Shown: piece after piece, positions 1-64,000 of the stretch
Position numbering within the stretch: position 1 is the stretch's first letter
Layout: each line of letters opens with the position of its first letter
NCBI GenBank assembly: GCA_900049755.1
Contig: LT160593.1
Span: 817,259-881,258 of the forward strand
DNA length: 64,000 nucleotides
Reading direction: 5' to 3'
Source of the DNA: Corynebacterium provencense
Lineage (GTDB): Bacteria > Actinomycetota > Actinomycetes > Mycobacteriales > Mycobacteriaceae
Position numbers and translations under genes: made by a program
Notes under the pieces: model-generated
The model's input: only the letters and a program-made list of their open reading frames with translations
Databases searched by the model: none
Told to the model about the DNA's origin: nothing

Positions 1-9
1 CCTGGTCTC

Positions 10-1110
10 TTGTCCACACCTAGTGCCGACTGCGCGGGTGCTCCCGGCGTCCCCGGTGCTCCGGCAACCCCCGGTGCCCCTGCCGCAGGCAGAGGGACCG
101 CGCCGGCTGCCGCGAAACCTCAGCCCAAGGCCAAGCCGAAGAAAAAGGAACCGCTGACGATCGCCGGTGTGGAGGTCGGGGACCTCCTCGCGGGTGCCGG
201 TGCCGCAGTCACGGGAGCTTTCGCCTCCCTGAGAAAGCTCGGGAAGAAAGGTGCGATAATTTTCGCAGCAGCCGTCGTGGCCGCTGTCGTCATCGTCGTC
301 ATCTGCAGGCTCATCACCAACATCGACGCAGTGAAGAGCTGGATGCAGCAGTACCCGGGAGAGTATGAGCCGGCCGTCACCCCCGACGAAGGGTTCCCGA
401 TCTGGGCACGGTGGCAGCACTACCTCAACTTCTTCTTCATGGCACTCATCCTCCAGTCCGGACTCCGGGTCCGCCACCAGCAGAAACCGCCGGCCGTGTG
501 GCAGCCGCGCAAGGGCGGCAAGAAGATCAGCATCAACCTGTGGCTGCACACGTCTCTGGACATCTTCTGGATGCTCAACGGTCTGATTTTCGTCATCCTG
601 CTGTTCGCAACCGGTCACTGGGCCCGCATCGTCCCGACGAGCTGGGAAGTGTTCCCCAACGCGATCTCCGCAGGTCTCCAGTACGCCTCGTTCCAGTGGC
701 CTCCGGAGAACGGGTGGGTCAACTTCAACTCCATCCAGCAGATCATGTACTTCCTGGTGATCTTCGTCGCCGCGCCGCTGGCGATCATCTCAGGACTGCG
801 GATGAGTGAATGGTGGCCGAAGGACGCCAAGACGCTGAACAAGATCTACCCGGCCCCGGTGGCCCGGAAGATCCACTTCCCGACCATGCTCTTCTTCGTC
901 CTGTTCGTGATCATCCACGTGTTCCTGGTCTTCACCACCGGGATGACCCACAACCTCAACCACATGTTCGCCGGCAACCAGTCCGGAAACCTCGGAGGCT
1001 TCCTCTGGTTCGTCCTCGGACTCGCCGTCGTCATCGCGGCACTGGTCGCAGCCCGACCGTTGGTGATCCAGCCGATCGCCGGCAAGTTCGGCCAGGTCAG
1101 CGCCCGCTAG
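10..1110 (+). CDS. cytochrome b-type membrane protein (cytochrome b561/b6-like domain)
   Basis: Probable di-heme cytochrome b subunit that passes electrons between the quinone pool and a partner oxidoreductase in the plasma membrane. The first ~75 residues are an Ala/Pro/Gly- and Lys-rich cytoplasmic tail. About six hydrophobic segments follow, near residues 78-100, 137-155, 180-203, 242-265, 295-318 and 335-352. Histidines in or beside them (HYLN, LWLHTS, KIHFPT, IIHVF) are plausible heme ligands. The fold resembles the gamma subunit of formate dehydrogenases, but no partner subunit is visible. A TTG at position 10 is the first possible start in view; the frame is open to the window edge, so the true start may lie upstream. 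Confidence 0.7.
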   Translation: MSTPSADCAGAPGVPGAPATPGAPAAGRGTAPAAAKPQPKAKPKKKEPLTIAGVEVGDLLAGAGAAVTGAFASLRKLGKKGAIIFAAAVVAAVVIVVICRLITNIDAVKSWMQQYPGEYEPAVTPDEGFPIWARWQHYLNFFFMALILQSGLRVRHQQKPPAVWQPRKGGKKISINLWLHTSLDIFWMLNGLIFVILLFATGHWARIVPTSWEVFPNAISAGLQYASFQWPPENGWVNFNSIQQIMYFLVIFVAAPLAIISGLRMSEWWPKDAKTLNKIYPAPVARKIHFPTMLFFVLFVIIHVFLVFTTGMTHNLNHMFAGNQSGNLGGFLWFVLGLAVVIAALVAARPLVIQPIAGKFGQVSAR

Positions 1111-1175
1111 AAACCCCCGGCGCCGGCCGAACCCCCGCCTCCGGTGTCACCCGGGGCCGTCACCCGGAGGCCGTG

Positions 1176-2243
1176 TCACGGCAGCCGGTACGTCCACTCC
1201 GGGGTCGAGAATTTCACGTCACACCGCTCACGCGCGACCTGCAGGTCGCGTTCGGTGATCTCACCTTCGCTGGCGCCGTACTTCTCCTTGAAGGTGTCGT
1301 GGAACACCCGGAGGATCTCTTCACGGGGCAGCTGAGTCTGTGAACGCATCGGGTCGACCCTCTTCACCGCCGACCGGGTGCCCTTGTCCTTCATCTTCTC
1401 CTTGCCGATCCGGATGACCTCCAGCATCTTCTCGGCGTCGATGTCGTAGGACATGGTCACGTGGTGGACCATCCACCCGTTCGAGAACCGCTTCTGGGCG
1501 GCGCCACCGATCTTTCCCTCGTCGGAGGAAATGTCATTGAGGGGTACGTAGTGGGCGTTGATTCCCACCTTCTTCAACGCCTCCATCGTCCACTCGTCGA
1601 GGAACGGGTAGGACTGTGCGAAACTCAGCCCGTCCACGAGAGCCTGCGGCACGACCAGGGAATATGTGACACAGTTACCCGGCTCCATGAACATCGCCCC
1701 ACCACCGGTGACCCTCCGGGACACCGTGATGCCGTACCTGTCCACACCCTCCTGGTTGATCTCGTTCGCATAGGACTGGAAGGACCCGATGACGACCTGG
1801 GGGGCGTTCCACTCCCACAACCGCATGAACGGCTTACGCCGTCCGGCGGCCACCTCCTCGGTGAGGGTCTCGTCCATCGCCACGTTGAGCATGGGGTCGA
1901 CAGCGGGGCCGTAGATCACGTCGAAATCGATGTCGTCCCAGCCCACGGCATGGCCGAGAGCACGACGTACCGCTATGCCCACACCCTCGGCGGTGATGCC
2001 GAAGAGCACGTCACTGCGCAGCAGGGAATCGGACACACGCTCGGCGTACCCCTCCGCGGTGAGGTCAGCGGGAGCCTCCTCGAGTGCCGAGGTGATGCGG
2101 ACAAGCACTTCATCCGGTTCCAGGAAGAAGTCGCCCGCGATACGGACGCCCGTCAGAACCCCCGGTGAACTCTCGGAGGCCCTGGTCACCTCCAGATCGA
2201 CGACAATGAGTTTCCCCCCGGGGACCTTGTATTCTCCGTGCAC
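1176..2243 (-). CDS. lplA: lipoate-protein ligase with fused N-terminal accessory domain
   Basis: Ligase of the biotin/lipoate A/B family, which adenylates lipoate and transfers it to a lysine on lipoyl-domain proteins such as 2-oxoacid dehydrogenase E2 and GcvH. Residues ~1-110 carry the KVPGGKLI signature of the small LplB/C-terminal accessory domain, here placed at the N terminus. The catalytic domain follows with RRVTGGGAMFM, NCVTYS and the lysine motif GKIGGAAQKR. Start is GTG at 2243, preceded by a GAAAGG-type ribosome site. It converges on the cytochrome b gene; the 65-bp gap holds GC-rich repeats. The window also holds lpd, whose partner complexes need lipoylation. Scavenging rather than octanoyl transfer is inferred from the family. 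Confidence 0.85.
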   Translation of the reverse strand: MHGEYKVPGGKLIVVDLEVTRASESSPGVLTGVRIAGDFFLEPDEVLVRITSALEEAPADLTAEGYAERVSDSLLRSDVLFGITAEGVGIAVRRALGHAVGWDDIDFDVIYGPAVDPMLNVAMDETLTEEVAAGRRKPFMRLWEWNAPQVVIGSFQSYANEINQEGVDRYGITVSRRVTGGGAMFMEPGNCVTYSLVVPQALVDGLSFAQSYPFLDEWTMEALKKVGINAHYVPLNDISSDEGKIGGAAQKRFSNGWMVHHVTMSYDIDAEKMLEVIRIGKEKMKDKGTRSAVKRVDPMRSQTQLPREEILRVFHDTFKEKYGASEGEITERDLQVARERCDVKFSTPEWTYRLP

Positions 2244-2329
2244 GTCAGGCTGCCTTTCTCAGGTTTCTCGGGGCCCCGGTTCACTTTGGGTACCCTCACC
2301 GGAACAAGTGTACGCACCGGGCGGACACC

Positions 2330-4528
2330 CTAGCCCCGCACAGCGAGGGCGAAAGGCAGGACCGCTCTCGCCCCCGCCCGTCGCAGCTCCCGCCCCGCCA
2401 TTGTCACCGCCCACCGGGACCCGATCTCCGAGTCGACGAGCAGCACCACCCGTCCCCGGACCGCGGCGGCGGTCTCCGCAGGAACCTCGAATGCACCGTA
2501 GAGGTTGCGCACCCGGTAGGCACTGTTGACATCCGGTGTCCCCGGATCCCGGGTGAACCTCAGTTGGCCTGCGTCGACCATCCTGCCCAGCCGCGCCAGA
2601 CCGGAGGCGGTGTCCGCCACGGTGACCGGACGGGTCGTGGAGGGCATCGCCACGACAGCCTCAGGGCGTTCCTGCCACCTCCACCCGCTCAGAACCCTGA
2701 CACACCAGTCTGCGATGTTCCCCGGGACCGGACCGTCGGCGTGGCCCTCGGCCAGGAACTCCCGCAGCACCTGCCCGGCCCCCAGGTCGGTGAGGCGGGC
2801 CACGGTCATCCCCGCCGCGACCTGCTCATCGGCAGGGACAACCCCTTTGAGCGGGACGCCCACCTTCTCCATTCCGCCGGGCCACCGGGTACGTGGCTCG
2901 ACCGGGACGCCGAGAGTGGACAGCACCTTGCGTGCCCCGGACTCGGCGTCCTCGCTGACCGTGGCGTCCCACCACACCCCGGCGCAGACGTCGCAGCGTC
3001 CGCAGTCGTGGGCGGTCGGATCGTCGAGTGCTTCGGCGAGGAACCGCATCCGGCACATTGTCCCGGCTTCGTACCGGAGCATCGCCTCAGCCTCCCTGCG
3101 ACGTGCCTCGGCGACCGCCTCATAGCGTGGCGCGTCATAGGTCCAGGGTCGTCCGGTGGTGACGAAACCGGAACCCGCCCGCTCCACCGCCCCGTCGACC
3201 TGCAGTGTCTTGAGCAGCAGGTTCAGTCGTGTCCTCCTGATCCCGACCAACGGTTCCAGTGCGGGAACCGACAACGGCGACGCAGATTCGGACAGGGCGG
3301 CCAGCACGGCGAGGGCGTCCTCTTCCCCGGGCATCGACGCGGTGGCGAAGTACTCCCAGATCTCCGGGTCGTCATCCCCGGGCAGCAGCAGAACATCGGC
3401 GGAGTCGGTGGCACGCCCTGCACGTCCGACCTGCTGGTAGTAGGCCACCGCGGAGGAAGGTGCCCCGAGGTGCACGACAAACCCCAGGTCGGGTTTGTCG
3501 AACCCCATCCCCAGGGCGCTTGTCGCCACAAGGGCCCTGATCCGGTTGTCCCGGAGGGCCTCCTCCAGGCTGGCACGGTCCTCGGCGTCCGTCCGGCCCG
3601 TGTACGGGGCGACGTCATGGCCGGCGTCGCGCAGTGCGCGGGCTGTGTCCTCCGCCGCGGAGACGGTGAGACAGTAGATGATCCCCGACCCGGTGAAGTC
3701 GTTGAGATGACTGATCAGCCAGCCGACACGGTGACCGGAGGACGCCACGGGTGCGACCCCCAGGCGCAGTGAGTCTCGCGACAGCGGACCCCTGATCACC
3801 ATGGTTTCGCTGCCCAGCTGGGCGGAGACATCCTCCACGACCCGGCTGTTCGCCGTGGCGGTGGTCGCGAGCACCGGTAGGTCCTCCGGCAGGGACTCCA
3901 GCAGCGAACCGATACGCCGGTAGTCCGGGCGGAAGTCGTGGCCCCAGTCGGAGATGCAGTGCGCCTCGTCGACCACGATCATCCCCACCCCCGGCGACGC
4001 CGGACCGTCCTGCAGAGAACCGTCGTGCTGAGAACCGTCGTGCTGAGAACCGTCCAGGAGCGGGTCGAGGACGCGGTCGCGGAACCGGGGGTTCGTCAGA
4101 CGTTCCGGGGAGATCAGCAGCACATCCAGCCGACCGGAACGAAGATCCCCGACAACCTCGTCCCACTCGGTGACATTGGAGGAGTTGACCGTGGCTGCCT
4201 TGACCCCGGCGCGCCGGGCCGCGGCAACCTGGTCCCGCATCAGGGCGAGCAGCGGGGAGATGATGAGGGTGGGACCTGCGCCCCGCTCACGCAGCAGCCG
4301 GGCAGCGACGAAGTACACCGCGGACTTTCCCCACCCGGTGCGTTGGACGACGAGGACGCGACGGTGCCCGGTGACGAGGGCGTCCACGGCCTCGAACTGC
4401 CCCTGCCTGAACTGTGCGTCGGGGCGTCCGGTGAGTTCCCCGAGGATCCTCGTCGCGTGGGGCAGAAGGTCGGGGTGAAGGTCACCGTCCCGGCGTTCCG
4501 GTTCCGGAGATGCTGCGGGAGGGGTCAT
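2330..4528 (-). CDS. recQ: RecQ-family ATP-dependent DNA helicase
   Basis: 3'-5' DNA helicase of about 732 residues for replication-fork repair and recombination. Visible motifs in order: Q-motif FRQGQFEAV, a Walker A variant RTGWGKS (RecQ enzymes usually have TGGGKS), DEAH box VVDEAHCISDWGHDFRP, TATAN, and helicase C motifs GRAGR and GMGFDKPDL. A cysteine cluster (CRMRF...CGRCDVC) forms the usual zinc-binding part. The C-terminal ~200 residues lack a clear HRDC domain and end in a phosphoribosyltransferase-like stretch (VVLLVDSEIGSRWAV). ATG at 4528 has AAGG six bases upstream; a TTG two codons earlier is the alternative. A 15-bp in-frame tandem repeat (4015-4054) encodes repeated GSQHD between helicase motifs. 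Confidence 0.88.
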   Translation of the reverse strand: MTPPAASPEPERRDGDLHPDLLPHATRILGELTGRPDAQFRQGQFEAVDALVTGHRRVLVVQRTGWGKSAVYFVAARLLRERGAGPTLIISPLLALMRDQVAAARRAGVKAATVNSSNVTEWDEVVGDLRSGRLDVLLISPERLTNPRFRDRVLDPLLDGSQHDGSQHDGSLQDGPASPGVGMIVVDEAHCISDWGHDFRPDYRRIGSLLESLPEDLPVLATTATANSRVVEDVSAQLGSETMVIRGPLSRDSLRLGVAPVASSGHRVGWLISHLNDFTGSGIIYCLTVSAAEDTARALRDAGHDVAPYTGRTDAEDRASLEEALRDNRIRALVATSALGMGFDKPDLGFVVHLGAPSSAVAYYQQVGRAGRATDSADVLLLPGDDDPEIWEYFATASMPGEEDALAVLAALSESASPLSVPALEPLVGIRRTRLNLLLKTLQVDGAVERAGSGFVTTGRPWTYDAPRYEAVAEARRREAEAMLRYEAGTMCRMRFLAEALDDPTAHDCGRCDVCAGVWWDATVSEDAESGARKVLSTLGVPVEPRTRWPGGMEKVGVPLKGVVPADEQVAAGMTVARLTDLGAGQVLREFLAEGHADGPVPGNIADWCVRVLSGWRWQERPEAVVAMPSTTRPVTVADTASGLARLGRMVDAGQLRFTRDPGTPDVNSAYRVRNLYGAFEVPAETAAAVRGRVVLLVDSEIGSRWAVTMAGRELRRAGARAVLPFALAVRG
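4015..4054. repeat. 15-bp in-frame tandem repeat inside recQ
   Basis: Two perfect copies of the unit GAGAACCGTCGTGCT (4015-4029, 4030-4044) plus a partial third. On the coding strand it gives repeated Gly-Ser-Gln-His-Asp in a surface loop, so the frame is kept. Confidence 0.85.
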
Positions 4529-4676
4529 CGGCAACCTTGTCTGGGAGGATCGGGTCAGGGAGACGGGTCTGGTCCGGCGGACAGTGCCTGGTCCGAGCCG
4601 TCGACCACCAGGGTACCGGTACCACCTGCCGGCTCTGACCTGTCCGCCGGCCCCACCGCCTCGCCGCCCCCTCAGG

Positions 4677-4883
4677 CTTGTCTCTTATACACTTCTAGAG
4701 GTGTATAAGAGACTGGGATGCAGCAGGACCCGGGAGAGTATGAGCAGGCCGTCATCGCCGACGAAGGGTCCTCGTACTTTGCTCGGTGGAAGCACTACCT
4801 CATCTTCTTCTCTATGGCACTGGGAGTCCCTCGCCGTCTAGGGGGCTGTCTCTTATACACTTCAGGAGGTGTATAAGAGACAG
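4677..4883. other. probable library/assembly artefact: Tn5 mosaic ends around a degraded copy of the cytochrome b gene
   Basis: Two back-to-back pairs of near-perfect synthetic Tn5 mosaic ends (CTGTCTCTTATACAC and its complement GTGTATAAGAGACAG) lie at 4679-4713 and 4846-4883. Between them about 115 bp match positions ~340-452 of the first gene at roughly 80-85%, on the same strand. The 19-bp mosaic end is an engineered hybrid used in Nextera tagmentation and does not occur naturally. TCAGGC occurs on both sides, compatible with an imperfect 9-bp tagmentation duplication. Joining the flanks gives a smooth GC-rich intergenic sequence. I infer a mis-assembled low-quality read tail, not a real insertion. 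Confidence 0.85.
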
Positions 4884-4996
4884 TTCAGGCCCCGCCCGCC
4901 GGCGTCTACGGGGGCGGGGCCGGCAGTGCAGGGGCTACAGTGCAGGGGACAGGGCCGTGGTCAGGCAGGGACAGACCGTGAGTGAGGTGGAGGACA

Positions 4997-6211
4997 GTGC
5001 AGGACTCGGGAACGGAACTCCGGGACATCTGTGTCGTCGGCGCAGGTGTTCTCGGACTCTGCGCGGCACGGGAACTGGCGGTACGCGGACACCAGGTGAC
5101 CCTCCTGGACGCCGAGGCCCCGTTCGCCGGGGCCAGTCACCGGTCCTTCGCCTGGATCAACGCCAACAACAAGCCCCCGCACGCCTACCACCGCCTCAAC
5201 GTGGAGGGCATGGCCGAGCACGACCGCCTGCAGAAGGAGCTCCACGGAACCTGGTTCCACCGTTCCGGGGCGGTCCTCGCAGCCACGGAAGGCAGCCCCG
5301 GCCAGCGCGCCGACCTGCTCGGAAACCGTCTGGACCGGTTGCGCCGGGAACAGTACCCGGTGGAACCGGTGACCCTCGCCGACCTTGAGGACCTGGAGCC
5401 GGTCGTGCGCTGGCGCGATTTTCTACCCGAAGGCACCACCGCCCTCTACTTCCCCGGCGAAGGCTACCTGGACGCCGACCTCTTCGCCGCAGGGCTGCTC
5501 AATGACCTTGCCTCGCACGGGGTGACCGTCCAGCAGGGACGGGTCACCCACATTGATTCCACCCGGGACAACGCCAGGGTCATCCTCGACGACGGCACCG
5601 CACTGACCCCGGACGCGGTCGTGGTGGCGGCAGGTGCAGCTTCCCGGGGGTTCGGCCTGCCTGTCGCCGACCTCTCCGTCCCGGGAGAGAGGACCCACAG
5701 CTTCCTCGGCCTGACGGTGCCCACCGACGTTCCTCTGGGACGGGTGGTCATCAGCGACCGTGTCAATGTCCGCCCCCGGCATGACGGCCGGTTGTGGGTC
5801 CAGCTTCCCCCGGTGGAACACCGTGTCGCCGAGGCGTCGGACCCTGCCGCACTGCCGGCACTGCTCGACGAGATCCGTCACCTCATGGAGATCGAACTCG
5901 CCACGGTCTTCGGTACAGCCGTGCCGGTCGCCCGTGTGGAACTGTCGGCGCGCAGTCTGCCAGAGGACGGGCTTCCCCTGGTCGGGTTCACCGACCCCCA
6001 CCGTCGCATTTACGCGCTTGTCAGCCACTCGGGGATGACACTGTCCGCACTGCTGGGGCGCCTGGTCGCCGAAGAGGTCGCCGGAGAGCCCGGGGGCCGG
6101 GGTGCACAAGGGGACCGTGAGACTGCCGGGGACCTGCTCGGACCCTTCCGTCCCGGCCGTCCGGGAGGTGCGGACCCGGCACCGGCCACCCCCTTCATTG
6201 GGCGGCAGTAG
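4997..6211 (+). CDS. FAD-dependent amino-acid oxidase/dehydrogenase (DAO family)
   Basis: FAD-binding oxidoreductase of the D-amino-acid oxidase/glycine oxidase superfamily, about 404 residues. The N terminus shows the dinucleotide motif VVGAGVLGLCAARELAVRG followed by the acidic residue of LLDAE, then SHRSFAWINANN. A C-terminal FAD-contact region reads LPLVGF...YALVSHSGMTLSALLG. The start chosen is GTG at 4997 because GGAGG lies just upstream; a GTG at 4982 is in frame but has no such site. Substrate cannot be told from sequence; amino acids or sarcosine-like amines are usual for the family. The alcohol dehydrogenase gene follows 21 bp downstream, suggesting one transcript. Confidence 0.8.
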   Translation: MQDSGTELRDICVVGAGVLGLCAARELAVRGHQVTLLDAEAPFAGASHRSFAWINANNKPPHAYHRLNVEGMAEHDRLQKELHGTWFHRSGAVLAATEGSPGQRADLLGNRLDRLRREQYPVEPVTLADLEDLEPVVRWRDFLPEGTTALYFPGEGYLDADLFAAGLLNDLASHGVTVQQGRVTHIDSTRDNARVILDDGTALTPDAVVVAAGAASRGFGLPVADLSVPGERTHSFLGLTVPTDVPLGRVVISDRVNVRPRHDGRLWVQLPPVEHRVAEASDPAALPALLDEIRHLMEIELATVFGTAVPVARVELSARSLPEDGLPLVGFTDPHRRIYALVSHSGMTLSALLGRLVAEEVAGEPGGRGAQGDRETAGDLLGPFRPGRPGGADPAPATPFIGRQ

Positions 6212-6232
6212 ACCGCCGGGTGCCCCCGGGGC

Positions 6233-7393
6233 GTGACGGACGCACTACGGGACACCACAATGGGACACATGGACACCACACCAGTCACCACCCCGGCGCC
6301 CGGGGCGTCCCCGGTACCACGCACGATGCGGGCCTGGCAGGTCACAACCCCGGGCCCCGTCGACGGCCCCGACGCACCCCTGGAACTCGTCGACAGGCCT
6401 GTACCGGATCCCGGCCCCGGTGAACTGCTCGTCCGGGTGCACACCTGCGGGGTGTGCCGGACCGACCTCCACGTCACCGAAGGCGACCTGGACGTCCACC
6501 GCCCGCACGTCACCCCGGGCCACGAGATCGTCGGCGATGTCGTCGCACTGGGAGCCGGGGTGGACAGTTCGTGGGCGGGTGCGCGGGTCGGCGCCGCCTG
6601 GCTGAGGTCGACCTGCGGTACCTGCCGGTGGTGCACCTCCGGCCGGGAGAACCTCTGCCCGTACTCGACCTACACGGGGTGGGACGCCGACGGCGGCTAC
6701 GCCGGATACATGACCGTGGACGCCAGATTCGCCTACCTGCTCCCCGCCACCGACGACGGCGGCGAGGGCAGCGAGGCCGGTGGCCCGGGCAGGGCCGGCG
6801 ACGTCGCCATGTCCCCGATGCTGTGCGCGGGAATCATCGGATACCACGCCCTGCAGCGCGCCGGGTTGCCCGCGTCCACACCGGAGCACCCGGCCCGCCT
6901 GGGCCTCTACGGTTTCGGAGGCTCGGCGCACCTGTGCGCCCAGGTGGCCCTGGCCCAGGGTGCGCGGGTCCACGTCCTGACCCGGGACGCTGACGCGCAG
7001 AACCTGGCACTGTCCCTGGGGTGCGCCTCGGCGTCCGGGGCGTACGACATGCCCCCGGAACCGTTGGACGCCGCGATCCTGTTCGCACCTGTCGGAGACA
7101 TCGTCCCGGTCGCCATGCGGGCACTCGACAGGGGAGGGGTGCTGTCCATCGCGGGGATCCACCTGTCAGACACCCCACCGCTGAACTACGAGAACGAACT
7201 GTTCTACGAGAAGGAGATCCGGTCGGTCACCTCGAACACCCGGGCCCAGGGACGAGAGTTCCTCGACCTCGTCGACCGGTACCATGTGCGCGCCACGACC
7301 CACGAGTACCCGATGAGCAGGGCCCTTGACGCCCTCCGTGACCTGAAGGCCGGGCGTTTCGACGGGGCGGCGGTGCTCGTCAATGACTTCTGA
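6233..7393 (+). CDS. zinc-dependent alcohol dehydrogenase (MDR family)
   Basis: Medium-chain NAD(P)-dependent alcohol dehydrogenase, about 386 residues. The catalytic-zinc region is [14 protein letters not shown] followed by TPGHE. The structural-zinc loop is [15 protein letters not shown], and the nucleotide-binding region is [13 protein letters not shown]. It resembles the AdhP/AdhA type that oxidises short-chain alcohols or reduces aldehydes. GTG at 6233 is the earliest start; ATG at 6260 or 6269 is possible since the conserved part begins only near residue 26 (MRAWQV). Its 3' end overlaps the CHY zinc-finger gene by 11 bp, so the two are probably translationally coupled. Confidence 0.85.
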
Positions 7394-7760
7394 ACCGTCA
7401 GGGGACGCCGCAACGCTGGTCGGGGGCGTCGGCTGCGCCCACTGGCATTCAGCGCGGGACGTCGTCGCGGTGCGGTTCCGCTGCTGCGGGCACACCTACC
7501 CCTGCCTGCTCTGCCACGCGGAGGCAGAAGACCATCCGGTGACGCCGTGGCCCACCGCCACCGACGTGCAGCGCCGGGAGTCCGCGGTGCTCTGCCGCTC
7601 CTGCGGAACCTGGCTGACGGTGGGGGAGTACCTCGCCGTCTACGGGGTGGACCACGGGGCCGGGGCAGGTCACGACGGGAGACCACCGGCCTGCCCGGGG
7701 TGTGGCGCCGCGTTCAACCCGGGCTGTGCACTGCACACGGGAATCTACTTCGACGTCTGA
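7383..7760 (+). CDS. CHY zinc-finger protein
   Basis: 125-residue protein of the CHY zinc-finger family. Pairs of metal ligands are visible: [24 protein letters not shown] and [12 protein letters not shown] followed by H. Such proteins bind several zinc ions; eukaryotic relatives assist mitochondrial protein import and copper/zinc handling, while the bacterial role is unknown. It overlaps the upstream zinc alcohol dehydrogenase by 11 bp, so a role in zinc supply or folding of that enzyme is possible but only inferred. A strong terminator follows 65 bp downstream. Confidence 0.8.
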
Positions 7761-7825
7761 ACCGGAGTGCGCAGCTCCGGTGACCGGATGACCAGGCTGC
7801 CCCGGTGCTGTGGCGCGTGCGTCGA

Positions 7826-7865
7826 AAGACCCCCGGACCTTCGCGGAGAAGGAGCCGGGGGTCTT
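7826..7865 (+). terminator. Rho-independent-type terminator
   Basis: Perfect 11-bp stem AAGACCCCCGG / CCGGGGGTCTT around an 18-nt loop, ending in TTCCT. It closes the FAD oxidoreductase - ADH - CHY gene set. From here to ~8130 I see no supported gene. Confidence 0.8.
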
Positions 7866-8127
7866 CCTGTCGGGGGGTGTAGCGCGTTCGGCGATGTTTC
7901 CCCGAAGGAGAATACGCTGGTCATGCGCCTGAACCGTGGAGTCTACCGGGTCTGCAACCGGCCCCGGAACACCGCTCCGATGGACCATCAGGGCCCTGTT
8001 ATGACCTGACTTGGTTCAATTTAGTGCCCACATCGCTCGGTAGCCGACCTGATTTTGGTCATCAGTTCGGATAGTTCCGGCGGCAACGGCACAGCAGCCA
8101 CCGCCTCGTGCCCGCCCACATTGGGTT

Positions 8128-9588
8128 GTGTCCTCTAGCGTGGTGCTTCTGTAACTGCCGGTGACCGCGTCGTCCACGACGACGGCGACCACCGCAGGTA
8201 CCTTTCGAATCAACTCTCACATCTCCTCGAAAGGCACAACCCACGATGGTCACCAGCCCCCATGATATCGACCCGTCGACCTACCTCGACGACCTGCTGA
8301 CCGAAGCCTCCCCTGACCTGATGCGCCAGATGCGCCCGTAGCTTCATCAACCAGATCCTGTCCACCCAAGCCGACCAGGTCTGCGGTGCCGACTACGCCA
8401 CCACCTCAGAGTCACGTACCAACACCCGCAACGGCTATCGTCACCGCGATCTGGACACCCGTGTGGGCACCGTCGACGTCGCCGTTCCCAATCTCCGCTC
8501 CGGCTCGTTCTTCCCCGACTGGCTGCTGGAACGCCGAAGCCGCGCCGAACGAGCCTTAAGCACCGTTATCGCGACCTTCTACCTGAAAAGGCATGTCCAC
8601 CCGCAGGATGAACGACCCGGTCACCAGCCTGGAGATCACCAACCTGTCGAGATCGCAGGTGTCCGACATGGCAAAAGATCTGGACTCCATGGTCGAGGAC
8701 TTCCGTCACCGCCCACTGGACGGCGGGCCGTACCTGTACGTGTCGGCCGACGCGCTGACGATGAAAGTCCGCGAAGGCGGACGGGTCGTCAAGACTTCGG
8801 TCCTGCTGGCGACCGGGGTCAATGCCGAAGGCTACCGCGAACTGCTCGGCATGCAGGTCGCCACCAGTGAGTCCGTGGCCTCCTGGACCGGGTTCTTCCG
8901 TGACCTGAAAGCCCGCGGGCTGGATCAGGTGTACCTGGTCACCAGTGACGCGCATCTGGGCATCCAGCACGCGATCGGTAAGGTGCTGCCGAATGCGTCG
9001 TGGCAGCGGTGCCGGACACACTTCGCCAAGAACCTGTCCGGCTTGGTGGCTAAGTCGCAGTGGCCGACATTGTCGGCGATGTTCCACACCATCTTCCAAC
9101 AGTCCGATGCCGAGGCAGTGTGGTCCCAGGTCCGGGAGGTCGTCGGTTTCTGCCAGGGCAAGTTCCCGCATGTCGCCGACTACCTGGAGGAAGCAATCGA
9201 CGAGCTGCTGGCGTTCACCAGCGTGCCGAAAGCGGTGTGGACCAAGGTGTGGTCCAACAATCCGACTGAGCGGCTGAACCGGGAGATTCGCCGGCGTACC
9301 GATGTCGTCGGGATCTTTCCCAACCGGGATGCCGTGGTGCGTCTGGTCGGGGCCGTGCTGGCCGAGCAGCATGATGATTGGATCGAGGCAGAAGCGGTAC
9401 ATGTCGCTGACGAGCCTGGAGCAGACCCGGACGATGATGACCGCCAACGTCATCGATGTCGACGGCGACGAGTCAGCCCGGGAGGCGGCGTGATCCGTCG
9501 TCAACACCGAGCCCGTGATGGCCCCTGACCCGGTGTCACCAGCCCTGTTTTATCGAAAGGCAGGCACACCACTTCCCCGGACTTGACC
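8128..9588 (+). mobile_element. degenerate IS256-family insertion sequence
   Basis: Boundaries are approximate. The right edge is placed at ~9588 because a truncated serine hydrolase resumes in frame directly after it. The right end (CACCACTTCCCCGGACTT) and a left candidate near 8135-8152 (GTCCTCTAGCGTGGTG) agree at only about 10 of 16 positions as inverted repeats, so the left edge is weak. The single transposase gene is frame-broken. No clear target duplication is visible. Confidence 0.6.
8246..9493 (+). pseudogene. IS256 (mutator)-family transposase, frameshifted
   Basis: DDE transposase of the IS256/mutator type, broken into four reading frames. The first 31 residues (from ATG 8246, RBS GAAAGG) stop at a TAG at 8339. 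A second frame gives FINQILSTQADQVCGADY and NTRNGYRHRDLDTRVGTVDV, typical of the family N terminus. The third frame (8593-~9390) holds the catalytic core with VSADALTMKV, SDAHLGIQHAI, CRTHFAKNL and NPTERLNREIRRR. A last shift near 9388 puts the tail in another frame, ending at 9493. The element is unlikely to move on its own. Confidence 0.88.
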
Positions 9589-9589
9589 C

Positions 9590-10357
9590 GAATGGGGCTC
9601 GGTCACCAAGACCGTCACCGCCCGGATCACCGAACAACTCGACCTCGCGGGCACCCTCGAACTGTCCGCGCCGGTCAGCGAGTTATTGCCGCAGACGCCG
9701 CTGCCGAGCACCGATGATGTTCGCTCGCTCGTCTTGCACACCTCGGGCTTGCCGCGAATCCCCAAGGGCATGATTACGACGGTGGCGGAGGCGCGCGATC
9801 CGTACGTGAAGTTCACGACCGCGTACTTTGATGCCGAGGTGTCACCGGCCCTTGCTGAGCAGCACCGTGGCACCGTGGGATCGTTCGAGTACTCGAACCT
9901 CGGCTATGCCGTGCTGACCCGTTTGCTCGAAGTTGTCACGGGACGCGATTGGTGGTCGCTCGCCTCCGACGAAGTGTTCACGCCGCTCGGCATCACCGGC
10001 GTATCGATCCACCCGGCCCCGGAACGCGTGCCCGTACTGCGCACCTGGACAGGCGGCGTCCGCCAACAGTGGACAGATACCGGCCCATTCATCGGTGCGG
10101 GCGGAATCTGCGGCACTTTCGAAGCGCTCGAACAATACGGTACCGCTATCGCGGCGCAATCACGCGGCGTGAGGCCGTTCGGGTGGATGGACGACCCCAC
10201 GCTCTGGTGGCACAACGGACACAACCGCGACCACGGAGCGTTCATCGGCGTCTCACACGACGGAGTAAGAAGCGTGACCGCGCATACCCTCGGATACAAC
10301 GCTGGCCGTGCTGACCAGATCGCGGCAACGCTCGAACGGCATTATCCCCAAGCGTGA
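9590..10357 (+). pseudogene. serine hydrolase (class C beta-lactamase family), 5'-truncated by the insertion sequence
   Basis: C-terminal ~255 residues of a penicillin-binding/class C beta-lactamase-like serine hydrolase. The frame opens at 9587 just after a TGA inside the insertion sequence. It begins PEWGSVTKTVTARITEQL, so the active-site SxxK (SVTK) is within the first eight residues. YSNLGY, the usual YxN motif, follows near residue 104, and a late HNGHN may replace the KTG-type motif. Everything upstream, including any signal peptide, is lost, so it is probably dead unless an internal TTG at 9686 (after SxxK) is used. Its codon use is less GC-rich than the flanking core genes. Confidence 0.8.
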
Positions 10358-10376
10358 CATGCCAGCGCCCTTGCGC

Positions 10377-10952
10377 TTACGACAGGAGCGGTTTTCGCAT
10401 GACGACACGGGGAAAACCCTCGATCATCGATGATGTTTCTGACGCCAGAATGAAACCGGCGCTCTCGAACAGTCTTCGCGTACCGACGTAGGCCATCGTG
10501 AGGTTGATCTTCTCTCCATGACTATCCACCGGGTAGCCCTCGACCGCGGGTGCACCGTGGTCACGCGCGAAATCGACTGCACCCTCGATGAGGTTGTGCA
10601 TGATCCCTTGTTTGCGATAGCCGGGCCTCACCCGAAAACACCACAGTGCCCACGCATCAAGATTGTCAACATGCGGGATCGTTCTACTTCTAGCAAAGCT
10701 CGTGTCCGAACGCGGGTGCACGGCAGTCCATCCGACTGGTTCGCCATCGAGATAGGCAATCACCCCAGGCGGCAGAGCGTCCTCGCATAGCTCGCGCGCC
10801 CTACCCGCACGAGCGAGTCCTCGCAGGCTGTTGTTCTCCTTGCTGCTAATGCGATCAGCCAGGCAGTAGCAGCCGTTCGATGTCGGCTTCTTCGGGCCAA
10901 CGAGGAGCGCCATATCCTCAAACACTGTGGCCGGGCGGATCTCAACTCCCAT
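10377..10952 (-). CDS. GNAT-family N-acetyltransferase
   Basis: 191-residue acetyltransferase that moves an acetyl group from acetyl-CoA to an amine. The CoA-binding region reads WCFRVRPGYRKQGIMHNLIEGAVDFA, with the usual R/Q-x-x-G-x-G/A pattern. The C terminus has the beta-bulge segment YVGTRRLFESAGF. It sits convergent with the broken serine hydrolase and within the mobile island, so it is probably acquired cargo. Substrate unknown; related short GNATs annotate as tabtoxin- or aminoglycoside-type resistance enzymes, but no motif here fixes that. Confidence 0.8.
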   Translation of the reverse strand: MGVEIRPATVFEDMALLVGPKKPTSNGCYCLADRISSKENNSLRGLARAGRARELCEDALPPGVIAYLDGEPVGWTAVHPRSDTSFARSRTIPHVDNLDAWALWCFRVRPGYRKQGIMHNLIEGAVDFARDHGAPAVEGYPVDSHGEKINLTMAYVGTRRLFESAGFILASETSSMIEGFPRVVMRKPLLS

Positions 10953-11116
10953 GAGTCCAGCCTACTTTGAGTGCGTCACGGACGTCAGGAAACTCGGATA
11001 CTGTGACATCCTCGCATGTCCGCGACAAACCCCGCTCGGTAACGTCGACCGGCCGTCGTAAACTGATCATGTGCAGACGCACACGACCACGGGTGAGTGT
11101 GTTTGGGGTACCTCGG

Positions 11117-11420
11117 CTACCCGAGTTCTACGTGTTCGGCGACGTAGTCGGCCGGAACAATAACGGTCCCACCCCACTTCGCTCCAGCACGTTGGCGAGC
11201 GATGGAGCCATGGTCACGGAGGTCCATCAGGTTCCAACGGTCGCCGTTGCGCACCCCATCCCCTCCCGGCACGCAGGCGCCGATCGTTGCGTCGGGTAAT
11301 GACGACATCCCCAGTGGTAGCTCGGGTTCCGTCGCGGAGACCTGTCTCGCGAGGCCCTCGGACGACGCCATCAAGGATCAAGTCGGTGCGGGCGCGGCTA
11401 TTCAAGGCGGTGACCGACAT
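11117..11420 (-). pseudogene. MobF/TrwC-TraI-type relaxase remnant (helicase part)
   Basis: About 100 codons of the C-terminal helicase region of a conjugative relaxase, split over two frames. One frame gives VTALNSRARTDLILDG and GDVVITRRNDRRLRAGRGW. The other continues with VRNGDRWNLMDL and GGTVIVPADYVAEHVELG. These are recognisable pieces of the actinobacterial TrwC/TraA relaxase-helicase. No nicking domain or oriT is visible. The remnant shows that a conjugative plasmid or ICE once carried this segment. Confidence 0.7.
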
Positions 11421-11593
11421 TCCCGTCGCGTGTTGCTCTCGGGCTGGAGTAGTGCTGGTTCAGCACACCTGGTGTCTACTTTTCCGCCCCATGACACCTT
11501 CCATCTGCCCCCAGAATGCGCAGCAGAGCTGTGACATCGTCCGGGCACCACTGCCTGTTCGACAGTCTAGCTCTCACGGTGCTACGGACTGCT

Positions 11594-13009
11594 GCCGGCG
11601 GGTTATACGACAAAATGTGTGTCTTTCACCGGCGTGTCATCGGCCGAGCCAGCCTTTCTGCACTCCCATAGAGTGTTGGTAGGTGGAGTCAATCGCGGTG
11701 TCGTAGATAGTTGGCCGACCGTCGTCAGACGGTGACTGGTCTTCATTTGCGAGCAGGTCTTGTGCTTTGGCGAGTGCGACCTTGCCCCATCTCTGGTCCC
11801 CGGCGATCCCGACAGGGTTGTCGGAGATTTGCGTGTGCAGGTGCAGCCACCAGTCGATGACGGTGCGCTGATGCTCGGCGCTCACGCCGCGGTGGGCGCG
11901 GGCGAGGGTTTTGATCATCGCGTTGAAGCCGCCTTCCAACGTGCTCGTCGTCGGTTTCAGGACCGGTGGCGGGGTCTCACTGCTGGACATCCGGGTGGGG
12001 ACCTCGAGGTAGTTGAACTGGTGTCCTCGCCGGTAGACGGTGAGCAGGCTGTTGTGGGCCTTGCGGACTCTGGCGTGTGTCCAGGTCCAGTTGCGTCGAC
12101 CTGGTGTGGTGCGCGGATCGGCGGCGGTCTTCTCGTTGAGGTAGTCGTCGTAGACGGTACCGTAGTCGTGCAGGCGGGTGATCCAGGCGGCCGCCTGGTC
12201 GAGGTCACGGATGCCGGTGAGTTTCAGGGCGAGGCGGTAGAGGGTTTTCCCGGCCGGGGTGCGGGGTCTGCTGGTGGTGTGGCGGCGGACGACGCGTTGG
12301 ACGTGGACGAGACAGCGCTGCACGGTCGTGGTGGGCCAGCAGGTTCTGATGGCGGACTGGGCGCCTTGACCGCCGTCGGTGGTGACCAGCAGTGGGGCGG
12401 CGATGCCGGTGAGGAGTTCGGTGTAGGAGGTGGTGGTTTCACGTTTGCACCAGTGCCAGTCGATGACGTGGGTGGCGGTGGCGGCGATCAGCAGGCAGCC
12501 GCCGGCGAGGTAGGTGCCGTCGATGAAGATCTGATCGTGGATCCGGTGGGGGTCTGGGGTGTGGGGGATGGTGATGTACCAGCACCAGGTGAAGCGTCGT
12601 TGCAGGGTGCGGGCCGTGACATGCTGTGCGGCCGCAACGTCGTCGAGGGGTCTTGTGCTGGTGGCCCAGGTGATGAAGGTTCTGAACGTCGCTGCCTTGA
12701 CGGCGGTGGTCTGGGTGGTGCGGGTTGAGGAGGCGTTGCAGGTGGTGCAGCGCCAGCGGGTGGTGCCTTTGGAGGTGGTGCCGTTTTTCTTCATCGAACC
12801 GTGGCAGACGGGGCATCGGGGTCTGTTGGTTTTCACCCTTGCTGATCCAACCGTCAGGGATGGATCGGAGGCGGAGCATATGGGCGGGGTGTTGTCACGT
12901 ACCCTGGGCGAATAGCTGTCCGGGAGCTATTATTCCGTCGTTTTGGTGTGGTGACCTGCTGGGGAGTTAGGATCCCGGACACACTTTTTGTCGTTTAACC
13001 CCTGCCGGC
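11594..13009 (-). mobile_element. IS1249-type insertion sequence, apparently complete
   Basis: Single-transposase element of about 1.4 kb. The termini are inverted repeats: ACGACAAAATGTGTGTC at 11607-11623 matches the complement of 12978-12994 at 16 of 17 bases. The similarity extends outward through GGTTA and GCCGGC to about 11594 and 13009. The transposase is intact. No clean target duplication is seen. IS1249 was first described in corynebacteria, so this is a native-type element. Confidence 0.85.
11637..12836 (-). CDS. IS1249-family transposase
   Basis: 399-residue transposase. It begins with a zinc ribbon (CPVCHGSMKKNG...RWRCTTCNASST), followed by a helix-turn-helix region. The DDE catalytic core includes IFIDGTYLAGG (first D), LVTTDGGQGAQSAI (second D) and STLEGGFNAMIK (E), with CLVHVQR between. 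It matches the IS1249 group within the IS256 superfamily. GTG at 12836 is used as start. It ends 30 bp inside the left inverted repeat, and no frame break is visible, so it could be active. Confidence 0.88.
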   Translation of the reverse strand: MKTNRPRCPVCHGSMKKNGTTSKGTTRWRCTTCNASSTRTTQTTAVKAATFRTFITWATSTRPLDDVAAAQHVTARTLQRRFTWCWYITIPHTPDPHRIHDQIFIDGTYLAGGCLLIAATATHVIDWHWCKRETTTSYTELLTGIAAPLLVTTDGGQGAQSAIRTCWPTTTVQRCLVHVQRVVRRHTTSRPRTPAGKTLYRLALKLTGIRDLDQAAAWITRLHDYGTVYDDYLNEKTAADPRTTPGRRNWTWTHARVRKAHNSLLTVYRRGHQFNYLEVPTRMSSSETPPPVLKPTTSTLEGGFNAMIKTLARAHRGVSAEHQRTVIDWWLHLHTQISDNPVGIAGDQRWGKVALAKAQDLLANEDQSPSDDGRPTIYDTAIDSTYQHSMGVQKGWLGR

Positions 13010-13064
13010 CCCATCTGGGCTGACCATGTCCGCACCAACGCAAGTGCGGCGACAAAGTGGCGAG

Positions 13065-13126
13065 AAAAAAGTCAGGTCTGAGGGTGGAACGAGAGAAAAC
13101 CCTCGGCCCAGAATCTCAGACCTGAC
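13065..13126 (-). terminator. terminator downstream of tRNA-His
   Basis: Perfect 12-bp inverted repeat GTCAGGTCTGAG (13071-13082) and CTCAGACCTGAC (13115-13126). On the minus strand it is followed by a run of six T, as expected for a Rho-independent terminator. Confidence 0.85.
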
Positions 13127-13131
13127 TCATC

Positions 13132-13208
13132 TGGGGTGGCTGACGAGACTCGAACTCGCGACACCCAGGATCACAACCTGGTGCTCTACCAACTGAACTA
13201 CAGCCACC
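13132..13208 (-). tRNA. tRNA-His (GTG)
   Basis: Full cloverleaf on the minus strand. Acceptor GTGGCTG pairs with CAGCCAC, the anticodon loop is TTGTGAT (anticodon GTG), the T-arm is GAGTTCGAGTCTC, and CCA is encoded (13132-13134). The extra 5' G at position -1, needed by histidyl-tRNA synthetase, is encoded at 13208. The mobile island ends about 120 bp away, but no second tRNA-His fragment was found. Confidence 0.95.
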
Positions 13209-13311
13209 ATCGCTGCTGTACGGCAGCGGGACTCATACTAGACCACGGTTGTCATTCGGGGCAAAAGCGCACCGTGAACAGCATCAACAGCGTCCGGGGC
13301 GCAGGGCCGTG

Positions 13312-13944
13312 TCAGACTATCGGCGTCGCCGCTGTGGCCGCCGCGGCCGCCGCCTCCACGGCTTCGGCGTCCGGGCCGGGGGAGGGGACGAATGCCGCCC
13401 GCCGGTAGTAGTCCAGTTCCCGGATGGACTCGAGAATGTCCGCCAGTGCCCGGTGCTGCATCCCCTTCGCCGGTTGACCGCTGTACACGCGCGGGTACCA
13501 GCGGCGGGTCAGTTCCTTCACCGAGGAGACGTCGATCATCCGGTAGTGCAGGAAACTGTCCAGCCCGGGCATGTACTTCGCGATGAACTTCCGGTCGCTG
13601 GCGATCGAGTTCCCGCACAGAGGCGCCACGCCGGGGGAGGCCACATGGCTGCGGACGTACTCCAGGACCCGGTCCTCGGCGTCCTTCACACTGACGGTGG
13701 AGGCGCGGATCTCGTCGGTGAGACCCGATGAGCCGTGCATCTTCGTCACGAAGTCGTCCATCTCCGCCAGTTCCCCGTCAGTGGCGTGGATGACGATGTC
13801 GATACCCTCATCCAACGGAACAAGGTCAGCGTCGGTGACGATCACCGCGATCTCGACGAGTACGTGCCGGGACGGGTCGAGCCCCGTCATCTCGCAGTCG
13901 GCCCACACGAGCCGGTCGGTCCGGGCGATCTGGTTGGGTGTCAT
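13312..13944 (-). CDS. orn: oligoribonuclease
   Basis: DEDD-family 3'-5' exoribonuclease that degrades 2-5-nt RNAs and pGpG to mononucleotides in the cytoplasm. The metal-binding residues are seen in [10 protein letters not shown] (Exo I), [12 protein letters not shown] (Exo II) and [11 protein letters not shown] (Exo III). An Ala-rich tail of ~25 residues follows the catalytic domain. ATG at 13944 is chosen because AGAAGGA lies eight bases upstream; an in-frame ATG at 13974 is ten residues longer. The orn-cmrA neighbourhood is conserved in mycobacteria (Rv2511 and Rv2509). Confidence 0.92.
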
Positions 13945-13960
13945 TGCCTGTTCCTTCTGC

Positions 13961-13988
13961 TTGTCCACTGCCACTTGTCCACTGCCAC
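13961..13988. repeat. 14-bp perfect tandem duplication upstream of orn
   Basis: TTGTCCACTGCCAC occurs twice without a gap (13961-13974, 13975-13988), with a diverged third start after it, in the cmrA-orn spacer. Confidence 0.9.
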
Positions 13989-13999
13989 TGTGTCCACCG

Positions 14000-14833
14000 T
14001 CAGTCTTCCGCCATCCTGGCGTACACCCTGCCCAGCAGCGGGGCGGTGACGCGCCGCGGGAGGTAGGTGGAGATCACGTTCGCGATCTTCGACAGTCCAC
14101 CGGGGACAACCCGGAGCCTGTTCGCGGCCAGGGCGTCGAGAGTCTCGGTCGCACAGTCCGGGTATGTCGTCCACACGAAGTCCGGGGTGGCCCGGTCCAC
14201 GATGGTACGCTCGGCGTCCTGCTTGACCTCTTCACGGACCGGTCCCGGGGCCAGGAGGGTGCACCGGACACCCGTGCCCTTCAGCTCGTAGTGCAGGGCC
14301 TCGGTGAAGGTGTTGACCATCGCCTTCGTTCCCACGTACGTGGCATTGTTCGGGATCGCGGCGTTACCAGCCACCGAACCGACGTTGACGATCCCGGCGT
14401 CCCCGCCGGCGACCATCCCCGGCAGCACCGCCGCGGTGAGCTCGAAGACAGCGGTGGCGTTCAACTCGAACTGGGCGCGTTCCCGGGCGGGGTCAAGCCG
14501 GCGGAACTGCCCGAACGTGGCCACCCCGGCTGAGTTCACCAGGATGCTGACGTCCCTGCCGGCGAGCTCGGCGACGAGTTCCCCACGGGCCGTCGGCTCC
14601 GCGAGATCGCAGGTGCGGATCTCGACGTGCACCGGGGACCCCTCCGCAGCGAGGGAATCCCGGATCTGCTCCATAGGACCGGCGGTCCGGGCCACCAGCA
14701 GCAGGTTGTGGCCGCGTCGACCCAGCTCAAGGGCTACGGCCCGTCCGATACCTGAGGACGCCCCGGTCACCACGGCGACACGGTCGGGTCCGGGGGCGGG
14801 AAGTGAACGGTTCTCGGACGAACGGAAGAACAC
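14000..14833 (-). CDS. cmrA: short-chain dehydrogenase, probable mycolate reductase
   Basis: NAD(P)-dependent SDR of 277 residues. The cofactor motif is [22 protein letters not shown] is the NNAG-type motif, and the catalytic pair is in ATYVGTKAM (Tyr-x3-Lys) preceded by VGSVAG (Ser). CmrA in corynebacteria and mycobacteria reduces the beta-keto mycolate precursor after Pks13 condensation. The assignment rests on the SDR family plus position next to orn, as in M. tuberculosis (Rv2509/Rv2511). GTG start at 14833 with AGGAG ten bases upstream. orn lies immediately downstream in the same direction of reading. Confidence 0.8.
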
Positions 14834-15086
14834 CTGGTCTCGTCTCCTGTGGTGGTGGGGAACTGGGGATGGGCAGCTGACGGAGGTCAGCGCCGCAGAT
14901 CGCCGGCAGATCCCCGTCAGATGACTGCCCGTTCAGGCTACACCGGCCACAGGAAGGGAAGTGCAGGACACCGGCAGCCGCTTCTTCCGCCCGGTGCCCG
15001 CAGCCCTGCCCCACCGCAGCTCCCCGCACCCCGCTGTGAGCCCCCGTGAGACCGGCCGAATGCTCCCCACGGTGAGCCCTGATGTG

Positions 15087-15160
15087 TGCCCCTGGCAGGA
15101 TTCGAACCCGCGACCAGCCGGGTAGAAACCGGATGCTCTCATCCACTGAGCTACAGAGGC
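15087..15160 (-). tRNA. tRNA-Arg (TCT)
   Basis: Cloverleaf on the minus strand. Acceptor GCCTCTG pairs with CAGGGGC including a G-T pair, the D-arm is GCTCAGTGGATGAGAGC, the anticodon loop is TTTCTAC (anticodon TCT), and the T-arm is CGGGTTCGAATCCTG. CCA is not encoded. It decodes AGA, a rare codon in this GC-rich genome. Confidence 0.93.
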
Positions 15161-15324
15161 GTCGCGCCCTTACGGCGCGAGAAAACATGATAGCCCACCC
15201 GGCGCCCGATCCTGAACCCGGGGCACCGTGTCGGAGGGAAGGTTCCGCGCACCCGGGCCCGGGGTCCACCCCGGCGTCCCCGTCGAATCGGATTCAGCCG
15301 TTCCCGCTAGTAATGTCAGGGATC

Positions 15325-17475
15325 ATGTCCGACACGTCCCACGCTGTCACCCCGGTCACCTCCACGCCCCGGCGGCTCGGTTCGCCGGTCGGTGTCTACG
15401 TCGGAGCCACCGTGCTGGCCGGTGTGGTCGCGGCGGTGATCGGTGCAGCCTTCCTCGGCCAGTCACTCGCGGTCCTCGGAATCCCTGATCCCGGCCCGGT
15501 CACCTCGTGGGGCGTCCCCCTGGTACGTGGCGCGGGAACCGTGCTGGCCTGCATCGGTGTCGGCGGTTTCCTCATGAGCGCGCTGGGTACCCCTCCGCGT
15601 GCCGACGGCTTCCTCGACATCGACGGCTTCCGCGCCGCCCGCACGGGAACCTGGGCGATGCTGGGTTGGGCAGTGTGCGCGTTCCTGCTGATTCCGCTGT
15701 ACCTGTCCGATGTGTCCGGGTCCCCGTTGTCGGAGACTCTCGCCCCGGACATGTGGGGCACGGCCATCGACCAGGTCTCCACCGCCGGGGCGATGCGCTG
15801 GATTGCGGTCATCGCCGGGCTCACCGGTGTCCTCTCCCTGATGACCCGCAGGTGGATCTGGCAGCCGGTCTTCCTCGCTCTGTCGGTGATTTCCCTGGTG
15901 CCGGTCGCGCTGGAGGGGCACTCGGCGTCCGGCGGTGACCACGACTACGGCGTGAACTCACTCCTGTGGCACATCATTCTGTCCGCCCTGTGGATCGGCG
16001 GGCTGGCTGCACTGGTCGCCCACGCCGCCCGCAGGGGCCCGCACATGCCCGAGCTGGTGCGCCGCTACTCATGGCTGGCACTGGTCTGCATCGCCGGTAT
16101 CGCGGCGTCCGGCCTGATCAACGCGGCGATCCGGCTGAAGTTCTCCGAGTGGTTCACCACCGACTACGGACGTGTGATCGTCGCTAAAGCGGTACTCACG
16201 GTGGTCCTCGCGGGGATGGGCTGGTTGCACCGACGGTGGACCATCCCGCAGCTGGAGAACGGGTCTGACGCCGCAGCCGCCGCGACCTCGTGGTGGAGGC
16301 GCCCCTTCGTCCGCCTGGCCGTGGTGGAGGTTCTCGTCATGGCAGCCACGGTGGGCGTGGCGGTGTCACTGTCGCGCATCCCGCCGCCGGTGACGTTCAC
16401 CGCGAACATCACCCCTGCCGAACTGATCATGGGGTTCAACCTCACCGAACCGTTCTCCGCTGCGGCGGTGTTCACGAACTGGCGGTTCGACCTGGTCTTC
16501 GGCACTGGTGCGCTGATACTCCAGGCGGTGTACATGTGGGCCTGGCTGAAACTGCGCAGGCGTGGCATAGCGTGGCCGGTGAGCCGGGTGATCTGGTGGA
16601 CCCTGGGCAACGCGACCCTGATCTTCACCACCTGTTCGGGTCTGGGCCTGTACTCCATGGCGATGTTCGCACCGCACATGCTGCAGCACATGACCCTGAC
16701 CATGATGATCCCGGTGTTCTGGGTCCTCGGTGGTCCCATGACCCTGCTTCTCCGGGCCCTGCCTCCGGCGGGCAAGGACGGCATCCAGGGGCCGCGTGAG
16801 TGGCTGGTCGTGTTCATCAACAACCCGGTGTCCCGTTTCCTCACCAACCCGGTGGTGGCAGCGGTGCAGTTCGTCGTCGGTTTCTACGGTCTGTACCTGT
16901 CGGACCTGTTCAACGACCTTGCCAGTGAGCATGCCGGCCACCTGTTCATGAACATCCACTTCCTGATCTCCGGGTACCTGTTCTACTGGGTGGCCATCGG
17001 GGTGGACGCCGCTCCCCGTCAGCTCAGTCCGTTCATGAAACTGCTGATGACACTGTCCGCGATGGCCTTCCACGCCTGGTTCGGCATCGCGATGATGCAG
17101 ATGTCCCAGCCTCTCGCGGAAAGCTACTACCTCTCCCTGCAGCTGCCGTTCCCGGTGGATCTCATGGAGCAGCAGCACACCGGCGGGGCCATCGCCTGGG
17201 GACTGTCGGAGATCCCTCTGGTCCTGGTCAGCATCATGCACGGGGCGCAGTGGGCGAGTCAGGACCGCAGGGAGCAGAAGCGCTACGACCGCAAGGCCGA
17301 ACGCGACGGGGACGCCGAGCTGGAGGCCTACAACGCGATGCTGGCCGACCTCGGATCGGGCAAGGACACCTCCCAGCAGGAGTACTACGGTTCGGAGTAC
17401 CAGGGTGACGAGGTCCGCGGGTACCTGCACACCGAGGAAGCGAAACGCGAGTACCGCAGACAGCACCGGGAGTGA
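15325..17475 (+). CDS. CopD/CtaG-type copper and cytochrome c oxidase assembly membrane protein
   Basis: Large membrane protein of about 716 residues with two fused parts. The N-terminal half resembles CopD copper-resistance proteins (SGLINAAIRLKFSEWFTTDYGRVIVAKAVLTVVL). The C-terminal half resembles the caa3-type CtaG assembly factor (MFAPHMLQHMTLTMMIPVFWVLGGP, LTLSAMAFHAWFGIAMM). Roughly 14 transmembrane segments are predicted by eye. It probably handles copper for cytochrome aa3 oxidase maturation in the plasma membrane. ATG 15325 is chosen because AGGGAT precedes it; an in-frame ATG at 15313 lacks a site. The C-terminal ~65 residues are charged and cytoplasmic. Confidence 0.82.
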   Translation: MSDTSHAVTPVTSTPRRLGSPVGVYVGATVLAGVVAAVIGAAFLGQSLAVLGIPDPGPVTSWGVPLVRGAGTVLACIGVGGFLMSALGTPPRADGFLDIDGFRAARTGTWAMLGWAVCAFLLIPLYLSDVSGSPLSETLAPDMWGTAIDQVSTAGAMRWIAVIAGLTGVLSLMTRRWIWQPVFLALSVISLVPVALEGHSASGGDHDYGVNSLLWHIILSALWIGGLAALVAHAARRGPHMPELVRRYSWLALVCIAGIAASGLINAAIRLKFSEWFTTDYGRVIVAKAVLTVVLAGMGWLHRRWTIPQLENGSDAAAAATSWWRRPFVRLAVVEVLVMAATVGVAVSLSRIPPPVTFTANITPAELIMGFNLTEPFSAAAVFTNWRFDLVFGTGALILQAVYMWAWLKLRRRGIAWPVSRVIWWTLGNATLIFTTCSGLGLYSMAMFAPHMLQHMTLTMMIPVFWVLGGPMTLLLRALPPAGKDGIQGPREWLVVFINNPVSRFLTNPVVAAVQFVVGFYGLYLSDLFNDLASEHAGHLFMNIHFLISGYLFYWVAIGVDAAPRQLSPFMKLLMTLSAMAFHAWFGIAMMQMSQPLAESYYLSLQLPFPVDLMEQQHTGGAIAWGLSEIPLVLVSIMHGAQWASQDRREQKRYDRKAERDGDAELEAYNAMLADLGSGKDTSQQEYYGSEYQGDEVRGYLHTEEAKREYRRQHRE

Positions 17476-17671
17476 CCACCTCGGCGGTGGCCGGGCACGG
17501 TATGTCGCGGGTCACGTTGTGGAGAGACTTCGGGACACAATGCCGGGTGTTGTCCACAGGACGGTGTCCCGGGGTCGACATGACCGTCATAGCGGGGGAG
17601 TATCGGCGGTCACCGGGGGCGGGAACCACCTGCCCTGTGTGACCCCGGTTGCGGGGGAGGGGAGAAGAACA

Positions 17672-18211
17672 ATGCCGTCTGCACTGAATACGTTGACTTT
17701 GAGCGGCAACGTCGTGGGAATGCCGCGCAGGAACGAGAAGAATCCGGACCTGGTCTCGTTCCGGATCGCATCGACAGGAACCTACTGGTCGGACGGGGCC
17801 TGGAGGGAGAAGCCGACCGTCTACATCGACGTCCAGTGCTGGAAGCGACTCGGGGAGAACGTCCTCGGCAGCGTGATGACGGGGATGCCGGTCGTCGTGA
17901 CCGGTGAGCTCACCTGCTTCGAGTACCAGCCGGAGTCCGGGCCGACAGACCGGGACGGTCAGGTCTACCGGCAGCAGATCTACCGGCTGAAGTCGAAGTC
18001 AGTCGGCCTGGACCTCAACTGGGCGAAAGTGAAGGAATGGGCGCGTCGCAGCAGTGACAGGGAAACGAAGGTGACCCCCGCCGCCGGAGGAGGTGCGGAC
18101 GGCTCCGGGCCTGCCACGGCTGCGGAATCCACGGTCCGGGCAGGGGCAGCTCCCACGGAGGAACGGGAGCTGCTGGCCACCGTGACCGGCGGCGAGGAGG
18201 CACCGTTCTGA
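17672..18211 (+). CDS. ssb: single-stranded DNA-binding protein
   Basis: 179-residue protein with an N-terminal OB fold (LTLSGNVVGMPRRNEKNPDLVSFRIAS, YIDVQCWKRLGENVL, MPVVVTGELTCFEY) and a long disordered Gly/Ala tail. The tail ends EEAPF, not the acidic DDDIPF that recruits partners in the main SSB. It is also not next to rpsF/rplI, so it is probably an accessory paralogue. ATG 17672 has a strong purine-rich site (GGGGAGGGGAGAAG). A hairpin terminator lies 100 bp downstream before ettA. Confidence 0.85.
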   Translation: MPSALNTLTLSGNVVGMPRRNEKNPDLVSFRIASTGTYWSDGAWREKPTVYIDVQCWKRLGENVLGSVMTGMPVVVTGELTCFEYQPESGPTDRDGQVYRQQIYRLKSKSVGLDLNWAKVKEWARRSSDRETKVTPAAGGGADGSGPATAAESTVRAGAAPTEERELLATVTGGEEAPF

Positions 18212-18310
18212 CCCCGCTGCGCTCACAGACCCGGTCGGCGGACACCGGGAGCAGACCTACAGCGGTGGGGAGGTGACCGGTAGGACGGTCATGTAGGGTG
18301 GACCTGACCA

Positions 18311-18344
18311 GGGACGCCGCTGCGCAGATGTGCGGCGGCGTCCC
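18311..18344 (+). terminator. hairpin between ssb and ettA
   Basis: 10-bp perfect stem GGGACGCCGC / GCGGCGTCCC with a 14-nt loop, followed by CTTCAT. It may end ssb transcription or act in the ettA leader. Confidence 0.6.
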
Positions 18345-18412
18345 CTTCATGTGGCGAGGGTGAATCCACCCCCCGCCGTGACACACCCGCGAAACTCACC
18401 GAAGGGGATTTG

Positions 18413-20083
<1,671 letters not shown>

Positions 20084-20118
20084 ACTGTTGGCAGAACAAA
20101 ACAGCCTGAGGAGAATTG

Positions 20119-20625
20119 ATGCCCTTCATCGACCATGAGGCTTCCGGGAGTCGGTACCACAGCACGCGGATCAACCTGCGCTGGTCGGACTTCGATCAGT
20201 TCCAGCACGTCAACAATGCGGCGTACCTCGAGTTCTCCCAGGACGCCCGGATCGATTTCGTCCGGGACGTTCTCACCGAGATGGACATCTCGGTACCGGC
20301 CTTCATCGTCAGATGGGCGTCAGTCGACTACCGCAAACCACTGTCCTCCAGTGACACCCAGGTACTCATCGAATCCTTCATGTACGAGATCGGTGAAAAA
20401 TCCTTCAAGATGCGGCAGTACATCCGCAACGGCCAGCACCGTATCGTCGCGGTGGTGGACACCGTGAACGTGGCGGTGGACATCCTCTCGGGCAAGTCCC
20501 GACCGTGGACGGACAGTGACCGTGAAGTCATCAACATGTTCATGATCCCGGTCGAAGATGACAGGGAAGAAGACTCCCTCGCCGTACAGGCCCGCAAAGA
20601 CACCGAGTTCGAGACCGGGATCTGA
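20119..20625 (+). CDS. acyl-CoA thioesterase (4HBT/hotdog family)
   Basis: 168-residue single-hotdog thioesterase. The 4-hydroxybenzoyl-CoA thioesterase signature reads LRWSDFDQFQHVNNAAYLEFSQDAR, with the catalytic Asp in WSDFD and HVNN. It should cleave acyl-CoA to free acid and CoA in the cytosol; the acyl chain is unknown. ATG 20119 follows GAGGAG. The order ettA - thioesterase - unknown protein matches mycobacteria (Rv2477c, Rv2475c, Rv2474c), supporting the call. Confidence 0.85.
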   Translation: MPFIDHEASGSRYHSTRINLRWSDFDQFQHVNNAAYLEFSQDARIDFVRDVLTEMDISVPAFIVRWASVDYRKPLSSSDTQVLIESFMYEIGEKSFKMRQYIRNGQHRIVAVVDTVNVAVDILSGKSRPWTDSDREVINMFMIPVEDDREEDSLAVQARKDTEFETGI

Positions 20626-20665
20626 ACGGCGGGCAGGGGGAAAAGAGCGGGTAACGTGGGGCGCT

Positions 20666-21406
20666 GTGTCCGCCACAGAACCCACGACCCTCACCCTGAC
20701 CCGTCCCGGCAGGTCCCAGGCCTCCACACTGCGACGGGTCGCGGCCGTGACAACCAGGATCCTGCGCACCGACCAGTCGGCGATGGCACGCCTCATCGCC
20801 GTCGACGGGGATACCACTGACATTCTCCTGTCTACACCCCTGGGATGTGTCGTCGCACAACGGGTGTACGCCACCCCGTCGCACGACGGTGCCGTCGTCG
20901 GCGCCGACCCCCTGCCGTCACTGCTGACCGGAGCGGCCTCCGGGGACAAGGTACCGGCCGAACTCACCCTCGGCTCCCGGATGGACCTCCTGTGGACCGG
21001 GGCGCCTCCACCCCGGACAGGGTGGACAGTCGTGGACACCATCCCCGGCCCCGACGTCCGTGACGTCTACGACAGGCTTCACGACGAAGCCCGGGAACAC
21101 TCCGGACCGGCAGGTCTTCCACCCTCCCTCCTGGACCAGCCGCTGCTCCGACTGACCAGCAGAACCCAGACAGGCATCATCGAGGTGCCCGGCAGTGTCG
21201 TCGCCGCCCTGGGATCGTTCGGACTGATCGTCCGGCCCCGTGAAGAACTCACCGAACACGACCGGATCAGGGTCAGCATCACCGGATCCTGGATCCGTAT
21301 CGACGCCCTTTTCGGCACCGTCTACCTCCCACGTCGCGGAGGACTGGCGAGAATTCCCTCACCCCTGGACTGCTTGGACCGCATCTTCAGCACCACTGCG
21401 CAGTAG
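20666..21406 (+). CDS. conserved actinobacterial protein of unknown function, 3' end apparently replaced
   Basis: About 246 residues, no recognised domain. Central parts such as LIAVDGDTTDILLSTPLGCVVAQRV look like a beta-rich cytoplasmic protein. By position it corresponds to Rv2474c next to the thioesterase. GTG 20666 is preceded by TAACGT eight bases upstream, a leaderless arrangement. The last ~15 codons (from ~21361) run antisense through sequence that encodes part of a truncated sdhC on the other strand. The native C terminus has therefore probably been lost at a rearrangement or assembly junction near 21350. Confidence 0.65.
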   Translation: MSATEPTTLTLTRPGRSQASTLRRVAAVTTRILRTDQSAMARLIAVDGDTTDILLSTPLGCVVAQRVYATPSHDGAVVGADPLPSLLTGAASGDKVPAELTLGSRMDLLWTGAPPPRTGWTVVDTIPGPDVRDVYDRLHDEAREHSGPAGLPPSLLDQPLLRLTSRTQTGIIEVPGSVVAALGSFGLIVRPREELTEHDRIRVSITGSWIRIDALFGTVYLPRRGGLARIPSPLDCLDRIFSTTAQ

Positions 21407-21705
21407 ACGTGCAGTACCAGGCAGACGATGAGGACCACCCGCAGGATCCACAGGATGGTCTCGTGGGGGAAGACCGGCTCCCCCATCCGGCGCAGGAAAG
21501 CAGCGTACTCGTCGAAGTGTTCCTCACCGGTGTAAACCTTGAGGTTTCCCACCATGTGGAACAGGACGAAAAGGACGAAGACGATGCCAGTCACGGCCAT
21601 CGTCAACTTCATCGCCCAGGACGGGAAATCCGGCTTCTCCCGCAGCGGTCTAATGTTCAGCTTCCCGTGCTCCAGTGCGACGGGATCATCGTATTTAACA
21701 GTCAT
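21322..21705 (-). pseudogene. sdhC: succinate dehydrogenase cytochrome b subunit fragment (sdhC, N-terminal part only)
   Basis: The first ~115 residues of corynebacterial SdhC: KLNIRPLREKPDFPSWAMKL, then two membrane helices (AVTGIVFVLFVLFHMVGNLK and ILWILRVVLIVCLVLHVYC), ending at the conserved SKQSRG. Beyond that homology stops and the frame runs 14 codons into unrelated sequence. Full-length SdhC is about 250 residues with five helices. ATG 21705 has a perfect GGAGGT site. No sdhA or sdhB follows, so the working operon must be elsewhere. This is a duplicated 5' fragment or a contig-joining error. Confidence 0.8.
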
Positions 21706-21713
21706 GGCACCTC

Positions 21714-21730
21714 CAGTGTCAGTGACACTG
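21714..21730. promoter_or_regulatory. 17-bp palindrome in the sdhC leader
   Basis: CAGTGTCA-G-TGACACTG, a perfect palindrome around one base, directly upstream of the sdhC ribosome site. A possible operator; the binding protein is unknown to me. Confidence 0.5.
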
Positions 21731-21772
21731 TACGACTGCCAGAGTGGCAAACACTAACCGGACCCCATCCGG

Positions 21773-21786
21773 GTGAAGAAGATCAC
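21773..21786. promoter_or_regulatory. GlxR (CRP-type) site upstream of the sdhC fragment
   Basis: GTGAAGAAGATCAC fits GTGA-N6-TCAC exactly. GlxR is known to control sdhCAB in C. glutamicum, so the fragment seems to have kept its native promoter. The rest of 21731-21932 shows an AT-rich stretch (21916-21936) and nothing else I can name. Confidence 0.55.
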
Positions 21787-23864
21787 ATCCATCCGGGGTC
21801 CCTGCCGCATCGGACCATGAGTGCGCAGGTCAGGGGCGCATTCGGCACCGTTGCGAGGTGAGGTTCGCCTGCCCTGACCGTGGCATCCTCCCGCAGAACG
21901 CCGTACGCCGCAGCAATATAGTTATATCTAAATCACTTATCGACGGTGACGATGTCCTGGACGACATCTGTGGCGATACCGGCCTCCACGAGTCCCTGCT
22001 CATCGGCGACGAGGGTGGTCTCACCCTCCACCCGGACAGGGCGGGTGCCGACGACCACCTCCTTTCCCATGACCGTGACGGGACCGACCAGACCTTCCCC
22101 ACCGTCGACGATCTGCAGCTCCACGGCGTCCTCCTCCACAGTCACCCGGACCTGGTAGCCCTGCAAGGTCACATTGAACTCCAGCGACTCCCAGCCCTCG
22201 GGAAGACGGGGGTCGATGCTGAAGTGACCGTAGTCGTCACGGAAACCGCCGAACCCGAAAACCAGGGCACTCCACACACCCCCGCAGGAAGCGATGTGCA
22301 CTCCGTCGGCACTGTTGCCGTGCAGGTTCTCGAGGTCGAGGAACAGTCCCCGGAGGAAGAAGTCCATCGCTGTCTCCCGGAACCCCAGCTCCGCGGCCAC
22401 GATCGACTGCACGACTGCCGACAGTGAGGAGTCACCCGTGGTAAGCCGGTCGTAATACGTGTAGTCCCTCTTCTTGATCTCCGCGGGGACGTCGTCACCC
22501 TGGAGGAACAGACCGAGCACCACATCGGCCTGCTTGAGCACCTGGTACCGGTAGATCGTCAGCGGATGGTAGTGCAGCAGGAGCGGACGCTTGGGCCCCA
22601 CCGCCGGATCGTCGAGGTTCCACAGCTGGCGGTTGAGGAACTGGTCGTCCTGCGGGTGGATCTGCATCCCCTCGTCGAAGGGGATGTACATCGCCTTCGC
22701 CGCCCTGTCCCACAGGTCCAGTTCGTCGATGGACAGGCCGGAACGGTCGGAGAGTTCCTGGAACGCCTCCGGCCTCTCCCGGCGCATCTGGAGGGCCACG
22801 TCCGCCGCGGCACGCAGGTTGTACCGCGCCATGACGTTCGTGTAGAAGTTGTTGTTCACCACGGTGGTGTACTCGTCGGGGCCGGTCACCGAGTGGATCT
22901 GGAACTTCTCCCCCGTCGGGTCGAAGAAGCCCAGGGACATGAAGAACCGGGCGGTACCGACGAGGATGTCCACGCCCTCCGACAGGAGGAACTCAGAGTC
23001 ACCGGTCGCGTAGACGTACTTCATCAGGGCGTAGGCGATGTCCGCGTCGATGTGGTACTGCGCGGTACCTGCGGCGTAGTAGGCACTCGACTCGTGCCCG
23101 TTGATCGTGCGCCAGGGGAACAGGACGCCGTCGTGTGAGAGCTCCCGGGCCCGCTCGGTGGCCTGGGGCAGCATGAGGTAGCGGAACCGCAGTGCATTGC
23201 GCGAGAACTGCGGGCTCGTGTAGGTCAGGAACGGAAGCGCATAGACCTCCGTGTCCCAGAAGTAGTGGCCCCCGTAGCCGGAACCGGTGAGTCCCTTGGC
23301 GGGAATCCCCTGTGTCTCGGCCCGGGCGGACGCCTGGATCAGCTGGAAGAGGTTCCACCGGACAGCCTGCTGCAGTTCCGGGTGGCCGGACACCCGCACG
23401 TCCGAACGCCGCCAGAACCGGCCGAGCCACTCCGCCTGATTCGCCATCAGCGTCCGGTACCCCACCTGACGTGCCCGGTTGATGGTCCGCGCACACCGGA
23501 AGGCCAGTTCCTCGGCCGACACATGCCGCGAGGAATGGTAGGAGACGACCTCCCCCAGCCGCATCCGCAGACCCCGTGTGCCGTCACCGTGGTCCACCCC
23601 CCGTGCGACATCGTCACGCATCTCGGTGTGGATCCCCCCCCCGCCGACCGCGTCCGAGGACGCCGGACCCCCGGAACCGCCTGTGCCCTGCGCCTGAGTC
23701 ACGTCGAGGACATGGTCCATGCTCACCGCCACGGTCATGCCCGAGTTCGTCACCCGGTACCCCAGGGTGACCCGCTGGTCCTCCGAACTCGCCCGGTAGG
23801 TGGGCTGGAAGACCCTCCCCCCGATCTTCTCCGCCTTGCGCGGGTCGGCTCCCCGGTTGACGTC

Positions 23865-23884
23865 GGCGGCGGCCGGCGGCGGCC
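23865..23884. repeat. 10-bp tandem duplication that shifts the GH65 frame
   Basis: GGCGGCGGCC twice in tandem. The distance between the two open frames fits exactly when 10 bp are removed, so the second copy is the cause of the frameshift. Confidence 0.9.
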
Positions 23885-24575
23885 CGCGCCCGGGCCCGGT
23901 CGTCCGCCCCCGAGGACGCCGCGTAGGTGTCGAGGATGCTGGAAAACTCGTCCTCGCCGTCCTGACGGTTGAGGATCTGCGAGGAGATCACCACCGCAGC
24001 ATCCGAGTCCAGCAGTTCGACCTCGATGCTCATGAGCGCGAGATGCCGTTCCTGGAAGGACACCATCCGGTCGGTGACCACACGGACCCGTTTGCCGGCC
24101 TGGGTCCGCCAGATGAAACTGCGTCGTTCCACCCCCTCGCGGAAGTCGACCGTGCGTCCGTAGTCCTCCACCTCGGCGACACCGAGGCGGAGTGGTTCAT
24201 CGTCGATGTAGAGACGCATGGCCTTGGCGTCCGGCACCTGGACGATCGTCTGACCTTCGCGGGCGAAACCGTAGGCGTCCTCGGCGTGCTCGATGTTCCA
24301 CGTCTCGTGGACGCCGTTGATGAAGGTCCCGTGCTCGTGCGAGTCCCGGCCCTCAGGCGGATTGCCACGCATCCCGAGGTAGCCGTTCGACAGCGCGAAG
24401 AGAGTCTCTGACTGCCCGAGTTCATCGTCCGTCCGGGCCGGCCGGGTCTCGTGCCAGGCCCACTCATCGACAGGGTGGACGCCACGGTCGATCTGCGTCA
24501 ACGGATCGACCCCGTCCATGTGCACGTCGGTGCGGTACCCCGGAGGGAAATAGTCTGAGGGATCGGCGGGGCCCG

Positions 24576-24736
24576 CGGCCCGCCTCCTCTACACATCTAG
24601 ATGCGTGTAAGAGACAGGAGCCACTCCGCCCGATTCGCCCTCAGCGTCCGGTACCCCACCCGACGGGCCCGGCTGGAGGGCCGCGCCCCCCGCCAGGCCA
24701 GGTCCCCGGCCGACACGAGAGGTGTAAAGGGGCCCG
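24576..24736. other. probable assembly artefact with Tn5 mosaic ends inside the GH65 gene
   Basis: A degraded back-to-back mosaic-end pair lies at ~24583-24618 (ACACATCT next to AGATGCGTGTAAGAGACAG), and a poorer one at ~24719-24730. Between them ~100 bp (24620-24718) is a ~80% copy of GH65 positions 23427-23530 in the same orientation. The insert is flanked by GGGGCCCG at 24568-24575 and 24729-24736, matching the 9-bp duplication made by Tn5 to within one base. Deleting 161 bp rejoins SSGSGP to ADPSDYFPPGYRTDV in frame. Confidence 0.88.
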
Positions 24737-24840
24737 AGCCTGAGCTGCCGGCCCCGGCGGGCCGGGTGGCAACCGAGGCGACGCGCCGCCGCTGGGCCAG
24801 AAATGCCTCAAGTCTGTCGTCCGCTCCGGTGGAGCCGTGG

Positions 24841-25668
24841 TCAGTCATCGATGTTCCCTTCGCTCGGATCGACGTTCAGCGTACCGACCCGCCCGACGAG
24901 CTCGTCGAGGTCCGTGACGACAACATCCGCACCCGCCTCCAGCAGAGCGCGGGTGCCGGCGCCCCGGTCCACCCCGAGCACCAGTCCGAACCCTCCTGCC
25001 GCACCCGCCGCCACCCCGGAGGTGGCGTCCTCGACGACCACCGCACGGGAGTTGTCCGTGTCCAGCAGGGACGCCCCGTAGCTGTAGGTGTCCGGGGCGG
25101 GTTTGCCGGGCAGTCCCTCCCTGCCAGCCCGGACACCGTCGACGACAACTTCGAAGCGGTCGAGGAGACCTGCCGACCTCAGCACGGGAACCGCGTTGCG
25201 GGAGGAGCTCACCACCGCCAGCCTGGTGCCCGTCCCGGCGAGGGCGTCAAGCAGTGCAACAGATCCCGGATACGCGCTGATCCCCTCCCCGAGCAGTCCG
25301 AGGAAACGGTCGTTCTTCAGCAGCCCCAGTCCGGTGACCGTGGCGTCCTGCGGCGTGTCCTCCCCCGGTCCACCTCCCGCGGCGGCCCACCTCGGGTCCC
25401 CGCGGTCCACCGGCAGGCTGATCCCCCGGGACGCCAGTAGTGCGGCGACACCTTCCGTCCTCGGACGTCCGTCGAGGAAGTCGAAGTAGTCCTGCTCGGT
25501 GTACGGGGGGACGCCCCTGTCCGCGAAGTATCTGGTGAACACCTCGGACCAGGCCTGACGGTGCAGGTCAGCGGTAGGTGTGATCACACCGTCAAGGTCG
25601 AAGAGCACCGCTGCATAGGCGGCGAGGTCTGGCAGGGGACTCCGGTCTGTCCGGGTGCGGTCCGTCAT
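24841..25668 (-). CDS. pgmB: HAD-family beta-phosphoglucomutase
   Basis: 275-residue HAD phosphotransferase that converts beta-glucose 1-phosphate to glucose 6-phosphate. Motif I is LFDLDGVITPTADLH (nucleophile Asp plus general acid Asp). Motif II is VVSSSRN, and motif IV is VVVEDATSGVAAG. The cap domain includes DGRPRTEGV. ATG 25668 with GGGGGA upstream is chosen; the frame stays open 46 codons further but that part is low-complexity Arg/Gly. Its last 8 bp overlap the start of the GH65 phosphorylase, whose product is its substrate, so the two form one coupled catabolic unit. Confidence 0.88.
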   Translation of the reverse strand: MTDRTRTDRSPLPDLAAYAAVLFDLDGVITPTADLHRQAWSEVFTRYFADRGVPPYTEQDYFDFLDGRPRTEGVAALLASRGISLPVDRGDPRWAAAGGGPGEDTPQDATVTGLGLLKNDRFLGLLGEGISAYPGSVALLDALAGTGTRLAVVSSSRNAVPVLRSAGLLDRFEVVVDGVRAGREGLPGKPAPDTYSYGASLLDTDNSRAVVVEDATSGVAAGAAGGFGLVLGVDRGAGTRALLEAGADVVVTDLDELVGRVGTLNVDPSEGNIDD

Positions 25669-25849
25669 TCCCCCATCGTAGGGCCACACCCGACCCGATG
25701 CGCGCCGGACACGACGGGCGACGGACGGGCCTGCACGGTGGCGGTGTGTGCCGCCCGTGGCACCTCCACGGCTGCCACCCCGGCACCCCCCGACACCCCC
25801 GGTCATGCCCTCCCCGGGTCAGGCATCCTGCCTACGGCGAACCCCCCTG

Positions 25850-28054
25850 TCAGGCGATTCCGTGGAGCTCCTTGAACTCACGGCGCCGGGCGTGGAGGAT
25901 CGGCTCGGTGTACCCGGAGGGCTGTGACGCCCCCAGCAGCACGAGGTCGCGGGCCGCCTTCCAGGCCACGGAGTTCTCGTAGTCCGGTGCCATGTCACGG
26001 TAGGCGGGGTCACCGGCGTTCTGCCTGTCGACCACCTGCGCCATCCGCTTGAAGGCCTCGATAACCTGGTCCTCGGTGACCACCCCGTGCTTCAGCCAGT
26101 TGGCCAGCAGCTGAGAGTTGATCCGGCAGGTGGCGCGGTCCTCCATGAGGTCGATGTCGTGGATGTCCGGCACCTTGGAGCATCCGACGCCCTGCTCGAC
26201 CCAGCGCACGACGTACCCCAGGATCGACTGGCAGTTGTCGTCGAGCTCTTCCTGGATCTCCTCCGGGGTCCACACGGCCTCACCCTCTCCGACCTTCGCG
26301 GCTGCGACCGGGACCGTGAGGATCCCGGGCAGGGAGTCACGACGTCCCTCTGTCATCAGCTTCTCCTGGACCGCGAAGACGTCGACGAGGTGGTAATGGG
26401 TGGCGTGCAGGGTGGCCCCGGTCGGAGAGGGCACCCATGCCGTGGACGCCCCCTGCTCCGGCTGGGAGATCTTCTGCTCGAGCATCTCCGCCATCAGATC
26501 GGTCTTGGCCCACATGCCCTTGCCGATCTGCGCCTTCCCGGACAGGCCGTGGGCCAGCCCGGCGTCGACGTTGTTGTGCTCGTAGGAGTCCATGAACAGG
26601 GACGCCTTCAGCTTCGGCTTGCGGAACATCGGCCCGGCGAGCAGCGAGGTGTGGATCTCGTCCCCGGTACGGTCCATGAACCCGGTGTTGATGAACGCCA
26701 CCCGGTCCGCGATGGCCTCGATACAGGCGTCCAGGTTCACCGACGTCCGCCGCTCCTCGTCCATCAGCCCCACCTTGAGGGTGAACCGGGGCAGGCCGAG
26801 GAGATCTTCGACATCGGCGAACAGGTCATTGGTGAAGGCGGACTCCTCCGGACCGTGCTGCTTCGGCTTGACGATGTAGATGGACCCTTCCCTGGAGTTC
26901 CTGCGGGGGTTCTCCGGGTTGAGACCGGGGATCGCGCAGGCGGCCGTGATGACGGCGTCCATGATCCCCTCGAAGACCTCTTCGCCGTCGTCGTCGAGGA
27001 CGGCCGGGTTGGTCATCAGGTGGCCGACGTTGCGGCAGAGCATGGTCGACCGACCGTGAAGCCGGAGTTCGGAACCGTCGCGCGCGGTGAAGTAGCGGTC
27101 GTCGTTCTGCTTCCTGGTGAACGTCTTCCCGTTCTTGGTGACCTCTTCGGACAGGGTGCCCAGGTTCAGCCCCAGCCAGTTGCGGTAGCCGAGGACCTTG
27201 TCGGTGGCGTCCACCGCGGCGATGGAGTCCTCGAAGTCCATGATGGCGGTGACCGCGGCCTCCAGGACGATGTCCTTGACACCTGCCCTGTCGGTGGCTC
27301 CGACCGGTGACTCAGGATCGATCTGGATGTCGATGTGGAGCCCGTTGTGCCGGAGCAGGATCGAGGAGGGGGACGCCGTGTCCCCGGAGTGCCCCACATA
27401 GACCTCGGGCTGCCGGAGGTGCACCTCGTTTCCGTCGATGACGGCGGTCAACTGTCCGGAGGAGATGTCGTAGCGGTCGACGTCGGCGTGAGATCCGGTC
27501 TCCAGCGGCACCGCCTCGTCGAGGAACCTGCGTCCCCAGGCGATGACCTTGTCTCCGCGGACCTTGTTGTAGCCCCTTCCCGGTTCTGCTCCCCCGTCCT
27601 CCGGGATCGCGTCGGTCCCGTAGAGGGCGTCGTAGAGGGAACCCCAGCGGGCGTTCGCGGCGTTGATCGCGAAGCGTGCGTTGAGGATCGGGACGACCAG
27701 CTGCGGGCCTGCGGTGGTGGCGAACTCGGCGTCCACGTTACGGGTGCGGATCTGGAAGTCACCCGGGTCGTCGACGAGGTAGCCGATCTCCTTCAGGAAT
27801 GCGGTGTACTTCTCCGGGTCCTGCTTGCCCGGGTTCTCGCGGTACCACTGGTCCAGACGTGCCTGGAGGTCGTCACGCTCGGCGAGAAGTTCGCGGTTGC
27901 GCGGGGTGTACCTGGCCACGATCGCGCCGAAACCGTCCCAGAAGCTGTCCCGGTCGACCCCGGTGTGCGGCAGAACCTCACCGTTGACGAAGTCGTACAG
28001 GGTCTTGGCGACCCTGAGACCCCCGGCGGTGACGCGCTCTGTCTGCTGTGTCAT
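25850..28054 (-). CDS. aceB: malate synthase G
   Basis: Glyoxylate-shunt enzyme that condenses acetyl-CoA and glyoxylate to malate. The 734-residue length equals the isoform G of C. glutamicum (aceB). Characteristic stretches are [27 protein letters not shown] (split here: [10 protein letters not shown]), [14 protein letters not shown] with the Mg/glyoxylate acidic residues, [15 protein letters not shown], and [17 protein letters not shown] 28054 follows AAGGAG. It is divergent from aceA across a 436-bp spacer with several GlxR-type sites, the same arrangement as in C. glutamicum, where acetate induces both. Confidence 0.95.
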
Positions 28055-28108
28055 TGAGAACTCCTTCGTTCACATGTCGACTTGTCCGCAATACAGTCAC
28101 CACCCTAG

Positions 28109-28122
28109 GTGAGCCACATCAC
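28109..28122. promoter_or_regulatory. GlxR-type site, aceB proximal
   Basis: GTGAGCCACATCAC, an exact GTGA-N6-TCAC match, 54 bp upstream of the aceB start. GlxR is the cAMP-responsive repressor/activator of aceA and aceB in C. glutamicum; occupancy here is inferred. Confidence 0.65.
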
Positions 28123-28227
28123 GGAAGGGAGCGAACGGTGTCCCGGACGACGCCGTTTCACCCCCGTCCGTCCCCCGTACCGGACACCCGAACGCCGATT
28201 CACTTCAGTCTGACAGTAGCACCTTAC

Positions 28228-28241
28228 GTGACGCAGGTCGC
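28228..28241. promoter_or_regulatory. GlxR-like site, middle of aceB-aceA spacer
   Basis: GTGACGCAGGTCGC, one mismatch from GTGA-N6-TCAC. Weaker candidate. Confidence 0.35.
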
Positions 28242-28328
28242 ACGTTGTCGCTGCAAGACGCCTTTTTGACCACCTGATGGGACAATGCTTCCCATTCTGA
28301 GAGACGTAATAAAACAGAACGATCGTAC

Positions 28329-28389
28329 TACCCCCGCCGTGTGCTGGATCACGTCTTTGCTTTGACTAGGTCTTTTCCCTCTGTATCCT
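28329..28389 (+). promoter_or_regulatory. aceA promoter with overlapping regulator sites
   Basis: TTGACT (28362-28367) and TATCCT (28384-28389) with a 16-bp spacer form a good sigma-A promoter, about 95 bp before the aceA start. Just upstream are GTGTGCTGGATCAC (28339-28352, one mismatch from the GlxR core) and ACCCCCG (28329-28335), which fits the short C-run element of RamA. The remaining spacer shows no gene. Confidence 0.55.
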
Positions 28390-28490
28390 CGTCCCCAGCA
28401 GATCCGGCCGGGGAGCAGCCGCCCCCGGGGTAGCCGGAATCAGCGTTGTTACCGCCATCCTCCACCACTTAAAGGGAGTGTGTTTAGCAC

Positions 28491-29783
28491 ATGTCGAACG
28501 TCGGACAGCCGCGTACCGCCGCCGAGATCCAGAAGGACTGGGACGAGAACCCCCGTTGGGCCAACGTCCAGCGCGACTACACCGCCGAGCAGGTTGCCGA
28601 GCTCCAGGGCACCGTTGTCGAGGAGCACACCCTCGCCCGTCGTGGGGCCGAGATCCTGTGGGACGCCGTCAACGAGCCCGGCGACGGCTACATCAACGCC
28701 CTCGGTGCCCTCACCGGTAACCAGGCCGTCCAGCAGGTCCGCGCCGGCCTGAAGGCCGTCTACCTCTCCGGCTGGCAGGTCGCCGGCGACGCCAACCTCG
28801 CAGCACAGACCTACCCCGACCAGTCCCTGTACCCGGCGAACTCCGTCCCCGCCGTGGTCCGCCGCATCAACAACGCCCTCTCCCGCGCCGACGAGATCGC
28901 CCGCATCGAAGGTGACACCTCCGTCGACAACTGGGTCGTCCCGATCGTCGCCGACGGCGAAGCCGGCTTCGGTGGCGCCCTCAACGTCTACGAACTGCAG
29001 AAGGCCATGATCACCGCCGGTGCCTCGGGCACCCACTGGGAGGACCAGCTGGCCTCCGAGAAGAAGTGCGGTCACCTGGGCGGCAAGGTGCTGATCCCCA
29101 CCCAGCAGCACATCCGCACCCTCAACTCCGCCCGCCTCGCCGCTGACGTCTCCAACACCCCGACCGTCGTCATCGCCCGTACCGACGCCGAGGCAGCCAC
29201 CCTGCTGACCACCGACGTCGACGAGCGTGACCACGAGTTCCTCACCGGCGAGCGGTCCGCAGAGGGCTACTACTACGTGAAGAACGGCATCGAGCCCTGC
29301 ATCTCCCGTGCCAAGTCCTTCGCCCCCTACGCCGACCTGATCTGGATGGAGACCGGCACCCCGGATCTCGAGCTCGCCAAGAAGTTCGCCGAGGGCGTCC
29401 GCTCCGAGTTCCCGGACCAGCTGCTGTCCTACAACTGCTCCCCCTCCTTCAAGTGGTCCGCCCACCTGGACTCCGAGGAGATCGCCAAGTTCCAGAACGA
29501 GCTCGGTGCCATGGGCTTCAAGTTCCAGTTCATCACCCTGGCCGGCTTCCACGCCCTGAACTACTCCATGTTCGACCTGGCCTACGGCTACGCCCGCAAC
29601 CAGATGAGCGCCTTCGTCGACCTGCAGAACCGCGAGTTCACCGCCGCCGAGGAGCGTGGCTTCACCGCCGTCAAGCACCAGCGCGAGGTCGGCGCCGGCT
29701 ACTTCGACCGCATCGCCACCACCGTCGACCCCAACTCCTCCACCACCGCCCTCAAGGGCTCCACCGAGGAGAAGCAGTTCTAG
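28491..29783 (+). CDS. aceA: isocitrate lyase
   Basis: 430-residue class I isocitrate lyase that splits isocitrate to succinate and glyoxylate, the first shunt step. The catalytic loop KKCGH is present with Cys at about residue 193. Others are [42 protein letters not shown] and [16 protein letters not shown] 28491 is preceded by AAAGGGAG at a long spacing of ~12 bases. Codon use is strongly biased to C-ending codons, as expected for a highly expressed gene. A perfect terminator follows. Confidence 0.96.
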
Positions 29784-29829
29784 CTTCCACACCGGAGGGA
29801 CATGCACGACGTCCCTGACATTCCGCGAA

Positions 29830-29864
29830 AAGGGCCGGCTGACCTTCAGGGTCAGCCGGCCCTT
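29830..29864 (+). terminator. aceA terminator
   Basis: Perfect 15-bp stem AAGGGCCGGCTGACC / GGTCAGCCGGCCCTT with a five-base loop (TTCAG), 46 bp after the aceA stop. Confidence 0.9.
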
Positions 29865-29870
29865 CTCCGG

Positions 29871-29910
29871 TCCGTCCCCGACCGTCCCCGACCGTCCCCG
29901 TCCGTCCCCG
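29871..29910. repeat. 10-bp tandem repeats after aceA
   Basis: Four near-identical copies of the 10-mer CCGTCCCCGA in a row. Two imperfect 18-bp units (CACCGGGGACGCCGGGAT type) follow at ~29959-29994. Confidence 0.8.
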
Positions 29911-29976
29911 GTTGTCAGCGGACGGTCGCCGTAGCCACCGTAGCCGCCGCAGGTGCTGTCACCGGGGACGCCGGGA

Positions 29977-31128
29977 TCACCGGGGACGCCGCCGGACGTG
30001 GAGGCGGGAGGGCGGCTTGTCCTCGTAGAGACCGGTGATCTGACGGCGCAGGTGCTCACGACGGTTGTAGGTGGCCTCCCTGATCGCGTCGTCACTGTCG
30101 AAACTCGACCCGATCGCCCCGGCCATCGTGCCCAGAGACGCCGTCATCCACGCAAGTTTCGCATAGCCCCAGGGGAAGGGCTCATCGTGGACCTGCATGC
30201 GGAAGTAGTTGACGTCCACGATGACCAGTGACATCACCAGCAGCACCAGAAACACCGTGGCGTAGATCATCGAGGCCGCGACGAGCACTGTCCCCACCGT
30301 CGCCCAGTTGTCCATCCGGGCACGCCACCTGGCGACGGAATCAGGTTCCCTGTCCGGCCACCGGTTCCACAGTCCGTTGTGGTAGATCAGCCAGAACGTC
30401 AGCGCGCCCACCGAGGCCATGCTGATCACTGCCATCCGCAGGATCGTGACGGCATGGGACATCTGCCACATCGAACCGTAGAAGATGCCGTAGGCGCCGG
30501 TGGCGACGGCGACCGCCAGGCAGCCGGTGAGCACCTTGTACAGCTGGCCCGGCCGGTTGCCGGCGATCATGCCGAGGAGCAGGCGGATGCCACGGCCGTG
30601 TCCGTCGATGACCCTGGTGACGTCGGCGTCGACGTCACCACCCTCGATGTCCCCGCCCTCCGAGACTCTCTCGCGTACCCCGGCACCCGCGGGCCTGCCC
30701 TTCAGCAGTCTCCCCAGTTCCTGGCGCAGCCCTTCCTGACAGCGCAGAAGGCCGAACGCCGGCAGGCAGAGCATTGTCGCCCTTCCGTGGTACACGGTCT
30801 GACTGATGACCGGACGCCGCGTCGTCAACGGGAGATCAGTGACGTAGATCAGCCGGTCCCAGCCGTAGCTGTCGAGAATCCCCGGGGCGGTGTCCGCCAG
30901 GCGGACACTGCCGTCCAACCGCATCGGCAGTGTGGCCGTGCGGACCTGGACCAGGGGACCTCCCCCGTCCCCGGACCGGCCCCCCGGACCGTACAGATCA
31001 TCGGGCGGGACGCCGAGCCGTGCGAGAGCGTTCAGCACCCGCTTCTCCGGCAGCCCGCGGTCGACCATCACCCCGATAACTCCGGATCCGGTCTCCCCGT
31101 CACCGTCGGCGAGCGCGCCATCTGACAT
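29977..31128 (-). CDS. membrane protein of unknown function
   Basis: 383-residue protein, not recognised. The N-terminal ~190 residues look cytoplasmic: VIGVMVDRGLPEKRVLNALARLG, then a region with LIYVTDLPLTTRRPVISQTV that could be a small nucleotide- or peptide-binding domain. About four membrane helices follow (VLTGCLAVAVATGAYGIFYG, VTILRMAVISMASVGALTFW, TVGTVLVAASMIYATVFLVL and a weak one near LAWMTASLGTMAGAIGSSF). The end is Arg-rich. ATG 31128 is preferred; GTG 31152 is eight residues earlier. It lies 54 bp downstream of lpd's stop side, facing the same way. Confidence 0.7.
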   Translation of the reverse strand: MSDGALADGDGETGSGVIGVMVDRGLPEKRVLNALARLGVPPDDLYGPGGRSGDGGGPLVQVRTATLPMRLDGSVRLADTAPGILDSYGWDRLIYVTDLPLTTRRPVISQTVYHGRATMLCLPAFGLLRCQEGLRQELGRLLKGRPAGAGVRERVSEGGDIEGGDVDADVTRVIDGHGRGIRLLLGMIAGNRPGQLYKVLTGCLAVAVATGAYGIFYGSMWQMSHAVTILRMAVISMASVGALTFWLIYHNGLWNRWPDREPDSVARWRARMDNWATVGTVLVAASMIYATVFLVLLVMSLVIVDVNYFRMQVHDEPFPWGYAKLAWMTASLGTMAGAIGSSFDSDDAIREATYNRREHLRRQITGLYEDKPPSRLHVRRRPR

Positions 31129-31182
31129 GGCTGAGATCGTACCCGTCCGCACTCCCGTACGGGAGTGCGGCCCGCCCGCAGA

Positions 31183-32607
31183 CTACAGGTTGATCATATG
31201 ACCCATGACACCCTCGGCGGCCTCCTTCACGGCCTCCGACAGGGTCGGGTGGGTGTGCACGTTGCGACCGATCTCCTCCGCGGTGAGGTCGAACCTCTGG
31301 GCGAGGGTGAGCTCGGGAAGAAGCTCCGAGACATCGGGGCCGACCATGTGGGCGCCGATGAGCTCGCCGTACTCGGCGTCCGCGATGATCTTGACGAAAC
31401 CTACTCCCTCGTTGAGGCCCTGCGCCTTACCGTTGGCACTGTAGGGGAAGGTCGCGACCTTGATCTCACGGCCGGATTCCTCGGCGCGGGCACGCGCGGC
31501 GTCCTCCGTGTAGCCGAAGGAGGCGACCTGCGGGCTGCAGAACGTGGCACGGGGCATGTTCATGTAGTCGCCCAGCTCCTGGGTCTCGGCTCCCGCGATG
31601 GTCTCCGCGGCGACGACCCCCTGAGCCTCCGCGACGTGGGCGAGCTGCAGCTTCGCCGTGACATCACCGATCGAGTAGATGTGCGGGACACTGGTCCGCA
31701 TGTGCTCGTCGATGGCGATCGCCCCCCGCCCGGTGAGCTCGACCCCCGTATTCTCCAGACCGAAGCCCTGCGTCCGAGGGGCGAAACCGATGGAGACCAT
31801 CACACGGTCTGAGTGGATGGTCTCCGAGGCGGAACCGTCGGCGGCCTCGATGTCGACCTCGACACCCCTGTCCCCGCCGAGGTCACGGACAGCGGTGGTC
31901 TTGTGACCGGTCTTCAGGGTGACACCGAGCTTCCTGTACTGCTTGGCGATCTCCTTGGAGACGTCCCTGTCCTCGTTGGGCAGGACGCGGTCCATGAACT
32001 CCACGATGGTGATGTCGACGCCGAAGTTGGCCAGTACGTAGGCGAACTCCATGCCGATCGCACCGGCACCGATGATGACCATCGACTTCGGGGCGTTCTC
32101 ATCGAGGATCTGTTCCTCGAAGGAGACGATGTTGCCGCCGATGGTCACACCGGGCAGGGACTTGACGACCGAGCCGGTGGCGATGATCGCGTTGTCGAAG
32201 GTGAGTGTCTTACCGGCGTCCGCGCCGTCGGAGATCTCGACGGTGTGGTCGTCGGTGAACGTTCCGAGACCGTTGATCTCGGTAATGCCGTTCTTCTTCA
32301 TCAGGAAGTGGACGCCCTTGACGATGCCCGCAGACACTTTCCGCGAGCGTTTGTGCGCGACGGTGTAGTCCATGCTGATGTTCTCACCCGTGATGCCGAA
32401 AGCTCGGGCGTCATGGGTCAGGATATGTGCGATGTCCGCGTTGCGGATCAGCGCCTTGGACGGGATACACCCGACGTTCAGGCACACCCCGCCCCAGTAC
32501 TGTTTCTCGACCACGGCGGTCTTCAGGCCCAGCTGGGCCGCACGGATCGCGGCCACGTACCCACCGGGGCCCGCGCCGACAACTACTACGTCATAATGTT
32601 CAGCCAC
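31183..32607 (-). CDS. lpd: dihydrolipoyl dehydrogenase (E3)
   Basis: FAD flavoprotein that reoxidises dihydrolipoamide of 2-oxoacid dehydrogenase complexes with NAD+. N-terminal FAD motif [18 protein letters not shown], redox disulfide [18 protein letters not shown] motif [12 protein letters not shown], and the catalytic His-Glu pair in VHTHPTLSE at the C terminus. The start is GTG at 32607: a TATCAT box sits seven bases upstream, so the mRNA is probably leaderless. Length 474 residues is typical. In C. glutamicum lpd is also a stand-alone gene. Confidence 0.95.
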
Positions 32608-32656
32608 GGAACCGATGATACGTCCTTGTGCCGGAAATATCGTCCCGGGCACCGGC

Positions 32657-32689
32657 CTGACGGTCAGCGTCGGCCACGGGGTCCGTCAG
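32657..32689 (-). terminator. hairpin just after the 36-residue peptide gene
   Basis: 7-bp stem CTGACGG / CCGTCAG overlapping the peptide gene's stop, with a long loop and no T-run. Weak candidate for a terminator or mRNA-stabilising stem. Confidence 0.35.
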
Positions 32690-32796
32690 CTTCCGATGAC
32701 GAGCACCGGGGCCAGGAAGCTCAGCACGTCGTTGATGATCCCCCCTAAAGCTGAGTTGACGGCAACGACGAACTGGTCGACGGGTGAGAGATTCAT
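32686..32796 (-). CDS. 36-residue hydrophobic peptide, unknown function
   Basis: Short gene with ATG 32796, a clear AGGAG nine bases upstream and a TGA stop. The product begins MNLSPVDQFVVAVNSALG and continues with GIINDVLSFLAPVLVIGS. It has no signal peptide or charged tail and could form one amphipathic or membrane helix. Corynebacteria export very short porins (PorA, PorH of 45-57 residues) without signal peptides, and this peptide has similar size and character, but I see no direct sequence match. It is divergent from a mycolyltransferase, the enzyme type that modifies such porins. A toxin-like or regulatory peptide is the alternative. Confidence 0.6.
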   Translation of the reverse strand: MNLSPVDQFVVAVNSALGGIINDVLSFLAPVLVIGS

Positions 32797-33097
32797 GGTG
32801 GTGTGCTCCTGTGTCTGACAGTCTGCGGACCCGGCACGGGCCGGGTCACGGTCCGGGGCGCGAAGTGGTTCACGCAGCCCGGCGGATCGGATCGGTACGG
32901 GCCGGTTCCGGTCGACCAGCGCACACTACTGTGCACCTGGCCGTGGAACTCGACCGGAATGGACGGTACACGACCCGCCGGAACCGGGGGTGACGACGGG
33001 GAACAGCGTCCACGGGCCCTCCCGCCACGGCGGCGTGCATGTTAGTGTGTTCCACGTTCCAACCACCTCACAACGAATGACGAATCACGAGGTCCTG
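32797..33097. other. divergent intergenic region without genes
   Basis: 300 bp between the hydrophobic peptide gene and the mycolyltransferase gene. It should hold both promoters; TTAGTGT near 33040 is a possible -10 region for the mycolyltransferase. I see no RNA gene or repeat. Confidence 0.5.
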
Positions 33098-34441
33098 ATG
33101 CCCGACAACACCACACCGCTCAAGCGACGTTCTCTCAGGATCGCCGCAACAGCACTGGCCGCGACCCTCCCGGTGTGGGCGGTGACCGCCGGACCGGGGG
33201 GAGTTGTCCCCACTGCCGCCGCCCAACCCGGGCAGGAGGCCTCCGCCAGCGCTGAACCAGCGGTCGTCGACGGTCCCTTCGACAGCCGCGAGGCAGCCGA
33301 GAAGACGAACTACGTCCCTGCCGAGGAGGCCGCGTGGCGCAACCACGTGTACTCCGACACCGGGAGGCTCGACAAGATGGAGGAGTACAAGGTCCATTCC
33401 CCCTCCATGAACAGGGACATTCCGGTCGTCGTCATCAGGGCCGACAATGATGTCGTCAATCCTCCCACCCTCTACCTCCTCAACGGTGCCGACGGCGGTA
33501 CCGGCCTGGCGAACTGGCTGGAACAGACCACCGCCGCCGACTTCTACGGCAACCGTGTCGGCTCGGTGAACGTCGTCATCCCCATGTCCGGTGCCTTCTC
33601 CTACTACACCGACTGGGAGCAGCCCTCGGCCCTGGCCGGAGGCGGGGTCCAGAAGTGGGAGACCTTCCTCACCGGCGAGCTGCCCGGCCCGATGGAGAAG
33701 AAGCTGGGTACGACCAACCAGCACCGCGCCATCGTCGGAATGTCGATGTCGGCGTCCTCGGTACTCGTGTACGCCGAGCAGCACCAGAACCTCTATGACG
33801 CGGTCGCGTCCTACTCTGGCTGCCCCGCCACCTCAGGTGCCGCAGCCTCCACCGTGGATGTCGTCCTGGACCGCGGGAACGCGACCTACGAGGAGATGTG
33901 GGGCGACCGCAACGGGGAGACCGCCAGAAGGAACGACGCGCTACTCAACGTCGACAAACTGAGCGGTCAGAAGAACATCTACATTTCGTCCAGCTCCGGC
34001 CTCATGGGTGAACACGACGTGCCCTCCGGTGACCGTCTGCGCGGCAACCCCGTCGGCTCCGTGACCCCCGCCGTGGAAGGCGGCGCGATCGAGGCCGTGT
34101 CCAACGTCTGCACCCACGCCTTCAAGGCCGCCGCCGACAAGGCGGGAATCGACTCGGACAGGAACAACATCAACTGGAACTTCCGTGACACCGGAACCCA
34201 CCAGTGGGGTTACTGGCAGGACGACATGTTCCTCTCCTGGCCCACCCTCGCCGCCGGCCTCGGCCTCGACACCGGGGAAGCCGAGAAGAAGGCCAGGCAG
34301 GCGGCTGAAGACTACCTCGCGGCCAACCCCGGTGTCGGGGCAGCGGGGTCTGTCCCCCTGCTCATCGACACCTGGAACAACGCCTGGGAGAAGACCTACG
34401 GTGACGGGGCAGACGGGAACGGCGAAGGGGCCGGAGCCTGA
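33098..34441 (+). CDS. cmt: corynemycolyltransferase (antigen 85-type esterase)
   Basis: Secreted acyltransferase that moves mycolates onto trehalose, arabinogalactan or porins at the outer face of the cell envelope. Signal peptide: KRRSLRIAATALAATLPVWAVTA, with processing probably near AAAQPG. Alpha/beta-hydrolase core: TLYLLNGADGGTG, VIPMSGAFSYYTDW, nucleophile elbow IVGMSMSASS (Ser at about residue 216) and a C-terminal His in TGTHQWGYWQDD. Mature length ~410 fits the cmt family. ATG 33098 has GAGGT five bases upstream. Which of the several paralogues it is cannot be told. Confidence 0.88.
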   Translation: MPDNTTPLKRRSLRIAATALAATLPVWAVTAGPGGVVPTAAAQPGQEASASAEPAVVDGPFDSREAAEKTNYVPAEEAAWRNHVYSDTGRLDKMEEYKVHSPSMNRDIPVVVIRADNDVVNPPTLYLLNGADGGTGLANWLEQTTAADFYGNRVGSVNVVIPMSGAFSYYTDWEQPSALAGGGVQKWETFLTGELPGPMEKKLGTTNQHRAIVGMSMSASSVLVYAEQHQNLYDAVASYSGCPATSGAAASTVDVVLDRGNATYEEMWGDRNGETARRNDALLNVDKLSGQKNIYISSSSGLMGEHDVPSGDRLRGNPVGSVTPAVEGGAIEAVSNVCTHAFKAAADKAGIDSDRNNINWNFRDTGTHQWGYWQDDMFLSWPTLAAGLGLDTGEAEKKARQAAEDYLAANPGVGAAGSVPLLIDTWNNAWEKTYGDGADGNGEGAGA

Positions 34442-34719
34442 CCGGAGTCACCGGGCGGCCGCCGTCGACGACCCGGGCAGCGGAGCCGGCACGGTTTGCC
34501 GGCCGGGCCCTGTCAGCGGCGACCGTGGTCGTCGCCCTCTCCGGCTATGTCGTGATCGTCGTCGCCGGACGGGCACTGGACACCGCCGACTACGAACGTT
34601 TCACTGTCTACTGGGGTCTCTTCTTCACCTGCACGGGAATACTCGACGGGCTTCTCCATGAGACCACCCGTGCCGTGGCAGCGCGACGGGTCTCCGGGGC
34701 AACCGTCATCCCGGCCGGC

Positions 34720-34747
34720 CCCGGCAAGCCCGCCCCGGCAAGCCCGC
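34720..34747. repeat. 14-bp tandem duplication causing frameshift
   Basis: CCCGGCAAGCCCGC occurs twice in tandem. Removal of 14 bp aligns the upstream and downstream frames. Confidence 0.92.
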
Positions 34748-35366
34748 CCGCCCCCTGCATGTCGCGGCCCAGGCAGCGCTCGCCACAGCCGCTCTCGGGC
34801 TCGTCGCTTCCCTGCTGCCGGTGCCGACGATCACCCGGGACCCCGGGGGTACCGGCACTGTCCTGTTCGCACTCGGCCTGGCGTCATACACCGTCCAGGC
34901 CGCCGTCTGCGGCATACTCTCGGCCACCGGCCGGTGGAGAGCCTACGCCCGGCTCATCGGGGTCGACAGCGCAGTCCGGGTGGTGCTCGCAGTCGCGGCC
35001 TGGGCGGCCGGACTGCAACTCACCGCATTTCTGCTGGTGACCGTCATCGGAGCCGTGAGCTGGACAGGAATACTGTTCACCGGTCGCTCCGGAGTGCGGA
35101 CCCTGACACAGGCCGTCGCCGATGTCACGACCGGCCGGTTCCTCCGGCGCACCGGGACGGCGATGCTCGCCTCAGGGGCAGGTGCACTGCTCATCACCGG
35201 GTTCCCGGTGCTGCTCACCGCCACCTCCGGGGACGCCGCCCCCGGTTCACTCGCCGCCCTGATCACCGCGGTCACCCTGACCAGGGCCCCTCTGCTCGTG
35301 CCCCTGCAACGGTTCACCCCGGCGCTCATAGTGCACTTCGCCCGCCGGAAGGACCGGCCGGTCCGT

Positions 35367-35398
35367 GCCCTGTGGCGTCCGCGCCCTGTGGCGTCCGC
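35367..35398. repeat. 16-bp tandem duplication causing frameshift
   Basis: GCCCTGTGGCGTCCGC occurs twice in tandem. Removal of 16 bp aligns the second and third frames of the flippase-like gene. Confidence 0.92.
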
Positions 35399-35749
35399 TG
35401 GCGGCCTGCGCGGGTGCCGCAGCCGGTGGCGGGCTGCTCGCCCTGTGGACGGGGGTCCCACTGGCCTCCCTGTTCCTGCCACCGGAACTCGTCACCGGTG
35501 CCGGGGTCTACGCTGTCCTGACCTGCGCCTCGGGGGCACTCGCCGTCCTGACCGTCACCGGCACCTCCGTACTGACCCGGGAGCAGCACGGTGCCTACCT
35601 CGCAGGCTGGGCGGTGGCCACCGTCACGGCCGTGGCACTCCTCCTGACCGTGGCGGACCCTGTCACAGGGACAGCGCTGGCACTCGGCGTGGCGCCGCTG
35701 GCAGGAGCCGTGGTCCACCTGGCGGCGCCCGCGCTCATCCCCTCCCGCA

Positions 35750-37054
35750 TCAGGCCTTCGTGACCTCCACGGCAGGCCCGTTGTCCACGGGCAGATTCCG
35801 CCGCGAGAAGACGGTGACGACGACCAGGCACAGTACCGACATGACGATCCCGAACCCCAGCATCTCCGGGTAGGTGAAACTGTCGGACAGTTCCGTGAGG
35901 ATCATCGGGAAGAAGAACCCGATGTACGTCAACGTGTAGTAGACGGCGGTCAGGCCACCGAGGTCGTCCGGGCCGGCGATGCGCTGGACCTCGGTCAGCC
36001 CGGACACCAGGCACAGCCCGTACCCGCATCCGAGGATCACCGCGACAACGACAGTGTTCCAGATCGCGATACTGCCGGAGGAGGCGGTCGCCACGACCAT
36101 TCCGACAACGACAATGCACAGTCCGCTGATCGGCCCTCGCGCACTGGAGGTGGTGTTGATCCTCGGACCGAACCTCTGGATGGCGAACCCGCAGCCCAGC
36201 GCGATGACGGTGAGCAGGGCGGAGAAGGCGATCGGCGCGGAGACCTGGGACTGGACGAGTCGGGGCATGATCGCGTACGAGACACCGGCGGCGCCGAAGA
36301 CCCAGGGTGCCATCGGCGCGACGACGGTGAGGAAGCGGGGATGCCGGGCAGTGGGTGTGAGCAGGTCGGACCAGAAAGAACCGCGGACCCTCAGGTGGGC
36401 GGACTGACGGGTCTCCGGGACCGAGAGTATCCCCGCCGTGGCGAAGACCGACAGGACGACATGGACGATGTAGGGCAACTGACCGGGAATGGGCCCCCAT
36501 TCCGCGAGAACACCAGCCAGGCCGGCCCCCAGGCCGAACCCTGCGGTCATCGACATGGTCGCACGCTGAGCTCCCGAGGACGGGCCCGCACCCGGGTCGA
36601 AGGGGGCGACGGACAGCTCCTTCACCCACGATCCACCCGCCGACATGACGATGCCGACAGCCAGACCGGCGAGGACACGGCCCGTGAAAATGGACCACTC
36701 CGTGGTTTCACCGGCGGCGATGAACACGCTGCCGAGAAGAGCTATCAGCGGGGCCGGGAGCATGACCGGTTTGCGCCCGTACCGGTCGGACAGTGGACCG
36801 CAGACCAGCAGGCCGGCGACGATACCCACCGCGTAGGAGACGAGCAGTGAATCGACGAAGACGTCACTGAACACCGCCTCGTGACGGTAGAAGACCAGCA
36901 TCGGGGTGGCCTCGTTGCCTCCCCACGCCACACTGAAGACGGCGAAGGCGACGAAGAGCCAGGCTTTCGAGTCCCTGCCCGTGTTTCTGCCCCTGCCTGT
37001 CTTCTTCGTCGTCGACACCGGTTGATCCGGTTCTTCCTGAGTCATGTCGTTCAT
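35750..37054 (-). CDS. major facilitator superfamily transporter
   Basis: 434-residue, 12-helix MFS permease. The signature loop between helices 2 and 3 is GPLSDRYGRKPVMLPAP, and helix 4-5 shows FTGRVLAGLAVGIVMSAGGSWVKEL. The N-terminal tail before helix 1 is charged (TTKKTGRGRNTGRDSK). It resembles corynebacterial drug/metabolite exporters; substrate unknown. ATG 37054 is taken, with GGAG close upstream; ATG 37045 is the alternative. Its 3' end overlaps the convergent flippase-like gene by 14 bp. It is divergent from the acyl-CoA dehydrogenase gene. Confidence 0.82.
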   Translation of the reverse strand: MNDMTQEEPDQPVSTTKKTGRGRNTGRDSKAWLFVAFAVFSVAWGGNEATPMLVFYRHEAVFSDVFVDSLLVSYAVGIVAGLLVCGPLSDRYGRKPVMLPAPLIALLGSVFIAAGETTEWSIFTGRVLAGLAVGIVMSAGGSWVKELSVAPFDPGAGPSSGAQRATMSMTAGFGLGAGLAGVLAEWGPIPGQLPYIVHVVLSVFATAGILSVPETRQSAHLRVRGSFWSDLLTPTARHPRFLTVVAPMAPWVFGAAGVSYAIMPRLVQSQVSAPIAFSALLTVIALGCGFAIQRFGPRINTTSSARGPISGLCIVVVGMVVATASSGSIAIWNTVVVAVILGCGYGLCLVSGLTEVQRIAGPDDLGGLTAVYYTLTYIGFFFPMILTELSDSFTYPEMLGFGIVMSVLCLVVVTVFSRRNLPVDNGPAVEVTKA

Positions 37055-37143
37055 CCTAGACTCCGCCCCCACCTGCATCGCAATGTGGTCAGACCTTAGT
37101 GGGGGGCGTTGTCGGAACTCCGGCTCCGATACCATCGGCTGGT

Positions 37144-39360
37144 ATGCCACCCACCGACACCACAGGACTGACCCGCCGCACCAGAGGAACCCCGGGAGAC
37201 TCCCCCCGCAGACTCAGCCCCCCTGACGACACCGAACAACCTTCCGGTTCCGGTACCGCAGCCGGGACCGCATCCCGGGCCACCTCCGAAGTCACCGCCG
37301 AACTCAGAGCCGTCCTCGACGGCCCCTTCGCCGCGGCACGTGACTCCGCCAGAGCCCTGACCGAACAGAAGCACTTCCGCCCCGACGCCACCCTCACCCT
37401 CGACGAGGCACGCGAAAGGACCTTCGCACAACTCCACGACATCCTCGGCACCGGAGCTCCCCGCGGGGCCTTCCGGACCGCCCACGGCGGCACCGGAGAC
37501 ATCGGCACAACCCTCGCCGCGATCGAGACCGTCGGAGGAGCCGACCTCTCCCTCATGGTCAAGGCGGGAGTCCAGTGGGGCCTGTGGGGCGGAGCGGTGG
37601 AGAATCTCGGCACCGAACGCCACATTCCGCTGATCAGGGACATCATGGAGCTTCGTGTCCCCGGCTCCTTCGCGATGACTGAACGCGGACACGGCTCCGA
37701 CGTCCAGGCACTGCAGACGACCGCCGTGTACGACAGGGTCACCCGGGAATTCGTGATCAACACCCCCACGCCCATGGCGGAGAAGTGGTACATCGGCAAC
37801 GCGGCCAGGCACGCGACCAAAGCAGCGGTCTTCTGCCAGCTCTACACCCCCGCCGGAGACTACGAACCGGAGGACGCCACCGATCCCACCGTCGTCACAG
37901 GTGGCGTCCCCGCGTCCTGGGGCCCCTCCCACGGCGTGCACTGCATCATCGTCGGACTCCGGGACCACGACGGTGGCGTCCTCCCCGGGGTACACATCGG
38001 CGACCACGGTCACAAGGGCGGACTTCCCGGCGTCGACAACGGGACAATCAGATTCGACCACGTGCGGGTACCTGCGGAGAACCTGCTCAACCGCTTCGCC
38101 GACGTCTCCCCCGACGGCACCTACTCCTCACCCGTCGAATCCGACGGGGCACGGTTCTTCACCATGCTGGGAGCCCTGGTCCGCGGCAGAATCACCGTCG
38201 GAGCGTCCGCCGGGGCAGCAGCCCGCACCGCCCTGACGATCGCCACCGGCTACGCCAACAGGCGACGCCAGTTCGCCCCCGACGACTCACTGCCGGAGAC
38301 CAGACTCATCGGACACCGGCAGCACCGGCTGCGCCTCATCCCGCTCATCGCCCGTTCCTACGCACTCCAGACCGCGACCAACCAGCTCATCACCAGACTG
38401 GCCGAACTGGAGTCCACCGTGCCGGACCGCACAGCCATGACCGATGACCAGGCAGTGGACCAGCGCGAACTCGAGGCCCACGCCGCAGCGCTCAAAGCCG
38501 TGAACACCTCCCACGCCACCCGCACCATCCAGGAATGCCGCGAAGCCTGCGGCGGAGCCGGATACATGGCGGAGAACCTCCTCACCTCCTTCAAGGCCGA
38601 CTCCGACGTCTTCACCACCTTCGAAGGCGACAACGTGGTCATGCTGCAGCTGGCAGCCAAGGAACTCCTCACCGGATTCTCCCGCGAGATGAGCGGACTC
38701 GGCCCCCTCGAACTGGTCCGCTTCGGCCTCGACAGTTTCGGGACACTGCTGAAAAGACGCACCGCCGCAGGAACCGTCATCCAGAACCTCGTCGACTCCG
38801 TCTCCGACCGCGAGACAACCTCCCTGTTCGACCCCGCCTACCAGATCGAACTCCTCACCGAAAGGGAGGACCGGCTGCTGATGAGTCTCATCCGCAGGAT
38901 CAGACCGGCCCGGAAAATGGACGTCGCGGACGCCGCAGCCCTCGTCGACAGCACCCAGGACCACATGGTCGCCTGCGCCCTCGCGCACGTGGACCGCATC
39001 GTCCTCGAAAGTCTCCTCGAAGCAGAGTCCGGCATGGAGGAAGGCCAGGCCAAGAGAATCATGGAACAGGTCCGCGACGTCTACGTGCTCGACATCATCC
39101 ACTCCGCCGGCAGCTGGTACCAGGAACAGAACATCCTCACCGGCACCCGCACCAAAGCCGCCCGGGCAGCGCTCAACGACCTCGTCGACTCCCTCGGACC
39201 GTGGTCACAGGTACTGGTGGACGCCTTCGCCGTACCCGCCACCGTCCTCGACATCCCCCTGCTCCAAGACGTCGACGACCCCTCCACGCTGACATACCGG
39301 TCCGACACCTGTCCGGCCGCCGGAATGCCCCCTGCCGGAGAACCGGAGACGACACCGTGA
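37144..39360 (+). CDS. acyl-CoA dehydrogenase/oxidase family protein
   Basis: 738-residue flavoprotein that introduces the alpha-beta double bond in acyl-CoA. Motifs: MVKAGVQWGLWGGAV, SFAMTERGHGSDVQ (FAD/substrate loop), EKWYIGNAARHA, IRFDHVRVPAENLLNRF, and ECREACGGAGYMAENLL with the FEGDNVVMLQ acid region. The length and the C-terminal ~200-residue helical domain resemble acyl-CoA oxidases more than classical dehydrogenases. ATG 37144 is preceded by TACCAT eight bases upstream, so a leaderless start. The first ~45 residues are disordered. The YccF gene overlaps its stop. Confidence 0.85.
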   Translation: MPPTDTTGLTRRTRGTPGDSPRRLSPPDDTEQPSGSGTAAGTASRATSEVTAELRAVLDGPFAAARDSARALTEQKHFRPDATLTLDEARERTFAQLHDILGTGAPRGAFRTAHGGTGDIGTTLAAIETVGGADLSLMVKAGVQWGLWGGAVENLGTERHIPLIRDIMELRVPGSFAMTERGHGSDVQALQTTAVYDRVTREFVINTPTPMAEKWYIGNAARHATKAAVFCQLYTPAGDYEPEDATDPTVVTGGVPASWGPSHGVHCIIVGLRDHDGGVLPGVHIGDHGHKGGLPGVDNGTIRFDHVRVPAENLLNRFADVSPDGTYSSPVESDGARFFTMLGALVRGRITVGASAGAAARTALTIATGYANRRRQFAPDDSLPETRLIGHRQHRLRLIPLIARSYALQTATNQLITRLAELESTVPDRTAMTDDQAVDQRELEAHAAALKAVNTSHATRTIQECREACGGAGYMAENLLTSFKADSDVFTTFEGDNVVMLQLAAKELLTGFSREMSGLGPLELVRFGLDSFGTLLKRRTAAGTVIQNLVDSVSDRETTSLFDPAYQIELLTEREDRLLMSLIRRIRPARKMDVADAAALVDSTQDHMVACALAHVDRIVLESLLEAESGMEEGQAKRIMEQVRDVYVLDIIHSAGSWYQEQNILTGTRTKAARAALNDLVDSLGPWSQVLVDAFAVPATVLDIPLLQDVDDPSTLTYRSDTCPAAGMPPAGEPETTP

Positions 39361-39788
39361 GGCTGCTGCTCAACATCATCTGGCTCGTCCTGTCCGGATT
39401 CTGGCTGTTCTGCGCCTACGTGCTCGCCGGAATCATCGCCTGCGTCTTCATCGTGACCATCCCGTTCGGGGTGGCGTCCTTCCGCATCGCCGGGTACGTG
39501 CTCTGGCCCTTCGGCCGGGACGTCGTCGACACCCCGGGAGCAGGAGTGGCCTCCGGAGTCGGCAACATCATCTGGTTCCTCGTCGCCGGTGTATGGCTGG
39601 CGGTCGGGCACGTGGTCACCGCGGCCGCGCTCGCGGTGACAGTCATCGGACTGCCCCTGGCCTGGGCGAACCTCAAGCTGATCCCGGTGACCTGCTTCCC
39701 CTTCGGCAAGCGCGTCGTGCGTGCCGGAGACCCCGCACGCGCGCCCGTGCACTACCCGGGGGGCATGTCGACTCCACAGGCCCGGTGA
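39357..39788 (+). CDS. yccF: YccF-family inner membrane protein
   Basis: 143-residue protein with two tandem YccF domains, each of the form LLNIIWLVLSGFWLF / GNIIWFLVAGVWLAVGH followed by a Phe-Gly motif (LWPFGRDV, CFPFGKRV). About four membrane helices. Function unknown; some YccF proteins associate with ion homeostasis. GTG 39357 overlaps the TGA of the acyl-CoA dehydrogenase gene (GTGA), so translation is coupled. Confidence 0.85.
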   Translation: MRLLLNIIWLVLSGFWLFCAYVLAGIIACVFIVTIPFGVASFRIAGYVLWPFGRDVVDTPGAGVASGVGNIIWFLVAGVWLAVGHVVTAAALAVTVIGLPLAWANLKLIPVTCFPFGKRVVRAGDPARAPVHYPGGMSTPQAR

Positions 39789-39840
39789 CGCGCGGGCAGG
39801 TGAACAGCCCCGGCAAGGACCGGACAGGGGAACCGACCGG

Positions 39841-40439
39841 TCAGGACCTGCCGGCAGAACCCTGCCGGTCAAGGCCGAAAGCCGGGTCGCGGCCCACATA
39901 CGCCATGAGACGGATCGTGGGGGTGGCGTCCTCCGGAGCCTCGACAGGAGGACCGAAACCACCCCCGCCTGAAGCTGATCACCCAGTGAGCGCAGACCGG
40001 CGAGATTCCTCTCCGCGAAATCGGGGTCCAGCTCCACATCATGGCCCTGGGACCTGGCGAGATCCCAGGTGTGCATGAAGATGTCCGGGATGAAGAACGC
40101 GGTCGCGTTACGGGACAACGGCTGCCCCGGCACCGGCCCCCGGGACACCGTCCGCTGAGCGACCTCCGGGTCGTCGAGAGCATCCTGGACAATTGCCGCG
40201 AACTGACGCCAGGCTGCGGCAGGATCCGAGTACTTGTCCTCCTGCAGGTCCACAGGCACCCCGACATCCTCCAACGCCGGAGTGAACCAGCTGATCAGAT
40301 GCCCCACCAGGTCACGGGCCTTCCACTTCGCACAGGGAGTCTGGGCGTCCCACCCCTCCCCGGTGACCCCGGTGGCCTGCGCGGTGAAACCCTCGGCAAC
40401 CTCACGGAACCGGTCGGCAGGTGCAGTGGACAGAGCCAT
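39841..40439 (-). pseudogene. TIGR03086/DinB-like metal-binding protein, frameshifted near its end
   Basis: Mycothiol maleylpyruvate isomerase/DinB-superfamily protein of ~199 residues. N-terminal part: FREVAEGFTAQATGVTG, WDAQTPCAKWKARDLVGHLISW, and DIFMHTWDLARSQGHDVELD. His residues in VGHLI, FMHTW and similar would bind a divalent metal. After LGDQLQAG the frame must shift by one base at a run of five C (39962-39966) to reach the family tail APEDATPTIRLMAYVGRDPAFGL and the stop at 39841. Uncorrected, the frame runs antisense through yccF. A missing base in the homopolymer, real or a sequencing error, is the likely cause. Confidence 0.75.
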
Positions 40440-40568
40440 GGTTGACCTCCTCGGTGACGGATACAGCTCGGTACCGAGACTACTCTTGGGCCTGCTCCGG
40501 GAAGTGCTCCGGGAACCTCCCCGGGCAGCCCGGAGGGACCGGGCCGGGTGCAGTCGGAATACAGGGAG

Positions 40569-40817
40569 TCAGGACGCCTTCTCCGGGGTCAGCTCGACAA
40601 TGGTGAACTCGTCCCCGGTACCCTGACCGGACCGGTGCTCGACAGCCAGCTCGGCGGTACGGCGCAGCTGATGGGAGGCGTCAAACTCCCACGGCTCGGA
40701 AGGCCCCTCGCGTCGCAGGACAGCAAAGCGGTCACTGTGCTGTTCCTCACCTGCCACGACAACCTTCGCGCCGGTCTCCGGGTCGGTGTAGCTGTACTGG
40801 TTGCCGATGTCGGACAT
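40569..40817 (-). CDS. small conserved protein of unknown function
   Basis: 82 residues, acidic, no cysteine or membrane helix: YSYTDPETGAKVVVAGEEQHSDRF and ELAVEHRSGQGTGDEFTIVEL. ATG 40817 has AGGAG eight bases upstream. Probably a cytoplasmic corynebacterial protein. It is the last host gene before the integrated element. Confidence 0.65.
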   Translation of the reverse strand: MSDIGNQYSYTDPETGAKVVVAGEEQHSDRFAVLRREGPSEPWEFDASHQLRRTAELAVEHRSGQGTGDEFTIVELTPEKAS

Positions 40818-41033
40818 GTGGTGGCTCCTGGGATTCTGGTGGGCGGTGAATACAGATCACCCGAGAGAGTACCCGGTACCCCCGGGCGACCGGGCCGAAA
40901 CCGCAGGACGGGTGTCGCGGACCTCACTTCCCCACCCACACCACACCCTCACCCACCGGCAGCACCAGAACCCCGGACACAGGAGAACCCCGGACAGAAC
41001 CGTGGTTTACGCCGTATTCTACCTGGGGTTACG

Positions 41034-41081
41034 TGGAGCCGCTTGCGAGAATCGAACTCGCGACCTTCTCATTACGAGTGA
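41034..41081. repeat. attL: displaced 3' end of tRNA-Thr
   Basis: 48 bp identical to 50271-50318, which is the 3' part of tRNA-Thr(CGT) including the CCA end. It lacks the 5' half and so cannot make a tRNA. It marks the left junction of the integrated element. Confidence 0.93.
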
Positions 41082-41298
41082 CCGCTATCAGGCGTTTCTT
41101 GGAATCAGGACGGTTGCCGACAGTTCCATTATTGCAGGTCATAGCACTAACAGCGTTTCAGTGGTCGGAGAGTGAGTATTCCCGTAGCGGACTGAGAGCG
41201 GACTACAACACCCCAAGTGCAACGTGAATTAGAACGGCAAACAACAGAATCGAACAACGAAGTCCGCACCACATGCAATCATCACCGGCATGGAGACC

Positions 41299-41754
41299 AT
41301 GCTAGCGACATCGACAATCCTCAACCTTGTACTTCTACTTACCTTCACGATCACAGATCGCATGAAGCCGAGCACATCAATCGAACATGCACTGAACATC
41401 CACCGAACCGCTGAGGAAATCAAGGACTCATCTCTCCGCGCAGAAGCTACGGCCTTCACACGTCGTAACCTCAAGGTAGAGCTGGAACTCTCCGCCAGCA
41501 TGATGAACAGAGCCCGCCATCTATTTCCCGCACTGTTTGTTATCCTCGTCGGGAGTTTCGGGGCAACCAGCTTTATAAGTCTCGGGTACGACGAGCCGCC
41601 GACAAACAATATCGGATTCATAGTTGGCGCATTGGCCTTTAGCCTCTCAGCTTTAACTATAGCCTTGCTTTCAACGCTTCCTCTCGTCGTCGATGCATAC
41701 CGCTCCAGGAAGGAAAAGAAGCGTAAAAAAGGGGATAGAGACCACAGATCATGA
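41299..41754 (+). CDS. small membrane protein of unknown function (element cargo)
   Basis: About 151 residues. One N-terminal helix (STILNLVLLLTFTIT), a ~65-residue cytoplasmic helical part rich in charged residues, then two helices (LFPALFVILVGSFGATSFISL and IGFIVGALAFSLSALTIALLS) and a basic tail (RSRKEKKRKK). Markedly AT-rich compared with neighbours and the only plus-strand gene at the left end of the element, next to attL, the place where accessory or defence genes often sit. ATG 41299 with GGAG upstream is preferred over ATG 41290. No homologue recognised. Confidence 0.6.
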   Translation: MLATSTILNLVLLLTFTITDRMKPSTSIEHALNIHRTAEEIKDSSLRAEATAFTRRNLKVELELSASMMNRARHLFPALFVILVGSFGATSFISLGYDEPPTNNIGFIVGALAFSLSALTIALLSTLPLVVDAYRSRKEKKRKKGDRDHRS

Positions 41755-41955
41755 AGATGAATGAGCCCGGGGCGGGGACAATCCCCTCCCCTGGACGATT
41801 CCCAGCTACGGTAGGCATAAGCGTTCTGTACGCGTACGAGTCTGGTGTTTGACCGCCGTAGGCCCGCAGTGGGGTCTGTACGGCTGTCTGGCGGGGTGTC
41901 TGGTGCTCGGTGAGGTTCGAGTGAGGGTGTGGCCCGTACGACCGCCCTAGGGTGC
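41755..41955. other. intergenic region with short repeats in the element
   Basis: 200 bp without a gene. It contains several GTACG/CGTAC words (for example CTGTACGCGTACGAG, CTGTACGG, CCGTACG) and three copies of GTCTGGTG/GTCTGGCG. Such clustering could be an origin, a packaging site or a terminator region; nothing decides among these. Confidence 0.35.
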
Positions 41956-42507
41956 CTATGTGTTGGTTCGTGACATCCTATGAGCGATTGACGGGTGTTC
42001 CCACCGGTTCCCGGTCACCCGGATGAACCGTGCCCGCGTGTACCGTTCCACGCCGCCATCCTCGACAGCACGCCGCCGGCCCGGCCCCTCCGGAGCCTCC
42101 ACGAACACGTGCAACCCCTCCCCACTGACGGACACCTCAGCGAACAGGACACGCTCAGTGATGGACTCCACGACCTCCCGTGCCCACGGCTTCAGCTCCC
42201 CACCGTCTAGTGCGTGGTCCAGGTCGTAGCAGCCCAAACCCCCTCCCAACATCACCCCGAAACCATCACCCGCCGTCGAGGTCTGAACCTCCCGCCAGGA
42301 CGACCACGTGGACGGGTCAGTAGACGACGCAGCACGGCCCTCCACGGTGACAGGCCGCTTCCCCGAACACCGAACCCAACGGCCCTCAGACAGGCGCTCA
42401 GGCGGCCCCACAACCGCCCGGTGGTGGCGTTGACGACACCGGGGAGTGCAGAACCGACGGCGCGACGAACCCCCGACCAACACCACCCCACACTGCTCGC
42501 ATTCCAT
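41956..42507 (-). CDS. Prim-Pol (bifunctional DNA primase/polymerase N-terminal type) protein
   Basis: About 183 residues. N-terminal zinc motif CEQCGVVLVGGSSRRRFCTPRCRQRH, then a compact AEP-like core: VMLGGGLGCYDLDHALDGG (acidic DLD), EVSVSGEGLHVFVEAPEG (SGxGxH) and YTRARFIRVTGNRW. These are the motifs of phage and plasmid Prim-Pol domains that start DNA synthesis. There is no helicase domain in the same chain; the DUF3631 ATPase at the other end of the gene set may act with it. ATG 42507 or 42516 is the likely start. It is the last gene of the minus-strand set. Confidence 0.75.
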   Translation of the reverse strand: MECEQCGVVLVGGSSRRRFCTPRCRQRHHRAVVGPPERLSEGRWVRCSGKRPVTVEGRAASSTDPSTWSSWREVQTSTAGDGFGVMLGGGLGCYDLDHALDGGELKPWAREVVESITERVLFAEVSVSGEGLHVFVEAPEGPGRRRAVEDGGVERYTRARFIRVTGNRWEHPSIAHRMSRTNT

Positions 42508-42613
42508 ACCCCCCATAATACCATGCAAAACATGCCCCCACCAGCAGCAACAGTGAAAAATCTGCCCATAGTCGGAGACACCACACGACGGTGATGTCCC
42601 CTGCTAACAGCAG

Positions 42614-42829
42614 CTACTCACTACTCGTTTCCGCGAACGCTTCGGCACGGCACCTGGAGCACAACCAGCAGTCCCCACGAGACGTCACCGAACGAATCAG
42701 CGCCCTGTGACGCTGCGAGATCATCCGGGAAGTCACCGTGCACGGCCACAGTGCTCCCCCGTCACCGCATACGGCACACACCCCCGGCACCTCGGACAGT
42801 GCCCGCATGTGGGCGTCCACGTGTTTCAC
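42614..42829 (-). CDS. small zinc-finger-like protein
   Basis: 71 residues with two Cys pairs, CAVCGDGG and CWLCSRCR, and a His-Arg-rich middle. It could bind zinc and DNA. GTG 42829 overlaps the stop of the HNH gene (GTGA), so it is translationally coupled to it. Function unknown; partner of the HNH nuclease is possible. Confidence 0.55.
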   Translation of the reverse strand: MKHVDAHMRALSEVPGVCAVCGDGGALWPCTVTSRMISQRHRALIRSVTSRGDCWLCSRCRAEAFAETSSE

Positions 42830-43116
42830 GAACGGTCACCGTCCCTGCCCAACCCCAACGGTGGCGGGGTCGCCCGGCGGAACCTGCCACGACGGGCCGT
42901 AGCCTCCCGCGACGACTTCACCCGGTGACACTCGTGACACAGCCACTGGACGTTATCCAAGGTGTCCGACCCGCCCCTAGCCCGGTTCACAATGTGATCC
43001 AGTTCCAGGCGCTCAGTGGCCCCACAGTGCTGGCACCGCAAATCCAACTCCCGTTGCGCTTCACGGCGTAGCTTCTTCCACTCGTAGCCCTGATACCACG
43101 TATCCCCGTAAGGCAT
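42826..43116 (-). CDS. HNH endonuclease
   Basis: 96-residue HNH nuclease. The core reads CQHCGATERLELDHIVNRARGG, then DNVQWLCHECHRVKS: two CxxC zinc pairs framing the DH of the active site and the final H. Phage HNH proteins of this size often work with terminase at cos sites. Here no terminase is present, so it could redirect a helper phage's packaging or act in homing or exclusion; that is inference. ATG 43116 directly abuts the stop of the upstream micro-gene (TAAATG). Confidence 0.82.
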   Translation of the reverse strand: MPYGDTWYQGYEWKKLRREAQRELDLRCQHCGATERLELDHIVNRARGGSDTLDNVQWLCHECHRVKSSREATARRGRFRRATPPPLGLGRDGDRS

Positions 43117-43233
43117 TTACTCGTCCTCCCAGTAATCATCATCCAGAATCAGATACAGCCCCCGCAGTTCCCTGAACGGAAACGTTTCCACCAGGCCGGG
43201 TATCTCACAGCCCGCCTGAATACCGTCAATCAA
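43117..43233 (-). CDS. 38-residue micro-gene of the element
   Basis: Starts at TTG 43233 with GGGGGG close upstream and ends TAA directly before the HNH ATG. Product: IDGIQAGCEIPGLVETFP then FRELRGLYLILDDDYWEDE, acidic at the end. No homologue recognised; position and spacing support real translation. Confidence 0.5.
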   Translation of the reverse strand: MIDGIQAGCEIPGLVETFPFRELRGLYLILDDDYWEDE

Positions 43234-43277
43234 TATGCCCCCCACTTATAAGATGTCACGAAAGGGAATACGATCCC

Positions 43278-43300
43278 TAAAAACGCCGTTTTAAGGCGAA
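43278..43300 (-). terminator. weak terminator after the 272-residue gene
   Basis: Short stem CGCC / GGCG around TTAAAAC followed on the minus strand by five T. The rest of 43234-43476 shows no supported gene. Confidence 0.4.
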
Positions 43301-43476
43301 GAATAACGCCACCCAACCCCACACCCATAAACCCCACAAAAGCCCGCCACACAAGCCCCCAGGCCCCGAAACGGGCGGATAACAGCAGGGGCACGGCATG
43401 GGAACCCGTACACGGTCGGAAAGGCCCTATGCCTACCGCTGCTGAAGTTCGTGGGGAGGGGTCTCCCCCCAGGTGT

Positions 43477-44295
43477 TTAGACCTGAGTGGAGGTGCCGGC
43501 ACCGTTCAGTCGATCCAGCCGGGCACGGTACACGTCAGGCTGGAGGGTGGTGGCCAAGCTGAACCCGGGGTACTTGCCGAGCGCCAGGTCTACGAGGAAC
43601 CGGTCCTGTCTCGCTTCGTCTCGGAGTTTACGCGCGGTCCTGTGGAGGTCCAGCGTGGCCTCATCGTAGTGCTTGGTGATTTTGCCGAACCCGTCCTTAC
43701 TGTAGGTGAGGTCCGGGAGGTCGGGGATGTCGGCGTGGAGGGCTGCGCTGTCCCTCCACCGGGCACCGAGAGCGTCCAGCCACAGCAGTTTCGGGGACGT
43801 AGCCATGTAGGTGGCGAAGGCGTTCGGGTTGGCCTGTGCAGCGGCTACAGCGTCGTACACGGTTTCACCGAGGTCGTTGATCGCGTTCTGGTAGTCCTCG
43901 ACGGCCTTGTCTACGTCCAGGACACTGGCCACGTGCTCCCATGCGGCGTCATCGTGCAGTGTCGTGGTCACGCGATTGTCGAGCGTCGCGGACACGCGGT
44001 TGTGCGCGTCGTTGATGAGTCGTGCTGCAACAGCGTCACTGCTCTGCTTCTTGATGGTGCTCAGCCACTTCGTGCGGTCAGTGCTGGTCACGATCTCTTG
44101 CACATCAGGTTCCGTCACAGTGACGGTGAGGTCGTTCCACTGCTTCAGGTCGGCTACGGCTTCACGGTGCGCGTCAGTGAACAGGTCGTTCACGTCCACG
44201 CCCCAGGCGTCGGCGAGCTTTCGGTACGCGGCTTCGCCGGTGAGAACAGTGGTTCCCCGGTCGAAAGTAGTAGTGGTGTTGGTGGTAGTAGTCAT
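43477..44295 (-). CDS. 272-residue helical protein of unknown function
   Basis: Not recognised. Begins with a Thr/Asn-rich stretch, then GEAAYRKLADAWGVDVNDLF, a long mostly helical middle (SDAVAARLINDAHNRVSATL, VDKAVEDYQNAINDLGETV, DAVAAAQANPNAFATYMATS) and KLRDEARQDRFLVDLALGKY. No membrane helix, cysteine or nuclease motif. Size and place would suit a structural or redirecting factor in a satellite, but no capsid, portal or scaffold signature is visible. ATG 44295 has GGAG upstream. It is the second largest gene of the minus-strand set. Confidence 0.65.
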   Translation of the reverse strand: MTTTTNTTTTFDRGTTVLTGEAAYRKLADAWGVDVNDLFTDAHREAVADLKQWNDLTVTVTEPDVQEIVTSTDRTKWLSTIKKQSSDAVAARLINDAHNRVSATLDNRVTTTLHDDAAWEHVASVLDVDKAVEDYQNAINDLGETVYDAVAAAQANPNAFATYMATSPKLLWLDALGARWRDSAALHADIPDLPDLTYSKDGFGKITKHYDEATLDLHRTARKLRDEARQDRFLVDLALGKYPGFSLATTLQPDVYRARLDRLNGAGTSTQV

Positions 44296-44305
44296 GCTGG
44301 TCTCC

Positions 44306-44539
44306 TTAGAGTCGGTTGATGTTCAGTGATCTGGTCACGGTCTGCTCGAAATCGTGAAGGGCTTCTGCCTCACGTGCGCCGGGTGCTGTACCGCCCCGGC
44401 CTGCTTCGGGCACGGGAGCGGGCCGGCGTGGCCCGGTGTCCGTGTCCGGGGTGTCCGGGGCCGGGGTGTCGGGCAGGACGGGGGAGGTGAGCGCCTGTTG
44501 GACCAGGGCGGCAAACTGTTCGGCGTTATCACGGCTCAT
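44306..44539 (-). CDS. small Pro-rich protein
   Basis: 77 residues: MSRDNAEQFAALVQQALTS, a Pro/Asp-rich linker, and EALHDFEQTVTRSLNINRL. Probably two short helices joined by a disordered linker. ATG 44539 overlaps the TGA of the preceding gene (ATGA). Ten bases separate it from the 272-residue gene, suggesting the two work together. Confidence 0.55.
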   Translation of the reverse strand: MSRDNAEQFAALVQQALTSPVLPDTPAPDTPDTDTGPRRPAPVPEAGRGGTAPGAREAEALHDFEQTVTRSLNINRL

Positions 44540-44697
44540 GGCTGGCACCTCCCGTGGGTCATGTCCGCAGGACGCGGGTCATGTCCGCCGGGCCTGTCGA
44601 CCGGTATCCACGGGTCCGGTTCCGGGTCCTGCTGTTGGCGGGTGGCCCGGAGCATTGCGCTGTATCGTGCCGCCGGGGTGGTGTATTTGTCACTCAT
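44536..44697 (-). CDS. 53-residue element protein
   Basis: ATG 44697 follows AAAGGA and overlaps the stop of the gene before it; its own TGA overlaps the next ATG. Product starts MSDKYTTPAARYSAMLRATR and is Pro/Asp-rich after that. Unknown function. Confidence 0.5.
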   Translation of the reverse strand: MSDKYTTPAARYSAMLRATRQQQDPEPDPWIPVDRPGGHDPRPADMTHGRCQP

Positions 44698-44839
44698 TTG
44701 TTTCCTTTCCGTCAATGTAGGCGATTGCCTTGTCAGCTGAGTTGAACGCTTTAATGTCGGACTTGTCGGGTGAGGTGGCTATTATTCCCCTCCCCGCCCG
44801 TGGCTTCAGTGTCCATCCCCTGTATTCGTCTGTGGTCAT
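44690..44839 (-). CDS. 49-residue element protein, paralogue of its upstream neighbour
   Basis: MTTDEYRGWTLKPRAGRGI, then IATSPDKSDIKAFNSADKAI and AYIDGKETNE. It aligns with the preceding micro-gene over the pattern W/F...GI/MF-IxxSP-x4-AF-x6-A-x3-ID. ATG 44839 has AAGGGG upstream and overlaps the previous stop (ATGA). Small all-alpha/beta domain, unknown function. Confidence 0.55.
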   Translation of the reverse strand: MTTDEYRGWTLKPRAGRGIIATSPDKSDIKAFNSADKAIAYIDGKETNE

Positions 44840-45000
44840 TCGTTTCCCCTTTTTCTGCGGTATCCGTTCGCCCGGGCTACTTCACTGTCAATCCATTGAC
44901 CGGCTAATGTCATTGTGGGGAATGCGCGGTATTCTTTCACCGGTGATTCGATGATGAACATTCCCGCTTTCTGCATTATTCGGAAGTTCTCACGTTTCAA
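44836..45000 (-). CDS. 54-residue element protein, paralogue of its downstream neighbour
   Basis: Probable TTG start at 45000 (GGGGAT upstream); ATG 44976 is the alternative. Product KRENFRIMQKAGMFIIESPV, KEYRAFPTMTLAGQWIDSE, basic end. It shares a short pattern with the next gene, so the pair probably arose by tandem duplication. Confidence 0.5.
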   Translation of the reverse strand: MKRENFRIMQKAGMFIIESPVKEYRAFPTMTLAGQWIDSEVARANGYRRKRGNE

Positions 45001-45008
45001 TGCTGTGT

Positions 45009-45233
45009 TTAATCCCCTTTCTGCCCTGCCTCCAGCGCTTCTACGGTGTCTACGACCGCGTTAGCCAGGGCTAGGGCCTGTTCGATGGTGAGCATGTAGT
45101 CATTCCGTCCCTGCCTTATGTGGACTTTGGCCGGCTGCCACCAGGCCCGGACGCGGAACTGTGTTGCTCCGATGAGTTCACCGCTCCGCCGTCGGTGCTC
45201 CAGCACGGGGACATAGATGATTGGATTGGCCAT
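45009..45233 (-). CDS. 74-residue element protein
   Basis: ATG 45233 with AGGAGG upstream. Product contains IIYVPVLEHRRRSGELIGAT, QFRVRAWWQPAKVHIRQGR and a C-terminal helix LTIEQALALANAVVDTVEAL. Probably a small beta-plus-helix protein; unknown function. Confidence 0.55.
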   Translation of the reverse strand: MANPIIYVPVLEHRRRSGELIGATQFRVRAWWQPAKVHIRQGRNDYMLTIEQALALANAVVDTVEALEAGQKGD

Positions 45234-45288
45234 GAGCCTCCTAGGTGTTGGTGTGCCAGCCGATTGCCGACCGGCTGGCGACGGGGCG

Positions 45289-46797
45289 CTACGCGGGGGT
45301 TGTCGTCCGCGTGTAGAGCTTCCCGTTGGGTGTGGTGACCTTCCCGTCCTGCTCCAGGGCGTGGAGGTGTTGGAGGATCACTTCTGGTGCTTCTCCGCGT
45401 TGTTCTGCGATGACGGTCACCGGGGTGGCGTCGCCGGGGATCATGGCGTTCAGGGTCTCCAGCGCTTCCTTGTCCGAGGAAGGTGCAACAGGTGCAACAG
45501 GTGCAACAGCGCTGGTCAGGGGGCCGTGGGATGTTGCGCCCTCATTGCGGTGTTGCACACCTGCTAGTGCAACGACCTCCGCCCCCGCAACGCGCTGACC
45601 TGCACTGTTGCGGCTGTTGCGGCTGTTGCGGGTATCTGCAACATCGACAGGGGGAAGGTGCCTATCCCAGGCGTCCTGGAGACCTACCTGTTCCTTGCCG
45701 CGCTGCATTGTCGGATGGACCGTGTACCCGCGTGGGGTCTTACCCGATCCCAGGCGTATCCCAACTGGTGCGACGCCGAACGGTCGAAGCATTCGGGCGA
45801 CCTCATAGGGCTGAATACCACCCGGCAACGAACCCCACTCCGCGCTCTCCAGGCCGTTCAACAAGGTGCACAAGTCCACCGTGGGGATGGACTCCCGACC
45901 CTCCATCACCGTCCGGATGTCCTCCAGCAGTCGGATAGGCCGGGGCTTCTCCTCCAGTGATGGCCGGCCGAGAAAGTACACGCACGCCTCCCTGGCCCAC
46001 TGTCCCCACGGCTCCTCCGCCAGGTCCGCTATCGTTATCAGCGGTTCCCACACCTCCCCGGCCCTGTCCTCCACGCCGGGTGGTAGTTGTGTCTCCACCT
46101 CCTCCAGGTACTCGGTTACGGCGGCGTCCCCGGACCACAGTTCCAGCCATGCGCGGATGTCCTCGGTCTCGCGGCGTGCCCTACGGGTGTTGTACGGGGC
46201 CACGGGTTCGCCACGTTTCCGCTTCCTCATCTCCAGGGTTATGGCGCGGGACACGATGGTGTCGGGCATGTTCCCCGCGATACCGGCGAACGCGACCGGT
46301 GCGAACGTGTGGAACGTCTTCACCTCATTGTCATTGCCTACGCACCGTTCAGCCGTGCCTCCCTGCTTGTAGCCGCTGTTCGCCAGGCCCCGTAGTTGGT
46401 CCTGCTTCCCACCGCCGAACTCGTTGAACGTGGCGTCCGCTTCGTCAAACAGGATGGTGGGAGGTCTGCCCTGCTCATGGCCCTTCTCAATGGTTCGGAA
46501 CAGGACAGCCGGGGTGGTGTCCGCTGTCAGCTTTGGGGCGCATGTCAGGTTCTCCAGCAGCTCCAGTTGCCGGGTCTTGCCGGAGCCTTTCGTAGCACTG
46601 GAGAAGATGAGTCGTGGGGTGGTGTAGAAGCCCATGACAACCCAGGTGTGTGCCGCCCACAAGGCCATGACCCGTGCCTCATGCTCCGACAGGTGCACGC
46701 TGTACCGGTCGATCCACGCCGTCATGCGGTCCAGTACGGCGGTGAGCGTCATACGTTTTGCGGTACCGGCGGTTTGTCCGGTAGGGTTATTATCCAA
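45289..46797 (-). CDS. DUF3631 ATPase, replicative helicase/primase-associated
   Basis: About 502 residues. Walker A SSATKGSGKTRQLELL at ~residue 72, Walker B ILFDEADATFNEFGG, then a sensor-like region SRAITLEMRKRKRGE. The DUF3631 domain follows (LLEDIRTVMEGRESIPTVDL to PRGYTVHPTM), and a C-terminal winged-helix-like end (VIAEQRGEAPEVILQHLHAL). DUF3631 proteins accompany Prim-Pol domains in actinobacterial phages and plasmids and probably unwind DNA. Start is TTG 46797, placed by GGAGGA five bases upstream. Two 9-bp triplet repeats encode NSRNSR and APVAPVAP near the end. Confidence 0.82.
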   Translation of the reverse strand: MDNNPTGQTAGTAKRMTLTAVLDRMTAWIDRYSVHLSEHEARVMALWAAHTWVVMGFYTTPRLIFSSATKGSGKTRQLELLENLTCAPKLTADTTPAVLFRTIEKGHEQGRPPTILFDEADATFNEFGGGKQDQLRGLANSGYKQGGTAERCVGNDNEVKTFHTFAPVAFAGIAGNMPDTIVSRAITLEMRKRKRGEPVAPYNTRRARRETEDIRAWLELWSGDAAVTEYLEEVETQLPPGVEDRAGEVWEPLITIADLAEEPWGQWAREACVYFLGRPSLEEKPRPIRLLEDIRTVMEGRESIPTVDLCTLLNGLESAEWGSLPGGIQPYEVARMLRPFGVAPVGIRLGSGKTPRGYTVHPTMQRGKEQVGLQDAWDRHLPPVDVADTRNSRNSRNSAGQRVAGAEVVALAGVQHRNEGATSHGPLTSAVAPVAPVAPSSDKEALETLNAMIPGDATPVTVIAEQRGEAPEVILQHLHALEQDGKVTTPNGKLYTRTTTPA

Positions 46798-46820
46798 GGA
46801 GATCCTCCATTCTCTTCTTG

Positions 46821-46842
46821 CCCCGTGGCGTTCCCCACGGGG
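46821..46842 (-). promoter_or_regulatory. hairpin upstream of the DUF3631 gene
   Basis: 8-bp stem CCCCGTGG / CCACGGGG with a six-base loop in the 58-bp spacer before the ATPase gene. It may attenuate transcription or separate early and replication genes. Confidence 0.45.
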
Positions 46843-46855
46843 TTTCTTCTTGTGT

Positions 46856-47005
46856 TCACTTCTTCCAGCTGTCTTCCAGCCATTGCAGGTACTCCCGGCC
46901 CGGTCCGATAGGCACGCGGGGGCCGTCGTAGCCCGGCTTGTACACGGCTGAGATGTCCAGCGGTCCACCGAACCGGCGGCGGGCTTCTTCAAGGCTGAGC
47001 TTCAT
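46856..47005 (-). CDS. 49-residue element protein
   Basis: ATG 47005 with AGGAGAA upstream. Product MKLSLEEARRRFGGPLDISA, then VYKPGYDGPRVPIGPGREYL and QWLEDSWKK. Soluble, unknown function. Confidence 0.55.
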   Translation of the reverse strand: MKLSLEEARRRFGGPLDISAVYKPGYDGPRVPIGPGREYLQWLEDSWKK

Positions 47006-47017
47006 GGTGCGGTTCTC

Positions 47018-47299
47018 CTAGTTGTTGTTTCGTGCGCGTTCGATACGGGCGTAGAACTCTTCTCGTTCCGCTTCCCGGTTGACGCCGATGATCGCGTCCA
47101 GGTCCCCGGCTATGGCGTCGGTGAGTGCCGACGGTTTCACGCCTAGGGCGTCGAGTGCGCGGTGGATGTAGTCGGAGGTCAGGCCCGTGTTCCAGATGTA
47201 GGCCTCATCCGCCATCTCTTTCTCGGTGAGGTGTGAGTGGATGAACATCTCCCCGATTGCGCGGGTGATCGTGTCTTGCAGGGTCCAGGTGGGGTTCAT
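47018..47299 (-). CDS. 93-residue element protein
   Basis: Helical acidic protein: LQDTITRAIGEMFIHSHL, EKEMADEAYIWNTGLTSDYI, and DAIIGVNREAEREEFYARIE. ATG 47299 overlaps the stop of the gene before it (ATGA). No domain recognised. Confidence 0.6.
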   Translation of the reverse strand: MNPTWTLQDTITRAIGEMFIHSHLTEKEMADEAYIWNTGLTSDYIHRALDALGVKPSALTDAIAGDLDAIIGVNREAEREEFYARIERARNNN

Positions 47300-47436
47300 C
47301 GTGTCTCCCGTGCGTTGTCGAGTGCTTGATCCAGGCGTTCCCGGGCGTAGTCGAGGTCTGCTTCGCAGATCACCCCGGCGGCGTAGTCACGCTTCGCCTG
47401 GAGGTAGGCGGCGTTCAGGTCTGCTAGGCGGCTCAT
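47296..47436 (-). CDS. 46-residue element protein
   Basis: ATG 47436 with AGGAAAGGA upstream, overlapping the previous stop and the next start. Product SRLADLNAAYLQAKRDYAA and VICEADLDYARERLDQALD, a likely two-helix coiled coil. Unknown function. Confidence 0.55.
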   Translation of the reverse strand: MSRLADLNAAYLQAKRDYAAGVICEADLDYARERLDQALDNARETR

Positions 47437-47537
47437 TGGTTGGTCCTTTCCTCAAGGTGAACGAGAAGTGCGATGAACGCGACGGGCGCTAGTGGGAAAA
47501 GCCACCCGCCAACCCAGAGCAGTAGGGCGTCAAGCAT
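47433..47537 (-). CDS. 34-residue single-span membrane peptide
   Basis: Product MLDALLLWVGGWLFPLAPV followed by AFIALLVHLEERTNQ: almost entirely one membrane helix with a short charged end. It overlaps the gene before by 8 bp and the one after by 4 bp, which argues that it is translated. Candidates are a holin-like, inhibitor or exclusion peptide; nothing decides. Confidence 0.5.
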   Translation of the reverse strand: MLDALLLWVGGWLFPLAPVAFIALLVHLEERTNQ

Positions 47538-47814
47538 TGGTGTGCGCTCCCCGTTCGTGGGCGATGGTCAGCCGGGTGACGGCCAGCTCGGACGACAGCC
47601 CGGGGTCCAGGTCGTCGGGGTCGGTGTCCTGCCCTTCGAAGGTGAGGACGGTTCCGCCCGGGGTGGTGATCGTGGTGGTCTGTCCGTAGGACACTTTCAC
47701 CGCGTGTATTGGGTAGGTGGTCGGCTCACCGCCGAGGTCGTAGGTGAAGTGCGTGTAGGCGAAGTCGCATTCGTCGTTCTCACGGAGGACGCCGATGGCG
47801 TTGGGGGTGTTCAT
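47530..47814 (-). CDS. 94-residue element protein
   Basis: Product has ENDECDFAYTHFTYDLGGEP, VKVSYGQTTTITTPGGTVLT and a C-terminal helix DLDPGLSSELAVTRLTIAHE. Looks like a small beta-rich domain. ATG 47814 with AAGGAG upstream. Unknown function. Confidence 0.6.
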   Translation of the reverse strand: MNTPNAIGVLRENDECDFAYTHFTYDLGGEPTTYPIHAVKVSYGQTTTITTPGGTVLTFEGQDTDPDDLDPGLSSELAVTRLTIAHERGAHTNA

Positions 47815-47833
47815 GTGTGTGTCTCCTTGGTGG

Positions 47834-48043
47834 TTAGGCGCTCTGCTGAGCGGTGCCGGTGGTTTCGTAGGCGTTGGTCAGCCATTCCTCAACGTCGGTG
47901 GCCTTATAGAAGCTCTTTCGTCCGAGTTTGAAGTGGCGGGGTCCGAGGCCCCGGTGCCTCCAGGTGCGGAGGGTGACTTCTGGGATTCCGAGGTATTCGG
48001 CCAGGTCTGCGGTGTCGAGTAGTGCCGCTGTGTTGTCTGCCAA
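47834..48043 (-). CDS. excisionase-like helix-turn-helix protein
   Basis: 69-residue HTH_17/AlpA-type DNA-binding protein: LLDTADLAEYLGIPEVTLRTWRHRG (split: LLDTADLAEYLG, IPEVTLRTWRHRG), GRKSFYKATDVEEWL. Such winged-helix proteins act as recombination directionality factors or activators of phage integrases. It is the first gene of the minus-strand set, divergent from the XRE regulator. AAAGGAACC precedes ATG 48043. Confidence 0.75.
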   Translation of the reverse strand: MADNTAALLDTADLAEYLGIPEVTLRTWRHRGLGPRHFKLGRKSFYKATDVEEWLTNAYETTGTAQQSA

Positions 48044-48502
48044 GGTGGTTCCTTTCGTTGTGGTTTGGTTGGTTGCCCCTCCGTGCCGGTGTGGCGGGAG
48101 GGGGTGTTGCTGCGCGCCGTGCCTATTGCGCCCGTGGCCGGGGGTTCATGCTCCCCACTTACGCTGTGGCGTCTCGGTTGACGGTTTGGTGTGCGCTTTC
48201 CGTGTCCACTGTTCTGTTGTCAAAGATCTGAAGGTGCTTCGCTGTCCATCCCCCGGGGAGCTTCACCGGGTTCGTCTCCGGCACTCTAGTCGGTGACGAT
48301 GTAAGTAAACCGTGGCGTTGTATGCGATGTCAACGTCACCAAGCTGCAATCGCATACATCATACTGTTTTATCCATGCTGTCATGTGTTCTACCTGCGAA
48401 AACGCGGCAGGTTTCCGTCAGTGTGTTCTTCGTCACATGTGATATGCGCAGACCGATACCATGACGTTGTGATTGGGCCATCTGGCATGGCACCATTGCC
48501 AT
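48044..48502. other. divergent control region of the element
   Basis: 460 bp without a supported gene, between the excisionase-like gene (minus) and the XRE regulator (plus). It contains a long inverted repeat (48319-48358), a TCACATGTGA palindrome (48433-48442), an ACCTGC...GCAGGT pair near 48393, and TGGCA boxes at the XRE start. GC drops sharply from about 48300 onwards. Confidence 0.6.
48319..48358. promoter_or_regulatory. inverted-repeat operator in the element control region
   Basis: Perfect 10-bp arms TGTATGCGAT (48319-48328) and ATCGCATACA (48349-48358), 20 bp apart. The arms are two helical turns plus spacing, suiting a dimer-of-dimers repressor. Likely target of the XRE protein or the excisionase-like protein. 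Confidence 0.65.
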
Positions 48503-48509
48503 ATGGCAA
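48483..48509. promoter_or_regulatory. TGGCA operator cluster over the XRE start codon
   Basis: Four TGGCA/TGCCA boxes in 27 bp, including the perfect 14-bp palindrome TTGCCATATGGCAA (48496-48509) whose centre contains the ATG of the regulator gene. Suggests autoregulation. Confidence 0.55.
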
Positions 48510-49045
48510 CCCCCGACCCCAACCGCGAAGAGCTAGGAAGATTCATCCGCGAGCGGCGTGAACGCGCTGGAATGACCCAATCTGAGTTGGCGAAATTGAT
48601 GACCAAGAGACTCGGTAATTCAATTTACCAAACGACAATTGGGAGAATAGAGAATGGAGAGCGATCCCTCAGTCTCACCGAGGCCACAGTAATTGCAGAT
48701 GCACTCAATGTGCCTATTCACGATCTGTCATACCGCGCCTCTCCAACAACTCCAGAAACGCTAAGGCAGAATTACATAATAAGGATTACCGAGGCTGTCA
48801 ATTCACTAGTAATGGCCGAATCGGCACTTAAATCACTATCAAATACTGCCGATAATCTAATCGATCTTCCCGAAGATCAAAGAACAGCATTGCCAGATGG
48901 ACTACAGAAGAGAATATCTAATCTTTCCGCTGACGCCTTCATATACGACGACTTGCGCAATTCAATTAAAGAATCTATTCAAATTCTGAATGACGACTTC
49001 CATAAATGGCTAGGCAGCGTCGATCAAGATTCGACCGATGACTAA
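48503..49045 (+). CDS. XRE-family transcriptional regulator (element repressor)
   Basis: 180 residues. N-terminal HTH: FIRERRERAGMTQSELAKLM, then TTIGRIENGERSLSLTEATV and a C-terminal helical region of ~100 residues rich in Asn, Ile and Ser. Probably the immunity-type repressor that keeps the element silent. The coding sequence is very AT-rich for this genome, a sign of transfer. ATG 48503 has no clear ribosome site and sits in a palindrome; leaderless translation is possible. The 3' end overlaps the integrase start by 8 bp. Confidence 0.8.
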   Translation: MATPDPNREELGRFIRERRERAGMTQSELAKLMTKRLGNSIYQTTIGRIENGERSLSLTEATVIADALNVPIHDLSYRASPTTPETLRQNYIIRITEAVNSLVMAESALKSLSNTADNLIDLPEDQRTALPDGLQKRISNLSADAFIYDDLRNSIKESIQILNDDFHKWLGSVDQDSTDD

Positions 49046-50318
49046 CCAGCGCCGTACTCCGGGCACTACGCGCATAGAAGACAGGTGGACCAGGCGCGAC
49101 GGCACCCCCAGCAAACGCCACGGCACCGGCAAACGCTGGCTACTCCGCTGGATCGACCACAACGGCGAAGAAAAAACAGCGTCCTACACACGCAAAATCG
49201 ACGCCACCCGGCACGAGAAAACGATCACCGCCCAGTTCCACAACGGCGACTACATCGACCCCCACAACGCCCGAACAACACTCGCCACCATCCACGAAGA
49301 ATGGTCCACAATCACCTCCCCCACCGTCAAACCCACCACCCGCACCAACCGCAAAAGCACGTGGAAAAACCATGTGGCACCCGTGTGGGGAGACAGGGAA
49401 GCCGGGTCGATACGCAAACCCGAGGTGAAAGCATGGGTAGCGGAACAGCACAAGAACGGCACCGGCCCCGCCGTCCTCCAGCAGTCCATGTTCATTCTCC
49501 GTGCCGTCCTCGGTCACGCTGTCGAAGCGGGGATCATCGTCCACAATCCTGCCGCCGGGGTGAAACTCCCCCGCACCGGTCAACGGCCCCGGCCCATCCT
49601 CACTGCCACGGAGGTGGAACGTCTGGCCCGGACGGTGGACTACCTCCCCGAGATTGTCCGCTTTCTCGCGTACACGGGACTCCGGTTCGGTGAAGCGTCA
49701 GCGCTCACGGTGGCGGACATTGACCTGAAGCGCCGCAGAATCAACGTGAACAAGGCGTACAGCGACGTTGGGGGGACGATGGTGTTAGGAGACACGAAGA
49801 CATACGAGACACGCTCAGTGCCGTTCCCAGGCGTCCTGGACGGCGACCTACGGGCACTCACAGCAGGGAAGCTGAAGACAGCACCAGTGTTCACCAGTGT
49901 GGAGCGCAGACCACTACGGCACAGCAACTACAGGAGTCGGTACTTCCGGCCGGCGGTGGACACGCTCCGTGAGGTGTACGAGGACTTCCCGGCGTTGACG
50001 CTGCACGATCTCCGGCACACGGCGGCGTCGCTTGCCATCTCGTCTGGTGCGAACGTGAAGGCGGTTCAGAGAATGCTCGGACATGCGACCGCGACGGAGA
50101 CGTTGAACAGGTATGCGGACTTGTTCCCGGACGACTTGGACGCTGTTGCAAGGGGTATCAACGCACTGGTGAAGCCGTCACGTTCGGGGCGTAGCGGACT
50201 GAGAGCGGACCAACAGGAAAAGACCACATCCCCCGTTGCCGAGGAAATGTGGTCTGACCTGCTAACTTACTGGAGCCGCTTGCGAGAATCGAACTCGCGA
50301 CCTTCTCATTACGAGTGA
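49038..50318 (+). CDS. int: tyrosine site-specific integrase
   Basis: 426-residue phage-type integrase. AP2/arm-binding N terminus (WTRRDGTPSKRHGTGKRWLLRW), SAM-like core-binding domain (WKNHVAPVWGDREAGSIRKP), and a catalytic domain with Arg in YTGLRFGEASAL, HDLRH (His-x-x-Arg), GH in MLGHATATETLNRY (His, then Tyr nucleophile). It should recombine the 48-bp repeat in tRNA-Thr. The last 15 codons and the TGA lie exactly in the att core, so the protein is unchanged by excision. GTG/ATG near 49038 overlaps the XRE gene, so the two are coupled. Confidence 0.93.
   Translation: MTNQRRTPGTTRIEDRWTRRDGTPSKRHGTGKRWLLRWIDHNGEEKTASYTRKIDATRHEKTITAQFHNGDYIDPHNARTTLATIHEEWSTITSPTVKPTTRTNRKSTWKNHVAPVWGDREAGSIRKPEVKAWVAEQHKNGTGPAVLQQSMFILRAVLGHAVEAGIIVHNPAAGVKLPRTGQRPRPILTATEVERLARTVDYLPEIVRFLAYTGLRFGEASALTVADIDLKRRRINVNKAYSDVGGTMVLGDTKTYETRSVPFPGVLDGDLRALTAGKLKTAPVFTSVERRPLRHSNYRSRYFRPAVDTLREVYEDFPALTLHDLRHTAASLAISSGANVKAVQRMLGHATATETLNRYADLFPDDLDAVARGINALVKPSRSGRSGLRADQQEKTTSPVAEEMWSDLLTYWSRLRESNSRPSHYE
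50271..50318. repeat. attR within tRNA-Thr
   Basis: 48-bp copy identical to 41034-41081. It begins with the complement of the tRNA CCA end and ends with the integrase TGA. Confidence 0.93.
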
Positions 50319-50346
50319 GACGCTCTACCGACTGAGCTAAAGCGGC
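50271..50346 (-). tRNA. tRNA-Thr (CGT), integration site
   Basis: Cloverleaf on the minus strand. Acceptor GCCGCTT pairs with AAGCGGC, the anticodon loop is CTCGTAA (anticodon CGT), the T-arm is GCGAGTTCGATTCTCGC, and CCA is encoded. Its 3' half is supplied by the element, so the gene stays functional after integration. Confidence 0.95.
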
Positions 50347-50497
50347 ACGATCGGTAATCCTAACGGACACCACACAGCACCGGCAAACCAGGGGCACACA
50401 GTCCCCGCTCCTGCGCCGGTACCTGCCGGAACCTGCAGGAACCGGACATCCACCCGCCGTCCCCTGTCTTCGGTTCCCTCAGGTCCGGCGGCGACCC

Positions 50498-51826
50498 TCA
50501 CACCTGCCCGCAGCACTCCCGGAGCCGGCCGACCATGGCATTCAGAGCCACTTCGGGTTTGACGTTGCGGCGCAGCGTCTCCCGGCACCGGGTCACCGCA
50601 TCGATGCACTGCACCAGGGCCTCGGGCGTGTTGCGGCGGGCCAGTTCCCGCGACACCTTCTGCTGGTCCGGATGGAGAAAACCGCCGACCGGAACCGGTG
50701 GTGCGTCCTGCGGGGCAGGGGTGCCGGCCCCGGACTCCCCGACAACTCCCGGAGTGACTGCCCCGGCGGCGATCATCATGGCGTCCCGGTAGAGGCCGGC
50801 GATGTCGATGAGTGCCAGATCCAGGGAGTCCCGCAGCATCCTCGTACGCCGGTTCTTCTGCTGCTTCTCAAGTTCCTTCACCTGCCCGGCAGATCCGACC
50901 TGGGCTCTGGCGACACCCCTGCCTTTCGCCCCCATGCCCAGGGAACTCTCGAGCTCCTCCAGTTCCCGGGCGTCCCGTTCCTCTGAAGACGCTGCTGCTT
51001 CCAGGGTCGCGGTCTTCACCAGTTCCGCGGTGAACCTGTACCCCTCCCCTGAACGGTAGATAAGGCCGGGCAGTTTCAACGCCGTGGCGCGTTTGGTCCG
51101 GGCCGCCTCATCGGAGGCCAGGTGACGTGCACGCCCGATGTGCCCTCCGGAAACTTCCGCGGCCCAGTGCGCCTGCTCTTCCGTCAGGCCGAGCCGGGGA
51201 TCTGCCCGGAGCACCGCCTCCACCTCGTGTTCCGACGGCGTCGGAACGTAGATGTGCCGGCACCTGGACCGCAGGGTGATGGAGATGTCCTCCGGGTCGG
51301 TCGAGGGCGCACACAGCAGGAACACCGTGTGGGCTGGCGGCTCTTCCACGCTCTTGAGCAGGGCGTTGGCTCCGGAGTCCCCGAGACGGTCAGCGTCCTC
51401 CACGATGACCACACGCCACCGAGCCACCGACGGCAGTACTGCCGAGGTGCGGATGATGTCCCGGACATCGTCCACCGGAATCGTGACGCCGTCGGTCCTG
51501 ATCCACGAGATGTCTGGGTGCGTTCCCGCCGCGGCCGACCTGCACTGGTCACACTCCCCGCACCCGGCGATCTCCGGATTCTCGCACACCAGTGCGGTGG
51601 CGAACGCTCTGGCCGCCACGGAACGCCCGGAACCGGGTGGCCCGGTGAACAGCCAGGAATGGGTCATCGCGGCGTCATTGACCGCCTCGTCGGACACCCC
51701 GAACCGGTCCCGGTCCCGGACCCTGGCACGGGCGGAGCGGACCGCTTCCCGCAGGGGGCCGCTGACGTGCGGACTCAGCGCGGAACGGGCGAACACGTCG
51801 GCGGCGGGAGTGACCGGAGCTGACAT
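50498..51826 (-). CDS. holB: DNA polymerase III delta' subunit
   Basis: Clamp-loader subunit of 442 residues. AAA+ motifs: HSWLFTGPPGSGRSVAARAF (Walker A), zinc cysteines CGECDQC with the upstream Cys, RVVIVEDADRLGDSGANALL, and SRCRHIYVPTP (SRC motif). A Pro/Gly-rich insert precedes the C-terminal collar domain. ATG 51826 has a TAGACT box seven bases upstream, a leaderless start. It is divergent from cyaB with shared promoter DNA, the same order as Rv3644c/Rv3645. Confidence 0.92.
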   Translation of the reverse strand: MSAPVTPAADVFARSALSPHVSGPLREAVRSARARVRDRDRFGVSDEAVNDAAMTHSWLFTGPPGSGRSVAARAFATALVCENPEIAGCGECDQCRSAAAGTHPDISWIRTDGVTIPVDDVRDIIRTSAVLPSVARWRVVIVEDADRLGDSGANALLKSVEEPPAHTVFLLCAPSTDPEDISITLRSRCRHIYVPTPSEHEVEAVLRADPRLGLTEEQAHWAAEVSGGHIGRARHLASDEAARTKRATALKLPGLIYRSGEGYRFTAELVKTATLEAAASSEERDARELEELESSLGMGAKGRGVARAQVGSAGQVKELEKQQKNRRTRMLRDSLDLALIDIAGLYRDAMMIAAGAVTPGVVGESGAGTPAPQDAPPVPVGGFLHPDQQKVSRELARRNTPEALVQCIDAVTRCRETLRRNVKPEVALNAMVGRLRECCGQV

Positions 51827-51905
51827 GACCGTCAGTCTAGACGGGTCACGGTCAGGCAGGTGCTGCGGGGACACCCGTCCTCCCGCTCCGATAGGCTGGA
51901 CAACC

Positions 51906-53582
51906 ATGCGGCGACTAGCACGGTACCTACGGTGGGCATGGGGCACGAGCTGGCCCCTTTATGCCCTGTCTGTACTGGTCGTCAACGTTTTCGGCGCTCT
52001 CGCCGTCGCCACGTTCCTGCGTTTCCTCGTCCCGCTGCCCGGCGCCAGGGAATTCCTGTCGGTGAGTACACTCACGGCGTCCCTCTACGTGGGCTACTTC
52101 GGGTTCGCGATCATTGTGGGTGTCGGGATGACCCTGTACTTCTTCACACCCGTTCTCGGCTGGGAACGGGCCCCCGACAGCTACGACCCGACCATGATCA
52201 GGCGTCTCGTCCTACGGATACCCGGCTTCCAGGCGCTGCTGGGAGCGGTGCTCTGGCTCGTGGGCGTGGTGATATTCACCGTTGTCGCCATGGCTGAGGT
52301 GTCCCGGAGCTGGGCGCTCACCGTGGCCGTGACCGCGATCCTGGGCGGGGCGATGGTGGTGCTGCTGACCTACATGGTCGCCGAGCGCATGGTCCGTCCG
52401 GTCGCCGCCCGCGCCCTGAAACCTGAACTGGGTTCAGAGGGCAGGATCGCACCGTTGTCCCGGCAGATCACCTTCGTGTGGATCCTCACGTCCGCCGTCC
52501 CGGTGATCGGGGTGGTGCTCATGGTGGTGGCCCAGGCCAGCGGGTTCTTCGGAGGAGATGCCACCGAGATCCTCCCCGGTGTACTGGCGTTGAGCCTGAC
52601 GGAGCTTTTCACCGGATTCTCCGGAACCCGGCTCATGACCATGACCGTCGTCGATCCGATCCGTGAGCTGCAGGTGGCCATGAACCGCGCCCGCAGGGGG
52701 GACAATGACGCCAAAGTGCGGATCTACGACAGTTCCGAGATCGGGGTTCTGCAGGCCGGCTTCAACGAGATGATGACGGGTTTGCGGGAACGGGAGCGGG
52801 TCCGGGAGCTCTTCGGCCGTTATGTCGGGGACGAGGTCGCCCGGCGGGCCCTGGAGGAGAAGCCGACGCTGGGCGGCGAGAACCGCCAGGTCGGGGTCCT
52901 CTTCGTCGATGTCGTGGGTTCCACCGGGTTCGCGGTGTCCCGGGAGCCGCAGGAGGTCGTCCGCGCACTGAACCGCTTCTTCGACATCGTGGTGGAGGTC
53001 GTGCACCGTAACCGGGGAATCATCAACAAGTTCGAAGGAGACGCCGCGCTCGCGGTGTTCGGTGCCCCGCTGCCGTTGGACGACATCGCCGGCCACACCC
53101 TCGCCGCAGCCCGTGAGCTGAAGACAGAACTGGCCGAACAGGAACTTCCCGCCGGCATCGGCGCCGCCGTCGGGCCCGTCGTCGCAGGACACATCGGGGC
53201 GAAGAACAGGTTCGAGTACACGGTCATCGGAGACGCCGTGAACGCCGCGGCCCGCCTCACCGACGTGGCCAAGGAAACACCGGGGCGCGTTCTGACCACC
53301 GCGGGCACAGTGCGTCAGGCCAACGAGGCCGAGCAGGCGCGGTGGACGATGCTGAAATCGGTGGAACTACGGGGACGCCGCGAAATGACCCAGCTGGCAC
53401 GTCCCATCCGGCCGACGATGGCGGAAAGGGAAGCGGAGCGCGCGGCAGAACGCGAGGCGGAAAAAGAAGCGGAACGCGCGGCAGAACGCGAGGCGGAAAA
53501 AGAAGCGGAGCGTGAGGCGGAACAGACTCCGCAGAGCCCCGCCGCCGGGTCAACTGCAGCAGCGACCGGAACCGACCGGTGA
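51906..53582 (+). CDS. cyaB: class III adenylate cyclase, membrane-bound with HAMP domain
   Basis: 558 residues. About six N-terminal helices, a HAMP linker (VVDPIRELQVAMNRARRGDN) and a cyclase homology domain. The metal-binding Asp residues are in LFVDVVGSTGF and INKFEGDAALAVFGAP, and the transition-state residues in YTVIGDAVNAAARLTD. It makes cAMP, which in corynebacteria activates GlxR; GlxR-type sites occur at aceA/aceB and the sdhC fragment here. ATG 51906 has TAGGCT eight bases upstream, probably leaderless. The C-terminal ~45 residues are an unusual Glu/Arg/Lys/Ala repeat helix. Confidence 0.92.
   Translation: MRRLARYLRWAWGTSWPLYALSVLVVNVFGALAVATFLRFLVPLPGAREFLSVSTLTASLYVGYFGFAIIVGVGMTLYFFTPVLGWERAPDSYDPTMIRRLVLRIPGFQALLGAVLWLVGVVIFTVVAMAEVSRSWALTVAVTAILGGAMVVLLTYMVAERMVRPVAARALKPELGSEGRIAPLSRQITFVWILTSAVPVIGVVLMVVAQASGFFGGDATEILPGVLALSLTELFTGFSGTRLMTMTVVDPIRELQVAMNRARRGDNDAKVRIYDSSEIGVLQAGFNEMMTGLRERERVRELFGRYVGDEVARRALEEKPTLGGENRQVGVLFVDVVGSTGFAVSREPQEVVRALNRFFDIVVEVVHRNRGIINKFEGDAALAVFGAPLPLDDIAGHTLAAARELKTELAEQELPAGIGAAVGPVVAGHIGAKNRFEYTVIGDAVNAAARLTDVAKETPGRVLTTAGTVRQANEAEQARWTMLKSVELRGRREMTQLARPIRPTMAEREAERAAEREAEKEAERAAEREAEKEAEREAEQTPQSPAAGSTAAATGTDR
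53434..53505. repeat. 36-bp tandem repeat at the cyaB 3' end
   Basis: Two copies (53434-53469, 53470-53505) differing at one base. They encode repeated AERAAEREAEKE, a highly charged single alpha helix. Confidence 0.9.
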
Positions 53583-53610
53583 CCCCGCCGGGGAGTCACC
53601 CCGGCCGCTG

Positions 53611-54939
53611 CTAGCCCTGCCCGGTCACGGTCAACCAGATGAGCACCACATTGAGCGCGATAATGACGGTCGCGAAGAACCAGCCGACCAGTGTCAGCCC
53701 CCGGGCGTTGACGTAACGCCCCATGAGTGAACGCTTCGCGGTCAGCGCCACCAGAGGCACCAGCGCGAAGGGGATACCCACCGACAGGACGACCTGACTG
53801 ATCACCAGGGCCCAGGTGGGGTCAATGCCCAGTGCCAGGACCGCCAGTCCCGGAATCATCGTGACCAGGCGGCGCAGCAGGATCGGGATGCGGATCTTCA
53901 GCAGGTCCCTCATGACCATGTCGCCGGCATAGCAGCCCACCGAGGTCGACGCCAGACCCGATGCCAGCAGACCGATGGCGAACAGTGCCCCGATGACCGG
54001 ACCGAGAGCATCGGTCACGGCGGCATGGGCGCCCTCGATCGAGTCCGTGCCCTCCACACCACGCAGCGCCTGGGCCGCGAGACACAGCATCGCGATGTTG
54101 ACCGTACCCGCCAGGCAGAGTGCCCCGAACACGTCGATCCTCGTGGCCTTGAGGTGCCTGCGCATCGACGCCTCCGTGCCCGGGTTGAAGCTCCGGTCAC
54201 GGACCAGACCCGAGTGCAGGTAGACGGCGTGCGGCATGACGGTGGCGCCGAGCATGGACGCCGCGAGAATCACCGAGTGCGTCCCCTGGAACCGGGGGAC
54301 GATCCCCTCGACCATCTCACCGACCGACAGGCCGGTGACGAACAGGCCCGACAGGAAGCCGACAGTGATGATGACGAGGAAGCCGACGATGATCGCCTCG
54401 AAGGTGCGCTGCCTCTTCCTGCCCTGGAAGGCCAGCAGTCCCAGAGACACTGCGCCGACGATGAAACCACCGAGCAGCTGGGGGATTCCGAACAGCAGGT
54501 GGAGGGCGACAGCGCCGCCGATCACCTCGGCGATGTCCGTCGCCGCGGCGATGATCTCCGCCTGCCCCCAGTAGGCGAGGCGTCCCGCACGGGACCTGCT
54601 GCGACGGGCGTCGAACCAGTCCGAGATATTCGCGGTCAGACTCCTGCCGGTGACAAGGCCGAGCTTCGCGGACAGGTACTGGACGACCATGGCCATGATG
54701 TTCGCGGCCACCAGCACCCACAGCAGCATGTACCCGTACTCGGCACCTGCCGAGAGGTTGGCGGCGACGTTACCGGGATCGACGTAGGCGATGGCGGCGA
54801 CGAACGCCGGCCCGAGGATGCCTATGATCCGGGGTTTCTTCTTCTCTCCGCCTGCGGGCCCGTCCGGCCGCGTAGCGGTCTGCGTCACCGTGGTTCCCAC
54901 GGTCTTGTCCGCAGCCTGTCCCGCATCCTGCACTGACAC
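53611..54939 (-). CDS. mntH: NRAMP-family divalent metal (Mn2+) transporter
   Basis: 442-residue, 11-helix proton-coupled importer of Mn2+ and Fe2+. Metal-site motifs: helix 1 AYVDPGNVAANLSAG and helix 6 MLGATVMPHAVYLHSG. WGQAEIIAAATDIAEVIGGA and the consensus-transport loop are also present. GTG 54939 is chosen because AGGTGGAGAAC precedes it; the open frame 44 codons further looks non-coding. The promoter region contains TTATGTGAACATCAT, a possible metalloregulator site. It is convergent with cyaB. Confidence 0.9.
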   Translation of the reverse strand: MSVQDAGQAADKTVGTTVTQTATRPDGPAGGEKKKPRIIGILGPAFVAAIAYVDPGNVAANLSAGAEYGYMLLWVLVAANIMAMVVQYLSAKLGLVTGRSLTANISDWFDARRSRSRAGRLAYWGQAEIIAAATDIAEVIGGAVALHLLFGIPQLLGGFIVGAVSLGLLAFQGRKRQRTFEAIIVGFLVIITVGFLSGLFVTGLSVGEMVEGIVPRFQGTHSVILAASMLGATVMPHAVYLHSGLVRDRSFNPGTEASMRRHLKATRIDVFGALCLAGTVNIAMLCLAAQALRGVEGTDSIEGAHAAVTDALGPVIGALFAIGLLASGLASTSVGCYAGDMVMRDLLKIRIPILLRRLVTMIPGLAVLALGIDPTWALVISQVVLSVGIPFALVPLVALTAKRSLMGRYVNARGLTLVGWFFATVIIALNVVLIWLTVTGQG

Positions 54940-55125
54940 TGTTCTCCACCTGTCATCAGAGAGTTCAATTATGTGAACATCATCGTAGGACCGCTCGAAA
55001 ACAGGGTCAAACGATGGGTCACAGCTGTCGCAACAGTCGAGCACCGCGTCGTATTGATATAAATTCACCACAAGTTCACTCTGGGGCCACTGTCCCGGTG
55101 TCTGCGCCGCTTAGCCTGACCGCAC

Positions 55126-56445
55126 GTGAAGACCCGCAGACTACTTCCCGCGCGACCCGTCGCAGCGGTGCTCATCGCCTCCCTGACATCCGCCACCATC
55201 ATCCTTCCCCAGGCCGCCGCCGCCCCGGCAGCGGACAGGTCACCTGTCGACCAGCTCACCGGCCAGGTCCGTGACCTTCAGTCCCAGTTCCTTCCGTCCA
55301 CACTGCCGGCGGTCCAGCACCCCGGCGCTCCCGTCCCCCAGCCGTTCGGACCGGACGCCTACGTCGGATACATCTCGGACATAAGCTCCTACCCGGGAGG
55401 AACCTACTACCAGGTGGTCGACGGTTTCAACGATCTGCGCGACAACCACCCGGAAATCATCACCGAGAACCTCGACACCGTGGTCAGGATCAACAACACC
55501 GCCTCCCCGGACCGCGTGGCCCGGGCACAGGCGGATGCCAGGGTCGACGACGGCAATCTCCTCGCCGGATTCTCCGACGCTTTCGGAACCACCCTCGCCC
55601 CCCTGGTCCGCACCGCCATCGAAGAGAACCGGCTGCCGAAGACCAGGGCGCTCCTCGACTCCGGCTATTTCTCCCGCGCCCAGGGAATCGCGGCGTCCAC
55701 CCTGGTGGAGAAGGAGATCTTCGACAATCCCCGCCCCTTCGAGGTCGCCCCGGACCGGATCGTGCACCACAATGACGATTCCGGCGAAGACTACTACGAA
55801 CTCGGTGGTTCGGCATCCTTCCCCTCCGGACACACCAACCAGGCGGTCCTGGTGACCACCCTGCTCGCCGCGGTCCTTCCGGAACTGGCCCCTCAGCTCG
55901 TCGCCCGTGGATCTGACGCCGGCGAGAGCCGGGTGGTCATGGGCGTGCACTACCCGTTGGACGTCATCGGCGGGCGCATGACCGGCACTGCCGCGGCAGC
56001 CGACCGCTGGAACGACCTGAAAATGCGGGACGCACTGACCCAGGCAGGTCAGGAGATCCGTGCCGAACTCGAGTGGAGGCTCGGCCGGCCGCTGTCCGAG
56101 GCTGTGGCAGCACAGGACGCCGCCGGCGGCAGCTACCGGAGCGACGACGAAGCGGCCCGGACCTACGCGGAACAGGGAACGTACGGCTTCCCCACCGTGT
56201 ACGCCACGGACGTACCCGTGACCGTCCCGCAGGCTGCCCCGGACCTGCTGATCAACCGCTTCCCCACGCTCACCTGGGAACAGCGTGCCGCGGTCATCGC
56301 AGCCACCGCCCTTCCGTCAGGGTATCCCCTCGACGACCAGGGTCCTGACGGGTCGTGGCAGCGCATCAACCTCGCCGCCGCGTACTCCGCACAGGTCGAC
56401 GTCAACGCCGACGGTTCGCTCACAGTCAACGGCAGGAAGGCCTGA
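55126..56445 (+). CDS. secreted PAP2-type acid phosphatase
   Basis: 439 residues with a signal peptide (LLPARPVAAVLIASLTSATI, cleavage near AAAAPA). PAP2 signature in three blocks: KEIFDNPRPF, SFPSGHTNQAV and SRVVMGVHYPLDVIGG, giving the Lys, Arg, His, Arg and His of the active site. Related class A non-specific acid phosphatases hydrolyse organic phosphate outside the membrane. GTG 55126 has TAGCCT eight bases upstream, probably leaderless. The phoD gene starts six bases after its stop, so both likely form a phosphate-scavenging operon. Confidence 0.88.
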   Translation: MKTRRLLPARPVAAVLIASLTSATIILPQAAAAPAADRSPVDQLTGQVRDLQSQFLPSTLPAVQHPGAPVPQPFGPDAYVGYISDISSYPGGTYYQVVDGFNDLRDNHPEIITENLDTVVRINNTASPDRVARAQADARVDDGNLLAGFSDAFGTTLAPLVRTAIEENRLPKTRALLDSGYFSRAQGIAASTLVEKEIFDNPRPFEVAPDRIVHHNDDSGEDYYELGGSASFPSGHTNQAVLVTTLLAAVLPELAPQLVARGSDAGESRVVMGVHYPLDVIGGRMTGTAAAADRWNDLKMRDALTQAGQEIRAELEWRLGRPLSEAVAAQDAAGGSYRSDDEAARTYAEQGTYGFPTVYATDVPVTVPQAAPDLLINRFPTLTWEQRAAVIAATALPSGYPLDDQGPDGSWQRINLAAAYSAQVDVNADGSLTVNGRKA

Positions 56446-56450
56446 GACCG

Positions 56451-58139
56451 GTGTCCCCCTACTCCCGTCGCAGCTTCCTCACCGGCGCCACCGCTCTCGG
56501 CGTCCTCACCTACGCGGCCGGCACGGTCAACCTCGTGTCCGCGAACGTGCAGGGCGCCACCGGTTTCCTCCATTCCGTCGCCTCCGGCGACCCTCTCCCG
56601 GACGCCGTGGTCCTGTGGACCCGCGTCACCCCCTCCCCTGACGCCGTACCCGGCTCCGGGCTCGGATCCCCGGTCACCGTCAGGTGGGAGGTGTCGACCT
56701 CCCCCGGGTTCACCGACACCGTGAACTCCGGTGAGGTGACCACCGACGCCTCCGCGGACCACACGGTGAAGGTGGACGCCACGGGCCTGCAGCCCTCCAC
56801 CGACTACTTCTACCGCTTCACCGTCGTCGACGGGCCCGCCACCGGTACCGTCTCCCGCACCGGTCGTGCCAGGACCGCCCCGGCCGTCGGAGCTGACCCG
56901 GGGAGCCTCAGGTTCGGTGTCTGCTCGTGCGCGAACTACGAGGCCGGGTACTTCCGCGCCTACCGGGAGATGGCCGACCGGGACGACCTCGAGTTCACCC
57001 TGCACCTCGGGGATTTCACCTACGAGTACGCCACCGGGGAGTACGGGGCGATGCACGAGACGACCGTGCGCCGCGTCCAGCCCGCCAACCGGACCACCTC
57101 CCTCTCCGACTACCGGATCCGGCAGGGTCACTACCACAGGGACGCCGACCTGGCGGACCTGCTCGCAGCCCGCCCGCTCATCGCGATCTGGGACGACCAC
57201 GAGTTCGCCGACAACACGTGGAGGGACGGTGCCACCGGCAACTCCATCGAACCCGGGGACGACTTCGCCGCGATGAAGGCCGCCGCCACCCAGGCCTACC
57301 TGGAGTGGATGCCGTTGCGCGGCGTCCCCGCCCAGAGGCATCTCCGGTTCGGTACCCTCGCCGAACTGATCATCCCGGACCTGCGCTCCTACCGTGACGA
57401 GCAGCAGGAGATCCCGGCGGCGTGGAGAGGTTCCGCGGATCCTGCGCGGACCATGATGGGACGCTCCCAGTTCGACTGGTTCGCCGACGTCCTCACCACG
57501 TCCGACACCCGCTGGCAGCTCATAGGCAACGAGGTGATGTTCGCCCCGATGACCCTGCCTGACTCCCTCGACCCCCGCATCCACGACTGGCTCGTGGAGA
57601 AGACGGGGATCCCCGCGGACGGCCTGGCACTCAACGCCGACCAGTGGGACGGGTACATGGCTGAACGCCAGCGGATCATCGACCTGATCGTCGGAGACGG
57701 CTCCGTCCCGGCCCGCGGCGGCGTGGTGTTCCTCACCGGAGACATCCACTCGTCCTGGGCTGCGGACATTCCCGCCAACGCCGGTGACTGGCGTCTGGGC
57801 CGGAACACCCGTGCTGCTGCGACGGAATTCGTGACCCCGTCAGTGACGGCGGCCAGCGCCTTCGACGGGATCGCCACCTCCCCTGCCCTCGACGCACCCG
57901 TCGCCGCGGTGCTCAGTGCCGGTGAGCAGATCCTCAGGCAGGTCGACAACTGGTTCCGGTACGTCGACCTCTCCCGTCACGGGTACATGGCCGTGGACGT
58001 GGACGCGAACCGTGTCCAGGTCGACTGGCACCACGGCGACGTACTGACCCCGGACGCCCCTCTGGCATGGTCGACGAGCTACCAGGCGGTCCACGGTTCT
58101 CCCGGGGCACGCCCGGTGGGAGCGCCGCTTCCGAGGTGA
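56451..58139 (+). CDS. phoD: Tat-exported alkaline phosphatase/phosphodiesterase PhoD
   Basis: 562 residues. Twin-arginine signal YSRRSFLTGATALGVLTYAAG. PhoD N-terminal Ig-like domain (VASGDPLPDAVVLWTRVTP) and metallophosphatase domain: FGVCSCANYEAGYF, LHLGDFTYEY, IWDDHEFADNTW and FLTGDIHSSW supply Ca/Fe ligands. It frees phosphate from mono- and diesters at the cell surface. GTG 56451 lies six bases after the PAP2 stop. Expected to be induced by phosphate starvation, although no clear PhoR box was identified. Confidence 0.92.
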   Translation: MSPYSRRSFLTGATALGVLTYAAGTVNLVSANVQGATGFLHSVASGDPLPDAVVLWTRVTPSPDAVPGSGLGSPVTVRWEVSTSPGFTDTVNSGEVTTDASADHTVKVDATGLQPSTDYFYRFTVVDGPATGTVSRTGRARTAPAVGADPGSLRFGVCSCANYEAGYFRAYREMADRDDLEFTLHLGDFTYEYATGEYGAMHETTVRRVQPANRTTSLSDYRIRQGHYHRDADLADLLAARPLIAIWDDHEFADNTWRDGATGNSIEPGDDFAAMKAAATQAYLEWMPLRGVPAQRHLRFGTLAELIIPDLRSYRDEQQEIPAAWRGSADPARTMMGRSQFDWFADVLTTSDTRWQLIGNEVMFAPMTLPDSLDPRIHDWLVEKTGIPADGLALNADQWDGYMAERQRIIDLIVGDGSVPARGGVVFLTGDIHSSWAADIPANAGDWRLGRNTRAAATEFVTPSVTAASAFDGIATSPALDAPVAAVLSAGEQILRQVDNWFRYVDLSRHGYMAVDVDANRVQVDWHHGDVLTPDAPLAWSTSYQAVHGSPGARPVGAPLPR

Positions 58140-58189
58140 GCCGGCGCGGGGACGCGGGCGGGAATGCCACGCGCGGGAGTGGTTGTGGT

Positions 58190-61180
58190 CTACCTCTCCG
58201 CCGTGGACTTCCTGACCGTCTTCTTGACTGTCTTCTTCGCAGCTTTCTTCGCCGTCTTCTTCGCAGGGGACGCCTTACGCGAAGACTTCGCCGACTTCTT
58301 CGCCGGCCCCCCCTCTGCGGCCTCCTTCGCCCTCCGCTCACTGAGCAGTTCATTGGCCCTGGCATCGGTCATGGTCTCGGGTGTGTCGCCCCGACGCAGA
58401 GACGCATTCGTCGTCCCGTCGGTCACGTAGGGGCCGAAGCGTCCCTCCTTCACCGTCATCGGCTTACCGGAGACATCATTGTCCCCCAGCTGCTTCAGCG
58501 GCGGCTTCGCCGCGGCGCGCCCACGACGCTTCGGTTCGGCGTAGATCCGCCGTGCCTCTTCGAGGGTGACCGTGAAGACCTGGTCCTCACTGGCGAGGGA
58601 ACGGGAATCGTTGCCCTTCTTCAGGTAGGGGCCGAACCTGCCGTTCTGCGCCAGGATCATCTCACCGTCTGACGGGTCGACACCCACCTCGCGGGGAAGG
58701 GACATGACCTTCAGGGCGTCCTCGAGGGTCACCGTCGCCGGGTCCATGGACGACAGCAGTGACGCAGTCTTCGGCTTCAGGGTCTCCTCGAGGATCTCCC
58801 TGATCCGACGTTCCTTCCTGTTCTGTGCCGTCTTCGTCTCTCTGCTGAGGGGCTTCTTGCCCTCGGCGGCGCGCGCGGCGTCCTCGGCGTCCCGTTCCGC
58901 GTCGATGACTTTCTCCGCCTCGGCGACGACCCTGGCCTCTTCGTCGTCGGTGACCTTCTCGGTCACATAGGGGCCGTACCGTCCCTCGCGGACGACGATG
59001 ACCCGGCCGTTAGCCGGGTTGACGCCCAGTTCCCGTCCACCCTGCGGGGTGGAGAAGAGCTTCTCCGCGATCTCCGGGGTCAGTTCGTCCGGAAGGAGCG
59101 ACTCCGGCAGGTTCGCGCGCTGCACGGTCGGTTCGCCTCCCTCGGTCGTCGGGGGAACGATTCTCTCCAGGTAAGCCCCGTAGCGTCCCACCCGCACGAC
59201 CACCGGGACGCCGGCGGCGTCGTCGAACAGGTGCAGTGAGTTGACCTTACGGGCGTCGATCTGCTCGAGGTTGTCGGCCACGAGATGCTTGAGACCGCCC
59301 AGGCGGGCGACAGTTTCCGCCGGAGCGTCGGAGGCGGACGTGTCCCCGAAGTAGAACCCCTGCAACCAGTGGGACCTGTTCTCCTCACCGCGGGCGATCT
59401 CGTCGAGTTCGTCCTCCATCGACGAGGTGAACTCGTAGTCGACGAGGGAACCGAAGTTGTCTTCGAGTAGCCCGACCACGGCAAAAGCAGTCCAGCTGGG
59501 CACCAGAGCCGAACCCCGGGAGACCACATATCCGCGGTCCTTGATCGTCTTGATGATCGAGGCGTAGGTGGAGGGTCGGCCGATTCCGAGCTCCTCCATG
59601 GTCTTGACCAGGGAGGCTTCGGTGTATCGTGCCGGCGGCTGGGTCTCATGGCCCTTGGCCTCGACCGCCGCGGCGTCCAGGGCGTCACCCACGGCGAGCA
59701 CGGGCAGGGCTTTCTCGGCGTTGTCCGCGACATCCCGGCCGTCGGCGTTGCGGGTGGACTCCACATAGGCTTTCAGGAATCCGGGGAAGGTGATCGTACG
59801 GCCGCTGGCCTGCAGGTCGACGTTCTCCCCGGAGGATGCGGTGCCCGAGACCGTCACCTTCATCGAGGTTCCCCGGGCGTCAGCCATCTGTGAGGCGACG
59901 GTGCGCTGCCAGATCAGCTCGTAGAGTCTGAACTCTTCGGCGTCCAGCTGGGAGGCGAGTGCCCCGGGGGTGGCGAAGGTCTCACCGGCCGGGCGGATGG
60001 CCTCGTGTGCCTCCTGGGAGTTCTTCACCTTGCGGGTGTACTGCCGGGGAGAATCTGCCACATAGGCGGGACCGTAGAGCTCGGCGGCCTGCTGCCGGGC
60101 CGCGGCGATGCCCGAGGCGGAGAGGGTTGTCGAGTCGGTACGCATGTAGGTGATGTGACCGTTCTCGTAGAGCCGTTGCGCGATCCGCATCGTGCGCTCC
60201 GAGGTGAAGTGCAGCTTCCTGCCCGCCTCCTGCTGGAGGGTGGACGTCATGAACGGTGCGTAGGGACGCCGTGTGTACGGCTTCTCCTCCACGTCAGACA
60301 CTGCCATGGTGGCACCGGTCAGGGCGTCAGCAAGAGCACGGGCACGGGCCTCGTCGAGCACTGTGACATTCTGCCGGGACCTGCTTGTCCGCAGTTTCCC
60401 GTCCTCACCGAAGTCCCGGCCTCTGGCGACTCTCGCACCGTCCACGGCGACCAGGTCGGCATCGAAGGTACGGGGATTTCCGCCCGCGGTGTCGGAAGCC
60501 CCACGGTCCCCGCGGTCAAGCGTCGCGGTCAGGTCCCAGTAGCCGGCCCTGACGAAGGCCATACGCTCACGCTCACGGCGGACGATGACCCGCGTGGCGA
60601 CGGACTGCACCCGGCCCGCCGACAGCCGCGGCATGACCTTCTTCCACAGCACCGGTGAGATCTCGTACCCGTAGAGGCGGTCCAGGACCCGTCGGGTCTC
60701 CTGGGCGTCCACCAGGTCGAGATCAAGCTCACGGGTGTTCTCCGCGGCTTCACGGATAGCTTCCGGGGTGATCTCGTGGAAGACCATCCGGCGGACCGGA
60801 ACCTTCGGCTTGAGCACTTCGAGGAGATGCCAGGCGATGGCCTCCCCCTCACGGTCGGGGTCGGTGGCCAGCAGAAGTTCGTCGGCCTGTCTGAGCTTCG
60901 CCCTGAGGTCGGCGACCTTCTTCTTCTTGTCCGCACTGACGAGGTAGAGCGGCTGGAAGTCGTGCTCGACGTTCACGCCGAGACGTGCCCACGGTTCCTT
61001 CTTGTACTTCGCGGGAACATCGGCGGCCCCCCGGGGCAGGTCACGGATATGTCCGACGGACGCCTCGACGATATATCCGTCGCCGAGGTAGCGCTGGATC
61101 TTCTTCGCTTTCGTGGCGGACTCCACGATCACGAGCTTCCTGCCGCTACCGCCCGTACCCGCACTATCCTGCGCTGCCAT
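58190..61180 (-). CDS. topA: DNA topoisomerase I
   Basis: 996-residue type IA topoisomerase that relaxes negative supercoils. TOPRIM domain: LVIVESATKAKKIQRYLGDG and LLATDPDREGEAIAWHLLEV. The active-site Tyr is in HITYMRTDSTTLS. Four or more actinobacterial Topo_C repeats follow (for example GREGRYGPYVTEKV, LAQNGRFGPYLKKG), replacing zinc fingers. The lysine tail KKTAKKAAKKTVKKTVRK binds DNA and improves processivity. ATG 61180 follows AGGACGG. Order with cspA and cyaB matches C. glutamicum and mycobacteria. Confidence 0.96.
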   Translation of the reverse strand: MAAQDSAGTGGSGRKLVIVESATKAKKIQRYLGDGYIVEASVGHIRDLPRGAADVPAKYKKEPWARLGVNVEHDFQPLYLVSADKKKKVADLRAKLRQADELLLATDPDREGEAIAWHLLEVLKPKVPVRRMVFHEITPEAIREAAENTRELDLDLVDAQETRRVLDRLYGYEISPVLWKKVMPRLSAGRVQSVATRVIVRRERERMAFVRAGYWDLTATLDRGDRGASDTAGGNPRTFDADLVAVDGARVARGRDFGEDGKLRTSRSRQNVTVLDEARARALADALTGATMAVSDVEEKPYTRRPYAPFMTSTLQQEAGRKLHFTSERTMRIAQRLYENGHITYMRTDSTTLSASGIAAARQQAAELYGPAYVADSPRQYTRKVKNSQEAHEAIRPAGETFATPGALASQLDAEEFRLYELIWQRTVASQMADARGTSMKVTVSGTASSGENVDLQASGRTITFPGFLKAYVESTRNADGRDVADNAEKALPVLAVGDALDAAAVEAKGHETQPPARYTEASLVKTMEELGIGRPSTYASIIKTIKDRGYVVSRGSALVPSWTAFAVVGLLEDNFGSLVDYEFTSSMEDELDEIARGEENRSHWLQGFYFGDTSASDAPAETVARLGGLKHLVADNLEQIDARKVNSLHLFDDAAGVPVVVRVGRYGAYLERIVPPTTEGGEPTVQRANLPESLLPDELTPEIAEKLFSTPQGGRELGVNPANGRVIVVREGRYGPYVTEKVTDDEEARVVAEAEKVIDAERDAEDAARAAEGKKPLSRETKTAQNRKERRIREILEETLKPKTASLLSSMDPATVTLEDALKVMSLPREVGVDPSDGEMILAQNGRFGPYLKKGNDSRSLASEDQVFTVTLEEARRIYAEPKRRGRAAAKPPLKQLGDNDVSGKPMTVKEGRFGPYVTDGTTNASLRRGDTPETMTDARANELLSERRAKEAAEGGPAKKSAKSSRKASPAKKTAKKAAKKTVKKTVRKSTAER

Positions 61181-61409
61181 CCGGTCCGTCCTACCTTCAT
61201 ACCTCGAAACCAGTCTCGACGTGCGACCATACACGGACCACCGGACAGGTGTGTGTTTCCCTCCGTTGTAGCGGGGGGAAGTCGTACCGTCCCCCGCCAC
61301 CGCGGATGCCGCCGGTACACGGACCGTCCAACGACGGTTGTGCCTGTGGCGGGGAGCCCTTGCCCGACATCGGGAGGACGGTCAGAAGCGTGCCGGCAGG
61401 GCCTGTCGG

Positions 61410-62051
61410 TCAGGCGTTGGCGACGGTGAAACGTGCACGCCGGTGAGCCGGCTTCTCCAGCTCGTCGACCGCTGCCCTGGCGAAGGTACCGGCGGTCACG
61501 AAGTCACCGGCAGGCTGGTCGTCACCGAGGTTGTAGGACTCGGTGGGCTCACCCGGGGCGATCTGGGGCGCCGGGGCGAGCATGGTCCAGTCGAGGTCAC
61601 GGGCGGAGCCCTGCCAGAGCTCCAGGATCCTGGCGAAGCTCTCCGCTTCGGCCTTGTACGCGGCGGGGAAGTCGGGGGTGTCCTTGAGCATCGTGCCGTC
61701 CGGGGTACGGGTGGCTCCTGCCCCTCCGACAATGAAGATGCGGGCGGTGATCTTCGCCCCTGCGAAGGCTGCGACGATGCGCGAATGGGCGTCGATGATG
61801 GGCTGGACCGAGCTTCCGTCACGCGGACCGGGCACGGAGAACACGATGATGTCCGTGGCGCGGGCCTTCTCCACGACGTCTCCGGTGTCGGCGATGTCAC
61901 CGGTGACATAGGTGACGCCGGGGACCGGGTTCTTCACATGATCCGGGTTTCCCCTGGTCACTCCGGTGACGGTGAACCCACGGGAAGCTGCTTCGGCGGT
62001 GATGGCGGACCCGACCATGCCGGTGGATCCGTAGACGGTGACGGTGCTCAT
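61410..62051 (-). CDS. NAD(P)-binding NmrA/atypical SDR-type oxidoreductase
   Basis: 213 residues. The dinucleotide motif is VTVYGSTGMVGSAITAEAASRG, followed by TYVTGDIADTGDV and IIVFSVPGP. The middle has RIFIVGGAGATR, and DWTMLAPAPQIAPGEP is the substrate side. Such proteins reduce quinones or sense NADP. ATG 62051 follows AAAGGTC. Divergent from an HxlR regulator with a near-palindromic operator between, which suggests quinone- or aldehyde-induced expression, like the qor2/qorR pair of C. glutamicum. Confidence 0.8.
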   Translation of the reverse strand: MSTVTVYGSTGMVGSAITAEAASRGFTVTGVTRGNPDHVKNPVPGVTYVTGDIADTGDVVEKARATDIIVFSVPGPRDGSSVQPIIDAHSRIVAAFAGAKITARIFIVGGAGATRTPDGTMLKDTPDFPAAYKAEAESFARILELWQGSARDLDWTMLAPAPQIAPGEPTESYNLGDDQPAGDFVTAGTFARAAVDELEKPAHRRARFTVANA

Positions 62052-62191
62052 GAACTGACCTTTCGTGACGGTGTGCGACAACGACGGCGCCTGCCGGCAC
62101 CGTACCTGACCTGAAGGGACCGGTTCGGCGGTCCCGGGCCACGACCCGTAACGGGTGTCGTCGTGGTTACGCAACCGACCATACCCTTGTA

Positions 62192-62208
62192 ACTTACCAA
62201 TGTAAAGT
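62192..62208. promoter_or_regulatory. imperfect palindrome between the NmrA-type gene and HxlR gene
   Basis: ACTTACCAATGTAAAGT: outer arms ACTT/AAGT match and 12 of 17 positions are symmetric. It fits the kind of site bound by DUF24/HxlR dimers. Confidence 0.5.
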
Positions 62209-62258
62209 GTGTATACGGTGTTGTTCCGGCGGCCGCTGCCGGTGCTAGTCTGATTCAC

Positions 62259-62627
62259 ATGTCCACAGCAGTCCCCCCATCACCTTCCTGGAATCCGGCC
62301 GCGCGCAACTGCCCGAGCCGAGTCCTCTTCACCACCGTCGGCGACAGGTGGAACATGCTGATACTTCTGGCCCTCGAGGACGACGACCGGCGTTTCGGAG
62401 ACCTCAAGAAGCACGTGGACGGCATCTCCGACAAGGTGCTGACACAGCGCCTCGGCGTCCTCACCTCCGACGGACTGGTCGAACGGACCGCCTACCCCGA
62501 AATTCCCCCCCGGGTCGTCTACCGGCTGACCGACCTGGGCCGTTCCGCACTCACCCCGGTACACGCCATGTTCACCTGGACAGTCGAACACATGGATTCG
62601 GTCGTCGCCTGGCAGGAACAGCACTGA
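62259..62627 (+). CDS. HxlR-family transcriptional regulator
   Basis: 122-residue winged-helix DUF24 protein: CPSRVLFTTVGDRWNMLILL, RFGDLKKHVDGISDKVLTQR, LGVLTSDGLVERTAYPEIPP and VVYRLTDLGRSALTPV. The N-terminal Cys (about residue 19, at the start of helix 1) is the position used for redox or electrophile sensing in this family. ATG 62259 has TAGTCT seven bases upstream, a clear leaderless start. It probably represses the divergent oxidoreductase gene. Confidence 0.88.
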   Translation: MSTAVPPSPSWNPAARNCPSRVLFTTVGDRWNMLILLALEDDDRRFGDLKKHVDGISDKVLTQRLGVLTSDGLVERTAYPEIPPRVVYRLTDLGRSALTPVHAMFTWTVEHMDSVVAWQEQH

Positions 62628-62646
62628 CCCGACCGACCTCGGCAAA

Positions 62647-62676
62647 TTCCGGGGCAGGTTCCGGGGCAGGTTCCGG
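62647..62676. repeat. 12-bp tandem repeat after the HxlR gene
   Basis: TTCCGGGGCAGG twice (62647-62658, 62659-62670) plus half a unit, in non-coding DNA. Confidence 0.85.
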
Positions 62677-62750
62677 ACGCCGGTGGCGGCGTTGCCGCCC
62701 AGCACAGGAAGACTGACCGCCGCGACCGCAGCGGGGACATCCTGAGACAC

Positions 62751-62792
62751 GACACCGCCCCCCACCGGACGTATCCGGTGGGGGGCGGTGTC
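62751..62792. terminator. bidirectional terminator between HxlR gene and cspA
   Basis: Perfect 19-bp stem starting GACACCGCC at 62751 and ending GGCGGTGTC at 62792, with a four-base loop CGTA. It serves the convergent hxlR-type gene and cspA. Confidence 0.88.
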
Positions 62793-62862
62793 TTCGAACG
62801 GTTCCGGCAGAGCAGAACCGGTCTCCGAGACCCGGGGGGACCCTTTCAGGCCCCGGAGAGTC

Positions 62863-63066
62863 TTAGAGAGCGGTGACCTGCTGAGCCTGCGGGCCCTTGG
62901 CGCCCTCGCCGATCTCGAACTCAACCTGCTGGTTCTCCTCGAGGGTACGGAAGCCGTTGCCCTGGATCTCGGAGTAGTGGACGAAGACGTCAGCGCCACC
63001 ATCGTTCGGTGCGATGAAGCCGTAGCCCTTTTCAGCGTTGAACCACTTGACGGTTCCCTGTGCCAT
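62863..63066 (-). CDS. cspA: cold-shock protein CspA
   Basis: 67-residue single CSD protein: [17 protein letters not shown] (RNP1) and DVFVHYSEI (RNP2). It binds single-stranded nucleic acids as an RNA chaperone. ATG 63066 follows GAAGGTAAG. Same place, between topA and a DEAD helicase, as Rv3648c in mycobacteria and cspA in C. glutamicum. Confidence 0.95.
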
Positions 63067-63349
63067 GTTCTTACCTTCTTCAGATTCGGTGATCGACATC
63101 TCCACGTTCTTTTACGGAGACACCGGGCCGATGCATAGACCACCGGAGTGGAGGTCCGTCCGCATTCAAGACAACTCCCGCGAACGTTTCGCCTACTGAC
63201 TCGGCGAAGAACCGGTGGAACAGCGAGCAAAGCGACGCACAGAAACTGTGACCGCCCACCAGTGTTCCACGTTTTGCGCCGGACCACCACACCGACCCCG
63301 AAAAAGTCTCCGACAGGTCCCTCTACCCCCTGTCCTAGACTCGACCCAC

Positions 63350-64000
63350 ATGACCGCAACCAGCACCACCGGGAGCACCCCGGGCGAGCCCGACGGGACC
63401 AGTACAGGAACCCCGGAAACGCACGCTGACCACGTCACAGTCGCCGGGACGCCGTCGGCGACCACATACGGGGCCGAGATTCTTGAGGCACTGCTCCCGC
63501 TCGCCCGCAGCGGCACACCACGGTCCGGCAGCCGGTCCGCCGACAGCGAACAGCACTGCGGCGCCGCGGCGTCCGGGGGTGGAGGGGACGGAGGGGACGG
63601 AGGGGACGGAGAAACCGTACTCACACATGTCCGTACCGAACCTGCCAGAAAATCGGAACCCGTCGCCTGGCCCGCGTGGGTCGACCCGGACGTGGTCCGC
63701 CACCTCACCGACGAGGGCGTCAACCGCCCCTGGTCCCACCAGGTCGCCACCGCCGACACGGCACGCCAGGGACACGACGTGGTGGTCGCCACCGGTACCG
63801 CATCAGGAAAATCCCTCGGATACCAGCTCGCGGTCATCGACGCCCTGATCCACGATCCGAGGGCGACCTGCCTCTACCTGGCACCCACCAAGGCTCTGGC
63901 ACAGGACCAGCGTGCCGCGATGTCACGGCTCGTGGCGTCCTGCCCTGCACTCCGGGACGTCACGGTCGCAACCTACGACGGTGACACACCGGGTGAGGCC
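63350..64000 (+). CDS. DEAD/DEAH-box helicase, 3' end beyond the window
   Basis: First 217 codons of a large superfamily-2 helicase, open to the window end. A disordered Thr/Gly-rich N terminus is followed by a GGDGGDGGDG stretch from a 9-bp tandem repeat (63581-63607). Then come the helicase motifs: Q-like RPWSHQVATADTARQG, Walker A VVATGTASGKSLGYQLAV and motif Ia YLAPTKALAQDQRAAM. It corresponds to the Rv3649-type DUF1998 helicase next to cspA. ATG 63350 has TAGACT eight bases upstream, probably leaderless. Confidence 0.88.
   Translation, partial: MTATSTTGSTPGEPDGTSTGTPETHADHVTVAGTPSATTYGAEILEALLPLARSGTPRSGSRSADSEQHCGAAASGGGGDGGDGGDGETVLTHVRTEPARKSEPVAWPAWVDPDVVRHLTDEGVNRPWSHQVATADTARQGHDVVVATGTASGKSLGYQLAVIDALIHDPRATCLYLAPTKALAQDQRAAMSRLVASCPALRDVTVATYDGDTPGEA

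Follow-up and report, generated by a model that had tools for sequence, protein, structure and literature searches.

A tRNA-Thr-integrated element of Corynebacterium provencense is probably a phage satellite with a corynephage-like cos site and a candidate capsid-switch cassette

Introduction

How could an integrated element of about 9.24 kb, in which no virion gene can be recognised, move between cells? The question is raised by a locus of Corynebacterium provencense (assembly GCA_900049755.1, contig LT160593.1, positions 817,259-881,258 of the forward strand), and we refer to this whole stretch of 64,000 nt as the window, to which all coordinates and strands (+ or -) apply. The available part of PMC10023795 remarks in general terms that actinobacterial prophage-like elements of small size could be satellites; beyond this remark, no description of Corynebacterium phage satellites was found among the literature matches listed, which covered papers outside subscription.

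Results

The borders of the element are those given in the original prediction, that is, a perfect 48-bp repeat (41034-41081 and 50271-50318) at a tRNA-Thr(CGT) gene, and this repeat has exactly two copies in the 3.08-Mb assembly when up to three mismatches are allowed. The right copy, attR, is the 3' 48 bp of the intact tRNA gene (50271-50346, -), while the repeat search gives attL (41034-41081, +) as the left copy of this 3' end. The empty attachment site is visible in relatives, and the GC content is 0.51-0.66 within the element against about 0.64-0.68 in the neighbouring kilobases. By its own integration module and its att borders, the locus is a mobile element. The integration gene encodes a tyrosine integrase of 426 aa (49038-50318, +; PF00589, 6.6e-20; phrog_1), the ORF of which ends inside the att core and the residues 1-406 of which share 48% identity with the integrase of L066, an element found at the same tRNA.

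The regulatory layout opposes an HTH repressor-like gene with a tentative start codon (48506-49045, +; PF01381, 1.7e-11, scanned from 48473) to a divergent main operon, whose first gene encodes an excisionase-like HTH_17 protein (47834-48043, -; Pfam; phrog_66, 2.4e-9). The small genes o94 (47530-47814), o46 (47296-47436) and o93 (47018-47299), all on the minus strand, lie between this gene and a DUF3631 P-loop ATPase (45289-46992, -; PF12307, 4.5e-36), the probable replication gene, whose true start is probably near 46752 because a small ORF overlaps the 5' part of the ORF. Replication by the element itself, which had been predicted, may be provided by this ATPase, the one gene that points to it; a classical PICI primase was not recognised in the element, where the ATPase is accompanied by a Prim-Pol-like gene. 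Among four further small genes (o74, o54, o49b and o59; 44536-45233, -), o49b is found in L009, L010 and L027 and o74 in L027 and weakly in L010 (E 0.001), just as o93 is shared with L008 and L066 and o46 with L010 and L027. At the other end, a predicted small membrane protein (41290-41754, +; weak phrog_944, 0.0072) is possible cargo and has no match to defence systems. Pfam bears out the six assignments made at the outset, namely integrase, HTH repressor, HTH_17/excisionase-like protein, DUF3631 ATPase, Prim-Pol and HNH.

Among the 19 element ORFs scanned, nothing could be recognised as a capsid, portal, terminase, tail or lysis gene (all 19 against PHROGs, 10 against Pfam and 8 against NCBIfam), as had been predicted, and none of the genes then left without assignment is recognisable in this copy as capsid, portal or terminase. 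Terminase profiles are matched only by two proteins, HNH (phrog_4581, 3.4e-14; PF05876, under the cut-off) and HTH_17 (phrog_57, 0.016; phrog_141, 0.032), and these are cross-matches. Having no recognisable virion gene, the element falls on the satellite side of the definition, which is the want of a complete virion gene set, and it is not a capsid-forming PICI with its own capsid, portal and terminase genes. Nor was a TerS or an Rpp-type packaging redirector recognised in the window; TerS (PF25673) is present in the relatives L009 and L070.

A link with phages comes from a cos-like site (43399-43472, -) directly downstream of o272. A profile of phage, prophage and satellite cos sites, from which the window was excluded, matches it at E 2.4e-5, the best reversed-sequence control being 7.5, and when the linear genome records of the corynephages Poushou and Juicebox are aligned to the site, their ends fall between positions 43429 and 43428. 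The physical cos ends of both phages are taken from the record ends, no published account of them having been found in the literature. By sequence, the element therefore carries a cos site matching phages of its own host group. A pattern made from the window's cos letters matches ten IMG/VR contigs (23-47 kb); all ten have HNH upstream and seven a gene-1 homologue downstream, and in the remaining contigs TerS or TerL is the next matched gene (two) or the locus is interrupted (one). The best match to this site elsewhere in 242 genus genomes is L105, a contig end carrying cos, gene 1, TerS and TerL, where the HNH side is missing at the contig break. Once the profile was iterated by adding the window, L083 and L105 (best reversed control then 0.94), L066 matched at 4e-4 (0.019 before) and L070 at 0.024 (0.11 before). 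The other matches were weak, namely L084 (0.095), L046 (0.13) and a second window site on the other strand (41782-41832, E 0.016); L073 reached only E 6.5, and L009, L010, L027, L032 and L068 gave no match at E 10. Among elements with o272, L008 has a weak cos match only (E 0.09 and 0.48), and in L083 the cos-like site and the o272 relative lie on opposite strands.

In phages, cos sits between HNH and gene 1; in the window it precedes HNH. The HNH endonuclease (42826-43116, -; PF01844, 1.1e-11) is a homologue of the corynephage last gene beside cos, and the Prim-Pol-like gene (41956-42528, -; phrog_8643, 9.2e-63) is a homologue of corynephage gene 1, the first after cos. Judging from this synteny, both are homologous to the genes that flank cos in phages and are not simply replication genes, a correction to the original prediction. 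Two short genes complete this region: o42 (43117-43245, -), kept near o272 in L009 and L010, and o71 (42614-42829, -), in which two CxxC pairs can be seen by eye.

The nearest relatives are not full prophages, a possibility raised with the original prediction, but integrated sister elements that share a related backbone, measure 8.7-10.5 kb and have their own att repeats (L066, 10.5 kb; L030, 8.7 kb; L069, 8.9 kb; L070, 9.5 kb; L032, 9.4 kb). Two sister elements occupy the same tRNA gene as the window element, and L066, besides its integrase, shares 45% identity for xis, 48% for o93 and 56% for DUF3631. The original prediction needs amending in that the sisters carry capsid genes where the window has o80 and o272; in L066, for instance, protease, MCP, cement and protease-C-like genes replace this pair. 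DUF3631 was found at 16 places in 15 of the 242 genomes, one of which (G081) was left out of the content check. Capsid genes accompany it at eight of the 16 places, the evidence in G056 being a prohead protease (PF04586) and a 97-residue capsid match, and o272 at two (the window and G176:C4); at five others neither was found with the queries and ORF lists used here. L027 carries capsid genes and no att repeat was found there, while L073 has HNH-TerL-portal-MCP within 10.5 kb. Across the genus, related backbones therefore carry alternative head modules, which are TerL-portal-capsid, protease-capsid-cement, scaffold-capsid or o80-o272.

The last of these modules consists of o80 (44306-44548, -), a small Pro-rich protein in the scaffold position whose homologues precede o272 in L008, L009 and L010, and of o272 (43477-44295, -), a protein of 272 aa in the capsid position, helical by prediction and a candidate capsid redirector. 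The o272 protein defines a new family with six places in four of the 242 genomes; it also occurs as a longer form in the islands L083 and L084, where no o80 or DUF3631 matched. The phage and plasmid records covered here yielded no match to it, and scanning viral contigs with its pattern brought up no relative; nothing usable came from PHROGs, Pfam, NCBIfam, PADLOC, PDB sequences or fold libraries, and neither o272 nor o80 matches a capsid family in PHROGs, Pfam or NCBIfam. We regard as noise the weak matches of o272 to PF20984 (0.017) and DNA_ligase_A_N (0.033), both below cut-off, to a designed PDB protein (0.0018) and to PDLC01946 (0.0084), as well as those of the L009 member to phrog_12029 (0.0079) and of the L083 member to an actinobacterial IHF (0.019). 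The C terminus of o80 resembles one scaffold by eye only, and this likeness was set aside.

Discussion

A corynephage-like cos site in an element without recognisable capsid, portal, terminase or tail genes makes a helper-packaged satellite the likely explanation, and we are confident, on the strength of the sequence, that the element is a phage satellite whose cos site matches corynephages. The helper dependence previously predicted thus gains support from the cos-like site. During growth of a helper corynephage the element would be excised and replicated, and the terminase of the helper would cut it at cos and package its DNA. Since o80-o272 occupies the slot of the scaffold and major capsid genes of the sister elements, we propose, tentatively and from this position, that it redirects helper capsid assembly to a size fit for 9 kb; an unrelated protein would then do the capsid-switch job of Ccm, CpmAB or Rcm in SaPIs. 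Taken as a whole, a cos-type satellite packaged by a helper, with o80-o272 as its proposed capsid switch, is the best explanation and in our opinion a probable one. Against it count the place of the window site before HNH, the missing cos match in the o272 elements L009 and L010 and the weak one in L008, the longer o272 of L083 and L084 with its opposite cos strand in L083, and the host genome, where no helper was found within the search scope given below. It is tempting to go further and to see in o80-o272 a capsid switch of a new type: a helical family, unrelated to capsid proteins, which Corynebacterium cos satellites would swap as a unit for an entire scaffold-capsid module lying upstream of a pirated cos, some of these elements also having a structured RNA specific to satellites. 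This would be a conjecture somewhat short of even odds. The Corynebacterium-wide set appears as related backbones with interchangeable head modules, and the cos site points to Poushou/Juicebox-type phages as the probable helper group, so that the satellite-helper pairing and the role of o272 are testable with known phages.

Other roles have to be weighed for o272. It might be non-structural, altering packaging specificity or blocking the helper in the manner of Rpp, which binds TerS, so that capsids would be ordinary or unchanged. This is a serious alternative, to which we give roughly one chance in three: o272 adjoins cos, and the L083 and L084 islands carry an integrase, an HTH gene, the longer o272 and a few small genes, with a cos-like site in L083. 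Yet the closest backbone relatives swap the cassette for capsid genes and not for terminase genes, and L009, which bears o272, already encodes a TerS-like protein, which seems to lessen the need for another packaging factor in that element. It is unlikely, in turn, that the pair consists of a major capsid protein diverged very far (o272) and its scaffold (o80), building a small shell of the element's own around helper portal and tail parts. The shared slot would agree with this, as would the similar size (272 aa against 275-314 aa for the sister MCPs) and the place of o272 directly before cos, which mirrors the MCP-to-cos adjacency of L030, L069 and, less surely, L070 (cos E 0.024). However, hhalign gives o272 a probability of 0.1% against two MCP alignments that match each other at 95.5%, and two AlphaFold models, the best of five each (pLDDT 87.5 and 80.3; the others 60-77), consist mainly of helices, one of them about 40 residues long, and contain little sheet, results that still leave room for remote homology. 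Finally, a decayed prophage or plain integrative island, with cos, HNH and gene 1 as useless relics, is quite improbable, for although the late parts recognisable as derived from phages are limited to cos and the genes that flank it, and the host genome yielded no helper (by a search that would miss capsids outside PF05065, the other searches having no working control), the ORFs are intact, the att repeat is perfect, an 8.7-10.5 kb architecture recurs at various tRNA genes of several Corynebacterium species, and capsid and o80-o272 modules alternate as units.

The reading of the element as a cos-type satellite can be set beside known systems, as described in the accessible portions of the papers cited by PMC number. 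Like the cos SaPIs, of which SaPIbov5 with its Ccm is an example (PMC8569155), the window element would combine cos-type packaging with a gene in the capsid-switch slot. Ccm is a capsid-protein homologue, as are the capsid genes of the Corynebacterium sister elements, whereas o272 has no detectable capsid homology, and the backbone genes (DUF3631, gene 1, HNH) and the host differ too; the resemblance is best read as one of logic and not of genes. SaPIpT1028 Rcm (PMC12409344) is helical, without similarity to other known capsid regulators, and stands in the operon position of Ccm/CpmAB in sister islands; o272 is alike in predicted helicity and slot and is placed beside Rcm by description only, the function of Rcm being established genetically and that of o272 suggested by position. 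No Rcm, CpmB, Sid or TcaP chain occurs among the PDB profile matches of o272 to E 1 or among its listed fold-search matches, which is compatible with a remote likeness. The E. coli PICI EcCICFT073 has two cos sites for a cos helper (PMC6739421); in the window a clear cos-like site is joined by a weak one on the other strand, and no Rpp-like gene was recognised. Candidate PICIs of Mycobacterium, defined by an integrase and a major capsid gene (PMC10654092), are likewise elements integrated in actinobacterial genomes and have capsid genes as L030, L032 and L066-L070 do; three of the four shown in a drawing lie at tRNA genes. The window element would escape this definition because it has no recognisable capsid gene, and in the text considered from that paper neither o272 nor a comparison of cos sites features. 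The capsid-forming PICIs and the Streptomyces Mulch/Flayer satellites (PMC10690885) encode encapsidation; L073 resembles a capsid-forming PICI, while neither a capsid nor a terminase gene can be recognised in the window element.

It is worth adding that a conserved hairpin (GUUAGCAG-stem-loop-CGACUA; 42560-42613, -), likely an RNA, lies beside o71, two homologues of which adjoin HNH and the hairpin in L046. Its model matches the window, L027 and L008, and has four clear places in the 242 genomes, each within a satellite-like element or a remnant; partial matches in G036 (E 0.02) and G167 (E 0.04) were regarded as noise. The model finds the hairpin in none of the phages and prophages among 16 sources (best such match E 1.2), and the idea that it could be the cos site was dropped, its model having no phage or prophage match and a separate region matching phage cos. 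All 13 pairs hold in the four sequences and two of them change on both sides; among 500 shuffles, however, 354 reached the same number of pairs and 12 the covariation score. A good fold (z -3.9) is also obtained for the L008 copy when its reverse strand is used.

Integration site and gene content

The island (41034-50318) had been predicted to lie between perfect 48-bp repeats, and this proved correct, exactly two copies being present in the assembly; the right copy is the 3' part of tRNA-Thr(CGT), in line with the tRNA-Thr proposed. This tRNA is intact in all seven relatives with a fetched locus, and in six of the seven the joined window flanks align over the junction, with a conserved left flank of 13-18 bp only. 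On sequence grounds, the junction so aligned is the empty site of the element. Pfam supports every gene originally listed, namely those for the integrase, the HTH repressor (divergently oriented), the HTH_17 excisionase-like protein, the DUF3631 ATPase, Prim-Pol and HNH; all except DUF3631 are supported by PHROGs as well. The remaining ORFs gave no meaningful match in the libraries each was run against.

A cos-like site shared with corynephages

The Prim-Pol protein (41956-42528, minus strand) is homologous to the first gene after the record start (gene 1) of corynephages Poushou (48.6% identity) and Juicebox (45.6%), over 171-173 residues. The HNH protein is likewise homologous to the last genes of the same phages (42.4% over 85 and 41.1% over 56 residues, respectively). 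Both phages are arranged as HNH and record end, then record start, gene 1, gene 2 and the terminase large subunit (TerL), gene 2 of Poushou being the small subunit (TerS, PF25673). Comparison of the DNA upstream of gene 1 brought out a block common to prophage-type loci L028, L029, L031 and L033 and to satellites L030 and L069, which falls where the phage records end. We assume that these record ends are physical ends; a literature search on this point for Poushou and Juicebox found no paper.

A cos profile of these eight sequences (two phages, four prophage-type loci and two satellites), from which the window was left out, detected one clear site in the window (43402-43471, minus strand; E 2.4e-5, against 7.5 for the best match in reversed control sequences) and one in the island locus L083 (E 9.5e-7). 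The window site reads GGCAT, next AGGGCC, with TGTACGGGTT downstream, and is close to the Poushou ends. An exact scan of IMG/VR with the pattern of these letters, GCATAGGGCCT-gap-TGTACGGGTT, returned 10 contigs of 23-47 kb, all with HNH just upstream; downstream stood gene 1 in seven, TerS or TerL as the next matched gene in two, and in one the locus was cut off. Outside the window, the closest counterpart of its site among the 242 genus genomes (88% over 33 bp, E 2.6e-4) lies at a contig end of G160 (L105) that carries cos, gene 1, TerS and TerL. The order differs, since the window site precedes o42 and HNH whereas phages have cos between HNH and gene 1. A second, weak cos-like site lies on the other strand near attL (41782-41832, plus strand; E 0.016, iterated profile). 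It is worth mentioning that corynephage gene 1 (L011 201-788, L037 219-839), which immediately follows the genome end and precedes TerS, keeps a Prim-Pol-like domain; a role of gene 1 in packaging is possible.

Capsid genes in place of the o80-o272 cassette

The closest backbone relative, L066 (G071), is inserted in this tRNA-Thr(CGT) as well, bounded by 43-bp repeats at a distance of 10.47 kb, and shares with the window the integrase (48% identity), repressor (37%), xis (45%), o93 (48%) and DUF3631 (56%). In the slot of o80 (44306-44548, minus strand) and o272 (43477-44295, minus strand), it encodes instead a head protease (56% identical to that of L027, phrog_3894), a major capsid protein (MCP; PF25209, 1.4e-13), a cement protein (44% identical to that of L027, PF09956) and a protease-C-like protein. 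L027 itself has protease, MCP and cement genes, and in common with the window o46, o74, o49b and the hairpin; its element ends were looked for and not found. At 3453-3592 of L027, within the 419-aa ORF, 26-bp repeats spaced by 24 bp (one at 66) are possibly iterons of a replication origin.

PF05065 capsid proteins are encoded in L030 (8.7 kb, in the same tRNA as the window), L069 and L032, the last being 55.5% identical to the capsid protein of L070. Downstream of the capsid gene, L030 and L069 have cos together with gene 1 (short in L069), L070 has a cos of weaker score (E 0.024) together with TerS, and L032 has gene 1, no cos being detected there. L073 (2673-13224), a 10.5-kb tRNA-Leu element with matches to DUF3631, HNH, TerL, portal and MCP, resembles capsid-forming PICIs. 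TerS of the Poushou gene 2 family (PF25673) is also encoded in the satellite-like L009 (10628-11056) and L070 (13812-14273).

At an E value of 0.001, the database search gave an o272 family of 36 members, counting that of the window; no member carried a Pfam domain among the precomputed ones. The family occurs at six places in four of the 242 genus genomes and has no match in 50,697 phage and 72,556 plasmid records. An o80 homologue precedes o272 in L008, L009 and L010. Distant forms of 390-399 aa (21-23% identity) occur in L083 (7106-14618) and L084 (6829-14421), small islands near tRNA genes with integrase and an HTH gene, the cos-like site being clear in the former and weak in the latter. 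AlphaFold models of two members are helical and matched nothing in fold searches; profile comparison with capsid proteins was negative, the capsid control being positive. Since o80-o272 takes the slot of capsid genes, and since different switchers occupy one operon position in SaPIs (PMC12409344), we infer that the cassette may redirect the helper capsid.

Proposed life cycle and novelty

Gene identities suggest a cycle in which the repressor would silence the operon in the lysogen until infection by a helper lifts repression; integrase and the excisionase-like protein would then excise the element, and DUF3631 would drive its replication into concatemers. Cutting at cos and packaging would fall to the terminase of the helper, whose capsid o80-o272 may steer toward a smaller size. 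Cos-packaged satellites and satellites with capsid genes are already known (PMC10654092, PMC12409344, PMC8569155, PMC6739421). Judged by the literature searched, what appears new to us is a set of Corynebacterium satellites sharing a cos, the swap in which o80-o272 stands for capsid genes, the o272 family itself and the conserved hairpin.

A conserved hairpin

This hairpin (42560-42613, minus strand) recurs with conserved flanks in L027 (9117-9179), L008 (11665-11733) and L046 (near 12714), its occurrences being restricted to satellite-like elements. Because it folds better than shuffled sequences (z -3.8 in the window, -3.8 in L027 and -5.5 in L008) and its stem G-U pairs exist on the operon strand only, it is likely an RNA; Rfam gave no match. 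L046 (11455-12780) is a remnant some 2 kb from tRNA-Ile/tRNA-Ala, in which the hairpin is accompanied by HNH and two o71 relatives.
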